From Bacteroidota bacterium (GTDB lineage Bacteria; Bacteroidota; Bacteroidia; Bacteroidales; VadinHA17), in contig JADFDS010000008.1 of the NCBI GenBank assembly GCA_018262715.1, forward strand, positions 24,259 to 88,258: a stretch of DNA of 64,000 nucleotides, given 5' to 3'. This document shows, piece after piece, positions 1-64,000 of this stretch. Each line of letters begins with the position of its first letter. Positions within the stretch are counted from its first letter, which is position 1. The position numbers were made by a program, and so were the translations under genes. Below the pieces are notes generated by a model. It had not been told where the DNA came from. It saw only the letters and a list, made by a program, of their open reading frames with translations, and did no database searches.

Positions 1-165
1 CAAAATCGAGATCTTGCGTTTCAAACTGAAATATCTCATTCAGAAATGATTGCCTTTATTCAGGAAAATATCACTTAAAGCTACCTTGGCAGATTCTGAA
101 AATATCGAAAAATAATTTCAGGCAGTTAATCTGTCAAAGTAAAATTACATTGAGTTATTGCTGAA

Positions 166-837
166 TCAGTGACGTTTTTTCCATAAGGCTTCGTTAATCC
201 GGTACAGATTATGAAATGCAGCAGATCCCTTACGCAGCAAATCCTCCCACGCAGTATTGTATTTCCAGCGAATAATGATCATACCAAGGTCTTCTGCAAA
301 ACCTTCCTCCTTTTCCCAGGCTACCGCACTTCTGATCAAATGAAAGATCCGGCTCTTTGATTTCCGGTGGAACCATGGTTCCTGCCTTATCCGTGATTCC
401 GGAAAGACCCTGTTCTCCCAAAGATCAAGTTCTCCGAAACGTATTAATTCCGCCATCTGAAACCAGAACCGGTCGTCCATTTTACGCACCATTTCGGAAT
501 ACATCAGGTCTGCACTCAGAAAAAAACCCATTTCATCGGTACCGAAATGGAAAGGACATTCAAGTTTATCAGACCTGTAAAAGACCTCCAGACCGTTATC
601 TACAGCCATCGGCAGAAATTCCGGACCCGTCCACCGATCGTTGATCCCGCTCATGCTGATCATCGCCTGCAAGACAGTTGCATATAACTCTTGTATAGAT
701 TCCCATATCAGCTGCTCCTCATTTTCCGGAATATAAATCTCCGGATTAAATAATTCAAGAAATCTCCGGAAATCCCTGGACCATTCAGGAAACTTTGGAG
801 AATGTTTTTTCAAGGTTAGATCTGCTTTCTTTGTCAT
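166..837 (-). CDS. hypothetical protein, 223 aa
   Basis: Long ORF, intergenic spacing consistent with a gene; no family recognised. Confidence 0.5.
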   Translation of the reverse strand: MTKKADLTLKKHSPKFPEWSRDFRRFLELFNPEIYIPENEEQLIWESIQELYATVLQAMISMSGINDRWTGPEFLPMAVDNGLEVFYRSDKLECPFHFGTDEMGFFLSADLMYSEMVRKMDDRFWFQMAELIRFGELDLWENRVFPESRIRQEPWFHRKSKSRIFHLIRSAVAWEKEEGFAEDLGMIIIRWKYNTAWEDLLRKGSAAFHNLYRINEALWKKRH

Positions 838-888
838 TAAGTAAAAGTATTAATTTTAGGCTGAATCTGAATTTTAAATAAACCGCAA

Positions 889-2544
889 ATGAAGGAAACA
901 TATGGAGAATACCTCTTTGATGCAGTCACAGAATCAATTATAGAATGCCTGGCGGGAATTACTGAAGAAGATGTGCGGGACTTCAGTGATTTTAAAATAT
1001 TCAACAGAGGTCAGGAATATTATGAGGAAGGCATGGTGGAAGAACTCATGTATAATAAAGCCAACAACACAGTTATTGCCACTGTAAAAGGCACAAGAGA
1101 ATACCAGATCGAATTCAGGCTTGAAGAGGGAGGCATTTACAGCACCTGCGACTGTCCATACGATGGAGTATGTAAACATACAGTTGCAGTACTTCTTAAT
1201 TTTATACATGAAGGTACTGATAATATTGCCACATATACTCTCAATTGCCCCACAACTGCTGAATCTCTGGATTTCCTGAAGAAATATCTGGAAACACTGT
1301 CCAAAAAAGATCTGGTACTTCTTACAATGAAGTTTGCACCTGCAAATTTTATTATGGAAGTTCGAAACCGGGAAATGCCTGAAAATGATGCTGAAGCGAT
1401 ATTCAGAAAGACTGAAAAAAAGATAAAGAAGTTTTTTGAAGATACTGACCTCCTGTATGATCCCGCTGGTATGGAAAGCGCCCTGATTTCACAACTGAAC
1501 AACCTGAAAGGCCTTGAAAACCAGCTAAGAGATGGTATTGGAGAATTGATCCTCTTTATTATCCGAAGCGTTGAAACTGCATTCAATGAAGGATACCTTT
1601 ATATCGACGATTATTCCGGGGATGAATATTTTGAGTCAGATGACTTTTGCGAATATGTGATTGCTTATGTAAAGCAACTTCCATTTGAGGTAAAGACGAT
1701 CTACCTGAAGGAACTGGATCAGGCTCTGAATCAGATGTCATACGATACATTTTCCACTATACAGGAATCATACCACCGTTTCTTTTCGGAACATGAACGT
1801 AAAGACCTGAAATCGTTCGTTAAATTGGATGGAGGAATTCCTCAGACAATGGTCTCACGGTTGTATAAATTCCTGGAACCTGAGCTTTCCTCTGATGAAA
1901 AGGAAGCCATCCTCAGGGTAATCGGCCGGTCAGAGACAGATCATTTTTTATCTTTTTGCCGGCAGTTATCAGAACAGAACCGTTACTCTGAAGTTATAGA
2001 CCTGATCAAAGGCGACTCAGACGGATCTCAACCCCTGCATGACTTCAGGGTAGCAGGAATTTATCTGGAAGCAGCACATAAGCTTAATATGAATATGGAT
2101 GAGATTTCTGAAGAGGTTGTGAAGCATTGCCCGGAGGTTTCAATCCTCCGAAAAATCAAAGCTCTGAAAGGCACCGTCGGTTCAAACTGTGAAGCAATCG
2201 CCAAACACAAAAATCCTGAGGATCTGTTGACTTTTTATGAAGAGGAAGACCGTATGAAAGATGCCCTTGATCTGATAAGGGAACCAAAACTCTTTTATGA
2301 TGATGTAATTTTCGAATTTTACAGGAAGAACCATAAACGGTTCCCTGAAGAAGCTGAAACTTTCCTGAAGAGAAGGATTGAAGAAGATCTTGCCTACACA
2401 GGTAAGAAATACTATGAAAGGATCGCTGAATCACTCGATCTGATGAAACGGATAAATCCCGGACGATCACAACGAATAGCTGATGAGATACGTGCAAATT
2501 TTAAAAAACGGAGTAGTCTTATACAGATTATCCGAGGATTCTGA
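889..2544 (+). CDS. SWIM zinc-finger domain protein
   Basis: 551 aa; CDCPYDGVCKHTVAVLL matches the SWIM pattern CxC...CxH. Confidence 0.8.
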   Translation: MKETYGEYLFDAVTESIIECLAGITEEDVRDFSDFKIFNRGQEYYEEGMVEELMYNKANNTVIATVKGTREYQIEFRLEEGGIYSTCDCPYDGVCKHTVAVLLNFIHEGTDNIATYTLNCPTTAESLDFLKKYLETLSKKDLVLLTMKFAPANFIMEVRNREMPENDAEAIFRKTEKKIKKFFEDTDLLYDPAGMESALISQLNNLKGLENQLRDGIGELILFIIRSVETAFNEGYLYIDDYSGDEYFESDDFCEYVIAYVKQLPFEVKTIYLKELDQALNQMSYDTFSTIQESYHRFFSEHERKDLKSFVKLDGGIPQTMVSRLYKFLEPELSSDEKEAILRVIGRSETDHFLSFCRQLSEQNRYSEVIDLIKGDSDGSQPLHDFRVAGIYLEAAHKLNMNMDEISEEVVKHCPEVSILRKIKALKGTVGSNCEAIAKHKNPEDLLTFYEEEDRMKDALDLIREPKLFYDDVIFEFYRKNHKRFPEEAETFLKRRIEEDLAYTGKKYYERIAESLDLMKRINPGRSQRIADEIRANFKKRSSLIQIIRGF

Positions 2545-2751
2545 TCAGGGTGTGAATTATGGAATCCTGTGCTGAAACTACAGTGCAAAGGCCGGCGACA
2601 CATCCGGTTTTTACAGAAATCTTTAAATTATTTAAAGCTTTCCACAAAATGTCCTCAAGAAATATTATATTTGCCTGTAAATGAGGCATATATAATATAA
2701 ATGAGTCTTGCATAATCTAAAACTGTTTGTTCTGGTATAGAATGGAATTCT

Positions 2752-3047
2752 ATGCTCGGATTATTAGTCTGTTTAAAAAAGGACAATAAGGTCATGCCCT
2801 ATCTTCTGATCAGCACTGGGGCATACCTTGGCCTGAGGGCTAAAGACTTATTAAATATCAAATGGATTGACATTCTTGGTAAAGATGAAATTACTATTGC
2901 TGAAAGCAAAACCGGGAAAGTAAGGAGCATAGCCGTTAACGAATCCCTTTAAGAAGTTCTTAAGTATGCATTCACTAAACTATCATTAACAGGCCGGTTC
3001 AAAATTGAAAACTGCCTTTTTGCCAACAGAACTTCAGGCCTTTTTTA
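2752..3047 (+). pseudogene. tyrosine recombinase/integrase remnant with in-frame stop
   Basis: ISTGAYLGLRAKDLLNIKWIDIL...SKTGKVRSIAVNESL then TAA (2950-2952), same frame continues EVLKYAFTKLSLTGRFKIENCLFANRTSGLF; N-terminus and catalytic C-terminus missing. Confidence 0.65.
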
Positions 3048-3296
3048 AAGGTGGCTTCAGAAAAGAGAATAGGAGAAAGAAAAAAATGGATTTACTAATT
3101 GTATTTGGTCAGATCAGCATTTTGATTGCTGGTATCTACTACTTGCTTGAAATAATTAAAATCCTTTTCCCATGCATTCTTGCTTGAATCTAAATACTAC
3201 ATAAACTGATGATTCTCTTGTTGGGGAAGAAGTGTTTACAAATCATTTTCAATAAATATTTTTCTTTTTATCCAAATCCTGGCACCAAACTGGCAC

Positions 3297-3328
3297 AAAA
3301 AAAAAGTTACAATTTTTGAGGTTGTAAC
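3297..3328 (-). terminator. Rho-independent terminator downstream of tRNA-Met
   Basis: Minus strand GTTACAA-CCTCAAAAA-TTGTAAC followed by a run of T. Confidence 0.7.
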
Positions 3329-3343
3329 TTCTTGATTTTGTGT

Positions 3344-3417
3344 GGGCCCAGCTGGGATCGAACCAGCGACCCCCTGATTATGAGTCAGGTGCTGCTAACC
3401 ATCTGAGCTATGGGCCC
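3344..3417 (-). tRNA. tRNA with CAT anticodon (tRNA-Met or tRNA-Ile2)
   Basis: 74 nt; GGGCCCA/TGGGCCC acceptor stem, anticodon arm CCTGA-CTCATAA-TCAGG, T arm GCTGGTTCGATCCCAGC. Confidence 0.93.
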
Positions 3418-3465
3418 GAAATAACAGGGTGCAAATATAATATCAAATTGAAATATCTGCAAACC

Positions 3466-3618
3466 TTTTACAATGCCGGATCCCCTAAGGGAAATTTTTA
3501 TCATATGTTAATCTTCTACAATGCTGAATGGCCTGCGGCCAAAATCACAAATCGCACATCGCACATCTACAATCCTTTATGGCCTGCGGCCAAAATCGCA
3601 CATCGCAAATCGCAAATC
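3466..3618 (+). repeat. Family A element: ACAATGC box + hairpins + AATCGCA/CATCGCA heptamers
   Basis: TTTTACAATGCCGGATCCCCTAAGGGA; then two copies of ATGGCCTGCGGCCAAAATC(G/A)CA followed by period-7 CATCGCA/AATCGCA. Confidence 0.85.
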
Positions 3619-3628
3619 AACAGCCTTC

Positions 3629-4228
3629 CTACTGTCTGTTGATGTAATCAAACAGCACCCCCCCTGCCTCATCCAGGTCATAACCGAAGGTGATAAGGCC
3701 GCCACGGTCACCGGCCATGACAATGATCCTCTTCTCAAACACCTCAGGCTCACTGAAAATGCGAATCATCTCCCGCGCCATCGCCGGCGTGCCATACTCA
3801 ACGGCCGGATCTGTTGTCGGGACCTTGTTCATCAGCTCTTCCCACAGTCGCGTCGAGTGAACATGGATGATTGCATTGGTGCCCGGATCAGCCGTGTAGA
3901 TGGCTGCATGGGTGAGCGACTCCGATGAGGCCTTCAGCGGCCCGCTGCACATAACCGCGTTGTCGTCTATATTAAATGACGATACTTTTACATAATGCCC
4001 GGGCTCAAGCTCGGGGATATCACCGGTGGATGATCCGGTTATGATAAATTGAGACGACTTCCCAATGCGTATGCTTATATTCCCGAACCCTACGCCGTTC
4101 TCAAATGCACCAACAAGATCAAGATTGAAGAGGATCTCTCTCCAGTGATTGATGATCTCATACTGCTCGTCAGTGATTACCGGACCCGACTGGCTCCAGT
4201 AGCAGTTAAACTTGACAAACCCTTCCAT
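3629..4228 (-). CDS. class II aldolase/adducin family protein
   Basis: 199 aa; FGNISIR and IIHVHS motifs; 5 bp downstream of mtnA. Confidence 0.8.
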   Translation of the reverse strand: MEGFVKFNCYWSQSGPVITDEQYEIINHWREILFNLDLVGAFENGVGFGNISIRIGKSSQFIITGSSTGDIPELEPGHYVKVSSFNIDDNAVMCSGPLKASSESLTHAAIYTADPGTNAIIHVHSTRLWEELMNKVPTTDPAVEYGTPAMAREMIRIFSEPEVFEKRIIVMAGDRGGLITFGYDLDEAGGVLFDYINRQ

Positions 4229-4233
4229 ATAAC

Positions 4234-5310
4234 CTATGATACTGTTTTTAATACCGATTCCTTATCCGCCCTGCAAATTCCGCGGTCTGTAATAAGACCG
4301 GTGATAAGACGCGCAGGTGTAACGTCAAACCCATAATTCGAAACATTAACACCATCCGGTGCAATTCTTATGCCATCAATGGTACTTACCTCCCCGGCAT
4401 CACGCTCCTCGATCTCAATCTGTCCGGGACGGTCAACTGACAGGTCAAATGTTGATACCGGCAGTGCCGAATAAAAAGGTATCCCGTTATCAAATGCCGC
4501 AAGAGCCTTGAGATATGTACCGGTTTTGTTGGCCACATCACCGGACGCCGTCGCCCTGTCGCACCCGACAATCACCATATCAACCATTCCGTTCTGCATC
4601 AGGTGCCCGCCGGCATTGTCGGTGATGAGGGTGCACGGTACCCCGTGATTGAGCAATTCCCATGCCGTGAGACGGCTACCCTGGTTGCGGGGACGTGTCT
4701 CATCAACCCATACATGAACCTTTAATCCCCTGTCATGAGCCATATACACCGGCGCCAGCGCCGTGCCGTAGTCAACACATGCCAGCCACCCGGCATTGCA
4801 GTGCGTCAGGATATTGACGGTTTCTCCACCTTTCATGCTGCTTGCAGCTTCAATTACCCGTAGCCCGTTCACCCCGATCAGCCTGCTTCTCTCAGCCTCC
4901 TCATCACATAGTCCTTCCGCTGCACGGCACAATGCATCAGCATCCGGGAAGAATTTCATCACCCCTGTCATGTAATCAACTGCCCATGCAAGGTTCACCG
5001 CGGTCGGTCTGGCCGACTTAAGCCGCTGCGCGTCACTGATCACTGCATTATAAACATTGCCGGTTTCGTTTTTCTTCCCGCTGCTGTGTTCAAGGAATGA
5101 AAGATATACTCCCCATGCTGCCGCAGCCCCAATGAGAGGAGCCCCCCTCACCGCCATCTCCCGGATAGCATCATAAACATCACTTACACTCCTGAGAGTC
5201 ATCACCTCAAAGGCAAACGGGAGCCTCCTCTGGTCAATCACATGTACTGACCCGCGGTCAGCCTTATCATGCCAGATGCTCCTGTAATACCTTTCCCCAA
5301 CCTTCATCAA
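4234..5310 (-). CDS. mtnA: S-methyl-5-thioribose-1-phosphate isomerase
   Basis: 358 aa; AVRGAPLIGAAAAWG, LTHCNAGWLACVDYGTAL, VWVDETRPRNQG, VGCDRATASGDVANKTGTY. Confidence 0.92.
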   Translation of the reverse strand: MMKVGERYYRSIWHDKADRGSVHVIDQRRLPFAFEVMTLRSVSDVYDAIREMAVRGAPLIGAAAAWGVYLSFLEHSSGKKNETGNVYNAVISDAQRLKSARPTAVNLAWAVDYMTGVMKFFPDADALCRAAEGLCDEEAERSRLIGVNGLRVIEAASSMKGGETVNILTHCNAGWLACVDYGTALAPVYMAHDRGLKVHVWVDETRPRNQGSRLTAWELLNHGVPCTLITDNAGGHLMQNGMVDMVIVGCDRATASGDVANKTGTYLKALAAFDNGIPFYSALPVSTFDLSVDRPGQIEIEERDAGEVSTIDGIRIAPDGVNVSNYGFDVTPARLITGLITDRGICRADKESVLKTVS

Positions 5311-5448
5311 CTACTCTTCCCTCACAAATTAATCATCAAAATTACTAATAATTACACTTATTCTGATTATATAAACAGTTACTTAATTCAATCACAACCA
5401 TTTTCGAATATCCGACCCGTTTGTTCCATCACGTTAGAATTAATTGAT

Positions 5449-5456
5449 TATCTTTG
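5449..5456 (+). promoter_or_regulatory. Bacteroidota -7 box TATCTTTG upstream of TetR gene
   Basis: TATCTTTG 16 nt before ATG 5473; matches TAnnTTTG. Confidence 0.45.
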
Positions 5457-5472
5457 CATAAGAGTAAAACCT

Positions 5473-6057
5473 ATGGTAGATAAAGAGGAATACAGGGCAC
5501 GGATCATCCGGACAGCTAGCAGGATTTTCAGTCATTACGGCTTCAGGAAGACGACGATGGATGAAATTTCCCGGGCGCTGAAAAAGGGAAAGAGTTCAAT
5601 TTATTATTATTTCCCGGGCAAGGAGGAGATCTTTGAGGCGGTGGTGCTTTATGAAGCAAACCAGCTGCGCAGGAGGCTGACAGCTGCAATCAAGGAGGTG
5701 GACTCGCCGCCGGACAAGCTGCGTAACTATATATATGTGAGGATGAGGGAGTTTGCAAAGTTGTCAAACTACTACAATGCCGTCTTTGACAAGAACCTCG
5801 ATCACTACGAGTTCATCGAAAAGATCAGGGCACGATATGACCGGGAGGAGCTGGCAATCATCCGCCTGCTAGTGTATGTAGGAAACAACAGGGGTACATT
5901 TGCCGTGGAGGACAGTGAGTATACCGCCATGGCGATACAGACAATGCTCAAGGGGATGGAGGTTCCGCTATTCTGGCGCAGGCGCGAAACTGACATCAAT
6001 TATCGCCTCGAGGCGATACTGACCCTCATCTTTAACGGTATAATGAAGAAACAGTAA
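5473..6057 (+). CDS. TetR/AcrR family transcriptional regulator
   Basis: MVDKEEYRARIIRTASRIFSHYGFRKTTMDEISRALKKGKSSIYYYFPGKEEIFEAVV; start moved from the ORF-track 5269. Confidence 0.88.
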   Translation: MVDKEEYRARIIRTASRIFSHYGFRKTTMDEISRALKKGKSSIYYYFPGKEEIFEAVVLYEANQLRRRLTAAIKEVDSPPDKLRNYIYVRMREFAKLSNYYNAVFDKNLDHYEFIEKIRARYDREELAIIRLLVYVGNNRGTFAVEDSEYTAMAIQTMLKGMEVPLFWRRRETDINYRLEAILTLIFNGIMKKQ

Positions 6058-6160
6058 TAACGGAGGGCTTACCGCGATGCGGGATCGGTCGCTCATCATT
6101 TTTTCCCGGCCACAGGATTTTCCGGCCGCAGGCTTTTTCCGCCGCAGGCGATGATATCAG

Positions 6161-7003
6161 CTACTTTTTAGGTACCCCTTTCTTCGGTGACCACTGTTCG
6201 GTCACCGGCACCGGTTCCGGCTTGCGGGTGAATACCCAGACGAGCAGCGCAATGCCTGCCAGCACCAACGGGATACTCAGCCACTGGCCCATGTTCAGCT
6301 TCATCCCGGCCTCGAACCCCACCTGGTCTTCCTTTATATATTCTACGAGGAACCTGAATCCGAAGACAAAAATCAGGAACAGACCGAACAGCAGTCCGGG
6401 CTTCTGTTTCCCGAGGTTCTTCCAGTAGATGCGCATCAGTACTCCGAAGGTGATGAGGTATGCCAGCGCCTCATATATCTGTGTGGGGTGCTTTGGCGCC
6501 GTTTCTCCGTTCCGAAGGAATACGAACCCCCATGGCAGAGTTGTCTCAACTCCGTAAATTTCCGAATTCATCAGGTTCCCCAGGCGTATCATTGTCCCGG
6601 CCAGTGCCACCACGATTACCACCCTGTCAATGATCCACAGGTACGGCTTTTTCTCCTTCCTTACGAATAGCCACAGTGCCAGAAGTATGCCTATGGCCGC
6701 CCCGTGGCTTGCCAGTCCGCCGTGCCATACCTTCAGAATCTCCAGGGGCCTGGCCAGATAGTACTCGGGTTCATAGAAAAAGCAGTGTCCCAGCCTGGCG
6801 CCTACAATCGTGCCAATGGCCATGTAAACGGTCAGCCTGTCGAGGGTTGCGTCTGTCAGCCCTTCGTTCCTGAATATCTTCCTCATGATATAGTACCCGA
6901 AGACGAACCCTGATGCAAAGAGCAGACCATACCATCTTACTGCAAAGTTGCCTATCCGGAAGATCTCCGGATTAACATTCCACGGAATTATCTGAAGTTC
7001 CAT
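6161..7003 (-). CDS. lgt: prolipoprotein diacylglyceryl transferase
   Basis: FAVRWYGLLFASGFVFGYYI, GARLGHCFFYEPEYY, HGGLASHGAAIGI, HPTQIYEAL, FLVEYIKEDQ. Confidence 0.95.
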   Translation of the reverse strand: MELQIIPWNVNPEIFRIGNFAVRWYGLLFASGFVFGYYIMRKIFRNEGLTDATLDRLTVYMAIGTIVGARLGHCFFYEPEYYLARPLEILKVWHGGLASHGAAIGILLALWLFVRKEKKPYLWIIDRVVIVVALAGTMIRLGNLMNSEIYGVETTLPWGFVFLRNGETAPKHPTQIYEALAYLITFGVLMRIYWKNLGKQKPGLLFGLFLIFVFGFRFLVEYIKEDQVGFEAGMKLNMGQWLSIPLVLAGIALLVWVFTRKPEPVPVTEQWSPKKGVPKK

Positions 7004-7070
7004 ACTGCTGATGTTTGGATTACAAATTTATGCAAAAAAGGAACAGTTGCCCTATTTCACTGTAAAAGGC

Positions 7071-8933
7071 ATGTCCGAGCCCCTTCGCCACACATATCAT
7101 GTAACAAAATTTGATGTAAGTTTGCAGGTGGTGGATCGCGGAAGATATATAACAGGCAGCCTTGGACTGACAGTCCTGGCCACGCTTTTTGTGCTTTCGT
7201 GTGCAAAGATCAGCGCTCCCACGGGAGGGCCGAAGGATCTGGATCCTCCTGTGATACTGAAAAGCATTCCGGAGAACGGCTCCGTTCTGTTCACCGGCAA
7301 GTCATTCACCGTCATCTTTGATGAATATGTCGTCCTTGACCGCATAACGGAAAAATTCATGGTGTCACCTCCGCTGGCTACAAAACCCGACGTGAAACTA
7401 AGGGGAAAGAGCCTTGTTGTCAACTGGGAGGATGACCTGGCAGACAGCACCACCTACACTTTTTATTTCCAGGATGCCATCCGTGACAATAACGAAAACA
7501 ACCCGATCAACAATTACCAGTATGTTTTTTCGACCGGACCGGTTCTCGACTCACTCTCGCTGACCGGCAACGTGTTCAATGCCTCTGATCTGGAGATAGT
7601 TGAAGATGTGACAGTTATCATGTACTCCAACCTGTCAGATACTGCGCCCCGCACCATCCTTCCGGCATATATATCCAGGCCGGATCCGTCGGGCGGGTTC
7701 ATGATAAGCAACATCAGGCCCGGAAACTACAGGCTCTTCGCCCTGAAGGACCTTAACGGCAATACCAGGTACGATCTTGCTGATGAGATATTTGCCTTCG
7801 GCGACTCTGTCATCGTCATCACCCCTGACAACTACTTCGGCCTTGTGCCCGACACTGTCACATACAGGCCCGCAAATGCCACCGAGACCACCAAACCCGA
7901 TAAGTTCGTTTACGGGCTTCACAGGCTCTATGCCTTTCAGGATCCGCCGAAGCAGCAATACCTGACATTCACCGAGAGGAAGAGCTCATGGGGTATCAGC
8001 TTCGGAATGGCATTGCCGTCTGACAGCGGACAGGTGTCGGTAACCCTGCCCGAAGCTGACAGTTCATCATGGTACATGGAGCACAACGTGGCACGTGATA
8101 CCTTCTTGATATGGGTGACCAATCCCGATGTGTACAGCCGTGATCTGGTGGATGCCATTCTCACCTATCCGTTTACTGACAGCACCGGTGCGATTATCGC
8201 GAAAACCGACACCATCAGTTTCAGATATATGAAGCCTGCCGCCCCGAGGGGAGGCGCCGGAAGGACGCCGGGACTGAGCATCACCACCAATATTTCCGGA
8301 AAGATCAGACCGGGCACAGTGCCGTTGTTCAGATCAGCCACACCGCTTGCAGATCCTGATACATCGCTCATAAGGCTGACCCGGACGGTTGACTCGGTTC
8401 AGGTTGTGCTTCCTTACGAGTTTGTAAGAGATACGGTCTCGTCCCGCCTCCTGTTCCTGAAGGCGCAGCTCGAGCCGGGAGCGACCTACTCGCTGCTGTG
8501 CAGGAAGGGAGCTTTCAGCGATATCTTCGGAGTGGCCAGTGACTCTGCGATGTACCGAATCTCTGTAGCTACTGAAGAGGATTACGGAAGCCTCAGGATT
8601 AAGATTGCCGGCTATGAGGGAAGGGTGATAATTCAGCTGACCGCGGATGCTAAGGACAAGGTGATACGTGAAGAGTCACTTACCAGCCCCGGAGAGGTCT
8701 CGTTCCCGCTTCTTGAAAAAGGGAAGTACAGGCTGAAGGCGATCTACGATCTTGATTCGGACGGGAAATGGACCACCGGGGACTTTAATGCCGGAAGGCT
8801 GCCCGAACCGGTCACATATTACCCGGCTGAGCTGGAAGTCAAGATTAACTGGGCCCTGGTGCAGGACTGGGATATCGGAGAGATGTATGTCAAGGATGTT
8901 TCGCTGCGGAATAAGCCCGCAACAAGGAGGTAA
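7071..8933 (+). CDS. Ig-like/BIG_5 domain lipoprotein
   Basis: FVLSCAKISAPTGGPKDLDPPVILKSIPENGSVLFTGKSFTVIFDEYVVL; lipobox LSC; exact start uncertain (7011/7071/7131). Confidence 0.75.
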   Translation: MSEPLRHTYHVTKFDVSLQVVDRGRYITGSLGLTVLATLFVLSCAKISAPTGGPKDLDPPVILKSIPENGSVLFTGKSFTVIFDEYVVLDRITEKFMVSPPLATKPDVKLRGKSLVVNWEDDLADSTTYTFYFQDAIRDNNENNPINNYQYVFSTGPVLDSLSLTGNVFNASDLEIVEDVTVIMYSNLSDTAPRTILPAYISRPDPSGGFMISNIRPGNYRLFALKDLNGNTRYDLADEIFAFGDSVIVITPDNYFGLVPDTVTYRPANATETTKPDKFVYGLHRLYAFQDPPKQQYLTFTERKSSWGISFGMALPSDSGQVSVTLPEADSSSWYMEHNVARDTFLIWVTNPDVYSRDLVDAILTYPFTDSTGAIIAKTDTISFRYMKPAAPRGGAGRTPGLSITTNISGKIRPGTVPLFRSATPLADPDTSLIRLTRTVDSVQVVLPYEFVRDTVSSRLLFLKAQLEPGATYSLLCRKGAFSDIFGVASDSAMYRISVATEEDYGSLRIKIAGYEGRVIIQLTADAKDKVIREESLTSPGEVSFPLLEKGKYRLKAIYDLDSDGKWTTGDFNAGRLPEPVTYYPAELEVKINWALVQDWDIGEMYVKDVSLRNKPATRR

Positions 8934-8937
8934 ACAG

Positions 8938-10368
8938 ATGTCGACACGCAGGAAGTTTATCAGGAACAGCATGGTGGCAGGGGCGGCGTTCTCTGCCGGG
9001 ATACCTTCATTTGTCTCAGCCAGTAACCGGAAGAGGCCTTCGGTAAGACCCGCTGCCAGGGTGCGAAAATTCCGCAGCAAGGCTGTAGAGGAGACTATCA
9101 AAGAGATTGAGTCATTCCTGGGGTCTGACAATGAGCTGGCATGGCTCTTCTCGAACTGTTTTCCCAACACCCTTGACACCACTGTCAACTTTTCCGAAAA
9201 GGAAGGCAGGCCAGATACCTTTGTCATCACCGGTGATATCAATGCGATGTGGCTGCGTGACTCCTCGGCCCAGGTGTGGCCCTATGTGTCACTTGCCCCG
9301 GGTGACCCGCAGCTGAAGGATCTCATTGCCGGTGTGATCAACAGGCAGGTTAAGTGCATTCATATTGATCCTTATGCCAATGCCTTCAACGATGGTCCTG
9401 GCCAGAGCGAATGGATGAATGACCTGACCGACATGAAACCGGAGCTGCATGAGCGCAAGTGGGAGATTGACTCACTCTGTTATTCTGTCAGGCTGGCTCA
9501 CGGGTACTGGAAAGCCACCGGAGACACCTCTGTTTTTGATTCCTCGTGGTCATCGGCGATGAGGCTGATCATCAAAACATTCCGCGAACAGCAGCGCAAG
9601 GACAATCCGGGTCCCTACAAGTTCCAGAGGGTTACAGGCTGGCAGACCGATACTGTTGCCGGAGCCGGTTATGGCAATCCGGTCAATCCGGTGGGCCTGA
9701 TCGTCTCAATCTTCAGGCCGTCAGATGATGCAACCATATGGCCTTTCCTGGTTCCTTCAAACTATTTCGCGGTGAGCGCACTGCGCCAGATTGGCGAGAT
9801 TGCCGCCGATATCACCCGTGATGAGACTCTCCTGGTTGATGCCACCGCGCTGGCCGATGAGGTAGATGCCGCACTTGCGAAATATGCCCGTGCCGCTCAC
9901 CCGGAGCACGGAGAGATCATCCCCTACGAGACTGACGGGTATTTCAACTACAATTTCATGGATGATGCCAATGTTCCCAGCCTGCTCAGCATGCCATACC
10001 TTGGAACCATTGACCGGAGTGATCCGCTTTACCTGCGCACCCGCAAGTTTGTGCTGAGCAAAAGCAACCCGTACTATTTTTCAGGCATCAGCGGGCATGG
10101 TGTGGGGAGTCCGCATACCGGCCTTGACCGCATCTGGCCCATTGCCATCATCATGAAGGCGCTGACAGCCTCGAACAATTATGATATCATCACATCGCTC
10201 AGGATGCTTAAAAATACCCATGCCGCAACGGGCTTCATGCATGAGTCGTTCATGAAGGACGATTCCTCGAAGTTCACACGCAAATGGTTTGCATGGGCCA
10301 ACACCCTGTTCGGGGAACTGGTTTTGCATACTTACAGGACACAGCCTGAGCTGCTTAAGGAAGTATAA
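8938..10368 (+). CDS. GH125-like exo-alpha-1,6-mannosidase with Tat-like signal
   Basis: MSTRRKFIRNSMVAGAAF twin-arginine leader; GDINAMWLRDSSAQVWPY, IHIDPYANAFND, YNFMDDANVPSLLSMPYLG. Confidence 0.85.
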   Translation: MSTRRKFIRNSMVAGAAFSAGIPSFVSASNRKRPSVRPAARVRKFRSKAVEETIKEIESFLGSDNELAWLFSNCFPNTLDTTVNFSEKEGRPDTFVITGDINAMWLRDSSAQVWPYVSLAPGDPQLKDLIAGVINRQVKCIHIDPYANAFNDGPGQSEWMNDLTDMKPELHERKWEIDSLCYSVRLAHGYWKATGDTSVFDSSWSSAMRLIIKTFREQQRKDNPGPYKFQRVTGWQTDTVAGAGYGNPVNPVGLIVSIFRPSDDATIWPFLVPSNYFAVSALRQIGEIAADITRDETLLVDATALADEVDAALAKYARAAHPEHGEIIPYETDGYFNYNFMDDANVPSLLSMPYLGTIDRSDPLYLRTRKFVLSKSNPYYFSGISGHGVGSPHTGLDRIWPIAIIMKALTASNNYDIITSLRMLKNTHAATGFMHESFMKDDSSKFTRKWFAWANTLFGELVLHTYRTQPELLKEV

Positions 10369-10380
10369 AATCCATAACAT

Positions 10381-11334
10381 ATGAAAGAAGTAGTTGCCGG
10401 AGTTGACATTGGCGGAACAAACACCATGATTGGTTTTGTTGATGCTGATGGTGTCATTCATGCCGAGGGGAGGCTCTCGACGCCCGATTATGCCTTTGCA
10501 GATGATTTTGTCATTGCGCTTGACGCGAAGCTGAAGGAGATGGTGGCTGAGAACAGCGGACTGAAGCTGATCGGCATAGGTATCGGCGCACCGAATGCCA
10601 ACTTCAACAAGGGGACGATTGAGCTGGCGCCCAACCTGCGTTGGAAGGGGATCATCCCGCTTGTCAGGATAACCGAGAAGCTCACCGGCCTCAAGACCCG
10701 CATCACCAATGACGCCAATGCGGCAGCTCTTGGAGAGATGATCTTTGGCGCCGCGAAGGGTGTGAAGGACTTCATCATCCTGACCCTGGGCACGGGCCTC
10801 GGCAGCGGCATCGTTGTTGACGGCGAGGTGGTGTACGGACATACCGGTTTTGCCGGTGAGCTGGGTCATATGACCGTGGTTGAGGGAGGCCGGGTGTGCG
10901 GATGCGGGCGCCGCGGCTGTCTTGAGACGTATGCATCAGCCACAGGGCTGGTCCGTACAGTTTTATCACTGCTCAGCGACCGCCGTGATGAGAGCCTGCT
11001 GCGGGAACTCAGGGGCAGTGAGATCACCTCACGGCGGATCGCTGAAGCCGCGGCGGCCGGCGATATCATCGCTCAGGAAGCTCTTGACCAGACCGCCCGG
11101 ATGATCGCACTCGGGATAGCCAACTCAATTATCTTCTCGAGCCCGGAGGTCATTTACCTGTTCGGCGGACTGGCAAAGGCAGGCGACGCCCTCTTCGTGC
11201 CGGTGCGGAAGTATGCTGACGAGCTGGTGCAGCCCGTCTTCCGCGGCACCTTCAGAGTGGAACCCTCAGGGTTACCCGAGGCGCAGGCGGCAATACTCGG
11301 TGCATCGGCCCTGATATGGAAAGAAGCGAGATAG
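10381..11334 (+). CDS. ROK family sugar kinase
   Basis: VAGVDIGGTNTMIGFVD; GHMTVVEGGRVCGCGRRGCLETYASATGL zinc motif. Confidence 0.9.
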   Translation: MKEVVAGVDIGGTNTMIGFVDADGVIHAEGRLSTPDYAFADDFVIALDAKLKEMVAENSGLKLIGIGIGAPNANFNKGTIELAPNLRWKGIIPLVRITEKLTGLKTRITNDANAAALGEMIFGAAKGVKDFIILTLGTGLGSGIVVDGEVVYGHTGFAGELGHMTVVEGGRVCGCGRRGCLETYASATGLVRTVLSLLSDRRDESLLRELRGSEITSRRIAEAAAAGDIIAQEALDQTARMIALGIANSIIFSSPEVIYLFGGLAKAGDALFVPVRKYADELVQPVFRGTFRVEPSGLPEAQAAILGASALIWKEAR

Positions 11335-11344
11335 AAGCAGTCGG

Positions 11345-11410
11345 CAGCAGATACTGCGACTTGCGATTTGCGACGTTCGATTTTAACCGCAGACCGCGCA
11401 ACATTGCATA
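11345..11410 (-). repeat. degenerate Family A heptamer element
   Basis: TGCGACTTGCGATTTGCGACGTTCGATTTTAACCGCAGACCGCGCAACATTGCAT. Confidence 0.5.
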
Positions 11411-11517
11411 TTTTTGGTTATGAATTACATTCAGATACCGCATAACTGTCACAGCATCGAAACCTCACACCACCTTCTTCCCGAACAAACCTATGTCACA
11501 CATAACAATAGCTAGAA

Positions 11518-12171
11518 ATGCGTATCATTGAGGTCAGAAGGCTGAAGACAGACAGGGAAATACCACCAATGGCAGAGGTGTCTGCCCGTCTCGACGAACT
11601 GGGCGAAGGCCACAGGATAGGAACAGTGAACTGGCAGAGCCATACATACAAACCTGAAGTGAGATTCAATATCGCCTGGGGCGAAAAGGAAATCTACATC
11701 AAGTACTATGTCCGCGAGGCACATGTCAAAGCCGAAAAGGGCACCACCAACGAGATGGTATGCGAGGACTCATGTGTAGAATTCTTCGTCTCACCGGAAG
11801 ATGACGGCATCTATTACAACTTCGAGTTCAATCCCATCGGTACCACGCTGATGGGCTCGGGTCACGGCCGCCATGACAGCGCACGCACAGATCCGGCCAT
11901 TGTCAACAACATCCGCCGACTCACCACCATGGGCAGCGAACCGTTCCCGGAGATTAGCGGAGACATCAGCTGGTCAATCACCGTGGCCATCCCCCTTGGA
12001 ACTTTCTTCAGGCATAGTGTCGGCAGCCTGGCAGGCAAAAGTTTCAGGGCAAACTTCTACAAGTGCGGCGACAAGCTGACCACCCCGCACTTCGTCACAT
12101 GGAACCCGGTTGGCACGGAAAAACCTGATTACCACAGGCCGGAATTCTTCGGAATTCTGAAGTTTATATAA
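11518..12171 (+). CDS. CBM9-like carbohydrate-binding protein
   Basis: VRFNIAWGEKEIYIKYYVREAHVKA...VCEDSCVEFFVSPEDDGIYYNFEFNPIGTTLMG. Confidence 0.75.
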   Translation: MRIIEVRRLKTDREIPPMAEVSARLDELGEGHRIGTVNWQSHTYKPEVRFNIAWGEKEIYIKYYVREAHVKAEKGTTNEMVCEDSCVEFFVSPEDDGIYYNFEFNPIGTTLMGSGHGRHDSARTDPAIVNNIRRLTTMGSEPFPEISGDISWSITVAIPLGTFFRHSVGSLAGKSFRANFYKCGDKLTTPHFVTWNPVGTEKPDYHRPEFFGILKFI

Positions 12172-12235
12172 CCATTTCAGTGTCTTCTTCTGCAAGTGAA
12201 CTGAATTCAAACAAACCACACCATAAAACCTGATT

Positions 12236-13441
12236 ATGATCAAGGGAAATGCAGTCATAGGCCAGTCGGGCGGACCGACTTCAGTAATCAACTCCAGCCT
12301 CGCCGGTGTGATAGACGCCGCAAAAAGATCAGGCCAGGTATCGGCGGTTTACGGCATGAATTACGGAATAGAAGGGTTCATGAACGAGTGGCTCTTTGAC
12401 CTCTCGGCCCAGCCGGCCGAGATCATTCATGGTTTGCGCCACACCCCATCCTCGGCCCTGGGATCATCCCGCTACAAGCTGAAGGATGATGATTTCCCGA
12501 AGATACTGAGCGTGCTGCAGAAATTTGACATCAGGTATTTCTTCCTGATCGGAGGGAATGACACAATGGACACAGTCAACAGGGTGGAGGCATATTGCCG
12601 CACCATGGGTTATGAGCTTACCGGTGTCGGCATACCCAAGACAGTTGACAATGACCTGTTCGGCACTGACCATACCCCCGGTTTTGCCTCGGCGGCATGG
12701 TCAAACATACTGAACGTGATGCAGGCAGGCACCCTGGCCCGTGACATGATGAAGGTTGACCAGTTTGTTGTCTACCAGACCATCGGCCGCGATGCGGGAT
12801 GGCTGGCTGCCGCCACGGCCCTGGCACGCCGCGATGAGGATGAAGCCCCGCACCTCATATATACACCCGAACATCCTTTTATCAGGGAAAAGTTCCTTGC
12901 CGATGCAGATCACTGCATCAGGAGGTACGGCTGGGTCTTCGTCGTTGCCGGCGAGGGAATCAAATATGAAGACGGCACGCCGGTCAGCGCTTCGGTGGTG
13001 AAGGACAAATTCAGCAACACGGAGTTTGGAGCCATGGGGGGCGCCAGCGTGGCCATCACCCTTCACCGTATGCTTTCATCAGAGTTCGGCATCAGGGGCG
13101 AGTTCCAGGTGCCTGAGTCGCTTATAATGAGCGATTATGTCAGGGCGCTTCCCGCCGACCTTGAGGAGGCTTACCGCTGCGGCATCGAGGCTGTCCGCAT
13201 GGCCGAAAGGGGTGAGTCGGGGAAGATGGTGACAATCGAAAGAAAATCAGATGACCCGTATGAGGTCGTCTACGGAATGGTTCCCCTCGGCAAGGTGGCT
13301 ATCGCCGCCAGGCCCATGCCTGAAGAGTATTTCAATGCTGCGGGCAATTATGTCTCTGACGCTTTTGCCAGGTATATGAAGCCTTTGGCCGGAGCAATTC
13401 CGGAGTTTGTGAGACTGAAAAAGATCATGGTAATTAAATAA
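12236..13441 (+). CDS. 6-phosphofructokinase family protein (phosphoryl donor not determined)
   Basis: AVIGQSGGPTSVINSSLAG, FLIGGNDTMDTVNRV, GIPKTVDNDLFGTDHTPGF. Confidence 0.88.
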   Translation: MIKGNAVIGQSGGPTSVINSSLAGVIDAAKRSGQVSAVYGMNYGIEGFMNEWLFDLSAQPAEIIHGLRHTPSSALGSSRYKLKDDDFPKILSVLQKFDIRYFFLIGGNDTMDTVNRVEAYCRTMGYELTGVGIPKTVDNDLFGTDHTPGFASAAWSNILNVMQAGTLARDMMKVDQFVVYQTIGRDAGWLAAATALARRDEDEAPHLIYTPEHPFIREKFLADADHCIRRYGWVFVVAGEGIKYEDGTPVSASVVKDKFSNTEFGAMGGASVAITLHRMLSSEFGIRGEFQVPESLIMSDYVRALPADLEEAYRCGIEAVRMAERGESGKMVTIERKSDDPYEVVYGMVPLGKVAIAARPMPEEYFNAAGNYVSDAFARYMKPLAGAIPEFVRLKKIMVIK

Positions 13442-13452
13442 AACCTAAAGCA

Positions 13453-14214
13453 ATGGCAACTGAGTTCAACAAGGTGGCGCTCTCAATCAACGCACACCCC
13501 GATGATGCCGAGGCATGGAATGCCGGGGCATTGAAGCTGCTGCATGACAGGGGGTATAAGATTGTGATTGCAACCATGACCGGGGGTGACCTTGGAGGGT
13601 GCAACATGAGCATGGAGGAGACGGCACGGGTACGCTATGAGGAGGCAAAGGCCGCAGCCGCAGTGCTTGATGCAGAGTACTATACCATGGGAGGCATTGA
13701 CGGTTCGCTGTTTGACAGTCGCGAGATGCGCCTGAAGGTGATCTCGCTGATGCGCAGGGTACGTGCCGGTATCGTCTTCACCCACCTGCCCAATGACTAT
13801 CATCCTGACCACAGGGCAACGGCTGCCATAGCAGAAGCCGCTGCAATGGTGGCCTCGCTTGACCCGGTGCCTGTTCCTGAGAAACCATTGGAGGTCACCC
13901 CCCTCCTTTATCATACCTCGCCCCTGACGCTGAGTGATCCGTTGGGATCGCAGCTTACGCCGCCCCATTTCTTCGTTGATGTCACCAGTGCGGTGCAGAC
14001 CAAGATCGAGATGCTGGGCAGGCATGTCTCACAGCTTGAGCTGATGAAACACATGCACAAGATCGATGATTTCTTCGGCTATGTACTGGAGGGTAACAAA
14101 AACTACGGTAAATTAGCGGGTGTAGAATATGCCGAGCCGTACTGGCAGCACCTGGGCGGCGGATTCCAGAAAGACCCGCAGGTGCAGCGCGACCTGAAAG
14201 AATACATTGTATAA
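13453..14214 (+). CDS. PIG-L/LmbE family deacetylase
   Basis: SINAHPDDAEAWNAGAL; HLPNDYHPDHRATAAIAEAA. Confidence 0.88.
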   Translation: MATEFNKVALSINAHPDDAEAWNAGALKLLHDRGYKIVIATMTGGDLGGCNMSMEETARVRYEEAKAAAAVLDAEYYTMGGIDGSLFDSREMRLKVISLMRRVRAGIVFTHLPNDYHPDHRATAAIAEAAAMVASLDPVPVPEKPLEVTPLLYHTSPLTLSDPLGSQLTPPHFFVDVTSAVQTKIEMLGRHVSQLELMKHMHKIDDFFGYVLEGNKNYGKLAGVEYAEPYWQHLGGGFQKDPQVQRDLKEYIV

Positions 14215-14230
14215 CAATAACTTAACTGAC

Positions 14231-15256
14231 ATGAACCTGACCGAGAAGAAGTTCAATAAGTTTGCGCTGGTGCGCGAAATGATGGAAACTCCCGGAATAG
14301 TCAAATCATTCCGTCCCGAATCTTCCATTCCTTTCATTCCTGCCTTTAAAAAGAAGAAAGGTCTCTTCCTGACGGGAGAGGGAAGCAGCAGGCTCTTCCC
14401 CGCGAAGAGGGCCATCTTTGCCAACCTCAGGAAGGAGTTCCTCCTGCCGGTCCTCACCGAAGGATGCACCCAGGCCCTTGAGTACAACCTGAAGGACTTC
14501 GTGGTCTTTGCGGCTTCCAACTCGGGTCAGACCAAGGAAGTCATCAGGCTCGTCGAGAAGCTGAAAAAGAAAAAGCATGACGCCGTTTTCGGCCTTACGG
14601 CCAACAAAAACACCAAACTGGAGGAGTTCGCCCATGCGGCTCATGTGCTTAAGTGCGGCAAGGAGGATGCCGTAGCCGCCACCAAGTCAGTGGTTGAGCA
14701 GGCTCTCTTCTATGACTCGCTGCTGCGCGCCCTCAGGGGAGAGAAGATGACCGGACTGCGCAAGGCTGCATCGCAGATGGAGGAGGTGCTGACAGCGAAA
14801 ATTGACAAAAAGATCATTGCCATGATGCATGATGCGGAGATGATCTGGTTCGCGGGACGCGATAACGGTGTGGCCGCCGAACTGGCTCTCAAAACCAACG
14901 AGATCACCCGCAAGAAATCAGGTTTCCTCGAGGGAACTTTCGCCCTGCATGGCATCGAGGAGGTGATGAACCGGGGTGATGTGCTCATCTGGGTCGACCC
15001 CTTCGAACATGACCGCGACAAGTTCATGGAGTGCATCGTCAAGGGTGTGGGGGTGAATGTCATTGCCATCTCGGATGAGAAGACCGACTTCCCGACCATC
15101 GTCATCCCGAAGGGAGGCGACTATGCCGAGTACCTGCAGCTGACTGCCGGGTGGAACCTGCTGGTTGAGACCGGCATCTCCCTCGGCATTGACCTTGACC
15201 ATCCCGTGCGCGCACGGAAGGTTGGCAATGAGTACGTTCCGGCAGCTAAAAAGTAG
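14231..15256 (+). CDS. double-SIS domain protein, GlmS isomerase-domain/GlmD-like
   Basis: LTGEGSSRLFPAKRA, VVFAASNSGQTKEVIRLVEK, LKTNEITRKKSGFLEGTFALHGIEEVM. Confidence 0.82.
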   Translation: MNLTEKKFNKFALVREMMETPGIVKSFRPESSIPFIPAFKKKKGLFLTGEGSSRLFPAKRAIFANLRKEFLLPVLTEGCTQALEYNLKDFVVFAASNSGQTKEVIRLVEKLKKKKHDAVFGLTANKNTKLEEFAHAAHVLKCGKEDAVAATKSVVEQALFYDSLLRALRGEKMTGLRKAASQMEEVLTAKIDKKIIAMMHDAEMIWFAGRDNGVAAELALKTNEITRKKSGFLEGTFALHGIEEVMNRGDVLIWVDPFEHDRDKFMECIVKGVGVNVIAISDEKTDFPTIVIPKGGDYAEYLQLTAGWNLLVETGISLGIDLDHPVRARKVGNEYVPAAKK

Positions 15257-15338
15257 AATCCTGCTGCCAGGTTACAGTTTTTTTTCGCAGCTATGATCTA
15301 AAGCGTATATTTACGTTAAGCAAACTCTCTTTCTGAAT

Positions 15339-16313
15339 ATGGAAAAGGTAAAAACTGTTGCAGGGATTGATATCGGAGGCACCAACACCACTTTCGGGTT
15401 TGTTGACCGGTCAGGAAAGATCCTGGCCGAGGACCAGATCATCACAACCCATTATGATGAGCCTGAGGTTTTTGTTGCTGCGCTCTATGAGAAGATGATG
15501 ATCACCGCGCAGAAATCCGGAAATGATTTTGAGATTCTCGGGTATGGAATAGGGGCACCAATGGGTAACATCAACAAGGGAACCATTGAGTACCCTGCTG
15601 ACCTGCCATGGAAGGGGATCATCCCGCTGGCTGATATTTTCGAGCGCCACACCTCGCTGCCGGTCATCGTCACCAACGATGCCAACGCGGCAGCCGTGGG
15701 CGAGATGATCTACGGCGGCGCCAGGGAGATGAAGAACTTCGTGGTGATAACCCTCGGCACCGGCCTCGGCAGCGGCTTCGTCGTTGACGGCAAGCTGGTA
15801 TACGGCCATGACGGCTTCGCGGGCGAGATAGGACATACAACCATTAGGCCTGGGACGTCAAACCGCGACTGCGGATGCGGACGGAAGGGGTGCCTCGAGA
15901 CTTATGTCTCAGCAACGGGCCTGAAAAGGACGGTGCTGAAGATAATGGCAGACAGGCTTGACAACAGCGAACTGCGGAAGCACAGCTTCGAAGAGCTTGA
16001 TTCGAAGATGATCTTTGAGGCTGCGCGCAGGGGTGACCCGATAGCCCTCGAGGCGTTTGAACACACAGGAGCCATGCTCGGGTTCAAGCTGGCCGATGTG
16101 GTGGCTCACACCAATCCCGAGGCTATCTTCCTCTTCGGGGGCCTCGCCCTCGCCAAGGAGCTGATCTTTGAACCGGCCAAAAAGCATATGGAGGAAAACC
16201 TTCTCTATATCTACCGTGACAAGGTGAAATTGCTGCCCTCGGAGCTGAGCACCCAGAATGCAGCGGTTCTTGGCGCGAGCTCACTGGTATGGTCTACGCT
16301 GGAGACAGCATGA
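15339..16313 (+). CDS. ROK family sugar kinase (second copy)
   Basis: VAGIDIGGTNTTFGFVDRSG; RDCGCGRKGCLETYVSATGL. Confidence 0.9.
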   Translation: MEKVKTVAGIDIGGTNTTFGFVDRSGKILAEDQIITTHYDEPEVFVAALYEKMMITAQKSGNDFEILGYGIGAPMGNINKGTIEYPADLPWKGIIPLADIFERHTSLPVIVTNDANAAAVGEMIYGGAREMKNFVVITLGTGLGSGFVVDGKLVYGHDGFAGEIGHTTIRPGTSNRDCGCGRKGCLETYVSATGLKRTVLKIMADRLDNSELRKHSFEELDSKMIFEAARRGDPIALEAFEHTGAMLGFKLADVVAHTNPEAIFLFGGLALAKELIFEPAKKHMEENLLYIYRDKVKLLPSELSTQNAAVLGASSLVWSTLETA

Positions 16314-16333
16314 ATCCTGACTTCGGGAACTGA

Positions 16334-16726
16334 ATGAGCAAATATAACCTGCCGGAGATGATGAGCTATATCATTGGAGCGCTCCTGATGGTGATAGTAT
16401 TTTCCATTGCCTATGCTTATCTCAAGCCGCACAGGCTGCATCATGCCAGGCCTCTCTCAACGCTGGCTCTGAAAGGCACATACCTGATCTACCTGCTGGT
16501 GATGCTGCTGGTGATCTATTTCGCCAGCCTCAGGGACGGCGGGGTGAGCCAGGTCTTTGACGGGGCAGAGTTCTTCGTGTTCCTGGTGGTGCTCTTCGTG
16601 CCAACGGCCGGCATCTTTTCAAGAAAAATAACCCGCTTCAGCGGAAAGAGAGTCAGGTACAACATAATCTTCAGTGTGATCAACCTGTTAATGACACTGA
16701 CAGTGCTTGTGCTGTACAGGTTCTGA
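16334..16726 (+). CDS. small predicted membrane protein
   Basis: 130 aa with several hydrophobic segments. Confidence 0.55.
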   Translation: MSKYNLPEMMSYIIGALLMVIVFSIAYAYLKPHRLHHARPLSTLALKGTYLIYLLVMLLVIYFASLRDGGVSQVFDGAEFFVFLVVLFVPTAGIFSRKITRFSGKRVRYNIIFSVINLLMTLTVLVLYRF

Positions 16727-16748
16727 TAACAGATATTTTTTAAAAGCT

Positions 16749-16756
16749 TACATTTG
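16749..16756 (+). promoter_or_regulatory. Bacteroidota -7 box TACATTTG upstream of acyl-CoA ligase
   Basis: TACATTTG 28 nt before ATG 16785. Confidence 0.35.
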
Positions 16757-16784
16757 CCCAATGAAATAAAAAAACTCCAAAATC

Positions 16785-18437
16785 ATGATCAAGGAACGAT
16801 TCATCTCCTATGTGGAGGATAGTATCAGAAAGAACTGGGAAAAAGAGGCGCTTTCGAATTACCGGGAGAAAGGTTACACGTACAGGGAGATCGCCGCGAT
16901 AATGGTGAAACAGCACATGGCTTTCAGGGAGTACGGCATCCGCGAAGGTGACACTATCGCCCTGCTCGGGCGAAACTCTGCCAACTGGTGTGCCACGTAC
17001 CTGGCAGTGGTTACCTATGGCGCAGTGGTGGTGCCGATTCTGCCTGACTTCAAACCTGACGATCTTCACAATATCATCAACCACTCCGACTCAAAGATCC
17101 TCTTTGCTGACGACAAGCTGTGGGAATCTCTTGAACCCGAAAAGGTAAAGGATCTTCAGTGCGTAATGAGCCTTGACTCGTTTGAGATGCTCCTGAGCCG
17201 TTCTGGGAAGATCACGGAGATCTACAAATCTCTTGATGACAAGTTCTCACAGGCATACCCGGCATTCAGTCCGGCTGACATTAAATTTTCCGGCATAGAC
17301 AATGAGAAACTGGCAGTGCTGAGCTATACTTCGGGTACAACAGGTTTCTCCAAAGGGGTGATGATACCTCACAGGAGCCTCGCTGCAAACATCCGATACG
17401 CACAGAAGAACATGCCGCTGGAACCCGGTGACAAGGTTGTTTCCTTCCTTCCGCTGGCACACACATATGGCTGCGCCTTCGAGTTTCTCTTCCCCTTCAC
17501 CTACGGATGCCACATCACCATTCTGACCAAGACCCCGTCGCCGCAGATACTCATCCAGGCTTTCAAGGAGATCAGGCCGAGGCTGATACTCTCGGTCCCG
17601 CTGGTCATCGAGAAGGTGTACAAGAAGCAGCTGCTTCCGGTTATCAGCAAGCCTGCCATGAAGGTGATGCTTAAGGTCCCGGGAATTAACAAAATTCTAT
17701 TCAAAAAGGTGCGCGAGAAGCTTGAGACGAGCTTTGGCGGCAATTTCAAGGAGCTGGTTATCGGGGGTGCTGCATTCAACGCTGACGCCGAAAAGTTCTT
17801 TAGGAAGATAGGGATGCGCTATGCCGTGGGTTACGGTATGACCGAGTGCGGGCCGCTGATCAGTTATGACGGCTGGAGAACGGCACGCCTGGCATCATGC
17901 GGAAAACCCGTTGACACCCTGGAAGTAAAGATTGACTCCCCCGATCCTCAGAATGTGGTGGGCGAGATCATACTCCGCGGTGACAACGTGATGCTCGGAT
18001 ATTACAAGAACGAGAAGGCCACGAAGGAGGTCATTGATGAGGACGGCTGGATGCATACCGGAGACCTCGGCGTGATTGACAAGGACGGTTACATCTATAT
18101 CAGGGGCCGCAGCAAGGACATGCTCCTCGGCCCATCGGGCAAGAATATCTACCCCGAAGAGATCGAGTCTGTCATAAACAACTATAAGTATGTGACCGAA
18201 GCGGTTGTCATCTCTGAGGAGGACAAGCTTGTCGGGCTCATCTATCCTGATTATGAGGCGCTGCGCAATGACGGCATCGGAGAAGACGGACTTGCGGCTG
18301 CCCTTGACACAATCAGGAAGGATGTCAACAGCAGGCTTCCTGACTATATGGCCGTCACAAAGTTCAGGGTGCATCCCGAAGAGTTTGCCAAGACGCCGAA
18401 GAAGAGCATCAAGCGCTATCTTTACATGAAAGGTTAA
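16785..18437 (+). CDS. AMP-binding long-chain acyl-CoA synthetase
   Basis: LSYTSGTTGFSKGVMIPHR, YGMTECGPLISYD, DGWMHTGDLGVIDKDGYIYIRGRSKDMLLGPSGKNIYPEEIE. Confidence 0.92.
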   Translation: MIKERFISYVEDSIRKNWEKEALSNYREKGYTYREIAAIMVKQHMAFREYGIREGDTIALLGRNSANWCATYLAVVTYGAVVVPILPDFKPDDLHNIINHSDSKILFADDKLWESLEPEKVKDLQCVMSLDSFEMLLSRSGKITEIYKSLDDKFSQAYPAFSPADIKFSGIDNEKLAVLSYTSGTTGFSKGVMIPHRSLAANIRYAQKNMPLEPGDKVVSFLPLAHTYGCAFEFLFPFTYGCHITILTKTPSPQILIQAFKEIRPRLILSVPLVIEKVYKKQLLPVISKPAMKVMLKVPGINKILFKKVREKLETSFGGNFKELVIGGAAFNADAEKFFRKIGMRYAVGYGMTECGPLISYDGWRTARLASCGKPVDTLEVKIDSPDPQNVVGEIILRGDNVMLGYYKNEKATKEVIDEDGWMHTGDLGVIDKDGYIYIRGRSKDMLLGPSGKNIYPEEIESVINNYKYVTEAVVISEEDKLVGLIYPDYEALRNDGIGEDGLAAALDTIRKDVNSRLPDYMAVTKFRVHPEEFAKTPKKSIKRYLYMKG

Positions 18438-18445
18438 TATAACAG

Positions 18446-18470
18446 AGCGAAGGGGCCCCGAAAGGGCCTC
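18446..18470 (+). terminator. hairpin, possible terminator
   Basis: AGGGGCCC-CGAAA-GGGCCTCT between acyl-CoA ligase and ispD; no clear T tract. Confidence 0.35.
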
Positions 18471-18487
18471 TCCCATATTATCGGGAA

Positions 18488-19159
18488 GTGAAGAAGTACT
18501 GTATCATAGTTGCCGGCGGAAGCGGACGGAGAATGAAATCAGCTGTCCCGAAGCAGTTCCTCCTGCTGGGAGGGAGGCCGCTGCTGATGCAGACCATTGA
18601 GAAATTCCACACGTTTGACAGTTCCCTGGAGATCATACTGGTTCTTCCGGAGGGCCATCATGCGTTATGGGAAAAGCTCTGTACGGAGCACTCTTTTAAC
18701 GTCAGTCACAAGGTTGTGGCAGGCGGGGAGGAGCGGTTCCATTCCGTGAAGGCAGGGTTGGAGTGCGTCATTGACGATTCCCTTGTCGCCATCCATGACG
18801 GCGTCAGGCCGCTGGTGAGCCATGACACCATATGGAGATGCTTCGCCGATGCTGAAGAGTTCGGCAATGCCGTGCCCTTTACCGAACCGGCAGACTCCGT
18901 AAGAATCCTGGCAGGTGATGACAGCAGGCCGGTGCCGAGGAGTGAAGTGAGGCTGATCCAGACACCACAGGTGTTTCGCGGCAGCGTGATCATCAAAGCC
19001 TACCGCCGCGGATTTGACCCCTCATTTACTGACGACGCCACCGTTGCAGAAGCTGACGGGGTCACCATACACCTTACCCACGGAAACAGGGAGAACATCA
19101 AGATAACAACGCCGGAGGACCTGGCAGTGGCCGGGATACTGGCCGGAACACTCAGGTAA
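18488..19159 (+). CDS. ispD: 2-C-methyl-D-erythritol 4-phosphate cytidylyltransferase
   Basis: IVAGGSGRRMKSAVPKQFLLLGGRPLL, VAIHDGVRPLVS, RSEVRLIQTPQVFR, DDATVAEADG. Confidence 0.92.
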   Translation: MKKYCIIVAGGSGRRMKSAVPKQFLLLGGRPLLMQTIEKFHTFDSSLEIILVLPEGHHALWEKLCTEHSFNVSHKVVAGGEERFHSVKAGLECVIDDSLVAIHDGVRPLVSHDTIWRCFADAEEFGNAVPFTEPADSVRILAGDDSRPVPRSEVRLIQTPQVFRGSVIIKAYRRGFDPSFTDDATVAEADGVTIHLTHGNRENIKITTPEDLAVAGILAGTLR

Positions 19160-19174
19160 TGAAACAGATAAAAG

Positions 19175-20299
19175 ATGGAGCAGGAGCCGTTGCTCGATTA
19201 TAAGAAACTTGAAGTCAGAAAAGTCAGGAGCGCTGACGAGGATATAACTGACCTGATAAAGTCAACAGTCCTTGGTTCGGAGGGCGGCATGCGATACGTC
19301 ATGCTGAACACGCCGGAACGGATCAGGTCATACGGTGACGGGCTTTCTTTCCTTGCACTGTACAAGAGAAACAGCCTCAAGGGGGTGATAGGACTCTGCC
19401 GGCGGATTACATCAAACCGTGGCATCCGGTATCCCTCTGCTTATCTCAGGTATCTTGCGGTGCAGAGTGCGTTCCAGGTTGAAAGGGCGCCAGGGAAAGC
19501 CGGGAGACAGCTGTCCGGGGCCGGAGACAGCTTCAAGCAGAAGATATTTTCCATTTTCAGGGACCCGCAGCTGGCAGCCGGATCTGATGATGAAGGCAAC
19601 GCCGGCCCGAATGTGCTTTATGCCTATGTGGAGAGCCGCAATGAGCGATCGAGGAACATGATCAACCAGGCGGGCTATGAATATATCCGCTCGTTCCTGA
19701 CAGTGGCCTTCAGCAGGTTCAATCCGGAGCCTCATCCTTCGGTGGAGAAGCTCTCCCCGGAGGAGGAGCCTGCCATGGCAAAGCTCCTGGAAGAGTTTTA
19801 CAGCGGCTACTGTTTTTATACCGATGAGTTTTCGTTTTATGACCATAAATATTATGTGCTTCGCCGGAACGGCGAGATAGTGGCAGGCGTGGGAGCCATA
19901 CCGGCACGTTACAGGGTGGTAAACGTACCGGGCTTATGGGGCTGGATGATGATGAAGGTGCTGCACCGTGCTCCGTATTTCAGGAGACTGTTCCGGCCGG
20001 AGGAATTCAGGTACATCATCCTGAATGCCATTTATTGCCGCGAAGGCAGCGAGGATCTGCTGCCGGATCTTTTTGATGCCGTCTGTGCAGAGGAGGGTTA
20101 TCATACTGCGCTGACATGGCTTGATGATCACTCACACCTCTATGAGACCCTTCGCACCAACAGGAGGATGGGCGCTCTCAACAGGCTGCTGAACGCGAAG
20201 CCGGGACTGGTGTATGCCCTCTTTTCGGGGCTCACTCCCGGGGAGACCGAGAAGTTCTATGACTCTCCGGCATACATCTCGGGATTTGACTTTTCATAG
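19175..20299 (+). CDS. hypothetical protein, possible GNAT-like acyltransferase
   Basis: 374 aa; YAYVESRNERSRNMINQAGYEYIRSFL resembles acetyltransferase context. Confidence 0.55.
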   Translation: MEQEPLLDYKKLEVRKVRSADEDITDLIKSTVLGSEGGMRYVMLNTPERIRSYGDGLSFLALYKRNSLKGVIGLCRRITSNRGIRYPSAYLRYLAVQSAFQVERAPGKAGRQLSGAGDSFKQKIFSIFRDPQLAAGSDDEGNAGPNVLYAYVESRNERSRNMINQAGYEYIRSFLTVAFSRFNPEPHPSVEKLSPEEEPAMAKLLEEFYSGYCFYTDEFSFYDHKYYVLRRNGEIVAGVGAIPARYRVVNVPGLWGWMMMKVLHRAPYFRRLFRPEEFRYIILNAIYCREGSEDLLPDLFDAVCAEEGYHTALTWLDDHSHLYETLRTNRRMGALNRLLNAKPGLVYALFSGLTPGETEKFYDSPAYISGFDFS

Positions 20300-20330
20300 A
20301 CACCTGCCCCGGGCTGTTGTGTGCCCGGAG

Positions 20331-20408
20331 GGACTGATCCCGGGTGGCGGAGAGCCTGCAGAGACTGATCCCGGGTGGCGGAGAGCCTGCAGAGACTGAT
20401 CCCGGGCA
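20331..20408 (+). repeat. 31-bp tandem repeat, about 2.5 copies
   Basis: GACTGATCCCGGGTGGCGGAGAGCCTGCAGA x2 then GACTGATCCCGGG. Confidence 0.9.
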
Positions 20409-20443
20409 GTGATATTTTGCGGAAATTTGTAAAACAATATACT

Positions 20444-21772
20444 ATGAGCGTAATTCATTCTCTGTCAGCACGGTTGCTGCTGGCCGCAGCTCTGTTCCTG
20501 GCACTCGCCGGGCAGGCTTCAGCCCAGCCCTATATACCGGACCGGACGTACGATGATGAGCGGATGAAGTGGTTCGCGGATGCGAAACTCGGAATATTCA
20601 TCCACTGGGGAATCTATGCCGTCAACGGGATTGACGAGTCGTGGGCATTCTACAACGAACTCATCGGCTATGATGATTACATGAAGCAGCTTGACGGCTT
20701 CACCGCCTCGTCATATGACCCGGACGCATGGGTCAGGCTGATCAGGGAGAGCGGCGCCCGCTATGCCGTGCTTACCTCAAAACATCATGACGGGGTGGCC
20801 CTCTGGGACACGAAGCTCAGCCGGCTCAATACGGTTGACAGCACCCCGGCAGGCCGTGACCTGGTGAAACCATTCGTGAAAGAGCTGCGGCGCACGGGAT
20901 TGAAAGTGGGACTTTACTATTCGTTGCTCGACTGGTCGCATCCCGATTACCCGAACCTTACCAAAACAGTTAAACGGTATACCGATGACCAGGAGCGATG
21001 GCAGCGGTTCATGCAGTTCAATCTCGGGCAGATTGCCGAGCTGCAGAAGGAGTTCAAACCTGACCTGTGGTGGTTTGACGGCGACTGGGAACAGAGTGCC
21101 GAAAAATGGGGCGCAGAGGGTATAAGGAAAACGATCCTGGAAAGGAATCCTTCCGCCATTATCAATTCCCGGCTGGCAGGATACGGTGATTATGGCACTC
21201 CCGAACAGGGACTGCCCTCAGACCGTCCGGCCGACAAGTACTGGGAACTCTGTATGACAATAAATGATTCCTGGGGATACCAGGGGAATGACAGGAACTA
21301 CAAGAGCCCGTCGCAGGTGGTGCGGATCTTTGCCGGATGCATCGGGATGGGAGGAAACATGCTCCTTGACATTGGCCCGAAGGCCGACGGAACCATCCCG
21401 GAAGAACAGGTTGAGGTGCTTAAGGAGATGGGACGCTGGACCTCCAAACACAAACAGGCAATTTACGGAACTGTGGCCGGACTGCCCGACGGCCTTTTCG
21501 CGGGGCCCTCCACCATGAGCCGTGACAGCACCATGCTATATCTTTTCTTTCCCGGTGACGGCGGCGGAGAGCTGATGCTCGAGGGGGTGAAGAACCGCAT
21601 CAACAAGGCTTTCGTTATAGGCAACGGCACCAACCTCGAGGTGAAGGAATACCTGAGACCATGGTGGAGCGACCATGCCGGGGTATACTTCATCAGGGTG
21701 CCCGAAGAGACACTGGATAAGACAATGACCGTGGTGGGCATCTCACTCGAAGGCAAACTTTTAACTGAATAA
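20444..21772 (+). CDS. GH29 alpha-L-fucosidase
   Basis: Signal peptide; WFADAKLGIFIHWGIYAV, YAVLTSKHHDGVALWDT, PDLWWFDGDWE; start moved from 20375. Confidence 0.9.
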   Translation: MSVIHSLSARLLLAAALFLALAGQASAQPYIPDRTYDDERMKWFADAKLGIFIHWGIYAVNGIDESWAFYNELIGYDDYMKQLDGFTASSYDPDAWVRLIRESGARYAVLTSKHHDGVALWDTKLSRLNTVDSTPAGRDLVKPFVKELRRTGLKVGLYYSLLDWSHPDYPNLTKTVKRYTDDQERWQRFMQFNLGQIAELQKEFKPDLWWFDGDWEQSAEKWGAEGIRKTILERNPSAIINSRLAGYGDYGTPEQGLPSDRPADKYWELCMTINDSWGYQGNDRNYKSPSQVVRIFAGCIGMGGNMLLDIGPKADGTIPEEQVEVLKEMGRWTSKHKQAIYGTVAGLPDGLFAGPSTMSRDSTMLYLFFPGDGGGELMLEGVKNRINKAFVIGNGTNLEVKEYLRPWWSDHAGVYFIRVPEETLDKTMTVVGISLEGKLLTE

Positions 21773-21783
21773 TATCTGTTGGC

Positions 21784-23256
21784 ATGAAAAGTATCTTCCG
21801 ATCAGCAGGGAAATTGATGCAGGCGTATCTGCCGGCATTGGTGATTACAGCCCTTTTTACCTCACCGCTCATGGCGCAGGATCATGATGATAGATATGTC
21901 CCGGAGACTGATCCGCTGGTGCTTCAGAAGCTCGAAGAGTGGCAGGACATGAAGTTCGGCCTCCTGATGCACTGGGGACCATACAGCCAGTGGGGGATAG
22001 TTGAATCATGGTCGATCTGCGCCGAGGATGAAGACTGGTGCCGCCGTAAAAACCCTGATTACACAGAGTATAAAAAGCAGTATGAAGCCCTGAAGCTCAG
22101 TTTTAATCCGATTGCTTTCAATCCGGAGAAATGGGCCGCTGCAGCACGCAACGCGGGGATGAAATACGTGGTCTTCACCACCAAGCATCATGACGGTTTT
22201 TCAATGTTTGACACAAAACTGACAGACTATAGGATAACTGACCCTGAGTGCCCGTTCAGCGTCAATCCCCGCGCAAACGTAACGAAGGAGATATTTAAGG
22301 CTTTCCGCGAACAGGGATTATGGACCGGGGCCTACTTCTCGAAACCCGACTGGCACAACGAGTACTACTGGTGGCCAAACTTCGCCACTCCGGACCGCCA
22401 TGTCAACTACAGCATTCCGGATTACCCGGAGCGCTGGGAGAAGTTTGTGGATTTCACCCACGGGCAGATCATGGAACTCCTCGGCGGCGATTACGGCAGG
22501 ATTGACATCCTGTGGCTCGACGGCGGCTGGGTCAGGAAGATGACAGATGAGGAGGTGCTTAAATACAGGATGGCCCAGGGCAACAAGATGACCAGGGTGC
22601 AGAACCAGGATATCCGTATGGATGAGCTGGTGGCTAAAGCACGGCAGGCACAGCCGGGACTGATTGTTGTTGACAGGGCCGTGTACGGAAAGAACCAGAA
22701 TTACCTGACACCTGAGAACAGGGTGCCCGGGAGGGCGCTGCCATACCCGTGGGAGTCGTGCATCATTGCCGGAGGAGGCTGGGCATGGGTGCCTGATCCG
22801 AAGTTCATGTCGCCCCGCGAAGCTGTTCATCTGCTGGTTGATATCGTTGTCAAGGGGGGAAACCTGTTGCTGAACATAGGTCCGGCTCCTGATGGCACGT
22901 GGCCTGAAGAAGCTTATACGCTTCTTGAGGAGATAGGGGGATGGATGAAGGTCAACGGTGAGGCCATTTACGGCACAAGGGCGCTTACCCCGCATAAAGA
23001 CGGCAAGGCATGTATCACCCGGAAGGGCAATGACACCTGGTATCTTTATTATATGGCTGATGAAGGTGAAAACGTACCGGCATCCGTTACGATGAACGGA
23101 CTCACCCTGCCGGCCGGGGCAAAGGTATCAGCGCTTGGTTCCGGAGCAATATGCAGGTGGAAGAACGGGAACGGGTCATTTACTGTTTCTGTGCCACAGC
23201 AGGTCAGAAACAAACCCTCGTCTGATTACGCATGGGTTTTCCGGATTGACTTGTAA
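21784..23256 (+). CDS. GH29 alpha-L-fucosidase (second)
   Basis: MKFGLLMHWGPYSQWGIVESW, YVVFTTKHHDGFSMFDTKLTDY, IDILWLDGGWV. Confidence 0.9.
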   Translation: MKSIFRSAGKLMQAYLPALVITALFTSPLMAQDHDDRYVPETDPLVLQKLEEWQDMKFGLLMHWGPYSQWGIVESWSICAEDEDWCRRKNPDYTEYKKQYEALKLSFNPIAFNPEKWAAAARNAGMKYVVFTTKHHDGFSMFDTKLTDYRITDPECPFSVNPRANVTKEIFKAFREQGLWTGAYFSKPDWHNEYYWWPNFATPDRHVNYSIPDYPERWEKFVDFTHGQIMELLGGDYGRIDILWLDGGWVRKMTDEEVLKYRMAQGNKMTRVQNQDIRMDELVAKARQAQPGLIVVDRAVYGKNQNYLTPENRVPGRALPYPWESCIIAGGGWAWVPDPKFMSPREAVHLLVDIVVKGGNLLLNIGPAPDGTWPEEAYTLLEEIGGWMKVNGEAIYGTRALTPHKDGKACITRKGNDTWYLYYMADEGENVPASVTMNGLTLPAGAKVSALGSGAICRWKNGNGSFTVSVPQQVRNKPSSDYAWVFRIDL

Positions 23257-23481
23257 TTCAGGTACCGCCAGAAAACGCGCCACACAGACCATTCTGCTGT
23301 GATCTGTGTGGCCTGACAGGGAAGTGGGGGGAAGAACCACCTGTCGTATATTGAAATACAGCGGTAAAGATTGAATAAAATTGCAATCTTCCAAGTCAAA
23401 ATGTCCTCTATTGTATGAAAGGCAGCTTCTAAAGTATGGACAATCCGCCTTGCTAAATGTGTGAAAAAATGTTAAATTATT

Positions 23482-24246
23482 TTAGAATTCAGAAAAACGG
23501 TTTTTCATGAAATCCATGAGCATTTTTACCTTGTCACGCGAGATCTCGCACCTGTATTCCTTTTCTCCTCTGATGAATACGCAGGACATCTGTTTCATGT
23601 CGATGCGTGCAAGATATGACGTGTTGACGATGCATGACCTGCCGGTCCTGAAATACTGCTTCCCCAACTGCGCCTCAATGTTCCCGATGAGTGCGGTTAC
23701 TGTTTCGACCCTTCCTGATATGAAGTGAAAGCTTGAGTAGTTTCCGTCAGCGGTAATATAAACCACGTCATCGGTATCAATGAAAGTCACCCCGGTGACA
23801 CCGCGGAAAATCAGTATCTTTTCGTTATTCAGGAAAGACTGTTGCCGCAACTGGTCATTCTTCCCGCCATTGGCCTGGCTGCTGTGGCGGCGGAGAGTCT
23901 CTGCCAGCCGGTCAGGGTCAATTGGTTTCAGAAGGTAATCGAAGGCAGCGCAGTCGAACGCTTTGATTGCATACTCATCATGGGCAGTTGTGAAAACAAC
24001 GCGCGGTGTCAGGGCGGTCAGCCTGTTCATCTCATTGATTATGTCAAATCCTGACATCCCCGGCATTTTAATATCGAGGAACAGGATGTCAGGAGTATGT
24101 AACAGCAAAAGATCGATGGCCTCAAAGGGATTTGTCGTTGAGGCAACCACCGTAACCTCTCCTGTGGCTTCCAGCAGTCCTGCCAGAAGGTCGAGGGCCT
24201 CAGGTTCGTCTTCGACGATCATTGATCTGATTTTCTGGGAATTCAT
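23482..24246 (-). CDS. LytTR family response regulator
   Basis: IVEDEPEALDLL, DILFLDIKMPGMSGFD, FDYLLKPIDPDRL; C-terminal LytTR domain. Confidence 0.92.
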   Translation of the reverse strand: MNSQKIRSMIVEDEPEALDLLAGLLEATGEVTVVASTTNPFEAIDLLLLHTPDILFLDIKMPGMSGFDIINEMNRLTALTPRVVFTTAHDEYAIKAFDCAAFDYLLKPIDPDRLAETLRRHSSQANGGKNDQLRQQSFLNNEKILIFRGVTGVTFIDTDDVVYITADGNYSSFHFISGRVETVTALIGNIEAQLGKQYFRTGRSCIVNTSYLARIDMKQMSCVFIRGEKEYRCEISRDKVKMLMDFMKNRFSEF

Positions 24247-24270
24247 GTTATCCGGGTTTGGGTTGGTTTA

Positions 24271-27200
24271 TCACAACAGATCAGCAGGCAGGTTGAGGGA
24301 GTAATTGTACGGAAGGAATACGGTTACCTCGGTGCCAGATGCCTTGCCGTTGTCATACAGGTCAGTCAGGTTGAATGTGATTTTTTCCCTGTTCACCTTA
24401 TTGAGAGTATCCACAATACCTGAAATATTCTTCAGTCCCGTGCCGGTGCCGTGGGTACGCATTTTCGCAGCAGCAGCCCTTCCTATTCCGTTGTCACGGA
24501 TTTTCACTTCCACCCCTCCTTCGAGGTTCATGATGCTTATCTCAAGGATCCCCCGCTCCTTCTTGTTTTCAAGGCCATGTTTTATCGCGTTTTCAGCGAA
24601 CGACTGTATGATCATCTTTGGTACGGGACTCTTCAGGTTTACGTCAGGTGCAACATTTATCCTGTATTCGAACCTGTTGCCAAAGCGCAGTTTTTGTAGT
24701 TCACAGTAGCGTGTAACGAACTCAAGCTCCTCCTCCAGCGGCTTCAGGAGGGCGTTGCTGTCAGCGATAATGGAACGAAGCAGGTTTGACAGTTTTATGA
24801 AATAGTTATAGGCTTTTTCCTTTTCGCCTTTCATTATAAGTGACCCGACGGAGGTAACGGCATTGAACGTGAAATGCGGGTCAAACTGTTTTATCACCGA
24901 GTTTAGCTGCAGCCTGTATGCCTCAGCCTGAATGCGGGCAGTTATAACCCTCCTTTCCAGTACAGCTTTTCGTATCTGGAATGAGAGGAACACTATCAGC
25001 CCGAGGGCTATAAGAGCCATCAGTGCAATAGCGACTTTTGACTGGATGAATGTTGGCACAACGCTGACCTCCAGTTTATCGGGGTCTTCAGACAGAACTC
25101 CGTCGGCGTTTATCGCCTGGACTTCGAAAGTATATTCGCCGGGAGGCAGATTGGTGTAAACAACTGATCGCTCTGCGGTCTTTTCTGACCAGTTGTCATT
25201 AAAGCCCGCCATTCTGTAACGATACCTGACACCCTCCGGATTTCTTGTCGAGATACCGGTGTAGCTGATTCTTATACGGTTCTGTCTTCCCCTGACCCTC
25301 AGGAAGCTGGTGGTGTCATAGAACAGGGAGGCCTCCAGCGCCGTTTTCCAGGGTGTTTCTTCGTCCTGGAGCTCGACTTTGGTAATGTGGTTCATGGGAG
25401 GATATGTGTTCCTGCTGATCTTATCCGGATCAAAACGGATCAGCTTGTCAGAGGTCAGAATCCACCATCTGCCTTCCTTATCCTTTATAATTCCGTTGTC
25501 CTGGCAGTCATTGCCCGGGAATCCCTGACTCCTGCCTGTTATGGAATAATAATCGGGCTGCCCTGAATAATATTTGTCAAGATCGATGATGCAGATATCC
25601 ATCATTCGTCCGATGATCAGCCTGTGGTTTCCCAGGTCACGGATGACACTGGCAGGAAGGTTGACCTCTTCGGGCAGGGCCCTGTCAAAGACAGGCTCGT
25701 TCGGATCGCATATGTACAGGCCGTCAGAGCCCGCACTCCAGATGTTTCCCATGTGGTCGCAAACCACTCCCCATACCATCTCGGCCGGGGCTGGCGATGA
25801 ACGGAACGGGATGAAATTTTTCCCGTCAAAATAAACCACACCGTAGTGTCCGGCCAGCCAGTAATGGCCCTCGTGATCCCTGGCGACACTCTCCACTATT
25901 CCGTATCCATACCAGGACATCTCCTCATGGATGGTTACCCTGCCATCCCTGATGTGGAACAGGCCCCGGTCAGTCCCGACAAATATGCTTTTATCGACGG
26001 GATCCTCGTAGATGATACAGACCTGGTACGGATCGGGAGACAGATCTGGCAACCTGAATCTTCTGCCATCCCAGATCAGCACACCCTCTACTGTTGAAAA
26101 CCATATCTCGCCGTTGCTCAGGGTGGTGCTCCCCCTGAAGAAGGCCACCGGGTGGCCGAACAGCGCCTGGTATTCATTTTTTCCCCGGAATTTTTCCCCG
26201 TCAAAGTATCTCAGTTCACCTTCGACAGAACCGGTCCAGATTCCTCCGAGAGGATCGGCCACCACAGCCCAGGTTTCCTCCGGTAACCCGTTTTCCCTGT
26301 CATATGTTACGAATGCCTGTGACATAAGCCTGTAGATGCTGGTTTCCGTGCCAGCCCAGATTGTCCCCTCCCGGTCCTCATAGTACATCGCGAGGTTACC
26401 GCTTTCCCAATAGAATGGTTCTATGGTCGGGAAGAGGGCATCTGACATGTACCGGTACCGGACCTGGCCATCGACTATGTCAATTTCGTAGACATCACTT
26501 TTGTTGAGTGGTTTCAGCTGGCCCTTTTCATAGGCGAAGGCTTCATTATTTTTGTCTATCAGGTAGAGGAGTGAGTCGCGCTGATTGGCCGCTGCGACTG
26601 AAAAACTGGTGCCCCGGAGCAGCGGATGGCGGGAGGCGAAATCGGTGTACCTGCCGTTTTCAAAAAGGAGAATTATCTGGTTGTCATTGTCGATTAAAGC
26701 TGAAAGGAAGAATGAATTGGTGTCACGTCCGATTGCCACCCTGTCGAGCTGTTTGACCCTGAATGAATCAGGGATGGGATAACTTTCGAAGTTTGCCCCG
26801 TTGAAGCGAGCCACCCCGTTCGCGGTGATGGCCCATATTATGCCCCCCCTGTCTTCAATCACCGAGGTTATAAGGTTTGACGGCAGGCCGTCCTTGCGCA
26901 GGTAGGAATTGAAGGTATAACCGTCGAATCTTGCCAGGCCGTTCCTGGTGGGTATCCAGAGGTATCCCCTGCTGTCCTGCACCACGGATGTCGACTGTGT
27001 CTGTGGAAGGCCGTCGTCGGAGGTATATTCCCGGTAGGAGTAAGTCTGGGCACGGAGGGAGAGGCCTGTTGTTGCAAGCAAAATGACAAGCAGCAGGGCA
27101 GGGAGCCGTGCAACTGTTTGCGTCAGGGCAGAGAGCCTTGCAGGCGCTGGCAACAGGGCAGGATACCGTGCAGCTGTTTGCGTCAGGGCAGAGAGCCTTG

Positions 27201-27354
27201 CAGGTGCTGGCAACAGGGCAGGATACCGTGCAGCTGTTTGCGTCAGGGCAGAGAGCCTTGCAGGTGCTGGCAACAGGGCAGGATACCGTGCAGGCGCCAG
27301 CAACAGTACAGCCGCCGGCCGCATAACCCCTCGTACTCTCTTGTCCAGCTTCAT
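24271..27354 (-). CDS. two-component sensor with Reg_prop propeller, Y_Y_Y domain and LytS-type kinase
   Basis: YTSDDGLPQTQSTSVVQDSRGYLWIPTRNGLARFDG repeats; NLPPGEYTFEVQAINADG; QFDPHFTFNAVTS. Confidence 0.9.
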   Translation of the reverse strand: MKLDKRVRGVMRPAAVLLLAPARYPALLPAPARLSALTQTAARYPALLPAPARLSALTQTAARYPALLPAPARLSALTQTVARLPALLLVILLATTGLSLRAQTYSYREYTSDDGLPQTQSTSVVQDSRGYLWIPTRNGLARFDGYTFNSYLRKDGLPSNLITSVIEDRGGIIWAITANGVARFNGANFESYPIPDSFRVKQLDRVAIGRDTNSFFLSALIDNDNQIILLFENGRYTDFASRHPLLRGTSFSVAAANQRDSLLYLIDKNNEAFAYEKGQLKPLNKSDVYEIDIVDGQVRYRYMSDALFPTIEPFYWESGNLAMYYEDREGTIWAGTETSIYRLMSQAFVTYDRENGLPEETWAVVADPLGGIWTGSVEGELRYFDGEKFRGKNEYQALFGHPVAFFRGSTTLSNGEIWFSTVEGVLIWDGRRFRLPDLSPDPYQVCIIYEDPVDKSIFVGTDRGLFHIRDGRVTIHEEMSWYGYGIVESVARDHEGHYWLAGHYGVVYFDGKNFIPFRSSPAPAEMVWGVVCDHMGNIWSAGSDGLYICDPNEPVFDRALPEEVNLPASVIRDLGNHRLIIGRMMDICIIDLDKYYSGQPDYYSITGRSQGFPGNDCQDNGIIKDKEGRWWILTSDKLIRFDPDKISRNTYPPMNHITKVELQDEETPWKTALEASLFYDTTSFLRVRGRQNRIRISYTGISTRNPEGVRYRYRMAGFNDNWSEKTAERSVVYTNLPPGEYTFEVQAINADGVLSEDPDKLEVSVVPTFIQSKVAIALMALIALGLIVFLSFQIRKAVLERRVITARIQAEAYRLQLNSVIKQFDPHFTFNAVTSVGSLIMKGEKEKAYNYFIKLSNLLRSIIADSNALLKPLEEELEFVTRYCELQKLRFGNRFEYRINVAPDVNLKSPVPKMIIQSFAENAIKHGLENKKERGILEISIMNLEGGVEVKIRDNGIGRAAAAKMRTHGTGTGLKNISGIVDTLNKVNREKITFNLTDLYDNGKASGTEVTVFLPYNYSLNLPADLL
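27093..27300 (-). repeat. 60-bp tandem repeat inside sensor-kinase signal region
   Basis: GGGCAGGATACCGTGCAGCTGTTTGCGTCAGGGCAGAGAGCCTTGCAGGTGCTGGCAACA about 3.3 copies; encodes (LLPAPARLSALTQTAARYPA)n. Confidence 0.95.
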
Positions 27355-27423
27355 TATCAGTGTTCTGCATGTAAATATATCTATTTAGTCAGGAATATAA
27401 AATGAGGGTGGGCAAACAATCGA

Positions 27424-27600
27424 AGGGCATTGGAATTACGATTTGAGATTTGAGATTTGCGATTTGAGGCTTTTGGCCGTAGGCCATGCAGCATTGTAGA
27501 ACTGGTCATTGATGGATGGCGATGGTCGTAGACCATCAGGCATTGTAACAGGCATAGCTACCCCCTTTGGCCGTAGGCCAAACCAGAGTGCCCCGATGGG
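27424..27600 (-). repeat. Family A element with several hairpins
   Basis: ATTTGAGATTTGCGATTTGAGG heptamers; TTGGCCGTAGGCCA, GATGGTCGTAGACCATC and TTTGGCCGTAGGCCAAA; GCATTGTAGAA/GCATTGTAAC boxes. Confidence 0.85.
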
Positions 27601-27638
27601 GCTGATAACTTTCTGATTATGCTTAATGTGAGTGCAGG

Positions 27639-28064
27639 CTACTTCGAGGCCAGCAGCCAGGCATCCGGAAAATTGTTGCCCTTCAGGGTTTCGAGCGCTG
27701 AAAGTGCTTCCGCGGTCGTGGAATACCTTCCGTAGCTGACCCTGTAATATCCATTTGTGGTTGCGGGAAGGACAAACATATCAGCCTGAAGCTTACCGGC
27801 ATACTCCTCGGCCATTCTGCCAGCCTGATCAATGTCGGTGAAGCTTGCTACGATCAGGTAGTTGTATTTTACCTGGTTATTGTCAGCCGGCGGCGAAACA
27901 GTGTTGCCTGTCACCGGAGTGGCGACATTCTCATAATCCGTAAATGAGTTGACTGATACTGAGGGATAAACAACGTCAAATGAAGACTCCTCTTTGGAGA
28001 ATGTGTTCACCCAGAAGTAAACTACCATGAACAGGAGGCCGCTAATCAAGGCAACTTTCTTCAT
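27639..28064 (-). CDS. SPOR domain protein with N-terminal TM
   Basis: NYLIVASFTDIDQAGRMAEEY...NGYYRVSYGRYSTTAEALSALETLKGNNFPDAWLLA. Confidence 0.82.
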   Translation of the reverse strand: MKKVALISGLLFMVVYFWVNTFSKEESSFDVVYPSVSVNSFTDYENVATPVTGNTVSPPADNNQVKYNYLIVASFTDIDQAGRMAEEYAGKLQADMFVLPATTNGYYRVSYGRYSTTAEALSALETLKGNNFPDAWLLASK

Positions 28065-28257
28065 CTGGTAATCATTCCTTGTTTATAATATATAACCAGA
28101 TTTATATGAATAATGTTCCGCTTCTACTTGCTAATCCAAATTTACGCCATGAAATAAGCGAAATCAAGTTTTTTTAACCGCAGTTCTCAACAATGAATAG
28201 AAGTTTCAACCGGTCAGGGCTGTTTTTGGCAGACGGTGCGGGGGAGGGTGTGGCATT

Positions 28258-28284
28258 GTAAAAGAGCCGGCATCATGCCAGCTC
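28258..28284 (-). terminator. Rho-independent terminator of tRNA-Val-derived unit
   Basis: Minus strand GAGCTGGCATGATGCCGGCTCTTTT. Confidence 0.65.
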
Positions 28285-28298
28285 CTGCGTCTTCACTG

Positions 28299-28406
28299 TG
28301 GGGCGTACTGGAATTCCGCCTGCTGGCGGACAAGCGAACCAGTGACCTCTTCCGTCAGCTGACGGATCCGCCGGTTGGCGGACTAAACCAACTGAGCTAA
28401 CGTCCC
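28299..28406 (-). pseudogene. tRNA-Val-like gene disrupted by palindromic insertions
   Basis: Minus strand GGGACGTTAGCTCAGTTGGTTTAG-[TCCGCCAACCGGCGGA][TCCGTCAGCTGACGGA]-AGAGGTCACTGGTTCG-[CTTGTCCGCCAGCAGGCGG]-AATTCCAGTACGCCCCA. Confidence 0.75.
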
Positions 28407-28643
28407 ATTCAGTGCAAGTTTGATTTTGATGACTCTTGCCTGTCATCCGCCAGTTGGCGGACTAAACCAACTGAGCTAACGTCCCATTCAGTGCAAGTTT
28501 GATTTTGATGACTCTTGCCTGTCATCCGCCGGTTGGCGGACTAAACCAACTGAGCTAACGTCCCATTCAGTGCAAGTTTGATTTTGATGACTCTTGCCTG
28601 TCATCCGCCAGTTGGCGGACTAAACCAACTGAGCTAACGTCCC
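28407..28643 (-). repeat. 79-bp tandem repeat, 3 units, each carrying a tRNA-Val 5' segment
   Basis: CGTCCC marker at 28401, 28480, 28559 and 28638, spacing exactly 79; unit GGGACGTTAGCTCAGTTGGTTTAG-TCCGCCAAC(T/C)GGCGGA-TGACAGGCAAGAGTCATCAAAATCAAACTTGCACTGAAT. Confidence 0.95.
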
Positions 28644-28652
28644 GGGCGGGGA

Positions 28653-28660
28653 CAAAGATA
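28653..28660 (-). promoter_or_regulatory. Bacteroidota -7 box TATCTTTG ahead of tRNA-Val-derived array
   Basis: Minus strand TTATCTTTGTCCCCGCCCGGGACG; box lies about 9 nt before first GGGACG. Confidence 0.6.
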
Positions 28661-28681
28661 AACAAAATTTGAATTTTGCAA

Positions 28682-30205
28682 TTACTCGATCATCACGGGC
28701 GTGTTGAACGAGAAGAGGAACGACGATCCCTTGCCGGGCAGCGACTCCACCCAGATGCGTCCCTTCATCAGCTCGGCAAGCCGCTTGCAGATGGCGAGTC
28801 CTAATCCTGCCCCCTGTACCTTCGGGGTATCCTCATTCCAGTACTGAACAAACGGCAGGAAGATGTCATCAAGCCTGTCAGGCCTTATCCCCTGACCGGT
28901 GTCAGTGACGAAATAGACTATCGAGTAACGGTTATCAGTCCGCGAAATCCTGTAACCGTATTTTATTTCGCCCTGGTCAGTGAATTTGATGGCATTGCTG
29001 ACAAGGTTGCTGAAGATCTGACTCAGACGAAGCTCGTCAATGTACTGATAAACAGCGGCCTTCGTCTTGTCAACAACAGGTACCAGCCTTAGGTCCTTCT
29101 TGCCCGAGGCCTCAAGTTCATGATTGAAAGAGGAGACCATTGAGTTGACGAAACCGTTTATCTCAATATTGGTGTACTTGATCTCCATGCTGTTGCTCTC
29201 AATGCGCGACATGTCAATCATGTCATTGATAAGCCGCAGAAGCCTCTGGGAGTTGATCTCAATGAGCTTCACCATCTCCTCCTTCTCCTTTTCGGTGGTG
29301 TCCATCGAAGTAAGAATGTTGAGGAATCCCAGCATCGCATTGAGCGGGGTACGTATCTCGTGGCTGAAATTGGCAAGGAATGTTGTCTTGAGCCTGTCGG
29401 ACTCCTCAGCCTGGCGCCGCGCCGCTATGAGGTCGTCCATTATCTTCTGGGTCTCGGTGATGTCCTGGCAGGTGCCGTAACGGTAGAGCAGACGGCCATT
29501 TTCGTCATACCTGACGTTCGAGTTGACGGCAATGGCCTTCACCTTCCCGTTAGGGGTTATGATCCTGTAGGTGAGAGAATAAGACTCCTTCTTTTTTTCG
29601 AGGGCATCCTCTATGGCAGTTATCAGGTATGATCTGTCCTCCGGGTGTGTGTAGGATATATTGTCCTGGTAAGTGAACGAGAGATTTGACGGTTCGTCGT
29701 TATAAATCCTCGATATTTCTTCCGACCCGATATACCTGTTTGTCTCCGGACGGTATTCCCACCATCCGAACCGGCCTATCCGCTGTGCTTCCCTGAGACG
29801 TTCCTCATTCAGCTCGAGGGCCCGGCGTATCCGGTACTCTTCGGTCACATCGCTGATAAGGCTAATCCGGAATCTTTCCAGGATACTTGTCTGCACCTTG
29901 ATGGTAATGATTTTACCGTCCTTGCGCCTGGCCGGCCTGATCAGGGATTCTTCGGTTTTCTCCCCGGGGAGGGTCGGTTCTTCACCGGTCTCTGTTGAGA
30001 GATCCAGCGGGGTCATCTTCCGGAATTCCTCTTCGGTGTATCCGAACAGCTCAGATGCCGCCCTGTTTGCCTTGATAAAATGGTTTGTGGCGTTATCGAT
30101 AAGCATAATCGCATATCCCGCCCTGTCAAAAACCTGCCTGTAACGGTTGAAGGCAGTCCCCGCGATGATACGTTTAAAGAAACTCCCGAATGAAAGAGTG
30201 GTCAC
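28682..30205 (-). CDS. PAS-domain sensor histidine kinase
   Basis: Two PAS regions; FLANFSHEIRTPLNAMLGFLNIL; GAGLGLAICKRLAELM. Confidence 0.93.
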   Translation of the reverse strand: MTTLSFGSFFKRIIAGTAFNRYRQVFDRAGYAIMLIDNATNHFIKANRAASELFGYTEEEFRKMTPLDLSTETGEEPTLPGEKTEESLIRPARRKDGKIITIKVQTSILERFRISLISDVTEEYRIRRALELNEERLREAQRIGRFGWWEYRPETNRYIGSEEISRIYNDEPSNLSFTYQDNISYTHPEDRSYLITAIEDALEKKKESYSLTYRIITPNGKVKAIAVNSNVRYDENGRLLYRYGTCQDITETQKIMDDLIAARRQAEESDRLKTTFLANFSHEIRTPLNAMLGFLNILTSMDTTEKEKEEMVKLIEINSQRLLRLINDMIDMSRIESNSMEIKYTNIEINGFVNSMVSSFNHELEASGKKDLRLVPVVDKTKAAVYQYIDELRLSQIFSNLVSNAIKFTDQGEIKYGYRISRTDNRYSIVYFVTDTGQGIRPDRLDDIFLPFVQYWNEDTPKVQGAGLGLAICKRLAELMKGRIWVESLPGKGSSFLFSFNTPVMIE

Positions 30206-30265
30206 TTTTCCTTAAAGTTGGCTTGTTATGCGATTGTAAAAGTAATCCTTTTTCCGGATTTGCCG

Positions 30266-32629
30266 TCACAATGTTCCGATGCAGTAAAACTTGCGTGAAA
30301 CGGTCATCCCTTCTTCGTCTACGGCAGTTATCAGATGCTCGCCCTCACCTACCCTGATCTCTGTCTGGTGAATATGCCTGGTCATCCCGATGTACTGATT
30401 GTCAAGATGCCAGTAAACAGTTGCATTTCGTCTGCGGTGGGCAATTTCGGGCAGCATTGACATGAGCTGTCCCTGGAGGCTGCGGGGGATGAAAATACGC
30501 GCATCGCGCGAAGGGTAGATGAACTCCATCGAGGGCAGCTTCATGTCATCTGAACACCCTTGGCGGAAGGGAGGAAGGGTCCGGTACGACGGATTTCGCA
30601 TGCGATAGTAATATTCCATTGCCGGTGGAAGGACGAACCAGGAGCGGGCCACCATCTCTCCGGGTGCGGCACAGGAACTGTTGACCCTCCAGGTCTCTGT
30701 GGGATCGAGGCTGACAATTGTATGATACGGGCAAGCTTCGCTGCGAAGTCCTGCCTCAGGAACCCATTCATCTTTCCTGTCAGTGCAGTCGGGGCCAGCC
30801 CTGTATCCGCTTGCGGCACATACCTCGACGAGGGTCATCCCATCATCCGGTTTCGCGAACCAGGATGCTGACGGTGGAAGGAGCCTTATAATGTCGAAGA
30901 GGAGGGGTGCTGCTGACGCGATGCCCGACAGCCCGGGACGACCCTCGCCGTCGGCATTTCCCGCCCACACCGCAACGATGTACTGAGGTGTTGTGCCGAT
31001 GGCCCAGGCATCGCGGAAGCCGAAGCTGGTGCCGGTTTTCCATGCCACCTCCGGCGCGCTTCCGAAATACTGCCACCCGGTTTCTGTCTCGGGCCTGTTG
31101 ACCCGCCGGAGGGCCTCATAGGTCAGCCAGATGGAGGAGGGAGAGAGAGGAGGAATTGCGATTTGGGATTTGCGATTTGGGATTGACGAGCTAGAATTGC
31201 TTGTTTGCGTTCCGGGGTTGGTGATCAGGACTCTTGCCATCGATGCGTAAGCGGATGCCAGTTCCCACAAGGTGGCCTCGCCGCCGCCGAGGATGAGGGA
31301 GAGGCCGTAGTGGGAGGCGGGTTTGGTGAAGGTGGTGAAGCCCATCTGGCGGAGGAGGAGCAGGAACCGTTCTTCTTCGTACATCTGGAGCATTCGGACG
31401 GCCGGTATATTGAGCGAGCGGGCCAGCGCGTCACCGGCAGGCACGGCGCCGCTGTAGGAGAAGTCGGCGTTCTCGGGGCGGAAGCCCTGGAAGCGGGTGG
31501 GGATATCGGGTATGAGTGCGTTGGGAAGGAGCATGCCCGAGGAGAGCAGCCCCGCATAGAGAAACGGTTTCATGATGCTGCCCGTGCTGCGGGGCGCCGT
31601 GACCATATCAACATCGCGGCCGTGCCTGCCGGTGGTGTCAGGGAGGGTGCTGTTACCCACCCAGGCAACGACGTTGCCGGTGGACACCTCAACCACCACG
31701 GCGGCGGCGTTGTGGATACCATTCCCCTCCAGGGCAGAAACATGCCTGTCGACCAGTTCTGATGCCTCGCGCTGAAGCAAAGGGTCAACGTTGGTTCGTT
31801 TTCTTGTTCCGGGCTCCTCAATCCATAGCCTTCCGGTGAGGTGTGGCGCCAGCGACGGCATCTGAAGCGGCGCTCCCGGCAAAGGCTCCCCCATTGCAAG
31901 CTCGCATGTCAGGCTGTCGATTTTCCCCCTCTCAGCCAGGGTCTGAAGCAACCTGTCCCTCTTCTCTTTCAGCCGTTCGGAGTTACGGCCGGGATAAATG
32001 AGGGCAGGAGCATTGGGCAGCACAGCCAGCGTAGCGGCTTCAGCCCATGTCAGGTCGGCGGTGCCGCGACCGGTATACCTCCAGGCGGCCGCCTCAATGC
32101 CGACAGTGTTTCCGCCAAAGGGGGCATTGGCGGCATAGAGCTTAAGGATAGTCCCTTTTGAGCGGAAGAGCTCCAGCTTAACTGCCGAGAGCATCTCAAT
32201 GATCTTGCCGCCATAAGTGCGTTCCGGGTTGCCGCGCGCCATCCGCGCCACCTGCATGGTGATGGTGCTGCCTCCGCGGACCGTCTCACCGGCCCTGATA
32301 TTATCGGTCAGAGCCTTGGTAACCGCAACGGGATTCACCCCCGGGTGCCACCGGAACCAGCGGTCCTCGTAGTTGATGAGACAGGTGATATATTTGTCCG
32401 GCAGGCTGTCGGGCGGGGGAAATCGCCACTGGCCGTCTGCTGCCACACGGGCGCCAAGGAGGGTGCCGTCAGCTGCCTCCACCACGGTAGAGAGGGGTGC
32501 ACGGAATGAGGGCATCGGCACCACAAGGATGGCGAAGAGGAGGGCGGCGAGGCCGGGGATTACAATTCTTAATGCCCCTGACAGCCTTCGGCTATCGGGA
32601 CTACGCCTCCGACCAAAAACAGATCTCAT
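30266..32629 (-). CDS. pbpC: penicillin-binding protein 1C
   Basis: YEDRWFRWHPGVNPVAVTKAL, RGGSTITMQVARM, TGSIMKPFLYAGLL, WKTGTSFGFRDAWAIG; C-terminal BiPBP_C-like region. Confidence 0.93.
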   Translation of the reverse strand: MRSVFGRRRSPDSRRLSGALRIVIPGLAALLFAILVVPMPSFRAPLSTVVEAADGTLLGARVAADGQWRFPPPDSLPDKYITCLINYEDRWFRWHPGVNPVAVTKALTDNIRAGETVRGGSTITMQVARMARGNPERTYGGKIIEMLSAVKLELFRSKGTILKLYAANAPFGGNTVGIEAAAWRYTGRGTADLTWAEAATLAVLPNAPALIYPGRNSERLKEKRDRLLQTLAERGKIDSLTCELAMGEPLPGAPLQMPSLAPHLTGRLWIEEPGTRKRTNVDPLLQREASELVDRHVSALEGNGIHNAAAVVVEVSTGNVVAWVGNSTLPDTTGRHGRDVDMVTAPRSTGSIMKPFLYAGLLSSGMLLPNALIPDIPTRFQGFRPENADFSYSGAVPAGDALARSLNIPAVRMLQMYEEERFLLLLRQMGFTTFTKPASHYGLSLILGGGEATLWELASAYASMARVLITNPGTQTSNSSSSIPNRKSQIAIPPLSPSSIWLTYEALRRVNRPETETGWQYFGSAPEVAWKTGTSFGFRDAWAIGTTPQYIVAVWAGNADGEGRPGLSGIASAAPLLFDIIRLLPPSASWFAKPDDGMTLVEVCAASGYRAGPDCTDRKDEWVPEAGLRSEACPYHTIVSLDPTETWRVNSSCAAPGEMVARSWFVLPPAMEYYYRMRNPSYRTLPPFRQGCSDDMKLPSMEFIYPSRDARIFIPRSLQGQLMSMLPEIAHRRRNATVYWHLDNQYIGMTRHIHQTEIRVGEGEHLITAVDEEGMTVSRKFYCIGTL
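31153..31184 (-). repeat. Family A heptamers inside pbpC
   Basis: GAATTGCGATTTGGGATTTGCGATTTGGGATT; encodes SIPNRKSQIAI. Confidence 0.85.
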
Positions 32630-32631
32630 GT

Positions 32632-32782
32632 TACAGTTCTACAATGCAGTATGGCCAAAATCGCACATCGCACATCGCAATTCTGTATGGCCAAAATCGC
32701 ACATCGCACATCGCACATCGCAATTCTGTATGGCCAAAATCGCACATCGCACATCGCACATCGCAATTCTGTATGGCCTGCC
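32632..32782 (+). repeat. Family A element with 36/43-nt higher-order repeats
   Basis: TTCTACAATGCAGTATGGCCAAAATCGCACATCGCACATCGC; TATGGCC spacing 36, 43, 43 (one heptamer difference). Confidence 0.92.
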
Positions 32783-32796
32783 ACCAATTCCACTAC

Positions 32797-32825
32797 TGCC
32801 TAATGCCAATTGCCTCTTGCCTATT
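32797..32825 (+). repeat. Family B heptamers (TGCCTAT-type)
   Basis: CTGCCTAATGCCAATTGCCTCTTGCCTATT; runs into the alpha-2-macroglobulin stop codon. Confidence 0.7.
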
Positions 32826-35800
32826 TTTTCACCTCTACACCAAATCCCGGCCGGCGTGCAGCGTAAGACTCGTCATAGAGTGCCTCGCAAACCACCGCGG
32901 GCATGCTGTAACTGCCACGGTACGAGGCCGTCAGAATGATGAAGAATTTCTTCGTCTCACCTGACCGCAGACTGAAATAGGTGTAAACACGGTCATCCCT
33001 GTAGTCGCGGTAGTCATAGGCCCCCTCCTTCAACTGCAACCCGGCATCGAAGAGACGCGTGTTCTGTATCTCCCACCCCGACGGCACCATCTGCGTCAGA
33101 GCCAGATTAACGACAGGCCGGAACGTGGTATTCGTCACGTCAACAGCCATTATGAAACTAGTCCCCTGAGCCAGCGAGCTGACATTGACAGGTTCTGACT
33201 CCATATTGAAATAACTGACCTTCATTGCAAGGTTGTTTTCCTTCACGGTCATGTCAGCCACAGAAGGCACCCCCTCCTCGGTGACGGTCACATACAGCGG
33301 ATTTTCGCTCTCGTTCTCAACCACCAGCCGGTTGGAAGCGGCAGGAGTGAAGTTCTTCATGATGGCGCCGCCGTCAGTACTGAGCTTTTCACGGTTGCCG
33401 TTAAACTCCAGCGTCGCCTTCAGCGGTTTCGATGCATCGCTCTTCATCATCTTCGCGTAGTTCATGTACGCAAACAGGCCCCACGCTGTCGTCTGTGTGC
33501 TGTACCACGTGTCATGGCTCAATGCCTCGGCCACATCCTTCAGCAGTTCAATTGATTCGCCCGTATTGCCCATCTGCGTGAGGGTATACAGTATTATCGA
33601 CTGGTCCCTGAGCGAGCTGCCATAGTAATAGTTCACATAGTCGTCCTCGGTCTTCAGGTTCCGCACGTCAATCAGCGTCTGCGCCACCTCGGTCCGTCCC
33701 GTTGTGGCATAGGCAGCTGCAAGGAACCACCTGGCCAGTGCCGGCAGATCGGTAATCTCGCGCATGCGGTTCATTGCGCCCTTGTCGGGCGAACCGGCCA
33801 GGGCCAGAGTAAAGATCCTGTAAGCCTGGTCATTTGCCGTATAACGATATTGTGGCTGATATCTCCATGCCGAGGCCTGCTTCCTCTGGTATGAGGTCCA
33901 TTTACGGATGAACCCTGCCGGGATGGCATATCCGGCTTTCTGTGCCTCAACGGCGAAATGTCCCACGTATGACGTCACCCAGTCGTCAGGATAGGTGCCG
34001 CCGGGCCAGAGTGTCACTGCCCCCGAAGCCATCTGCCTGGTTGAGAGGGCACGCAAAGCCTCCTGCACGTTATTGCGGACAACGGCAGGATTATCAAGCC
34101 CGGATCCCAGCAGATCAGGCAGGTAGACCTGCGGGAACGCCGCGGAGGTGATCTGTTCGGAACAGCCGTGCGGGAACGAGGTGAGATACTTCAGGCGCTT
34201 GCTCAGATTCACTGACGGCAGCGTAAATATCTCAACCGACACTGCAGATGTTCCCGCCATGCCAAACGGTGAGAAACTCTTTTCGAACTTTTGTCCTTTG
34301 GCTACCGACTTTGTCTCGGCCCTCCTGTCGGGCGGATTGGGCGACCGCACCGGAACCGTCAGATCGTATGACGCCTTTTCGCCGCTCCCCTCGGCGCTGA
34401 CGCTGATTTTTGCCGTTCCCGTCCGCGTCGCAGTGCTGAACATCAGCTCCAGATCCTTGTCGCCCGGTTCGCTGAAACTTACCGCCCCTGCTGACTCCGT
34501 CATTGTGATCATATCGTTCGCCGTGGCGGAAACACTGACACCGGAAATCTTCTTATCCTGTGCAAACACGGTGACCGGCAGAGCTACCTTGTCGCCCGGC
34601 GAGAGCACCCTCGGGGCTGTTGCCAGGATCATCAGCGGGTCAGCCACCGTCACTGTTTTCTCGGCTGCGCCGAAGCTGTTGGCTTTCCCGGCCGCGGTGA
34701 CCATCACCCTTACCGATCCGGTGTACTGCGGCAGCCTGATCTTATGCGACGCCGTCTTCCCCGGGGCGAGGGTGAAGGGACCGATGAACCTTACGACAGG
34801 TTCGAAACGGCGCTCCCTGTTCTTGCTCTGGTCGATGGCTGCCTCACTTCCTCCTATCGCGAATCCGCGCCCCAGCTTGCCTCCGAAAGCACCGAAGACG
34901 ATGTCATAAAGGTCCCATGTCTTCACTCCAAGAGCATTCTTGACGAAGAACCACTTCCACGGGTCAGGCGTACGGAACCCTGTCAGGTCAAGCAGACCAT
35001 CATCAACCACTGCCAGCGTGTATGTCATCTCCTGGCGGTTCTTCTCCTCAACGCGGATCTCAACCTCCTGCTGCGAGCGGATCTTGTCAGGCATTGTGAT
35101 CACCGGCACAAGCTTCGTGGCCGGGTCCTCAACCATCACCGGGATCACCCCGTAAAGCCTCACCGGCGCATCATTGACCGTCTGCGAGTGAGGCTGCAGC
35201 ATCGTAACATAGAGATAGGCGTTGGGAGCCATGGCCGGTGTTGCCTTGATCTTCACCTCGGTGTTGCCGGCCCGGGTCTTGACCTCAGTCACGTCAAGCA
35301 AGCCGGTGGCATTCTCAATGGTGACAATGGCGCGACCGTTCTCCGGCGCCGGGAAGGTGAGACTGATCTCATCACCCACGCTGTATTTTTCCCTGTCAGT
35401 GTTGAGCTGCAGAAGGCTGGCGCCGTCGTTGCCTCCCGGCTTCATGCCGTAATCCCACGGCCAGTCAACCAGCACTATGATTCCGGTGGAGTGCCCCGAG
35501 GGGAGTGTTGCCCTGACCAGGTAACGCCCCCAGTCCTCCTTGCCGACGCTGAATGAGGTCTTGCCCTCACCGCCGGAGGTGGTGATTGTCTCAGAGAAAA
35601 TATTGGCATTTCTTTCGCCGGAGATATAGGAACCGAGGTATTCATCATCAGATTCCCACCACCAGCGGTAATCGAGCTTGTATACATTGATCTCCACCTC
35701 GCTGCGGACCGGTTTGCCGTTCTTGTCGAGGGTCACCAGCCTGACCTCGTTGGGACGGTCAGTATAGATGATTCGTCCGGTAGCTCCCAGTGCGGGAATA

Positions 35801-38457
35801 TTCATCCCGACGAAGGCGGGGTACGGTGCATACGGAACCACGGTCCGGGTTATGCTGGCATCACCGCCCTTTTCAAACACCCTGGTGGTGAATATCGCGT
35901 TGAGCATGCCCGGAGCCTGCATTTGTTCATCAGGAGAGAAGGAGACCGAAGCTTCGCCGGAGCTGTTGATGTCACCGTCGAAGATAGTCTGGCTCTCGAA
36001 GTAAAACTGTGCGGAAGGATCATCGAAGTTATACTGCCGGTATCTCTCGAAGGAGGTTTTGACAGGTTTCAGGAGCATCTCGACGGTTGATCGCATGTCG
36101 CGGGCCGTTGAGCCGTTGAGCCATGTGACCTTCATGTTTCCGTTGATGGTGTTGTCGTCTCCGCCGGCCACGGCATCGGGGAAGTCAAGTTTAATCTTCA
36201 GCCTGTTGGGCTTGACAGTCTCCACCTTGATAACTTTTGTGAAAGTTGCTGCGCCTATCCTCACCTGTGCGCGGTAGTTGCCGGTCTCAGCATCGTCAGC
36301 CGTTACGGTTGTAAAGGCGAGGAAGCCCCTGTCGTTGAGGGTGGTAACCTGGTCATCGATGCGCTGGCCCTTACTGTTGTAAAGCTCGAAGTGTACCGGG
36401 TGGCCGGCCGGCAGCCCTTTACCAAGATCGCGCACGATTACGCCGACATAGATCGAGTCTCCCGGCCTGCGGACGTCACGCTCAGTAAACAGAAATGCCT
36501 TTATGCCATCCTGGGGCGACTCGCCCGAGACATCAAAAGAGCTCATTGACAGCGCATTGCCATCGAGCAGCGAGAGGTAGTTGCGGTTCTTGTCCTTTCG
36601 TGCTATCACCAGAAAGGGTTTCCTGGGACAGGGTATTGCGGCTATCCCGCTCCTGTCAGTGGTGGCTGAACCCATCAGCTGGTTCTGGAAGTCATATGCC
36701 TCTACCGTTGCACCCTCGACAGGATCAGCGGTGAGAAGGTCTCTGACGAAGATGCGGAGGTTGTTGTCAGGACCGCTTTTGGCAATTATTCCCAGGTCTG
36801 AAGCCAGTATATTACGGACCAGTTTCTTATCGGGACTGTAAAATGCATCGCTGCACGGGTTTTCGTATTCCCGCCAGTTGTAGGCGTACTCGTAGAAGAG
36901 GCCTTCCTCCGAGAAGGAGTAATAGTCATCAGAACCTTCCCAGCGGCGGTCATTGTCGGCCAGTTCAAGCATCTCCTCGTATTTTGAGTGTTTACGTTCG
37001 CCCGTACATGGGTAGAGTGAATATGAGGGACGCATGCCGAGCTCTATCCGGTAGAGAATACCCTGTTCCGGCTCGATATAGTTGGCGAGGTCGATTGTAA
37101 AGAGGTTATATCCGTTGGGATCGAAGCCTGCGCTGCCTGTGAGGTCAACGCGTCCGCGGTAGACCGGCCTGCCGAACTGCGTGATGCTGTTCTGGTAGTA
37201 GTTGGCCTCACCCATGTTGTTCTGCTGGAGGAAGTACGGGAGGTTGTTCTCGAAGATCTTTATGATGGTGAGGTCAACGGCGCTCAGGTTGGCGGCCAGG
37301 AAGGGGAAGATAATTTCTCCCGACGAGGGCATGATGACGCCCCGGCCGGCTGATTTTATACCCGGTTCCACCGGGGTGAAGTTAATGCTGCGCTTCACAG
37401 GTTCTCCGAGCCGTTCACCGCGGGTGTTGCGGAGAGAGCCGTCAACGGTCAGTTCAACGACGCCGCTCACATTTTCACCGGGAATCACCAGGAGCCTGTT
37501 GGCTTCGGCGCTGATGGTCATGGGGAACGACGGATCGGCGGTCACCATCCCGTCGGGCTCACCGGCAGCGTCAAGAAGGTCGGAAAAGAAAATCTCAATG
37601 CTCTTGCTCTCCCCGGCGCTGATTTTCACATCGGTGACGGTGAAGACACCTTCGGCGGGTATCGTTACAGCCATTTCGCCCTTAGACTTTATACCATATG
37701 CGTTTCCGTTCCAGGTCACGGTGAGCTCACTCTTCTCCTTCGCTCTGCGTATCTTTTCAACTGAAAAGTTATGGACGTTTCCTCCCGAGTGGTCCCAGAC
37801 AATGGATTCATTGCGCTTCCCGACGCTGACGGTGAGGTACTTCTCCACCTCGGCATTATCAATCTGGTCAGAGGTGACGAGGGTGCCGGTTAGGGTGTAG
37901 GTGTTTCCGTCAGGAAGGTCGACGGTAACGGGATTGAGGCTTACGGTGAAGTTCTTCTCCACGGTGCGGAAGGCCAGGGGAAAGAAGCGGAAGCGCTCCT
38001 CCACGGCGCCCAGCCTGCTCATGTCAAGCGTGCCCTGGTAGGCGGTGCCCGGCGCCAGCAGCTTTGACGGCTTGAATACCAGTGTGATGTCATCAGCCCA
38101 CTCCGCTGATCCCTTCAACGCAGGCGTGAATGAGAAGAGCCCCTGTGTGCGCGTACGGTCAACGGTGGCTGCAAACTCCGGGGTAAATACTACCTGGAGC
38201 GTGCCGTTCACCGGAACGATGCCTGAAGTGTAGGCGGAGATGAATTTACTGAATCCCTTGTCAATGACGGTGACGGCAGGAGAGACTGCCCCGGAGCTGC
38301 TGGCGCCGGACTCTTTCTTTCCCTGCCCGCATGACATTGAAATGACGGCAATAACAGCCGTGACCAGGAGAAGACGACGGTTCATAGTATATTTTATTAC
38401 AGGTTCATTCAGACAGCAGTACTCACTTTCAGGCTCACATGGTTCCGGTGATCTCAC
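32821..38457 (-). CDS. alpha-2-macroglobulin family protein
   Basis: 1878 aa; MG2-type repeats; FPHGCSEQITSAAFPQVYL contains thioester pattern CxEQ; adjacent to pbpC. Confidence 0.92.
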   Translation of the reverse strand: MRSPEPCEPESEYCCLNEPVIKYTMNRRLLLVTAVIAVISMSCGQGKKESGASSSGAVSPAVTVIDKGFSKFISAYTSGIVPVNGTLQVVFTPEFAATVDRTRTQGLFSFTPALKGSAEWADDITLVFKPSKLLAPGTAYQGTLDMSRLGAVEERFRFFPLAFRTVEKNFTVSLNPVTVDLPDGNTYTLTGTLVTSDQIDNAEVEKYLTVSVGKRNESIVWDHSGGNVHNFSVEKIRRAKEKSELTVTWNGNAYGIKSKGEMAVTIPAEGVFTVTDVKISAGESKSIEIFFSDLLDAAGEPDGMVTADPSFPMTISAEANRLLVIPGENVSGVVELTVDGSLRNTRGERLGEPVKRSINFTPVEPGIKSAGRGVIMPSSGEIIFPFLAANLSAVDLTIIKIFENNLPYFLQQNNMGEANYYQNSITQFGRPVYRGRVDLTGSAGFDPNGYNLFTIDLANYIEPEQGILYRIELGMRPSYSLYPCTGERKHSKYEEMLELADNDRRWEGSDDYYSFSEEGLFYEYAYNWREYENPCSDAFYSPDKKLVRNILASDLGIIAKSGPDNNLRIFVRDLLTADPVEGATVEAYDFQNQLMGSATTDRSGIAAIPCPRKPFLVIARKDKNRNYLSLLDGNALSMSSFDVSGESPQDGIKAFLFTERDVRRPGDSIYVGVIVRDLGKGLPAGHPVHFELYNSKGQRIDDQVTTLNDRGFLAFTTVTADDAETGNYRAQVRIGAATFTKVIKVETVKPNRLKIKLDFPDAVAGGDDNTINGNMKVTWLNGSTARDMRSTVEMLLKPVKTSFERYRQYNFDDPSAQFYFESQTIFDGDINSSGEASVSFSPDEQMQAPGMLNAIFTTRVFEKGGDASITRTVVPYAPYPAFVGMNIPALGATGRIIYTDRPNEVRLVTLDKNGKPVRSEVEINVYKLDYRWWWESDDEYLGSYISGERNANIFSETITTSGGEGKTSFSVGKEDWGRYLVRATLPSGHSTGIIVLVDWPWDYGMKPGGNDGASLLQLNTDREKYSVGDEISLTFPAPENGRAIVTIENATGLLDVTEVKTRAGNTEVKIKATPAMAPNAYLYVTMLQPHSQTVNDAPVRLYGVIPVMVEDPATKLVPVITMPDKIRSQQEVEIRVEEKNRQEMTYTLAVVDDGLLDLTGFRTPDPWKWFFVKNALGVKTWDLYDIVFGAFGGKLGRGFAIGGSEAAIDQSKNRERRFEPVVRFIGPFTLAPGKTASHKIRLPQYTGSVRVMVTAAGKANSFGAAEKTVTVADPLMILATAPRVLSPGDKVALPVTVFAQDKKISGVSVSATANDMITMTESAGAVSFSEPGDKDLELMFSTATRTGTAKISVSAEGSGEKASYDLTVPVRSPNPPDRRAETKSVAKGQKFEKSFSPFGMAGTSAVSVEIFTLPSVNLSKRLKYLTSFPHGCSEQITSAAFPQVYLPDLLGSGLDNPAVVRNNVQEALRALSTRQMASGAVTLWPGGTYPDDWVTSYVGHFAVEAQKAGYAIPAGFIRKWTSYQRKQASAWRYQPQYRYTANDQAYRIFTLALAGSPDKGAMNRMREITDLPALARWFLAAAYATTGRTEVAQTLIDVRNLKTEDDYVNYYYGSSLRDQSIILYTLTQMGNTGESIELLKDVAEALSHDTWYSTQTTAWGLFAYMNYAKMMKSDASKPLKATLEFNGNREKLSTDGGAIMKNFTPAASNRLVVENESENPLYVTVTEEGVPSVADMTVKENNLAMKVSYFNMESEPVNVSSLAQGTSFIMAVDVTNTTFRPVVNLALTQMVPSGWEIQNTRLFDAGLQLKEGAYDYRDYRDDRVYTYFSLRSGETKKFFIILTASYRGSYSMPAVVCEALYDESYAARRPGFGVEVKK

Positions 38458-38466
38458 TCAGATGAT

Positions 38467-39369
38467 TCAGACAGCAGTGATCTCGGCCCTGAGCTTCGCC
38501 ACATAATCACGTATCTCATCCAGGGTATCCACGGTGACGGTCATCTCCGTACCCGTGGTGGTGATCACCTGCCGGAGGGTGTCAACGGTGATGTCTCCCG
38601 GCTGATAATAAATATCGAAAGTGTCAAACCAGCGATTGAGGTACTTCAGTTTCTTGGTGTAAAAAACGACCATCGGGTCACTGTAATAGTTTTTCATGAA
38701 GCTCAGCAGGGAGATCAGAGAGTATTTCTGTTCGGCGATCTTGCCCACCACCTGCGGATCAGGATTCGCGGGGTCATAAGCCAGCTGCGTGGCGAGGTAC
38801 ATCGACTCTATCCATCCTCCCATGAGCATCAGTCCGAGGGTCCCCTCGTTGCCTTCCTCGCGGAGGTGGTGGTCAATCTTGCTGTAAACATCGTTCATAA
38901 TCCGTGTCACCGAGTCGGGATTGCTCATTTCCGGATCGAGGCTTTTTATGGCATCGGAGACGAAGGAGTCGGGCATGCTGAGGCGGTTGCTGAGTGTCTT
39001 CAGGGTGTTGAAATAGCTCATTGTCTGCCTGTTGACGCCGAAGAGCTTGACATAGCCCATGTCTACTCCGTATACGCCGAGGTTCATTGCCGCCTTGTAG
39101 CTGCTCATGTAGAGATCGCGGTTCTCGGGCGGGAGGATGATTGTGTCATTGAAGTGGATGCCCAGTCTCTCGAAGATGTTGCATACCTCCACGGGTGTCA
39201 TGAGGCCGTAATAGATTTCTCTTATGCGTGTGGTGTCACCCGGAGATTCCGGGATGTATGTAGAAAAGACCGGCGCCGGCGCTTTGATGCCCTTGTCTGT
39301 CCTGTTGCATGATGCGGTGAGCAGAATCACGGCGCATGTGGCAACGGTCACAGTCAGGAAATGTCTCAT
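38467..39369 (-). CDS. hypothetical lipoprotein
   Basis: MRHFLTVTVATCAVILLTASCNRTDKG; start moved to 39369 because upstream ORF is repeat sequence. Confidence 0.7.
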   Translation of the reverse strand: MRHFLTVTVATCAVILLTASCNRTDKGIKAPAPVFSTYIPESPGDTTRIREIYYGLMTPVEVCNIFERLGIHFNDTIILPPENRDLYMSSYKAAMNLGVYGVDMGYVKLFGVNRQTMSYFNTLKTLSNRLSMPDSFVSDAIKSLDPEMSNPDSVTRIMNDVYSKIDHHLREEGNEGTLGLMLMGGWIESMYLATQLAYDPANPDPQVVGKIAEQKYSLISLLSFMKNYYSDPMVVFYTKKLKYLNRWFDTFDIYYQPGDITVDTLRQVITTTGTEMTVTVDTLDEIRDYVAKLRAEITAV

Positions 39370-39404
39370 TGTATGCAGAAATTTGCCACAAGGTAATAAA
39401 AAGT

Positions 39405-39550
39405 TGCGATTTGCGATTTGCGATGTTGCGATGTTGACCCAGACCAACAGGCATTTTAGATGTGCGATCTGTGATTTGCGATTGCCGATCATCCTCGTGG
39501 ACGCGGTCCCGATAGCCGGAAGTTGTCGGGGGGGGCAGGCATTGTAGCAC
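39405..39550 (-). repeat. Family A element, composite
   Basis: TTGCGATTTGCGATTTGCGATGTTGCGATG ... GCATTTTAGATGTGCGATCTGTGATTTGCGATT ... GCATTGTAGC. Confidence 0.85.
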
Positions 39551-39556
39551 GCGTGA

Positions 39557-41524
39557 TCAGATAATCAGCCTCCCGCCCAGGCCGGCGGAGATCTTCTTCT
39601 GCAGCGAGGTCATCGCCTTGTACTGCTCCTGCAACCCGGATATCTTATCATCATCACCGGCCGCCTCCGCCATCGCTTTGCGTATCTCCTTCTGCATCAT
39701 CTTGATCTTGTCTCCCTTGAACTTGAGGACCGAATCGGGAACGATCTCCTTTATTTTCATCTCTTCAGTCTCGACGTATGCACCGTGTTTGTTCCAGATG
39801 CGGCTGAGGGTGTCCTTTTCCGTCAGCATGTCAACGGTGACGGCGCTGATGGCGGGATTGGCATGATGCACGAAGTTCCTGTCGCCGGGGATGAGACCCT
39901 GGTTGACAGAGAAGGTGATCTCATCGTACATCGCCGCGAAGACCGGATCATCAAACGTCAGTCCGTCTTCATTTATCTCAGAAATAATATAATCAGCCAC
40001 GGTGGTGACGGTTTCAGTGCCTGTCTCCTTGTCGGTGTGGCGGGTGAGCACCTCTGAGCCGTAGCGAATGAGCATCCGGATGACCTCCCTCTCCGAGTAA
40101 AATGATGTCTCTTCCTTCTTCTTATGACGCTGCGACGGGGCCGTGGTTGTTGTGGCGGTCATGTCCGACAGGTTGCCGGAGGCGGTCTCCTGCCCGGGCC
40201 AGGCGTTGCGGTAGCGGAAACTTTCCTGCTTGCGGAGCTTCATCACCTCGTCAAGCACCACCTCCTCGGGCATGCCGAGCTGCGTGCTGCACTCCTTGAC
40301 ATAAACAGTGCGGGTGATCTGATCCGGGATGACGGCAATGGAGCGGACCACCTCGCGCACCAGGTTGGCACGCCTGACGGGATCGCTCTGCGCCTCATCG
40401 AGGAGTATCCTTGTTTTGAACCGTATAAAATCGGTCTCATTATCCTTCAGATATTTCCTGTATTCTTCGTCCGAGACTTTTTTCGAGTAAGAGTCAGGGT
40501 CTTCGCCGTCAGGCAGAACGACGATACGCACGTTCATCCCCTCCTCCAGTACCATGTCAGTGCCTCTGAGTGAGGCTTTTATGCCGGCGGAGTCGCCGTC
40601 GTAGAGCATGGTGATGTTGGGAGTGAACCGTTTGATGAGGCGTATCTGTTCCTGCGTCAGGGCGGTGCCGGAGGAGGCCACGACGTTCTCCACACCTGAC
40701 TCATGCATCGAGAGCACGTCGGTGTAACCCTCGACCAGGTAGCAGCGATCCTCTTTAATGATTGCCTGGCGCGCCTGGAAGATGCCATAGACGATGCGGC
40801 TCTTATGATAGACCTCGGTCTCGGGGGTGTTGACGTATTTGGCTGCCTTCGGGTCTGTCTTTATTATTCGTCCGCCGAAACCCAGCACCTGCCCTGAGAG
40901 CGAGTGTATCGGGAACATTATCCGTCCCGCGAAGCGGTCGAACATGTACCCCTCCTTATCTATTGTGAGGCCGCTGGAGACCAGGTACTCAGTCTTGTAG
41001 CCTGCGGCGATGGCTTTTTTGGTGAAGTCGTCGCGCCGCTCATTGCAATAGCCCACCTCGAACTTGCGGAGGACGGCGTCGGCGAAGCCCCTCTCGCGGA
41101 AGTAGGAGAGGCCGAGGGCCATCCCCTCGTGGCCGTGGAAGAGATTTTCGGTGAACTGGCGAGCCGCATACTGTGTGACCACCAGGATGCTCTCGCGCTC
41201 ATTCTGTTTGGCCAGTTCCTCGGGGGTGACCTCCTTCTCCTCGATCTCTATGTGGTATTTCTTTGCCAGCCAGCGGAGCGCCTCGGGGTATGAGAGGTGC
41301 TCGTGCTCCATGATGAAGTTTACGGCGTTGCCCCCCTTGCCGCAGCCGAAGCACTTGAAGATCCCCTTGGCGGGGGAAACGGTGAACGAGGGTGTCTTCT
41401 CGTTATGGAACGGACAGAGACCCAGCATGTTGACCCCTCTTCGCTTCAGCGACACGAACTCGGAAACGACGTCTGTTATCTGCGCCGCGTCGAAGATTCG
41501 TTCTATGGTGGAGTGGTCTATCAT
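39557..41524 (-). CDS. dnaG: DNA primase
   Basis: LCPFHNEKTPSFTVSPAKGIFKCFGCGKGGNAVNFIMEHE; LVEGYTDVLSMHESGVENVVASSGTAL; MLYDGDSAGIKAS. Confidence 0.96.
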   Translation of the reverse strand: MIDHSTIERIFDAAQITDVVSEFVSLKRRGVNMLGLCPFHNEKTPSFTVSPAKGIFKCFGCGKGGNAVNFIMEHEHLSYPEALRWLAKKYHIEIEEKEVTPEELAKQNERESILVVTQYAARQFTENLFHGHEGMALGLSYFRERGFADAVLRKFEVGYCNERRDDFTKKAIAAGYKTEYLVSSGLTIDKEGYMFDRFAGRIMFPIHSLSGQVLGFGGRIIKTDPKAAKYVNTPETEVYHKSRIVYGIFQARQAIIKEDRCYLVEGYTDVLSMHESGVENVVASSGTALTQEQIRLIKRFTPNITMLYDGDSAGIKASLRGTDMVLEEGMNVRIVVLPDGEDPDSYSKKVSDEEYRKYLKDNETDFIRFKTRILLDEAQSDPVRRANLVREVVRSIAVIPDQITRTVYVKECSTQLGMPEEVVLDEVMKLRKQESFRYRNAWPGQETASGNLSDMTATTTTAPSQRHKKKEETSFYSEREVIRMLIRYGSEVLTRHTDKETGTETVTTVADYIISEINEDGLTFDDPVFAAMYDEITFSVNQGLIPGDRNFVHHANPAISAVTVDMLTEKDTLSRIWNKHGAYVETEEMKIKEIVPDSVLKFKGDKIKMMQKEIRKAMAEAAGDDDKISGLQEQYKAMTSLQKKISAGLGGRLII

Positions 41525-41701
41525 GAGTCAGTAAAGTTACTTAATAAAATTGTCAGGTCTGAAAGTTCCGTATTCCTACGCCTTCGTTTTTGAATTATCA
41601 CTCTTTTAAGGTAATTTAGTATATCACAAGTCAGGCTTTCGGAGTATCTTTTTTGATTTTTTTACGTTAAAACAATTGATACCCATTTATTGTAAAGGTT
41701 T

Positions 41702-42109
41702 ATGAAACATAAGATTGTCACACTGATTTCGTTTGTCTTGCTTTCATTGGTTTCCCTTGCATGGATAGGACCTGCAGTAGCTGGCAACGAAGAGGGTCCG
41801 CGTCTCTCTTTTTCAGAGACTGATTATGACTTTGGCATACTTGCTCCGGGCGACGAGGCGATCCACTACTTCGTCTTTACCAATACCGGCGACAAACCTC
41901 TGGTCATAATCAATGTAAGGACATCGTGCGGATGCATGGCCTCAGACTGGAACAAAAAGCCTGTTGGTGCCGGAGTAAAAGACTCGCTGAAGGTTGAGTA
42001 CAATACAAAAATCAAGGGCACATTCAGCAAAGCCATCACTGTTCAGTCAAATGCCCTGAATTCGTCCGTTGATCTTAACATAAGGGGTAACGTAGTAAAA
42101 TCGAAATAA
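41702..42109 (+). CDS. DUF1573 domain protein
   Basis: SFSETDYDFGILAPGDEAIHYFVFTNTGDKPLVIINVRTSCGCMASDWNKKPV. Confidence 0.85.
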   Translation: MKHKIVTLISFVLLSLVSLAWIGPAVAGNEEGPRLSFSETDYDFGILAPGDEAIHYFVFTNTGDKPLVIINVRTSCGCMASDWNKKPVGAGVKDSLKVEYNTKIKGTFSKAITVQSNALNSSVDLNIRGNVVKSK

Positions 42110-42120
42110 AATCAGAAGCT

Positions 42121-43017
42121 ATGGCGATATCTCCGGTGACGGGCAGATACATAAGAATCCTTGAAGCTATTTTTTTCGCACTGCTGCTGAGCATGTGTTC
42201 AGGCAACGAGATACCAGACCCATTGGAACTGGAGCTGATCACCACCGATGTCACGGCATTCAATGAATCCGACGGTTCCATCACTCTCGGGGTGTACGGA
42301 GGCGTGGCCCCTTATGCCTTCAGCTGGTCAAACGGCGCTATAACTAAGGATATTGAAGGTCTGCCTGCAGGAATTTATTCGGTTACGGTACGCGATGCGG
42401 CTGATTCTGTCGCCACTGCAACAGATACTGTTAATCAGCCCATACCTGACGATATTGTGATTGACATCCAGGGCAACATCTACAAAACCATTGTCATTGG
42501 CGATCAGACCTGGATGCAACAGAACCTGAGGGTCACTGTTACACCTGACAGCGTTCCGGTGATTTGCCATGCGTACCCGGGCGATGAGGATAATGCAGCC
42601 ACATACGGCAGGCTATACAGCTGGGATGTGGTCATGAACGGTTCGACACAGGAAAAGGCGCAGGGACTCTGTCCCACAGGCTGGCACATCCCGTCAGACG
42701 AGGAGTGGAAGATACTTGAGATATTTCTGGGTATGACACGCACCGAGGCTGATCTTACAAATGTATGGCGCGGAACTGGCATTGGAACGAAGCTCGCCAA
42801 AGGCGGAGAGTCCGGTTATGAAGCCCTCTATGCCGGAAGACGACTCCCGGGAGGAAGCTTTTCCCTGCTGGATGGGTACGAGTATATCTGGACATCAACG
42901 GAGTACGGCTCCAACGCATGGCGAAGATGCCTTGATACAATACAGACTACTGTAGGCAGGTGGAATACCTTCCCGAAGACATACGGCTTTTCAGTCAGAT
43001 GCATAAAGAACCAATAG
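42121..43017 (+). CDS. FISUMP-domain lipoprotein with SprB-like repeat
   Basis: FNESDGSITLGVYGGVAPYAFSWSNGAITKDIEGLPAGIYSVTVRDA; IGDQTWMQQNLRVT, YSWDVVMNGSTQEKAQGLCPTGWHIPSDEEWKILE. Confidence 0.85.
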   Translation: MAISPVTGRYIRILEAIFFALLLSMCSGNEIPDPLELELITTDVTAFNESDGSITLGVYGGVAPYAFSWSNGAITKDIEGLPAGIYSVTVRDAADSVATATDTVNQPIPDDIVIDIQGNIYKTIVIGDQTWMQQNLRVTVTPDSVPVICHAYPGDEDNAATYGRLYSWDVVMNGSTQEKAQGLCPTGWHIPSDEEWKILEIFLGMTRTEADLTNVWRGTGIGTKLAKGGESGYEALYAGRRLPGGSFSLLDGYEYIWTSTEYGSNAWRRCLDTIQTTVGRWNTFPKTYGFSVRCIKNQ

Positions 43018-43025
43018 CAACAGTT

Positions 43026-43370
43026 ATGAAAAAGTTGGCAATATTGCTGGGTATTATTTTTTCATTGGTGGCATGCGGCAGCAATAACGACGATGAATAC
43101 GGTGATCCGGATCAGCCTCTCGTTTTTGTCAGCCTGACGGCCGACAATGACACGATTTCACCGGGAGAGACCACAAAAATTGTTGCGGTGGCCACTGGCT
43201 ACCGGCTTGCATTTACCTGGACAAAGTCGGCCGGTATCATAACAGGCTCGGGAAACCAGGTCTTTTATACGGTACCCCCGTGTGACGTTGGCAGGAACAG
43301 GATCACCTGCAAGGTGACGGACGGAAATTATGTCTCAGAGTCAAAGGATATTTACATTGTCGGTGAGTAA
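43026..43370 (+). CDS. small lipoprotein
   Basis: MKKLAILLGIIFSLVACGSNNDDE. Confidence 0.65.
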   Translation: MKKLAILLGIIFSLVACGSNNDDEYGDPDQPLVFVSLTADNDTISPGETTKIVAVATGYRLAFTWTKSAGIITGSGNQVFYTVPPCDVGRNRITCKVTDGNYVSESKDIYIVGE

Positions 43371-44376
43371 ATCTATAGGCCTGGATGCTCTTCCCCCGGT
43401 CCTGTCCAGGGCTCTGTCCAGGGCTCTTCCCCCGGTTCTGCTGGCACTCATGCTGGTCCTGACCGCTACAGGCGATGCCTTCGCCCAGTGCCTCTCGTCA
43501 GTCAATCCCGTAGGCGGTTCCAATAACCTCCTGGTCCTTGAGAAGAATTCGCTCAGGACCATTGCCTTCTTCCGCTACAATTATGGTAACAGGTATTATG
43601 AAGGAACGAAGCCATCTGAATTCGATCTTATAAAGAGCGCCAGTTACAGTTACGGAGGCATCGTGGCAGCATACGGAGTTACAAATTCAATTACACTTGA
43701 GACCGAACTGGGATATTATTTCAACAAGACGCAGGTTTACAATATGGAACCTGCCTATACGCTGTCCGGCAACGGGTTCTCCAGCGCTGTAGTATCTGCA
43801 AGGGCAGGGCTGGTTAAGGACAACGCCCGGCGGTTCTTCATCTCCTCAAGTATGGGTGCAAAGATACCGTTTGCCACAAGACCGCAGAGCTGTGACGGAG
43901 TGGAACTTCCCCTTGATCTTCAGACAACCACAGGAGCAACAGGATTGGTGTGGCAGGCATTCGTGGTAAAAGAACAGCCTGTCTCCGGCACACGCTGGTT
44001 CCTGACAGAAAGGATTGAGGTCAATGCCCGGAACAGAAATGGTTATCGGCAGGGCTCCTCGGCCTTCACCTCGTTCTTTTATTCGAAGCACCTTATGTTT
44101 TCATGGTTGAAGGGCGACTGGACGCTCATTATGCAGCTCAGGAATGAATTGCGTGGCAGGGATCAGACTGATGACGGATGGAGGGAGTCAACCGGCAGCA
44201 CGCTGGTTTACCTCTCTCCCCAGATAAATCATTTCATCAAAGAGCAATGGAATGTCTCACTCGTTGCGGATATACCCGTATGGCAACATTTCACGGGGAC
44301 GCAGCTGGCCATGAAGTACGGCTTCTCACTGAATGTCTCCAGGGATTTTTCTCCGAAAAGAGAGGCCGGGAACTAA
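43330..44376 (+). CDS. putative outer-membrane beta-barrel protein
   Basis: Signal-like N-terminus ending TATGDAFAQ; alternating aromatic beta-strand-like segments. Confidence 0.6.
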   Translation: MSQSQRIFTLSVSKSIGLDALPPVLSRALSRALPPVLLALMLVLTATGDAFAQCLSSVNPVGGSNNLLVLEKNSLRTIAFFRYNYGNRYYEGTKPSEFDLIKSASYSYGGIVAAYGVTNSITLETELGYYFNKTQVYNMEPAYTLSGNGFSSAVVSARAGLVKDNARRFFISSSMGAKIPFATRPQSCDGVELPLDLQTTTGATGLVWQAFVVKEQPVSGTRWFLTERIEVNARNRNGYRQGSSAFTSFFYSKHLMFSWLKGDWTLIMQLRNELRGRDQTDDGWRESTGSTLVYLSPQINHFIKEQWNVSLVADIPVWQHFTGTQLAMKYGFSLNVSRDFSPKREAGN

Positions 44377-44849
44377 GCAGTCTCAACTCTGTTCCAGAGT
44401 ATCTTCCTCCCGAACCCGAGCCTGTTGTCTGTCAGCTTTATATGACTGAGACAGATGACCCATAGATGGATATCCGCAAGGGCGGCGTAGGGGAATCTTT
44501 TCAGGTATACGGTTCTTGCGCGGCTGAGGTCATCTCCGGCGGGCTCACTGATGATGCCGGTAAACTGTGCGCCACGTATGCGGCCGATGCGGTTCGTCTC
44601 CAGGGCGATAGTGCCGGCAACCTGCGGGTTGGTCCGGAACTCCGCACCGTGCCTTGTGACAGGGTCGGTAGTTATGACCATCGCGTTTTTCTCCTCATCC
44701 CAGGCATAGAAGCACGATGCGCACCAGGGCCCCTGCTCACTTACGGTGGCTATGCTCAGCAAATGATGTCTCCTGAAAAGCGATCTGATACGTTTATGAA
44801 GGGCTGGCTGATCCAATTGAAAAGTCTTATTATGATCCTTATGCTTCAC
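44373..44849 (-). CDS. pyridoxamine 5'-phosphate oxidase-like flavin-binding protein
   Basis: LLSIATVSEQGPWCASCFYAWDEEKNAMVITTDPVTRHGAEFRTNPQVAGTIAL. Confidence 0.75.
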   Translation of the reverse strand: MKHKDHNKTFQLDQPALHKRIRSLFRRHHLLSIATVSEQGPWCASCFYAWDEEKNAMVITTDPVTRHGAEFRTNPQVAGTIALETNRIGRIRGAQFTGIISEPAGDDLSRARTVYLKRFPYAALADIHLWVICLSHIKLTDNRLGFGRKILWNRVETA

Positions 44850-44943
44850 CGATTGAGGGAACCGATCTGGTTATGGCCTGTTTGCAACTGACTTCTTTTT
44901 TCATCAGAAAATCCCGGTTTTTCTCTGTCTCCCACCGCTGCTG

Positions 44944-45621
44944 TTACTCGTTCCACCTGAAAGTATCAATTGTGAAACCCGCCAGGGTAAGCACCCTGTC
45001 GATCACCGTCATCACCAGTTCATCAATTGTTTGCGGCCGGCTGTAAAATGATGGAGTGGCCGGGCAGATAATTGCACCGGCCTCGGTCAGCAACTTCATA
45101 TTGTTGATATGGATGAGGCTGTAGGGGGTCTCGCGGGGGACGAGTATCAGGTGGCGGCGTTCCTTAAGCATCACGTCGGCGGCCCGGGTGATCAGGTCGT
45201 CAGAGACGCCGTGGGCGATGCGACCCACCATGCCCATCGAGGCAGGACAGATGATCATGGTGTCATATGAAGAAGATCCCGAAGCAAACGGTGCATTGAA
45301 ATCGTTGTTGCTCCAGAGCCTCTCGTTGCCTGAAGGAGTGTAACCGGCGCCGGTTTCGTATAGCATGATTTCCTCGGCGTTGCCGGTGAGGATTACGGCA
45401 ACCTCAGCAGGTTGCCCAGGTAACCAGTGTGACTGTTCAGTATAATCCTGTTGGGGCAAGCTCTTACCTGTAGGTCCGGCCGGTCCGCTGGTATGCCCGG
45501 TCCGGCCAGTATCCATAGCCGAGAGTCCGCGCAGCCGCTCAAGCAGTTTAACGGCATAAACCGCCCCGCTGGCGCCGGTAATTGCCACGATAATTTTCCT
45601 GTGAATGCCACTATTGCCCAT
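44944..45621 (-). CDS. ubiX: UbiX-family flavin prenyltransferase
   Basis: IIVAITGASGAVYAVKLLERLRGL; SSYDTMIICPASMGMVGRIAHGVSDDLITRAADVMLKERRHLILVPRETPYSLIHINNMKLL. Confidence 0.88.
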   Translation of the reverse strand: MGNSGIHRKIIVAITGASGAVYAVKLLERLRGLSAMDTGRTGHTSGPAGPTGKSLPQQDYTEQSHWLPGQPAEVAVILTGNAEEIMLYETGAGYTPSGNERLWSNNDFNAPFASGSSSYDTMIICPASMGMVGRIAHGVSDDLITRAADVMLKERRHLILVPRETPYSLIHINNMKLLTEAGAIICPATPSFYSRPQTIDELVMTVIDRVLTLAGFTIDTFRWNE

Positions 45622-45643
45622 TGCCTAATGCCTGTTGCCTTTA
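45608..45643 (-). repeat. Family B heptamers at the ribE/ubiX junction
   Basis: ATGCCACTATTGCCCATTGCCTAATGCCTGTTGCC. Confidence 0.7.
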
Positions 45644-46246
45644 TTCGCCCTTGCCCAGCACCTGCCTTACGATCTTCGCTATGTATTTTCCGAGGATGTC
45701 AAACTCGATGTTGACTACCGTGCCGGCCTTTATCTGGTGGAAGTTTGTCACCTGCCAGGTGAAGGGGATGATTGCCACATCAAACGACCTGTCCTTCGAG
45801 TTTACAACTGTGAGGCTTACTCCGTTCACGCTGACCGAGCCCTTCTCCACGGTGATATGCTCGGGCGACTTCGGTTCGTATTCAAATGTGTAATACCACG
45901 AACCCTCGGCCTCGCGTACGGATGTGCATGTTGCAGTGAGATCCACATGGCCCTGCACCATATGTCCGTCAAGGCGCCCGTCGAGGCGGGTGCTTCGCTC
46001 AAGGTTGACCTTGTCGCCAGGCTTAAGCAGCCCGAGGTTGGTCTTATCAAGGGTCTCGCGAATGGCGGTGACAGTGTATGTGTCATCCTCCATTTTCACC
46101 ACCGTGAGGCATACACCGTTGTGTGACACGCTCTGGTCGATCTTCAGCTCATTGGCGAATGAGCATCGCATGGTTATATGAATATTATCCTTATCCTGTT
46201 CTATCCGCACCACCGGTGCAGCTTCCTCTACTATTCCCGAAAACAT
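45641..46246 (-). CDS. ribE: riboflavin synthase alpha chain
   Basis: MFSGIVEEAAPVV, VSHNGVCLTVV, GHMVQGHVDLTATC, GSVSVNGVSLTVV. Confidence 0.94.
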   Translation of the reverse strand: MFSGIVEEAAPVVRIEQDKDNIHITMRCSFANELKIDQSVSHNGVCLTVVKMEDDTYTVTAIRETLDKTNLGLLKPGDKVNLERSTRLDGRLDGHMVQGHVDLTATCTSVREAEGSWYYTFEYEPKSPEHITVEKGSVSVNGVSLTVVNSKDRSFDVAIIPFTWQVTNFHQIKAGTVVNIEFDILGKYIAKIVRQVLGKGE

Positions 46247-46283
46247 ATTATCAGATGTTTGTTTCTGGCAAAGATAGGAAATG
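46201..46283. repeat. 83-bp direct repeat, copy 1 (ribE 5' end)
   Basis: CTATCCGCACCACCGGTGCAGC...GGCAAAGATAGGAAATG identical to 48163-48245. Confidence 0.97.
46269..46276 (-). promoter_or_regulatory. Bacteroidota -7 box TATCTTTG upstream of ribE
   Basis: CAAAGATA on + strand, 23 nt from ribE ATG. Confidence 0.5.
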
Positions 46284-46646
46284 ACATTGAAAGTGATGAT
46301 TATACAAAAAGTTGTAAGGATGATTACAGGAATATTGGAATTGCCAGAAAAATGACAACATAAAATATAGTTTAAAGATCTTTTAGGCGAAACATACTCA
46401 GTACGGCATCATTCAGCCGGCCACGGACTGTGGGGGCAAACTCATTCAACTCCGGTTGGTTTACGACCTGCTTCCTGATTTTCACTTCCTTATTCTTCTG
46501 GCGAAAAGATTATTGTCAAGTTTCCAATAAGTTTTAATGAGAGCCAAATTGATGACTTTTCCGGGAAATGATGGCTGCCTGTATGATCACTTCTAACAGA
46601 CAGCCATCTGCGAAACGTGCTTACCACAAAAGAATCACAGCATTAA

Positions 46647-47111
46647 TCAGAGTACAAGCAAGATAATCAGGCCTGCAATAAACACAACTGTCGAAAAAAC
46701 ATAGAATCTTTTATTCGACAAATTGTGAAATTGGATTACCGCTGTATAAACTACCTGAAGTATAAGGAAAAAGAGTACCGGGACAATGACATCAACGGTG
46801 TAATCTTTATTCATTGACTGAATCAGACTGAAAGCAATCAGGCAGGAGTAGACAGCGGTTAGAAAGTAGCGGCTGATCAAATTTGTATTATTGATATAAC
46901 TCTCCGGATCGATCTTGTCTTTTGAAAAAAGAAATATCACAAGACCACTGGCAAATAAAAGGGTAAAAAGTCTGTTTAGCTGTAGGTTTCTGATAATAAG
47001 AGGATCATAATCTACAAGTTTGCAGATCACGAACCCAATCAGGCTTATGGCACTGATTATCACACCGGCCACTTTAACCGGGTAGCTGCTTAATCCAATA
47101 TCTGTTCTCAT
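46647..47111 (-). CDS. hypothetical membrane protein
   Basis: 154 aa with repeated hydrophobic segments. Confidence 0.6.
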   Translation of the reverse strand: MRTDIGLSSYPVKVAGVIISAISLIGFVICKLVDYDPLIIRNLQLNRLFTLLFASGLVIFLFSKDKIDPESYINNTNLISRYFLTAVYSCLIAFSLIQSMNKDYTVDVIVPVLFFLILQVVYTAVIQFHNLSNKRFYVFSTVVFIAGLIILLVL

Positions 47112-47137
47112 ACAGTCAGGTGTTGAAGTTAAATTAG

Positions 47138-47830
47138 TTAATCCTCAGGTAATCTTTCATTTGCTGCTACTGAAAGAAGTGCACTTTCAATTATAGAGCC
47201 AAAAGGTCCGAATATCATCCCGTGTATTGCTCCGCCTGCATCATATAAAATTACCAGCGATGACCTTTTAAGTTTTTTTGTCTCAAATGATTTTGTCCAA
47301 TATTCATAAGAATGCGTAAATACATCCATAAATACCTTTGCAACATCTTTGTCAATTCCAGTCCAGCTCTTATTTTCTACATTATTAACCAGAAAATCTT
47401 TAACGAAATCTGCATCATACTCTTCACCCAAAGTAAAGGCCTTTCTGATTGCATTCATCAATTTGTCTGATGGATTAAGTTTTTTTTCAATTGCATCAAG
47501 GTACGCCATTATGCTTGAACTGTCAAATTCAGACTTAGACAAAAACATTTCACAATATTCTGCCGAGGACATTATTTTACTGGTTTCTTCACTGACTAAA
47601 AGCGGGTCATATTTTTTTTCACAAACCAGATAATTCTCAATCAGAAACACAATGTCTTCATTTGTCATGTCAGGCCTAATTTTGCTGTCATAATAAGTCA
47701 GAATTTCATTGTGAATCTTTCCGATTTCATAGGAGCTTAAATCGGAACTGTTATCTGGAGTGAGTTTAGGAAGATTTTCACAACCAGAATTCAATACCAG
47801 CACCAGGAAGATGAACGACATTTTCTTCAT
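47138..47830 (-). CDS. hypothetical lipoprotein
   Basis: MKKMSFIFLVLVLNSGCENLPK. Confidence 0.65.
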   Translation of the reverse strand: MKKMSFIFLVLVLNSGCENLPKLTPDNSSDLSSYEIGKIHNEILTYYDSKIRPDMTNEDIVFLIENYLVCEKKYDPLLVSEETSKIMSSAEYCEMFLSKSEFDSSSIMAYLDAIEKKLNPSDKLMNAIRKAFTLGEEYDADFVKDFLVNNVENKSWTGIDKDVAKVFMDVFTHSYEYWTKSFETKKLKRSSLVILYDAGGAIHGMIFGPFGSIIESALLSVAANERLPED

Positions 47831-48162
47831 TTCTTTAGGTTTTAGTTAATAATTAAACTACAACACATTAAACTAATAAATGCCTGCAGCGAAACAGACT
47901 ATAGCAAGATAGTAAAAGTTTTGAATAATCAGCTATAATATTAAAAAGAATCTATATTTCTCCGGGCATTATGATATTTTATAACTACGAAAATGTTCAG
48001 CGCAGGCTTGGCGATAGCCCAGACATAAACTCAAGCTTCTGAACCCTCAAAGATTTGCTGGCAATATTTCTGCCATACAATAATAAGTGCAAAACGGAAA
48101 CGAAGACAAATTTTTTTAGAGAGAATCCCGACCTTCATTCGAAGTATTGACATTATCCTTAT

Positions 48163-48245
48163 CTATCCGCACCACCGGTGCAGCTTCCTCTACTATTCCC
48201 GAAAACATATTATCAGATGTTTGTTTCTGGCAAAGATAGGAAATG
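48163..48245. repeat. 83-bp direct repeat, copy 2
   Basis: Identical to 46201-46283; includes displaced ribE start and TATCTTTG box (48231-48238). Confidence 0.97.
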
Positions 48246-48377
48246 TTGGGAGAAGGGATTAGCTGCCTGCCGGCAGGTCATCAAACTGCAATTGGTAAAA
48301 TTCGAATCTCTTAAGTTCCGAAAAGAGTATTAAATTTGCATTAATATGATCATAAAAGTGCGATTATAATACATAAA

Positions 48378-49661
48378 ATGGAACGAAAAATAGATTCCAG
48401 GTTAATTCTCTGGAAGAAAAGCAGAAACCGTATGCCATTGATCGTTCAGGGCGCCAGGCAAGTGGGTAAAACATATTCAATAGCTGAATTCGGCAGGAAA
48501 CATTTTGCCAATATGCTCTATCTGAACTTTGAAAGCAATGGAGAGCTTGCCAGAATATTTGATCGTGACCTGAACCCCGGTCGGATAATCAGGGAATTGT
48601 CTGTACTTACCGGCGAACAGGTTACAGAGGGAAAAACACTGATATTCTTCGATGAAGTTCAAACCTGCGGCATGGCATTAACCTCCCTGAAGTATTTTTG
48701 TGAAGATGCTCCCGGATATCATGTTATTGCTGCCGGTTCGCTTCTGGGTGTATCAATTAAACGGGACAACAGCTCCTATCCCGTAGGGAAAACCGAAACA
48801 CTTAATATGTACCCGCTTGACTTTGAGGAATTCCTGTGGGAAGTAAAAGGTAGAGAAGCCTCCGGATTAATAAGGGAATCTTTTAACGGGTTCACAAAGT
48901 GTTCACTGCATGAAACTTTCAATGATCTGTACCGCACCTTTCTTTACACCGGAGGTATGCCACAGGTTGTAAAAGAGTACAATTCAGCAGGCGACACACC
49001 TATGCTGGATTCTGTAAAGAAAAGCATTCATAATGCCTATATAGCCGATATGGCCAGGTATGCTGACAAAACTGAAGCTGTACGCATCATGTCTGCCTAT
49101 GGATCCTTACCGGCGCAGTTTTCAAAGGAGAATCATAAGTTTCAATATAAGACAATACGAAGTGGCGCCAGGGCTGCCGATTATGCAACTTCTGTCGAAT
49201 GGCTTAAGGCAGCTGGAGTTGTAACTGCTTGCAGGAGAGTATCCGAAGGCCGGTTTCCTGTTTCGATATGGGAGGATCCATCGGCTTTCAAACTTTACCA
49301 TTCTGATACAGGATTGCTGACCGCGATGGCAGGAATTACATCGGGCGATTACCTGGCGAGGGCGGGAGACAGGTTCAGAGGTGCTTTAGCAGAGAATGGT
49401 GTTGCCACAGCACTTTCAGCGTCAGATTATGATATTTATTATTGGGAATCCCAGGGCCGGGCAGAGGTGGACTTTGTAATTCAGAAAGATGGAGATGTTA
49501 TTCCAATCGAGGTCAAATCAGGAGACAATGTCCGTTCAAGGAGCCTTGCTGAATACACCAGGAGGTATTCGCCCTCCATTTCGTACCGGGTTTCATTTAA
49601 AAATTTCGGGAATGAGAATAACATCAGAAGCATTCCCTTCTATGCACTTTTTTGTGTTTAA
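48378..49661 (+). CDS. AAA ATPase with DUF4143 domain
   Basis: PLIVQGARQVGKTYSIAEFG, LIFFDEVQTC, YYWESQGRAEVDFVIQKDGDVIPIEVKSG. Confidence 0.9.
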   Translation: MERKIDSRLILWKKSRNRMPLIVQGARQVGKTYSIAEFGRKHFANMLYLNFESNGELARIFDRDLNPGRIIRELSVLTGEQVTEGKTLIFFDEVQTCGMALTSLKYFCEDAPGYHVIAAGSLLGVSIKRDNSSYPVGKTETLNMYPLDFEEFLWEVKGREASGLIRESFNGFTKCSLHETFNDLYRTFLYTGGMPQVVKEYNSAGDTPMLDSVKKSIHNAYIADMARYADKTEAVRIMSAYGSLPAQFSKENHKFQYKTIRSGARAADYATSVEWLKAAGVVTACRRVSEGRFPVSIWEDPSAFKLYHSDTGLLTAMAGITSGDYLARAGDRFRGALAENGVATALSASDYDIYYWESQGRAEVDFVIQKDGDVIPIEVKSGDNVRSRSLAEYTRRYSPSISYRVSFKNFGNENNIRSIPFYALFCV

Positions 49662-49664
49662 CCC

Positions 49665-52600
49665 TCAGACTTTTTCCACCAGCACTTTCACCATCTGCTC
49701 TTCGATGTCTGTTTCCCTGAGGGCAGCAGAGGTTTCGGAAGTTCCAGGAGTGCCGGAAACCGCGGAGGCACCACGGGCTGCACCGGCTGCACGAACTACA
49801 AGCTGATCTGCCGGAGCCAGCGTGACTTCCAGCGCCAGGGTCTGCGATGCAATATAATCCGAGTGTTTGCGCACGGCAGCCGCCAAAAACGGCAGATCCT
49901 CAATCATCACCCTGATCTTGTCGGTCACCTCGAAACCGCTTTCCTTTCGGATGTTCTGGATGCGGTTGACAAACTCGCGTGCAATACCCTCATGCAACAG
50001 CTCCTCTGTGACCGTAATATCAAGCGCCACGGTCAGCTTACCTTCGTTGGCAACGAGCCACCCGGGGATGTCTTCGGAGATGATCTCCACCTCGTCGGTT
50101 GTGATGCGGTGCACATTGCCGTTCGGGTCTGCCGCACCAACCGCACCAGCCGCACCAGCTGCACCGACCGCACCGGCCGCACCAGCTGCACCAGCCGCAC
50201 CGGCCGCACCAGCCGCACCAGCCGCACCGGTTGCGCTGCCCAACGCCAGGTCCAGGAAACCGTCGCGCTCAAGCTGTGCTATCTCGCCCTGCGTCAGTGC
50301 CATGATTGCAGCGCCGGCCTCCTTCATCTGCCTGCCAAACTTCGGACCCAGCAGCTTGAAGTTGGGCTTGATGCGACGCACAAGGATTCCCGAGGTGTCA
50401 TCCACGTACTCAACGTCCTTGACATTGACCTCAGCAAGGACCAGCGGCCTGACAGCCTCGAATTTTTCGCGGAAGCCGGCATCGGTCACCGGCACCATGA
50501 TCTTTGCAAGCGGCTGGCGCACCCTGATGTTCACCTTGCGGCGCAGCGCCAGTATCATCGACGACATCTTCTGGGCAATCTCCATCCGCTCCTCGAGATC
50601 CCTGTCAATCAGCTTCTCATCATATGACGGGAACGGCGCCAGGTGCACTGAACCTTCAGAGAACCGGCCACGGACGGAATTGAGATCCGTGAAAATGCGG
50701 TCAGTATAGAACGGTATTATCGGCGAGGCCAGCAGCGCCACAGTCTCAAGACATGTATAGAGCGTCTGGTATGCCGAGAGCTTGTCCTCGTCCATGCCGC
50801 CGCCCCAGTAGCGCTTGCGGTTGAGGCGCACGTACCAGTTCGAGAGATTTTCTGTTACAAACTCGGAAACAGCCCGGCCTGCCGGGGTGATGTCATAATC
50901 ATCATACCTCGCGGTCACCTCCTTAATCAGCGTGTTGAGCAGCGAGATTATCCAGCGGTCTATCTCCGGCCTGCGCTCAACGGGCACCTGCGGTTCATGG
51001 CCCGTGAATCCGTCAACGTTCGCGTAAAGCGCGAAGAAGGAATATGTATTATAAAGCGTCCCGAAGAACTTGCGCTTCACCTCCTCCACGCCCGATATGT
51101 CAAAGCGGAGATTGTCCCACGGCTGGGCGTTGGTGAGCATGTACCAGCGCACCGGATCAGCGCCGTGCGTGTCAATTGTAGAAAAAGGATCAACTGCGTT
51201 GCCGAGCCGTTTCGACATCTTGTTTCCGTTCTTGTCGAGCACCAACCCGTTGGAAATGATGTTCCTGAACGAAACCGAATCAGAGATCATAGTGGCTATG
51301 GCGTGCAGCGTGAAGAACCACCCGCGTGTCTGGTCGACGCCCTCGGCGATATAATCAGCCGGGAACATTTCGGAAAAATTCTCCCTGTTCTCGAATGGGT
51401 AGTGCGCCTGCGCATAGGGCATCGCTCCCGAATCAAACCAGACATCAATCAGGTCAGGCTCACGGTGCATGGGCCTGCCGGTGGGGCTCACCAGCACAAT
51501 CTCGTCCACAAATGGCCTGTGCAGGTCAAGCAGCGAATAGTTCTCAGCCGAGAAGTCGCCCTCGGCGAAGTTCTCCAGCGGGTTGCGGGTCATGTATCCT
51601 GCATCGATGCTGCGGGCTATCTCCATCTTCAGCTCTGCGAGCGAACCGATGCATATCTCCTCCTGGCGGTCATCGGTCATCCAGATGGGCAGCGGTGTGC
51701 CCCAGTAGCGGGAGCGCGACAGGTTCCAGTCGACGAGGTTCTCGAGCCACTTGCCGAAGCGGCCGGTGCCGGTGCTCTCAGGCTTCCAGTTGATTGTATT
51801 GTTGAGCTCGATCATGCGGTCGCGCAGCGCGGTGGTGCGGATGAACCATGAGTCGAGCGGGTAGTACAGCACGGGTTTGTCGGTGCGCCAGCAGTGAGGG
51901 TAGTTGTGCACCTGCTTCTCAATGCGGAACACTTTGCCCTGCTGCTTCAGCATCACTGCAATATCCACGTCCAGGGTCTCGGTGCCCTCAGGTATCGTGT
52001 CGTCATATTCATTCTTGACGTAGCGTCCCGCGAATGGGCCATAGGTTTTGGTGTTCACCCGTGTTGCCACGAAGGCCTGGTCGAGGTCATCCATCGGCAC
52101 CATCCTACCGCGGCGGTCGACGAGCGGGCCCTGGAAGCCGTCGGACATGAGGACCATGAGCGGCGGGATGCCGTGTTCGCGCCCTGCGCGATAGTCGTCT
52201 GCGCCGAAGGTGGGAGCTATATGAACTATACCTGTCCCGTCAACCGTTGTGACGAAGTCGCCGGTGATGACGCGGAAGGCGCCGGCGTCAGGCTTCACCC
52301 AGTCGATAAGCTGCTCGTATTCAATATCTTTGAGTTGCGAGCCTTTGTATTTCCCGGTAACGGTGTATTCAAGCTTCTTGTCAGGAGCGAAGATCACGGG
52401 GAGCAGATCTTCTGCCAGTATCACCGTGATGGGCTCCGAGGTGTATGGGTTGACGGTGCTGACACGCACATAGGTGATGTCAGGTCCCACGGCCAGTGCG
52501 GTGTTTGACGGCAGCGTCCACGGGGTGGTGGTCCAGGCCATGATCTTCACGCTGTCAGTCTCAACACTGCCGGAATCAGAACCGCTGGCATTTACCCTGG

Positions 52601-53339
52601 TGGCATCGGCAATGCCGGATCCCAAACCGCCTGCGTCAGTTTTTCCGGTGCCGGTGCCGCGGAAGAGAAATTCCGATTTTTCATTGCGGATCAGGCTGAA
52701 CAGGGCGATGCATGTTGTGTCCTTCACATCGCGGTAGCATCCGGGCATGTTGAGCTCGTGCGAGCTGAGGCCGGTGCCGGCGGCGGGGGAGTAGGGCTGA
52801 ATGGTGTAACCCTCGTAAAGCAATCCTTTGTTATACAGCTGTTTGAGCAGCCACCAGAGTGTCTCTATATACCTGTTGTCATAGGTGATGTACGGGTTAT
52901 CCATGTCGATCCAGTAGCCCATGTGGCGGGTCAGATCCTCCCATGCGTCCGTATATTTCATGACATCCTTACGGCAGGCCTCGTTGTATTCATCAACCGA
53001 GATTTTTGTGCCGATGTCTTCCTTGGTTATGCCGAGGGCTTTTTCCACGCCAAGTTCAACAGGAAGTCCATGGGTATCCCATCCGGCCTTGCGACGGACC
53101 TCGTAGCCCTGCATGGTGCGGAAGCGGCAGATGGCGTCCTTGATGGCCCGTGCCATGACGTGGTGGATTCCCGGCATCCCGTTCGCGGAGGGTGGACCCT
53201 CATAAAAGACGAATTCGCCCTTGCCGTCGCGGCTTCGTAACGACTTCCGGAAGGTATCATGATCATCCCACATCTTCAGCACCTCGTTGTTCACCTTCGG
53301 GAGATCAAGGCCCTTGTACTCGGGAAATTTCTTTGACAT
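49665..53339 (-). CDS. ileS: isoleucyl-tRNA synthetase with low-complexity insertions
   Basis: FYEGPPSANGMPGIHHVMARAIKDAICRFRTMQGYEVRRKAGWDTHGLPVE; NKMSKRLGNAVDPF. Confidence 0.95.
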   Translation of the reverse strand: MSKKFPEYKGLDLPKVNNEVLKMWDDHDTFRKSLRSRDGKGEFVFYEGPPSANGMPGIHHVMARAIKDAICRFRTMQGYEVRRKAGWDTHGLPVELGVEKALGITKEDIGTKISVDEYNEACRKDVMKYTDAWEDLTRHMGYWIDMDNPYITYDNRYIETLWWLLKQLYNKGLLYEGYTIQPYSPAAGTGLSSHELNMPGCYRDVKDTTCIALFSLIRNEKSEFLFRGTGTGKTDAGGLGSGIADATRVNASGSDSGSVETDSVKIMAWTTTPWTLPSNTALAVGPDITYVRVSTVNPYTSEPITVILAEDLLPVIFAPDKKLEYTVTGKYKGSQLKDIEYEQLIDWVKPDAGAFRVITGDFVTTVDGTGIVHIAPTFGADDYRAGREHGIPPLMVLMSDGFQGPLVDRRGRMVPMDDLDQAFVATRVNTKTYGPFAGRYVKNEYDDTIPEGTETLDVDIAVMLKQQGKVFRIEKQVHNYPHCWRTDKPVLYYPLDSWFIRTTALRDRMIELNNTINWKPESTGTGRFGKWLENLVDWNLSRSRYWGTPLPIWMTDDRQEEICIGSLAELKMEIARSIDAGYMTRNPLENFAEGDFSAENYSLLDLHRPFVDEIVLVSPTGRPMHREPDLIDVWFDSGAMPYAQAHYPFENRENFSEMFPADYIAEGVDQTRGWFFTLHAIATMISDSVSFRNIISNGLVLDKNGNKMSKRLGNAVDPFSTIDTHGADPVRWYMLTNAQPWDNLRFDISGVEEVKRKFFGTLYNTYSFFALYANVDGFTGHEPQVPVERRPEIDRWIISLLNTLIKEVTARYDDYDITPAGRAVSEFVTENLSNWYVRLNRKRYWGGGMDEDKLSAYQTLYTCLETVALLASPIIPFYTDRIFTDLNSVRGRFSEGSVHLAPFPSYDEKLIDRDLEERMEIAQKMSSMILALRRKVNIRVRQPLAKIMVPVTDAGFREKFEAVRPLVLAEVNVKDVEYVDDTSGILVRRIKPNFKLLGPKFGRQMKEAGAAIMALTQGEIAQLERDGFLDLALGSATGAAGAAGAAGAAGAAGAAGAVGAAGAAGAVGAADPNGNVHRITTDEVEIISEDIPGWLVANEGKLTVALDITVTEELLHEGIAREFVNRIQNIRKESGFEVTDKIRVMIEDLPFLAAAVRKHSDYIASQTLALEVTLAPADQLVVRAAGAARGASAVSGTPGTSETSAALRETDIEEQMVKVLVEKV
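50131..50236 (-). repeat. 9-bp tandem repeat within ileS
   Basis: (GCCGCACCA/GCTGCACCA/GCCGCACCG)n; encodes (GAA)n. Confidence 0.93.
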
Positions 53340-53545
53340 ACTGTATTACCTGTTAAAATCAGCGTGCAAAGTTAATAAAAAGTCAGGCAGAAGCCATTAG
53401 GCAAGAGGCAGCAGTGGATTTTCAGATAAACTTTTGGTATTAATCTCCTGAATGCAATTAGGGGCAGGTTGTCAATGGCGAAAAAATGCCTCCTGATTAC
53501 TTTAGGCAAGATTAAGCTAATGCTAAGATTATCAGCATCTCACTA

Positions 53546-53573
53546 ATGCCTATTGCCTCCTGCCTATTGCCTT
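53546..53573 (+). repeat. Family B heptamers
   Basis: AATGCCTATTGCCTCCTGCCTATTGCC; inverted relative at about 53392-53413 (CCATTAGGCAAGAGGCAGCAG). Confidence 0.75.
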
Positions 53574-53607
53574 ACAATATTCATGTAGCAAATGTGTTTA
53601 TTTATAT

Positions 53608-53615
53608 TACCTTTG
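53608..53615 (+). promoter_or_regulatory. Bacteroidota -7 box TACCTTTG upstream of DksA-like gene
   Basis: TACCTTTG 26 nt before ATG 53642. Confidence 0.45.
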
Positions 53616-53641
53616 CGTATTAATTTCTAACACCGGTAGCC

Positions 53642-54019
53642 ATGGCAGAAAAGACAAGATATTCGGATGAGGAGCTGGAGGAATTCAGGCAGATCATCAT
53701 GGCCAAGCTCGAGAAAGCAAGGAGGGATTATGATGTGCTCAAGGCAAGCATAACCCACGAGGATAATAATGACACTATGGACACCTCTCCTACCTTCAAG
53801 GTATTGGAAGAGGGTGCCACCACCCTGTCAAAGGAGGAGGCCGGCAGGCTCGCACAACGACAGCTGAAGTTCATTCAGCATCTGCAGGCCGCGCTGGTTC
53901 GCATAGAGAACAAGACCTACGGCATATGCCGTGAGACAGGTCAGCTTATAAGCAAGGAGCGCCTGCGCGCCGTACCCCATGCCACCCTGTGCATGGAGGC
54001 AAAGCTGAAGCAGAAATAG
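53642..54019 (+). CDS. DksA/TraR-family protein, incomplete zinc site
   Basis: KTYGICRETGQLISKERLRAVPHATLCMEAKLKQK. Confidence 0.85.
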   Translation: MAEKTRYSDEELEEFRQIIMAKLEKARRDYDVLKASITHEDNNDTMDTSPTFKVLEEGATTLSKEEAGRLAQRQLKFIQHLQAALVRIENKTYGICRETGQLISKERLRAVPHATLCMEAKLKQK

Positions 54020-54048
54020 AACAGGGGACTCCGGGTCTCAATCATAAG

Positions 54049-54077
54049 GTCACGGGTCCTTGAGCCCGTGGCCTTTT
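54049..54077 (+). terminator. Rho-independent terminator
   Basis: GGTCACGGG-TCCTTGAG-CCCGTGGCC then TTTTGCTTTTT. Confidence 0.8.
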
Positions 54078-54202
54078 GCTTTTTATATCTGAAAATAAAA
54101 CATAAATGTCACCGGAGATGTCACTGTAAATGTCACTGAAGATGTCACTGTAAAACGTGTGGAAGCATTACTTGAAATCATCAGAAAGAACCCTTCCGAC
54201 AT

Positions 54203-55720
54203 TTAAGCTGACCGCGCGTTCCTGAAGAAAATATTATAGATGCTGCGGGCGAAGTAACGGATGTCAGTGCCAAGCGGATTCTGGTCCCATGAGTCGAAAT
54301 ACTTCAGCTCCGAGTGCTGAATAGCCTCGAGGCCGGTGGGCAGATCGGCATAGTACGGCGGCAGGAGGCCCGGCTTGTACCTTATGCGACGGTCACGGAT
54401 CTCATCGTCATAGAGGCTGAAATAATGTTTCGAAAGCGGTCTCACGCCGAACAGCTTGATGTCGCCCTTGAGGATATTCACTATCATCGGCAGCTCATCG
54501 AGCCATACTTTCCTTGCAAAGTGTCCCCACGCCGTCACCCGGAAATCGTCCTTCATCTTCCCGCCGTCGGCGATGGAGTGTAGTCCGTATACATAATCCT
54601 GTATATATTCCGAGTAGGGATGCATTGTGCGAAGCTTGTAGACATTGAAGGTACGCCCGTCTCGACCGATTCGCGGCAGCGTTATTATCATCCCGTAACC
54701 GTTCTCGTTGGCCGGCCTGGGTTCAGAGCGACGTTCCGCCTTGATGCACAGCATGTCCCCGGCGAATTTTTCCTGTTTGATTGCAAAGCCTGCGCGACTC
54801 AGCCGGCCCAGTGCCTCAGCCCTCGAGAACGGTGCATTGGCGCCGCCGGTAAAAAACTCCCAGAGCCCGCGGGTGATACGCAGACGCGGAATTACACGGT
54901 TGATCAGGAAATCGGGCAGGAAAATCAGGTAATAAACAAACGATGAATACTTCTCTTTCAGCCGCTCGGCCCTTTGCTCCAGTGTCTCCACCGAGCAGAT
55001 GAAGAGTCCGTAGACCCCCAGCCTGCCGTTGACTGTATCGAGGAACCTGTCGAGTTTCCTGATGCCGTTCATCGGCTTGAGGTTGATTATGCAGGTGTAT
55101 TGGTCATGCTCAAGATTCTGAATGTTAAATGCTTCTGAGGTTGACACTATTGCAAGTCGTGCCGCATCCTCCCGGCTTACCAGGGATGAAAGCGCCTCGG
55201 CGCGAACTCTTGAACATCCCTCCTGGAGCCTCATTGTCAGAGCCGGATCAGGGATGATATCGCTTGCTTCACCAGGATGAGAGCGTGCTACGAGCTCGCG
55301 CTCGGAAAGCTTTATTTCTGCCGGGGTGATCAGCGGCGCCTTGCGGAAGGCGAGATAAACCGAACCTAATACAAGCTCGAGGATAGTTGCGGTGATGGCA
55401 GTGCCGAACACCACCTGCCTCGAGTAGCTCAGGTCGCGCAGGGCGAAGAGCAGCAGTGCTGAAATGCTCGTAGCGATCAGGTTGGCGGTGAGGACCCGCG
55501 AAAAGAGTGTGCGGAGATTGACTATGCGGCCGCGGCCGATCTTCCCGCTGACGGCGGAGACCACAATCCACAAAAAGGCCAGCATCAGGAAGAATGTGAT
55601 GTGCGAGAGCATGTAGGTTTTCAGGCCGGCCGGCTTGAGCATCGACATGAGGATGTATGACGATGCAAGTATCAGAATGTCAGCCCCAAGCGTGATTACA
55701 CGAAATTTCCCCCGGTTCAT
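54203..55720 (-). CDS. bacterial sugar transferase (undecaprenyl-phosphate glycosyl-1-phosphate transferase-like)
   Basis: FNVYKLRTMHPYSEYIQDYVYG, RKVWLDELPMIVNILKGDIKLFGVRPLSKHYFSLYD; N-terminal TM helices. Confidence 0.88.
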   Translation of the reverse strand: MNRGKFRVITLGADILILASSYILMSMLKPAGLKTYMLSHITFFLMLAFLWIVVSAVSGKIGRGRIVNLRTLFSRVLTANLIATSISALLLFALRDLSYSRQVVFGTAITATILELVLGSVYLAFRKAPLITPAEIKLSERELVARSHPGEASDIIPDPALTMRLQEGCSRVRAEALSSLVSREDAARLAIVSTSEAFNIQNLEHDQYTCIINLKPMNGIRKLDRFLDTVNGRLGVYGLFICSVETLEQRAERLKEKYSSFVYYLIFLPDFLINRVIPRLRITRGLWEFFTGGANAPFSRAEALGRLSRAGFAIKQEKFAGDMLCIKAERRSEPRPANENGYGMIITLPRIGRDGRTFNVYKLRTMHPYSEYIQDYVYGLHSIADGGKMKDDFRVTAWGHFARKVWLDELPMIVNILKGDIKLFGVRPLSKHYFSLYDDEIRDRRIRYKPGLLPPYYADLPTGLEAIQHSELKYFDSWDQNPLGTDIRYFARSIYNIFFRNARSA

Positions 55721-55742
55721 TTCCCTATAGATTTTCGACAGT

Positions 55743-57452
55743 ATGCCGCAAATATGCTACAAGCGTTATCTTTGTGGAAAGCCTCATTTTGTGAAGTATT
55801 CAACATACATAGTAACTTTATCAACACTGCTAATATTGTGTTGGTGTGCTCCCGCGCGCGCGCAGATGATTCCCGAACCGACGGGCGACGAGGCCGTTTA
55901 CCTTTTTCTGGACGAGCTCGCGGCTGACGGGGTGATCTCGCTCAACGGGGCGGTAAAGCCTTACAGCAGGCAGATAATCAGGCAGAAACTCGGGGAGGCT
56001 GCCGCCCGGCCGGATAGTCTGGCGGCGCTGCAAAACCGTCTCACCCCTCGCCAGCAGAAGGAACTCGACTTCTGGCTGAACATCTACAGCCCCGGTGAAC
56101 CGGACGGCAAATTCAAGCTTCTGCTCAGTCCTGCCACCGCATATTACCGCGACTCACTCTTCAGCGTAACCGTTTCGCCAATCCTTGGACTGACGGGCGG
56201 GATTACATCCGGCTCAGACGGTGGTTCGGGCAGCGGAACAGGCAGCACTTCGCGGCAGCGCACAATCGCCTGGAAAAACGGTGCGAAGGCGTATGGAAAC
56301 TACGGCAGATGGGCGTTCTTCGCAGCATTGCAGGACAACCACCAGGACCCGCTTATGGGCCACGCCGAATACCTCACACGGGAACGCGGCGGGCACATCA
56401 AGAATGAAACTGATTTTTCCGAGATGACCGGCGGCGTAAGTTACATGTGGAAGTGGGGCGACATTGCCTTTCTCAAGGACTCCCCGGTGTGGGGCAGCGG
56501 ATATGGCGGCACTAACATTCTCTCCGGGCGTGCTCCATCGTTCATGCATATCAGGCTTCATCTCAAACCGGTAAAATGGGGTGAGATGACCTGGATACAC
56601 GGCTGGCTTACCTCGATGGTGATCGACTCAACACGATCGTATTGGGTCACCAACGCATATGGTACCGAGTACCGTGAGCACTACCGCCGTAAATATATCG
56701 CGGCAAACATCTTCACCTTCACCCCGGTGGAGCGGCTGCATATCTCCGCCGGCAACAGCGTCATCTGGTCTGATCCGCGCATCACCCCCTACTACCTGAT
56801 GCCGGTTTTCTTCTACAAGTCTGTCGACCACAGCGTCAACTCGGGCATCAACAACAGCAACTCCCAGATGTTCCTTGATATCAGCTCGAACAATATAAAG
56901 CACCTGCACCTCTATGGTACACTGTTCATAGATGAACTCTCCACGGCGCGGTTCACCAACTCCGATTACAATTTCTTCTCATGGAAGGGCGGGTTCCGCA
57001 CAGGTAATTTCAGCTTTATGCCTGACATCTGGCTGACTGCCGAGTGCACCTTCACCTATCCCCTCACCTTCCAGCATAATGTGCCTGTCACCACCTTCGA
57101 GAACCAGGGATACAACCTCGGCCACTGGCTGCGCGATAACAGCCGGAGCTGGTATTTTGCCCTCGACTGGCGGCCGGTGCGTGCTGCCGGTGTCAGACTG
57201 TGGCATGAACGCTCAGAACGGGGACCTGACTACCAGAGCATCGGCGGGCCGCGGGTTGGGCTGCCTTACCTGGAGAGCATAGAATGGCGGAATGTCACCA
57301 CCGGCCTGGATGTCAGTTACATGATCACCGGCGGGGTGCAGGTCCGCGCCTCGCTGATACGGAGCAACATCACCGGCGAAGAAGACTGGTACCCCACCCA
57401 TCTGTATGGCCGCACCACAACAATCAGCGGTGGGGTTGTCTGGGGATTTTGA
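55743..57452 (+). CDS. capsule assembly Wzi-like outer-membrane protein
   Basis: DEAVYLFLDELAADGVISLNGAVKPYSRQIIRQKL...beta-barrel-like C-terminus ending VVWGF; capsule context. Confidence 0.7.
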   Translation: MPQICYKRYLCGKPHFVKYSTYIVTLSTLLILCWCAPARAQMIPEPTGDEAVYLFLDELAADGVISLNGAVKPYSRQIIRQKLGEAAARPDSLAALQNRLTPRQQKELDFWLNIYSPGEPDGKFKLLLSPATAYYRDSLFSVTVSPILGLTGGITSGSDGGSGSGTGSTSRQRTIAWKNGAKAYGNYGRWAFFAALQDNHQDPLMGHAEYLTRERGGHIKNETDFSEMTGGVSYMWKWGDIAFLKDSPVWGSGYGGTNILSGRAPSFMHIRLHLKPVKWGEMTWIHGWLTSMVIDSTRSYWVTNAYGTEYREHYRRKYIAANIFTFTPVERLHISAGNSVIWSDPRITPYYLMPVFFYKSVDHSVNSGINNSNSQMFLDISSNNIKHLHLYGTLFIDELSTARFTNSDYNFFSWKGGFRTGNFSFMPDIWLTAECTFTYPLTFQHNVPVTTFENQGYNLGHWLRDNSRSWYFALDWRPVRAAGVRLWHERSERGPDYQSIGGPRVGLPYLESIEWRNVTTGLDVSYMITGGVQVRASLIRSNITGEEDWYPTHLYGRTTTISGGVVWGF

Positions 57453-57553
57453 AATTTGACACGTGGCCATTTCTCCTATGATGGTCAATCATGCCTAAAA
57501 ACAATGAGCGAACTTAATGGGCATATAATTGTAAATTTGTTAAAGGCTCAAAG

Positions 57554-57672
57554 ATGAGTACAGTCGAAATATAGCAGACTATCTCAAATGATGCTTTACA
57601 GAAGGAGATCAGGGAATGGCTAAGTACAAAATAGAATGGTCAGTTGAAGCCAGACCGGATATAAGAGGTTAA
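57554..57672 (+). pseudogene. decayed toxin-antitoxin module (antitoxin fragment + RelE-like N-terminus)
   Basis: MSTVEI*QTISNDALQKEIREWLSTK* overlapping MAKYKIEWSVEARPDIRG*. Confidence 0.45.
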
Positions 57673-57717
57673 TCAATAATTTATTTTATAACACTAACTA
57701 TAATTTACAAAAATGCT

Positions 57718-57725
57718 TATATTTG
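57718..57725 (+). promoter_or_regulatory. Bacteroidota -7 box TATATTTG upstream of HTH gene
   Basis: TATATTTG 18 nt before ATG 57744. Confidence 0.4.
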
Positions 57726-57743
57726 TAAAATAGAGTTATTGTT

Positions 57744-58067
57744 ATGAAAACAAGAAACAACATACTTTTGCCACGGGCACAGAAGCCGCTGACTATCCTT
57801 GGTGAGAACATCCGGCTTGCGAGGCTGAGAAGAAGATACAGTATGGAACAGGTTGCAGAGAGGGCTGATATCAGCAGACCCACATTGCACTCAATTGAAA
57901 GAGGCAACTCCAATGTGACAATAGGGGCATATGTTAAAGTATTGTTCGTGCTTGGACTGGAAGGTGATATTGCCAAAGTGGCAACAGATGACATCTTGGG
58001 CCGAAAACTTCAAGATTTTGGGTTAACGGTCAGGAAAAGAGCGCCCAAAATAAACAAATCGGTGTGA
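57744..58067 (+). CDS. XRE/HipB-like helix-turn-helix protein
   Basis: LGENIRLARLRRRYSMEQVAERADISRPTLHSIERGNSNVTIGAYVKVLFVLGLE. Confidence 0.85.
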   Translation: MKTRNNILLPRAQKPLTILGENIRLARLRRRYSMEQVAERADISRPTLHSIERGNSNVTIGAYVKVLFVLGLEGDIAKVATDDILGRKLQDFGLTVRKRAPKINKSV

Positions 58068-58087
58068 CGGCTTCCGGGGGCATGGCA

Positions 58088-58117
58088 TTTACAATGCTTT
58101 ATCGCCTACGGCGAAAA
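58088..58117 (+). repeat. Family A box + hairpin without heptamers
   Basis: TTTACAATGCTTTATCGCC-TAC-GGCGAAAAT. Confidence 0.75.
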
Positions 58118-58122
58118 TTTAT

Positions 58123-58130
58123 TAGTTTTG
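58123..58130 (+). promoter_or_regulatory. Bacteroidota -7 box TAGTTTTG upstream of UpxY-like gene
   Basis: TAGTTTTG 19 nt before ATG 58150. Confidence 0.45.
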
Positions 58131-58149
58131 CATACTGATTGAAAGGACC

Positions 58150-58857
58150 ATGGAAGAAACCCAGTCACAGCCGGCTGTAACCCCGCTGCCGGCCGCCACT
58201 TTGTCAGGTGGCCCACCTCCGGCCGCAGTCACGCTGCCGGGCGCCACGCCACCGGCCGCCACTTCGCCGGCCGCCGCCACTCCTCCGGCCGCAGTCACGC
58301 TGCCGGCCGCCGCCACTGCGAAGCCGCCAAGGGAACTGAAGAAACCGGAGAAGGCCTGGTATGCCGTTTATACGAATTCCAGGGCGGAGAAACGGGTCAG
58401 CGACCGCATAGATGAACTGGGCATCGAAACATTCCTCCCCCTCCAGAAAACACTCCGCCAGTGGTCCGACCGCAAGAAGCTGGTTGAAAAACCGCTCATC
58501 TCTTCCTACGTATTCGTGAAAATCATCCCTCGCGACTACTTCACCGTACGCAAGATAGACGGGGTGGTCAAGTTCATCATGATACAGGGCAAACCGGTTC
58601 CCATCCCGGAGGCGCAGATCACTAACCTCCGCATACTCTGCGGCAGCGATGCCGAAGTTGAAGTCAGCGCTGACGTTTATGAAAAGGGCGACCAGGTTGA
58701 AGTCACCGTCGGCAGCCTCGCAGGCCTCCGCGGTGAACTCATACGCGTGGGCCGCAAACATAAGGTGGTGATAAGGATCATCCAGCCCGGAATGAACCTC
58801 ACCGTAGATATTAAAACCAACGCCATACGTAAACTCGCAAAAAATTCAGATATTTAG
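58150..58857 (+). CDS. UpxY/NusG-like transcription antiterminator with Pro/Ala-rich N-terminal extension
   Basis: KAWYAVYTNSRAEKRVSDRIDELGIETFLPLQKTLRQWSDRKKLVEKPLISSYVFVKI; first gene of the EPS cluster. Confidence 0.9.
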   Translation: MEETQSQPAVTPLPAATLSGGPPPAAVTLPGATPPAATSPAAATPPAAVTLPAAATAKPPRELKKPEKAWYAVYTNSRAEKRVSDRIDELGIETFLPLQKTLRQWSDRKKLVEKPLISSYVFVKIIPRDYFTVRKIDGVVKFIMIQGKPVPIPEAQITNLRILCGSDAEVEVSADVYEKGDQVEVTVGSLAGLRGELIRVGRKHKVVIRIIQPGMNLTVDIKTNAIRKLAKNSDI

Positions 58858-58882
58858 TACGCCAAATACTCATCCGAAAACT

Positions 58883-59038
58883 ATGACCTTCAGACCTTCA
58901 GACTTCAGACCTTCAGACCTTCAGACCTTCAGACCTTCAGACCTCAGACCTCAGACCTCAGACCTTCAGACCTCAGACCTTCAGACCTTCAGACCTTCAG
59001 ACCTTCAGACCTCAGACCTTCAGACCTCAGACATATGA
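58883..59038 (+). CDS. 51-aa ORF encoded wholly by the 7/8-nt repeat array
   Basis: ATG at 58883; MTFRPSDFRPSDLQTFRPSDLRPQTSDLQTSDLQTFRPSDLQTSDLQTSDI*; TGA overlaps wza start as ATGA. Confidence 0.4.
   Translation: MTFRPSDFRPSDLQTFRPSDLRPQTSDLQTSDLQTFRPSDLQTSDLQTSDI
58886..59032 (+). repeat. Family C tandem array (CTTCAGAC/CTCAGAC)
   Basis: About 19 head-to-tail units of 7 or 8 nt ending 3 nt before wza ATG. Confidence 0.97.
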
Positions 59039-59814
59039 AAACGCTACTCCCCCTATTAGCACTGGTCCTCCTTATTGCAGGTTGTTCCACCCAGAAGGAA
59101 CTATCATACCTCAATAACCTCGACGAAATCGGAGGCCAGAACCAGTTCCCCATGGAGGTCCCTGACTACAAGGTACAGCCACGTGACATCATCTATGTCA
59201 GCGTCAAGGCGCAAACCCCCGAGGGGACACTCACCGAGATGCTCAGCGACCGTACCTCGGCAAACATGAACTACATATCCAATGAGGGCTCCGCCTATAT
59301 GATGGGCTACAGCATCGACCCGCAGGGTAACGTAACCCTGCCGTTACTCGGTGACATCCCGGTGGCAGGCATGACAATCTACGGGATCCGCGATCTCTTC
59401 CAGCAGAAGATCGACTCGCTCTTCCGCCACGCCTACGTGGAAGTAAGACTGATGAGCTTCAAGTTCACCGTCATAGGTGAGGTGAGGGCTCCCGGCAGTT
59501 ACGTCAACTACAACGACCAGCTCACCGTTCTCGAGGCCATCGGCCGTGCGGGAGGCATCGCCGAGACCGGCACAAAGGAGAAGATCCTCGTCATCCGCCC
59601 GCAGGGCGAACAGACCCTGACATACCACATCGACCTGCAGGACAAGAGCCTCCTCTCGTCGCCCGCATACTTCATCACCCCCAACGATGTGGTGATAGTG
59701 CAGCCCAACCCGAAGAAGGTCTTCAGCGTCAACCTGCCGACAATCTCGTTCATCCTGGCTACGGTCACAAGCACCATTTCCACCACGTTGTTGTTGATTA
59801 ACTATTTCAAGTAA
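59035..59814 (+). CDS. wza: polysaccharide export protein Wza-like lipoprotein
   Basis: LLIAGCSTQKELSYLNNLDE; YKVQPRDIIYVSVKAQ; TVIGEVRAPGSYVNYNDQLTVLEAIGRAGGIAETG. Confidence 0.92.
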   Translation: MKTLLPLLALVLLIAGCSTQKELSYLNNLDEIGGQNQFPMEVPDYKVQPRDIIYVSVKAQTPEGTLTEMLSDRTSANMNYISNEGSAYMMGYSIDPQGNVTLPLLGDIPVAGMTIYGIRDLFQQKIDSLFRHAYVEVRLMSFKFTVIGEVRAPGSYVNYNDQLTVLEAIGRAGGIAETGTKEKILVIRPQGEQTLTYHIDLQDKSLLSSPAYFITPNDVVIVQPNPKKVFSVNLPTISFILATVTSTISTTLLLINYFK

Positions 59815-59841
59815 GAATGATGGGGAGGGGAGGGGATGTTG

Positions 59842-59925
59842 CTTCTACAATGCTTGATGCCCTACGGGCAAAATCGCACATTGCACATCGCAAATCTACA
59901 ATGCTTGAACTCCTACGGGAATCGA
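59842..59925 (+). repeat. Family A element between wza and wzc
   Basis: CTTCTACAATGCTTGATGCCC-TAC-GGGCAAAATCGCACATTGCACATCGCAAATCTACAATGCTTGAACTCC-TAC-GGGAATCG. Confidence 0.88.
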
Positions 59926-59944
59926 TAATCAAAACCTGAATGTG

Positions 59945-62374
59945 ATGGCAAACGACGAGCAGAGTTATTTCATGCCTGAGAGCGAAGGGATCGACTTCCG
60001 CAGGTATTTTTCGCTCTTCATCAGCAACTGGTACTGGTTTGCCGCAGCCCTCTTCCTGGCCCTGGCCATCGCTTACGGCGTCAACCGCTGGGGCGAGGAG
60101 CTGTACACCGTCCAGAGCACCATGCTTATCAGCGATGAGGAGTACGGCGGCGGCTTCGCCGAAATGGACAAGGTCATCCCCGGCGGCGACATCTTCCGCC
60201 CGCGCCAGAACCTCAAAAACGAGATAGGCATCCTCAAATCGTTCGACCTCAACCATAAGGTGATGTACAGGCTCACCGATTTTCACGTGGTCTACACCGC
60301 CGTCGGCCGGAGGGGCATAGCCGAGAGCCGGATGTACCGCAACTCACCCTTCGTGGTAAAGCTTGACACCGCCACCGTCCGGTTCCAGCCGGGCAAGAGA
60401 GTGGACATAAAAATCCTCTCACCTGAGAAATTCCTCATGACCATTGAGGCAGACGACTACGAGGCAGAACACAGCTTCGGAGAAAAATTCGACCGGTTTG
60501 GCTTCGACTTCACCATCGTGCCGCGCAGCAGCGAACTATCGCCCTTTGAGCCTGACGGCTCGAACAGGTACTGGTTCTATGTTGCCACCCCGGCAGCACT
60601 GGCAAACAGGTACCGCTCGCGGCTTTCAGTGGAGCCGATAGAGGAGGAAGCCACCCTTGTGACACTCACCATCAGCGGCCTGGTGCCTGAGCAGGAGGCT
60701 GATTACCTGAACACCCTGATGGATGAATACAGGAAACTTGGGCTTGACTGGAAGAACGAGGCCGCGGAGAACACAATCAGGTTCATCGACAGCCAGCTTG
60801 GGTTTATCTCCGACTCGCTTCGCAGCGCCGAGGATGACATGGAAAACTTCCGCCTCAATAACCGCTTCGTGGACCTCACCACCGAAGGGAACCTCGTGCT
60901 GCAGCGCCTCGAACGGTTCGAGAACGAAAAAAACACCCTCAACCTCCAGGCGCAATACTACGAGTACCTGAAGGAGTACCTCGTCTCGCGCAACGAGAGC
61001 GGACTGATTGTCTCGCCAAGCATCATGGGCGTCACTGATCCGATGCTCATACGACTGGTAGAGGAGCTCTCCAACCTCCAGCTGCAGCAGAAACAACTTG
61101 GGTTCATGGTGAAGGACGACCTGCCGGCGGCTAACCTCATTACCGGCAATGTCGACCGGGCCAGGGCTGCGCTCCTCGAGAACGTGAACAACAGCATCAA
61201 CCAGCTGAAGATATCTGCCGGCGACGTCCAGGCGCGCATAGCTGATGTCGAGCGACAGCTGGGACGGCTTCCCGGTACGGAGAGAAGGCTGATACAGATT
61301 CAGCGCGACTTCGATCTGAACAACACAGTATATAATTTCCTCCTTGAAAAGAAGGCTGAGGCGGGCATTGCAAGGGCATCGAGGGTTTCTGACAGCAGGG
61401 AGATAGACCGGGCCGAGGCGTACAATGCCGTTCGCGTCAAGCCGCGTGCAAGACAGAATTACATGATGGCGCTGATCCTCGGGCTGCTGCTGCCGGCGCT
61501 GGCCATAGTGCTGATCGACCTGCTGAATAACAAGGTGATTGACAAAAAGGATGTTGAAAAGGCCACGAAGGCGCCGATACTCGGGTTTATCAGCCATAAC
61601 AGCTACGGCTCCGAGATGCCAGTGGCGGAGAAGCCAGGCAGCACGCTTGCCGAGAGTTTCCGCAGCATACGCACTTCGCTGAAGTACTTCATCCCCGACG
61701 ATCAGCCGGCAGTGATTGCCATCACCTCGACCATCAGCGGTGAGGGGAAGACCTTCGTGGCGGTGAACCTGGCGTGCATCATGTCTATGCTCGGCAGGAA
61801 GACTCTGCTGGTGGGCCTCGATCTGCGTAAGCCGCGAATACACAGAATCCTCGGGCTGCACAACAACGAGGGGATGAGCACCCTTCTCAGCGGCAACAGC
61901 AAGTTTGACGAGATCATCCAGAAGACATCCATCGAGAACCTCTGGTTTGCCAGTGCCGGTCCCGTTCCGCCCAATCCTGCCGAGCTCATAGAGCGAAGGA
62001 GCATGACCGAATTCCTCGAGAAAGCGAAGAAGCAGTTTGATTACATCATCATTGACACACCTCCTGCTGCCGTTGTCACCGATGCGCTGGTGCTTGCCGG
62101 CCGTGCCGACATGACCCTTTTTGTTGTGCGGCAGCGCTACACCGAGAAGAGCACTCTTCATCTCATCGACGAGATCTACATGAACAAGGAGATCAAGAAT
62201 CCCGGCGTCATTGTGAATGATATCTCGATGTCAGGTTATTACGGTTACGGTCTCCGTTACGGATACACCATGGGATATTCCTACGGCTATAATTACGGTT
62301 ACAAGTATTACGGTCACACCCCGTACGGCAGAGGCGCCCGCAACAACGCCGGCTCCTACTACAAGGAAGACTAG
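59945..62374 (+). CDS. wzc: Wzc-like chain-length determinant/tyrosine kinase
   Basis: Wzz N-terminus; ITSTISGEGKTFVAVNLACIMSMLGRKTLLVGLDLRKPR; YIIIDTPPAAVVTDALVL; Tyr-rich tail. Confidence 0.93.
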   Translation: MANDEQSYFMPESEGIDFRRYFSLFISNWYWFAAALFLALAIAYGVNRWGEELYTVQSTMLISDEEYGGGFAEMDKVIPGGDIFRPRQNLKNEIGILKSFDLNHKVMYRLTDFHVVYTAVGRRGIAESRMYRNSPFVVKLDTATVRFQPGKRVDIKILSPEKFLMTIEADDYEAEHSFGEKFDRFGFDFTIVPRSSELSPFEPDGSNRYWFYVATPAALANRYRSRLSVEPIEEEATLVTLTISGLVPEQEADYLNTLMDEYRKLGLDWKNEAAENTIRFIDSQLGFISDSLRSAEDDMENFRLNNRFVDLTTEGNLVLQRLERFENEKNTLNLQAQYYEYLKEYLVSRNESGLIVSPSIMGVTDPMLIRLVEELSNLQLQQKQLGFMVKDDLPAANLITGNVDRARAALLENVNNSINQLKISAGDVQARIADVERQLGRLPGTERRLIQIQRDFDLNNTVYNFLLEKKAEAGIARASRVSDSREIDRAEAYNAVRVKPRARQNYMMALILGLLLPALAIVLIDLLNNKVIDKKDVEKATKAPILGFISHNSYGSEMPVAEKPGSTLAESFRSIRTSLKYFIPDDQPAVIAITSTISGEGKTFVAVNLACIMSMLGRKTLLVGLDLRKPRIHRILGLHNNEGMSTLLSGNSKFDEIIQKTSIENLWFASAGPVPPNPAELIERRSMTEFLEKAKKQFDYIIIDTPPAAVVTDALVLAGRADMTLFVVRQRYTEKSTLHLIDEIYMNKEIKNPGVIVNDISMSGYYGYGLRYGYTMGYSYGYNYGYKYYGHTPYGRGARNNAGSYYKED

Positions 62375-62384
62375 ACCCTGACAA

Positions 62385-63440
62385 ATGAAGGGTTTCCTCA
62401 ACGCTCATTATAAGCGGAAGATTGAATCTCTTCCACAGAATCTGCAACCTGCGATTTATCAACCCCGGTCCTCGCAATTCGCAAATCACAAATCCGCCAG
62501 AGGGCGGACACAGTCGCAAATCGCTAATTCCAAATCTGCCCGTCGCCTGGCAATACTGGTAGACAGGAGAAACTGGGCTTACCATGAAAAAGCTCTCGAA
62601 AAGGCACAATACATCGGCGACGAATGGCAGACTGAAATCTTCTTCCTGGAGGACAACCCGAAGATTGATCCCGCTAAGTTTGATTTGCTTTACAATTTCA
62701 ACCATACCCCCTCGAAGTATGATGAGTTGTTCCACGGCCGGCTGATCAAGGGTTTGTACAGTCATTATTACCTGGGTTCATTTACCCCCTGGAGGTATAT
62801 CTACAGGATGGTGAAGCATGCTTCGGTGCTGGTTGTTGCCAACCGGAAGCAGGCTGAAGAGATCAGGCCCTTTTTCAGGAACACCGTGGTGTTGCCCGAC
62901 GGGGTGGACACACAGCAGTTTTACATGGAAAAAGAGCGTACCGGAGATGAGATTGTTGCCGGCTGGAGCGGGAATCCCGACCGCAAACTGCATGGCCGGA
63001 GGGTGAAGCGGTTCTATGAAGTGGTTGAGCCGTCCTGCAAAGCTGCCGGGGTAGAGCTGAGGGTAGGCCAAAACATGACCAGGGATGAGTTGCGCAGGAT
63101 GTACAATGACGTTGATGTGGTTCTGATAGGATCTGTTACCGAGGGAAATCCGTTGTCCCTGTTTGAGGCCGGCGCCTGTGGCCGCACCGTCATTGCCACC
63201 CGTGTGGGTGTCGTCCCCGAAATAATCGAAGACGGATATGATGGTTTTTTAATTGACTCTGATCTTTCAGACCTTCAGACCTCAGACCTATTGACCTTCA
63301 GACTGCGGTGGTGCCGGGAGCACCCCGCCGAAACCCGCCTGATGGGCCTCCGTCTCCGCGAAAAGATCCTTGCCACCCGCACACCTGAAATCACCGGCGA
63401 AGCATTCCGTGAATTGATCAGCAATTTGGTATCCGGATAA
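62385..63440 (+). CDS. glycosyltransferase (group 1/GT4-like) with repeat-derived N-terminus
   Basis: FFRNTVVLPDGVDTQQFYMEK, VLIGSVTEGNPLSLFEAGACGRTVIATRVGVVPEIIEDGYDGFLID. Confidence 0.85.
   Translation: MKGFLNAHYKRKIESLPQNLQPAIYQPRSSQFANHKSARGRTQSQIANSKSARRLAILVDRRNWAYHEKALEKAQYIGDEWQTEIFFLEDNPKIDPAKFDLLYNFNHTPSKYDELFHGRLIKGLYSHYYLGSFTPWRYIYRMVKHASVLVVANRKQAEEIRPFFRNTVVLPDGVDTQQFYMEKERTGDEIVAGWSGNPDRKLHGRRVKRFYEVVEPSCKAAGVELRVGQNMTRDELRRMYNDVDVVLIGSVTEGNPLSLFEAGACGRTVIATRVGVVPEIIEDGYDGFLIDSDLSDLQTSDLLTFRLRWCREHPAETRLMGLRLREKILATRTPEITGEAFRELISNLVSG
62471..62538 (+). repeat. Family A heptamers with nested TCCGCCAGAGGGCGGA palindrome, inside glycosyltransferase ORF
   Basis: CTCGCAATTCGCAAATCACAAA-TCCGCCAGAGGGCGGA-CACAGTCGCAAATCGCTAATTCCAAATCTG. 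Confidence 0.88.
63263..63305 (+). repeat. Family C repeat inside glycosyltransferase ORF
   Basis: TCTTTCAGACCTTCAGACCTCAGACCTATTGACCTTCAGACTG; encodes LSDLQTSDLLTFRL. Confidence 0.88.
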
Positions 63441-63587
63441 CTAAATACTGCCGTCCCGTTCTGCCAGCCGGCGGATGCGGGAATGGTTCTCCTACTTCGT
63501 CTGAGCCCCAAACTGGTACTGCCGGCTGCTCACTGGTAACCGCCGGTTTGCACAAAACTTCTCCTTACGTAGGGTTTGCTGAGAAAA

Positions 63588-63977
63588 TCAAGTTAAGCAA
63601 TAAAGCAACCTGATATTTCTACTCTGTTCGCTGATCCTGTAGTAAAAGAACTGAATCATATTGGCTGTATCCAATGCACCTCCTTCAGCCAGAGAGGTAA
63701 TCCATTTGAAAAAAGAGCCAAAAAAATGATTAGCCTCAAGATGTATGAGGTTCATCACAAAGAAGATACATGCGACCCAGCTCTCTGAGGTCTCTTTGAG
63801 TCTGGCTCGTATTTGATTCAGTGCGTATCCGTTCTTACCCTGTCCGAACTTGCCTTCTATACGATTTCTTTCAGCAGCTTCTTTCCTTGCTTTCCTCTTC
63901 TGAGAGTAACTCTGTTTTTCCTTTGCCGGCCTTCGACCCAATGGTGGTGCCGTAATCTTTATATCCCTTTCTTTCAA
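63588..63977 (-). mobile_element. C-terminal part of IS5/IS1182-like transposase
   Basis: AAERNRIEGKFGQGKNGYALNQIRARLKETSESWVACIFFVMNL; likely continues beyond window end. Confidence 0.7.
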
Positions 63978-64000
63978 CCATCTCCTGTTCTCCTGAGTGG

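Follow-up and report, generated by a model that had tools for sequence, protein, structure and literature searches.

Dispersed REP-like hairpin elements in Bacteroidales are probably the non-autonomous ends of a REPtron-like system with an IS200-clade Y1 transposase

The window, i.e., the whole stretch of DNA that was analyzed (64 kb), contains eight full or near-full copies of a short element at four sites, starting at positions 3468, 3516 and 3567, at 27471 and 27520, at 58089, and at 59845 and 59896, while degenerate remnants are present at 32639 and 39405-39547. The element has a length of about 29 nt and the consensus 5'-YTACAATGCTTTAT-stem-AA, in which the stem of 4-7 bp carries a TAC or TGC loop. 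Written out, the 29 nt read 5'-YTACAATGC(TTT)AT-stem-TRC-stem-AA, and copies chosen by the box alone resulted in the consensus cTACAATtCTT.AT plus stem. The covariance model R2, which was built from 28 copies, was used for searches with cmsearch, and the E values of the full matches in the window ranged from 1.5e-9 to 1e-3. All copies of the window lie outside of coding sequence, although about 91% of it is open reading frame; the one apparent coding overlap was with a spurious ORF across tRNA-Met. A location mostly between genes, as proposed by the sequence-only reading that preceded this analysis, is thus confirmed.

Most of the sites are tandem doublets or triplets with a spacing of 49-51 bp. 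The triplet on the plus strand starts with a divergent copy with the hairpin CCCTAAGGG (3468-3496, 27.7 bits with R2). It is followed by two copies with the hairpin TGGCC-TGC-GGCCA, one at 3516-3544 (42.5 bits; the hairpin was also found by folding of the single-stranded DNA) and one at 3567-3595 (41.7 bits), 51 bp past the preceding one. Two heptamer runs belong to this site, CGCACATCGCACAT at 3553-3566 and CGCACAT(CGCAAAT)2 at 3597-3617, both on the plus strand.

The second site is located on the minus strand in the intergenic region 27355-27638, between a SPOR gene (27639-28064, minus strand) and a propeller/histidine kinase gene (24271-27354, minus strand). It comprises a copy with the hairpin TGGCC-TAC-GGCCA, which is followed by degenerate heptamers (27471-27499, 41.7 bits), a copy with the hairpin GATGGTC-TAC-GACCATC (27520-27548, 36.9 bits, again with a single-stranded DNA fold), and a hairpin without a box, TTGGCC-TAC-GGCCAA (27566-27580), which was seen in the sequence and as a partial R2 match with an E value of 0.08. 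Close to this site, at 28120-28560, the window contains four tandem tRNA-Asp-like fragments that are broken up by TCCGCCAACTGGCGGA palindromes; ARAGORN and Rfam gave no tRNA call for this region, and the corresponding position in congeners is occupied by a plain tRNA-Asp-like sequence. The palindromes have the appearance of a further REP-like family, inserted in or next to tRNA-Asp.

The copy at 32639-32660 (plus strand, 16.9 bits) consists of the box and the 5' arm only, so that the earlier description of a copy without second hairpin arm was correct. Downstream of it, three CGCACAT heptamer blocks with TGTATGGCC half-arms between them are found at 32662-32761 (plus strand). The cluster at 39405-39547 (minus strand) had been described as a further copy of the same layout. 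A box (39539-39547), an altered box (39451-39459) and heptamers (39409-39422) are indeed present, but a proper TRC-loop hairpin is absent, and R2 gave only E values of 0.7-2.4 for this cluster.

The remaining copies are on the plus strand. A single copy with the hairpin TCGCC-TAC-GGCGA and without heptamers is located at 58089-58117 (45.0 bits); for this site no usable orthologous anchor pair for an empty-site comparison was found. The doublet, which is flanked by a polysaccharide-export gene and a chain-length/kinase gene, consists of a copy with the hairpin TGCCC-TAC-GGGCA (59845-59873), the heptamer run CGCACATTGCACATCGCAAAT (59875-59895) and a second, divergent copy 51 bp past the first one (59896-59924, 21.3-21.5 bits). 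Here the comparison of loci revealed an empty site in five congeners: the interval measures 127 bp in the window, where it contains two units, versus 10-20 bp in G006, G007, G010, G013 and G020. G018, G003 and G001 hold other units, and in G014 the interval is 181 bp long and unrelated or decayed in sequence. A different dispersed repeat of about 110-150 bp is present nearby, at 58884-59033 between a NusG-like and the polysaccharide-export gene; its copies are 83-98% identical and occur on many contigs of the window's genome as well as in G019, G021, G006, G010, G013, G016 and G018.

On its own, the box is hardly more frequent in the 64-kb window than expected by chance (20 matches with one mismatch versus 12.4 expected). 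The box together with a TRC-loop hairpin is found beyond chance, with 12 matches in the genome versus one for the reversed control. Together with the cmsearch results, this pattern search bears out a dispersed repeat in both orientations with an invariant box and loop. A covariance-model scan of the genome and its relatives, which the earlier reading had suggested, gave 67 copies at E<=1 in the window's genome (34 at E<=0.01 with strict filters), at least 145 in G003, 138 in G002 and 126 in G018, and 224 copies in selected loci around known copies with a total length of 392 kb. A pattern search with TACAATGCN{60,70}D produced many overlapping rows and was left out of the counts.

Head-to-tail units are mostly 48-51 bp apart, corresponding to a period of about 49 bp, and sometimes 29-30 bp without a spacer (L159); 48 of the 69 spacings below 200 bp between neighbours on the same strand fall at 47-53 bp. 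Arrays that lie on opposite strands are convergent and have their boxes on the outer side (L158, L137, L070), and the inverted pair L071:254-307 folds into one long single-stranded DNA structure with two hairpins (z -5.5). Several contigs of G003, G002 and G001 (e.g., L131, L137, L189) stop or carry N gaps within element arrays; the family thus probably limits assembly, and the copy numbers are underestimates. The genomes are MAGs, in which repeats break contigs and can conceal gene copies. A CRISPR array was considered and rejected, because the arms vary between units and the "spacers" are duplicated along with the units.

The heptamers had been read as an integral tail of the element. All six tandem CGCAMAT runs of the window are indeed no more than 115 bp away from an element or a remnant of one, but most copies elsewhere lack heptamers, and thus the tail is not a fixed module. 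Another heptamer run, TGCCTAC/TGCCGAC, accompanies some copies (L156), and in arrays both kinds, CGCAMAT and TGCCKAC, were seen to fill the space between units (L156:1850-2400, L182:1950-2200). The heptamers resemble products of slippage in the space of about 20 nt between units and are an optional add-on; those of the arrays are presumably similar to the short tandem heptamers known from cyanobacteria.

The hairpin arms differ between copies and nevertheless stay paired, as had been noticed before. In 137 distinct copies, 99.1% of the stem cells are paired, and four of the five pairs vary on both sides; the covariation score was 0.604, versus 0.169 in shuffles and at most 0.148 in slid registers. 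Because this set had been picked with the structured model, the test was repeated with copies picked by the box alone. In that set 87.6% of the cells pair, versus at most 48% in slid registers, and at least four of the five pairs are formed in 86% of the copies, versus at most 18.5% in slid registers. The covariation demonstrates maintenance of the hairpin but not a cellular role. The same covariation is expected if a transposase recognizes and copies the elements, or if the arms are repaired with the hairpin as template, and therefore the earlier idea of selection on structure, in the sense of a cellular function, is not supported.

The earlier reading had also raised a link to a REP-type Y1 transposase. 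A Y1 partner does exist, but it was found in relatives only. It is a Y1 (HUH) transposase of about 160 aa, which starts with MKPG[TS]FTQ and has the motifs DH[IV]H, WQ and Y---Q--HH. The congeners G001, G018, G006 and G009 encode one such protein each, with the element beside the gene, and these proteins are 68-78% identical to that of G018. No match was obtained in a protein search of the window's genome, and a profile search of this genome, which is 98.4% complete, revealed no PF01797 protein. In G001 the Y1 gene is flanked by the SPOR gene and the propeller/histidine kinase gene, and G018 and G006 have it in this neighbourhood as well, together with the SPOR or propeller gene, tRNA-Asp and a histidine kinase. 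The corresponding site of the window is the intergenic region 27355-27638, and its alignment to G001 skips the Y1 gene, so that the hairpins alone remain. The absence of the gene from both the site and the genome implies that the elements are probably stranded, non-autonomous and REP-like. The SPOR gene tree does not decide between gain and loss of the Y1 gene; by parsimony from synteny, vertical descent at one site and loss of the gene in the window's lineage is the simplest and most likely reading. No Y1 of the partner kind was detected in G002 and G003, which are among the element-richest genomes, and thus the present copy number does not track the gene.

For an independent analysis, 84,980 species genomes were scanned with an alignment of the four proteins, using protein patterns only. 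The scan resulted in 40 loci, mostly in MAGs of Bacteroidales and other Bacteroidota; 36 loci are from genomes other than the four of the genus. The motif Y---Q--HH is present in 38 of the 40 proteins, and the other two are read with a frame break; the HuH motif is DH[IVL]H or NHVH, and WQ is nearly universal. A separate script searched these loci, ignoring the box, for TRC loops closed by a perfect stem of 5 bp or more. Such a hairpin is located within 300 bp of the gene at 39 of the 40 loci, at 27 of them on both sides, and the sole exception is G001, which has an assembly gap there. The hairpin density is 7.6/kb near the Y1 gene versus 0.09/kb at distances above 1 kb, an enrichment of about 82-fold. 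Hairpins upstream of the gene are mostly on the minus strand and downstream ones mostly on the plus strand, and often two are about 50 bp apart, which is the spacing of the dispersed arrays. Most of the 40 loci also gave a score with R2, a model that contains the box.

At control Y1 loci of the order such hairpins are much scarcer (at least one with a TAC loop at five of 12 loci, about 1/kb), and thus the loop is not exclusive to the partner subclass. At L062:1300-1950 a Y1 gene with another motif context (DHCH, YIENQ) has TAC-loop hairpins on both sides, and hairpins of a similar kind may therefore serve related Y1 subclasses. In a set of 198 genomes from the order, Y1 genes are present in 16 of 20 genomes with element matches versus 75 of 177 without (Fisher p 0.0017, phylogeny ignored); the element search was strictly filtered, and the counts are therefore lower bounds. 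The number of Y1 copies per genome across the order is 1-6 at E<=1e-20, a threshold that includes distant relatives.

Taken together, the elements are quite probably non-autonomous REP-like repeats, i.e., the dispersed ends of a REPtron-like system that involves a low-copy Y1 (HUH) transposase of the IS200 clade. By analogy with established work on IS200/IS605 transposases and TnpA_REP (PMC8266576), the transposase would bind the folded TRC-loop hairpin on single-stranded DNA, probably on the lagging-strand template, and recognize the loop and the box. The YTACAAT box would serve as cleavage or guide sequence, and the tyrosine would cut and, by strand transfer, join units and thereby disseminate them. 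Tandem units would afterwards expand and contract at 49 bp. The lineage of the window most likely lost the transposase, so that its copies are now stranded.

An ordinary IS200/IS605 element, whose left and right ends would be the hairpins and whose internally deleted derivatives (MITE/PATE-like) would be the dispersed copies, would do without a REPtron and is an unlikely alternative. The protein models point in its direction: the match to PF01797 is 7.6e-20, a match to the IS200 model was obtained for each of 25 members, two of the genus proteins (57 and 63) are above the cut-off of 55 of NF033573 (IS200/IS605) and a third is just under it (50), while the REP-transposase model NF047646 was not reached (15-20 bits versus a cut-off of 80). 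A PDB sequence search gave only weak matches (best E 0.065; 2xm3/2xma/2xo6, labelled "transposase"). The hairpins flank the gene on both sides, as expected for ends, but they are mutually inverted, whereas the ends of IS608 are not inverted relative to each other. In addition, the 49-bp tandem arrays do not fit, nor does the single gene copy in G001, G006, G009 and G018, three of which share the neighbourhood, and the survey of Y1 transposases describes the subclass in question as not having IS properties (PMC6006769).

A structured RNA or transcription signal of the host, such as a terminator or a stabilizer of mRNA 3'-ends, would also have a hairpin, covariation and an intergenic position. 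It is nevertheless very improbable, because a terminator-like site was not found at the two sites tested, an Rfam search of the window revealed no family besides tRNA, and the elements vary in presence between congeners and cluster at the Y1 gene. Local slippage together with mutational arm-to-arm correction in palindromes would produce covariation in the absence of any recognition or mobility. Replication slippage is suggested by the heptamer runs and by identical spacers between tandem units (L158, L156), and hairpin-templated repair is able to produce compensatory changes. However, the common box, the dispersal over many contigs on both strands and the 82-fold enrichment at one transposase gene are left unexplained, and as the full account it is hardly credible.

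The preferred reading, a REPtron-like system, accounts for a large class of assembly-breaking intergenic repeats in these genomes. The motifs DH[IV]H, WQ and Y---Q--HH match TnpA_Y1 subclass 1.2, an assignment by motifs and not by a tree with the published proteins. This subclass was described in 2018 as low-copy, occurring in Cyanobacteria and Bacteroidetes, and without IS properties, with "no" in the REP column (PMC6006769). In the open-access PMC literature it is without a known substrate until now, and it gains a concrete candidate with a box, loop, stem and spacing that suits TnpA_REP cleavage assays, while gene-bearing and gene-less congeners form a paired system for the fate of REP-like repeats after transposase loss. 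It is an even call whether subclass 1.2 represents a second, independent origin of REP-type domestication, in which an IS200-clade transposase turned into a low-copy resident, spread its own hairpin class through Bacteroidota and left orphan arrays behind after repeated gene loss.

With the IS200/IS605 family (IS608, ISDra2) the system shares the HUH-Y1 transposase clade and subterminal hairpins. The YTAC box 5' of the hairpin presumably resembles the TTAC left cleavage site of IS608. In contrast to IS200/IS605, the hairpins are inverted and not on the same strand, often with two per end about 50 bp apart, and a single gene copy (one Y1 per genome, but draft MAGs can collapse repeats) is accompanied by hundreds of repeats without the gene. 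Subclass 1.2 of the published survey agrees in motifs, size (about 150-160 aa), low copy number and occurrence in Bacteroidota, but the survey lists it as "no" for REP, whereas a clear flanking and dispersed hairpin family is present here (PMC6006769). The class 3 TnpA_Y1 with atypical hairpins are also REPtron-like genes with many dispersed copies (about 600 in Solibacter), but they differ in protein class, CnGA foot and phyla (PMC6006769). REPs and REPtrons with TnpA_REP (RAYT) have in common with the present family short dispersed intergenic hairpins, a conserved 5' motif, inverted pairs and arrays, a low-copy Y1 gene with flanking repeats, and orphan repeats where the gene was lost; a short palindromic, extragenic repeat in many copies and a Y1 gene flanked by inverted repeats are found here as well. 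The GT[AG]G tetranucleotide of the REP definition (PMC6006769) was not found at the 5' foot of the hairpin; instead, the YTACAAT box lies further 5', with YTAC 9 nt from the stem. The very short stem, the TRC loop and the 49-bp head-to-tail arrays also differ from REPs, and the transposase has Y---Q--HH instead of Y---NP. As both the GT[AG]G foot and a Y---NP transposase are missing, the elements are not filed as a canonical REP family; the system is REPtron-like in its working, and the elements are called a REP-like family of TnpA_Y1 subclass 1.2.

Follow-up and report, generated by a model that had tools for sequence, protein, structure and literature searches.

A tandem array of tRNA-Val(GAC) parts in a Bacteroidota genome, probably the scar of a small selfish GIY-YIG element

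The array and its parts

The window, a stretch of 64,000 nucleotides from a Bacteroidota bacterium (contig JADFDS010000008.1), carries on its minus strand, at 28643-28299, three units of 79 bp followed by a longer fourth copy that resembles tRNA-Val. Direct reading and Tandem Repeats Finder (28366-28643, period 79, 3.5 copies, 98% matches) both bear out the array of 79-bp period with palindromic insertions that the original prediction described. The four units start on the minus strand at 28643, 28564, 28485, and 28406, and each 79-bp unit consists, in order, of positions 1-24 of tRNA-Val(GAC), a palindrome of 16 bp, TGACAGGCAAGAG, and an A/T-rich spacer. The palindromes, which alternate between AACTGG and AACCGG forms across the array, replace AGCGCTTGCT in the units, i.e., the end of the D stem together with the 5′ strand of the anticodon arm; TGACAGGCAAGAG corresponds to the anticodon loop and the 3′ side of the same arm. 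The fourth copy also has a T arm and a 3′ acceptor strand; of its three palindromes, two fall within the anticodon region and the third within the T loop. The features are:

28653-28660, minus strand: TATCTTTG, putative promoter box of the Bacteroidota -7 type from the tRNA-Val(GAC) gene; the same box and flank precede the intact tRNA in the congener G005
28565-28643, minus strand: unit 1, putative displaced 5′ part of tRNA-Val(GAC) (positions 1-24) with palindrome, TGACAGGCAAGAG, and spacer
28604-28619, minus strand: palindrome of unit 1, TCCGCCAACTGGCGGA
28486-28564, minus strand: unit 2, made up as unit 1, with palindrome TCCGCCAACCGGCGGA
28525-28540, minus strand: palindrome of unit 2
28407-28485, minus strand: unit 3, made up as unit 1, with palindrome TCCGCCAACTGGCGGA
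28446-28461, minus strand: palindrome of unit 3
28299-28406, minus strand: fourth copy, a 5′ acceptor strand apparently fused to the downstream displaced tRNA copy of an element, matching L258 and L280 base by base; not a working tRNA
28383-28400, minus strand: TTAGCTCAGTTGGTTTAG, 18-bp direct repeat common to the 5′ units, the intact tRNA, and the displaced copy; putative deletion site
28367-28382, minus strand: first palindrome of the fourth copy, replacing the 5′ side of the anticodon arm
28351-28366, minus strand: second palindrome of the fourth copy, TCCGTCAGCTGACGGA
28315-28330, minus strand: third palindrome of the fourth copy, TCCGCCAGCAGGCGGA, in the T loop
28260-28284, minus strand: GC hairpin and TTTT resembling an intrinsic terminator, from the tRNA-Val(GAC) gene; the same sequence follows the intact tRNA in G005

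The derivation from tRNA-Val(GAC) was correctly predicted: because the intact tRNA-Val(GAC) of congeners reads GGGACGTTAGCTCAGTTGGTTTAGAGCGCTTGCTTGACAGGCAAGAGGTCACTGGTTCGATTCCAGTACGCCCCA, the GAC that survives within TGACAGGC is the old anticodon. An A4-C69 mismatch in the acceptor stem is normal in the genus and is not decay. As had also been supposed, the array is dead as a tRNA, with no cloverleaf called by ARAGORN or Rfam RF00005, and Rfam covariance models gave no match on the stretch at the gathering score or at E<=5. Signals resembling a promoter and a terminator are indeed present, but they are not the array's own as had been proposed, since both flank the intact tRNA at the empty site in G005. 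An assembly error is unlikely because the array lies inside its contig and a congener (G013) carries a nearly identical 79-bp unit; the copy number is given as assembled.

Other repeats occur in the window. A 60-bp tandem repeat (27090-27293) keeps the reading frame of a sensor-like ORF of 1027 aa (24271-27354, minus strand) and lies at its N-terminus, and short tandem repeats of the ATCGCAC and GACCTTCA types are found at 32642-32778 and 58885-59032. Short tandem repeats of this style also surround palindromes elsewhere in the source genome.

The Val(GAC) locus in the genus

Of the 22 genus genomes searched, 18 carry the tRNA-Val 5′-end pattern, often as two to four tandem copies before the intact gene. 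At the Val(GAC) locus itself, these genomes differ in state. The site is empty in G002, G005, and G012 (promoter, tRNA-Val(GAC), terminator), and one decayed unit accompanies the intact tRNA in G004, G009, G010, and G020. The full state, with units, intact tRNA, a GIY-YIG ORF, and a displaced copy, is found in G007, G013, and, with a degenerate displaced copy, G016; in G003, the GIY-YIG ORF is now a pseudogene. In the full elements, one or more 5′-half units with a hairpin replacing the 5′ side of the anticodon arm are followed by intact tRNA-Val(GAC), the GIY-YIG ORF, and a hairpin-bearing displaced 3′ part of the tRNA. The window has units and a fused scar without an intact tRNA. The original prediction proposed a search for an intact tRNA-Val(GAC) elsewhere in its genome (G000: 3.15 Mb, 44 contigs, 98% complete), and none was present among 37 tRNA hits.

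The fourth copy in the window aligns base by base with the displaced copies in G013 (L258) and G007 (L280), with the three palindromes in matching positions, and the flanks of the array are identical to those of the empty site in G005 at 58/60 upstream and 38/40 downstream bases. Empty site (G005), full element (G013 and G007), and scar (the window) share junctions at an orthologous locus. From these congener states, with their matching palindrome positions and flanks, the array is best read as a deletion product, and our data suggest that it is very probably the scar of a small selfish GIY-YIG element once lodged in the tRNA-Val(GAC) gene. A tRNA-Val cluster decayed in place, as one of the earlier proposals had it, does not fit this comparison, in which units 1-3 correspond to the displaced 5′ parts of the congener element, and the fourth copy corresponds to its displaced downstream copy.

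The nuclease ORF of the Val(GAC) element in congeners encodes 82 aa and belongs to the GIY-YIG superfamily, with matches to PF01541 (2.3e-18 and 1.3e-15) above the Pfam cut-off; the nearest solved chains are those of UPF0213 and SLX1. Homing endonucleases such as I-TevI owe their specificity to a separate DNA-binding region, whereas the 82-aa protein has one GIY-YIG domain and no separate DNA-binding domain. Because of this single domain, we do not class it as a proven homing endonuclease. It may nevertheless work like one: the occurrence of both empty and occupied alleles at the Val(GAC) locus and the clustering of tRNA isotypes on the nuclease tree (below) are indirect signs of the homing type.

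From the arrangement of these loci, we infer nuclease-driven homing and array growth. A tRNA gene free of the element would be cut by the nuclease and then repaired with an occupied copy as template, which would install the element and split the target. Because the element carries an intact tRNA, the host would survive the insertion and would come to depend on the element. The 5′ units could multiply where the repeated tRNA segments break or slip. In the source genome of the window, both the intact tRNA and the nuclease gene would have been removed, and a 5′ part fused to the displaced copy, by recombination between copies of the 18-bp TTAGCTCAGTTGGTTTAG, an event strongly supported by the sequence comparison. 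Since the codons of a lost isoacceptor can be read by another Val tRNA, the loss of tRNA-Val(GAC) was presumably tolerated.

GIY-YIG genes, partial tRNAs, and palindromes beyond the locus

Besides UvrC and a 459-aa protein, a Pfam GIY-YIG search of the 22 genus genomes found 21 small ORFs or fragments, 20 of which, all those checked, adjoin a tRNA gene or fragment; the remaining one lies at a contig edge. The tRNAs concerned are Val-GAC, Val-TAC, Met, fMet, Pro, Arg, Gly, and Lys, and no tRNA lies near the UvrC-size and 459-aa genes at the loci fetched. At most of the 20 loci, a partial copy of the adjoining tRNA stands on the other side of the ORF. At the Pro locus, this copy lies upstream and comprises positions 1-21, and the ORF ends in RGIAQSG, residues encoded by the first part of the intact tRNA; at the Gly locus, it comprises positions 54-74 and is downstream.

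The phylum was sampled independently through its 29 top-scoring GIY-YIG loci. A same-strand tRNA directly precedes the ORF at eight of them, and at seven of these eight the far side of the ORF bears a partial, displaced copy of the tRNA; the other loci have no tRNA nearby. On a tree that included the usable members of this sample, the GIY-YIG proteins not associated with tRNAs fall into one separate clade (97/98), two contig-edge sequences aside, and tRNA isotype clusters (18 changes vs 32.6 when shuffled, 0/200), as expected if each nuclease lineage stays with its own tRNA. Among the usable loci of the sample that are not next to an intact tRNA, a single contig-edge sequence is the exception to this grouping.

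Across Bacteroidota, tRNA genes for Met, Lys, Ala, Pro, Gly, Leu, Ser, and others show the same succession of a hairpin-bearing partial tRNA, an intact tRNA, a GIY-YIG ORF, and a displaced partial tRNA. A pattern joining the D arm to a TCCCG hairpin has matches in 27 of 295 genomes of the order (reversed control, 0) and in at least 118 stretches of the species collection; among the matches listed, these stretches are mostly from Bacteroidota, cultured species included, and the few from other phyla are mostly genuine tRNAs with a TCCCG stem. Units stand before their cognate tRNA (Met, Lys, Val, Ala, Arg, Thr, and others), reaching eight near-identical 84-bp copies before tRNA-Met in one genome (G306). 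In upstream copies, the 3′ half is absent; downstream copies are their mirror image, with no 5′ acceptor strand. GIY-YIG ORFs adjoin many of the hairpin arrays, and many arrays are now without a nuclease gene.

It is unlikely, given this distribution, that a tRNA-Val cluster arose by ordinary tandem duplication and then decayed, with palindromes inserted by chance and an incidental nuclease gene in congeners. The units are clearly tRNA duplicates, some congeners have a single decayed unit (L045, L049, L050, and L057), and the palindromes also occur elsewhere in the genome, all of which such a history would accommodate. It would not account for complementary truncations upstream and downstream of many unrelated tRNA genes, nor for GIY-YIG ORFs between intact and displaced copies far above chance.

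Several further loci were noted. In G021 (C399; L320 1-280), tandem downstream copies, each with a D-arm part, a hairpin, the tRNA-Met 3′ half, and a terminator, form a mirror array before a GIY-YIG ORF. A tRNA copy with a GIY-YIG ORF occurs in Verrucomicrobia (Pro) and Armatimonadota (Ala) (L200 and L254), extending the element beyond Bacteroidota. An Uhrbacteria stretch (L155) has tRNA-Arg-like units with a CCCGACGC..GCGTCGGG hairpin before an intact tRNA-Arg(GCG), and in Elioraea (Alphaproteobacteria; L212), additional bases, perhaps left over from an intron, lie in the anticodon region of a tRNA-like gene. Candidate fused scars so far number four: the Val-GAC array of the window, L081 (Val-CAC), L131 (Val-like), and L203 (Ala-like).

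The source genome itself holds other arrays. Two 66-bp units stand before an intact tRNA-Val(CAC), and 78-bp units derived from tRNA-Val(TAC) lie at a contig end (L010 1-155; C13). A search of the assembly for the 3′ half of tRNA-Val(TAC) gave no match, the array stopping at the contig end, and the intact gene is missing from the assembly, probably at the contig break. This array at a contig end and its missing gene suggest that hairpin arrays may break assemblies and hide tRNAs. Partial copies also precede tRNA-Ala(TGC) in an rRNA operon, tRNA-Met, and tRNA-Cys, and follow tRNA-Lys(CTT). Those before tRNA-Cys (C31; L039 about 1389-1560) form four to five units of 45 bp in which a palindrome replaces the D arm and not the anticodon arm.

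The palindrome TCCGCCNNNNGGCGGA occurs 35 times in the source genome (reversed control, 0), and 15 of these occurrences lie no farther than ~170 bp from a tRNA gene or a tRNA copy. Two TCCGCC..GGCGGA palindromes are held by a cobalamin riboswitch (91.9 bits; L091 306-518; C4:46150-46950). TCCGCC palindromes appear to lodge in hairpins of structured RNAs; they are found away from tRNAs too and may be a separate mobile repeat. That a REP-like family of palindromic mobile repeats alone made the structure is decidedly unlikely: the genome-wide count, the proximity to tRNAs, and the riboswitch copies would suit it, but it leaves unexplained the tRNA parts on both sides of the intact tRNA, the nuclease gene, and the units with quite different hairpins. 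A pure palindrome element was rejected once the link to GIY-YIG genes emerged.

Among 140 distinct hairpins that replace the anticodon arm, 127 retain a complementary 3′ side that was no part of the search pattern, and 26 different inner stems are represented. Such pairing, together with the promoter and terminator in place, would suit a structured RNA with a function or a tRNA-like leader with a regulatory role. We consider this very improbable because unit number varies among congeners, which also include empty and decayed alleles, there is no Rfam match, and unit sequences depend on the locus. The new RNA of about 380 nt suggested in the original prediction is unsupported, and a new ncRNA was rejected, for the first three of these reasons. 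A Val-specific regulatory leader was rejected since Ala, Met, Cys, Lys, and other tRNAs show like units, and a decoy for anticodon nucleases is unlikely because the units have their anticodon arm replaced.

Relation to known systems and significance

Genomic islands at tRNA genes (Islander, PMC4383910) likewise split their target tRNA and have a regenerated copy and a displaced fragment at their ends, a hallmark shared with the loci described here, but it is highly improbable that these are scars of integrase-driven islands with tRNA genes as attachment sites, since the intact and displaced copies are only a few hundred bp apart, the space between them at L258, L280, and L283 holds only a GIY-YIG ORF and no integrase, and the displaced copies are repeated, bear hairpins, and overlap the 5′ units by ~40 bp of tRNA sequence.

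The GIY-YIG homing endonucleases that T-even phages carry as free-standing genes, SegB foremost (PMC13096335; Virol J 2010, PMC2988022), come closest to the favored reading of a nuclease-based element; there too, the nuclease gene lies among tRNA genes of many isotypes. In phage T6, SegB cleaves tRNA genes, and tandem amplification of a tRNA segment depends on it (PMC13096335); by analogy, it may serve as a tested precedent, in that phage, for enlargement of arrays through breaks. The element differs in residing in a bacterial chromosome, in its nuclease of about 82 aa with a single domain, and in the hairpin-bearing partial tRNA copies that flank the intact tRNA. Group I introns with homing endonucleases in the anticodon loops of bacterial tRNAs (PMC3984707) are also selfish, insert in the anticodon region, and sometimes carry a nuclease gene; the element has no intron, and function is kept by a separate intact tRNA copy instead of splicing. 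Double-hairpin elements, GC clusters, and palindromic mobile repeats of organelles (e.g., PMC7218506 and PMC4478555) resemble it as small mobile palindromes of compact genomes, some near tRNA genes; this is resemblance only, as the element is bacterial and tied to tRNA duplication and a GIY-YIG gene. No published description of such elements in bacterial chromosomes was found in the searchable literature, which mostly excludes subscription papers. The array itself is a dead scar, and its system is unusual in combining two known kinds, free-standing genes of GIY-YIG homing type and elements that split a tRNA but regenerate their target, in a form that matches neither.

A broader proposition, which we hold to be evenly poised between right and wrong, is that these loci form a phylum-wide class of selfish elements free of integrases and introns, in which a tiny GIY-YIG nuclease splits a tRNA gene and supplies the sole working copy, so that loss of the element kills the tRNA. 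Half-tRNA hairpin arrays would be the footprint of this tRNA-dependence trap, and the window would record an escape from it at a dispensable isoacceptor. If so, a small parasite built on a nuclease would occupy, or have scarred, many tRNA genes of Bacteroidota, and current annotation would record it just as a stray GIY-YIG protein or miss it altogether. The element would be a bacterial-chromosome counterpart of phage SegB, would account for assembly-breaking repeats at tRNA genes and for seemingly missing tRNAs, and would offer a direct test case for a selfish gene that holds an essential gene hostage. The locus in the window shows a route by which a tRNA isoacceptor gene may be lost.
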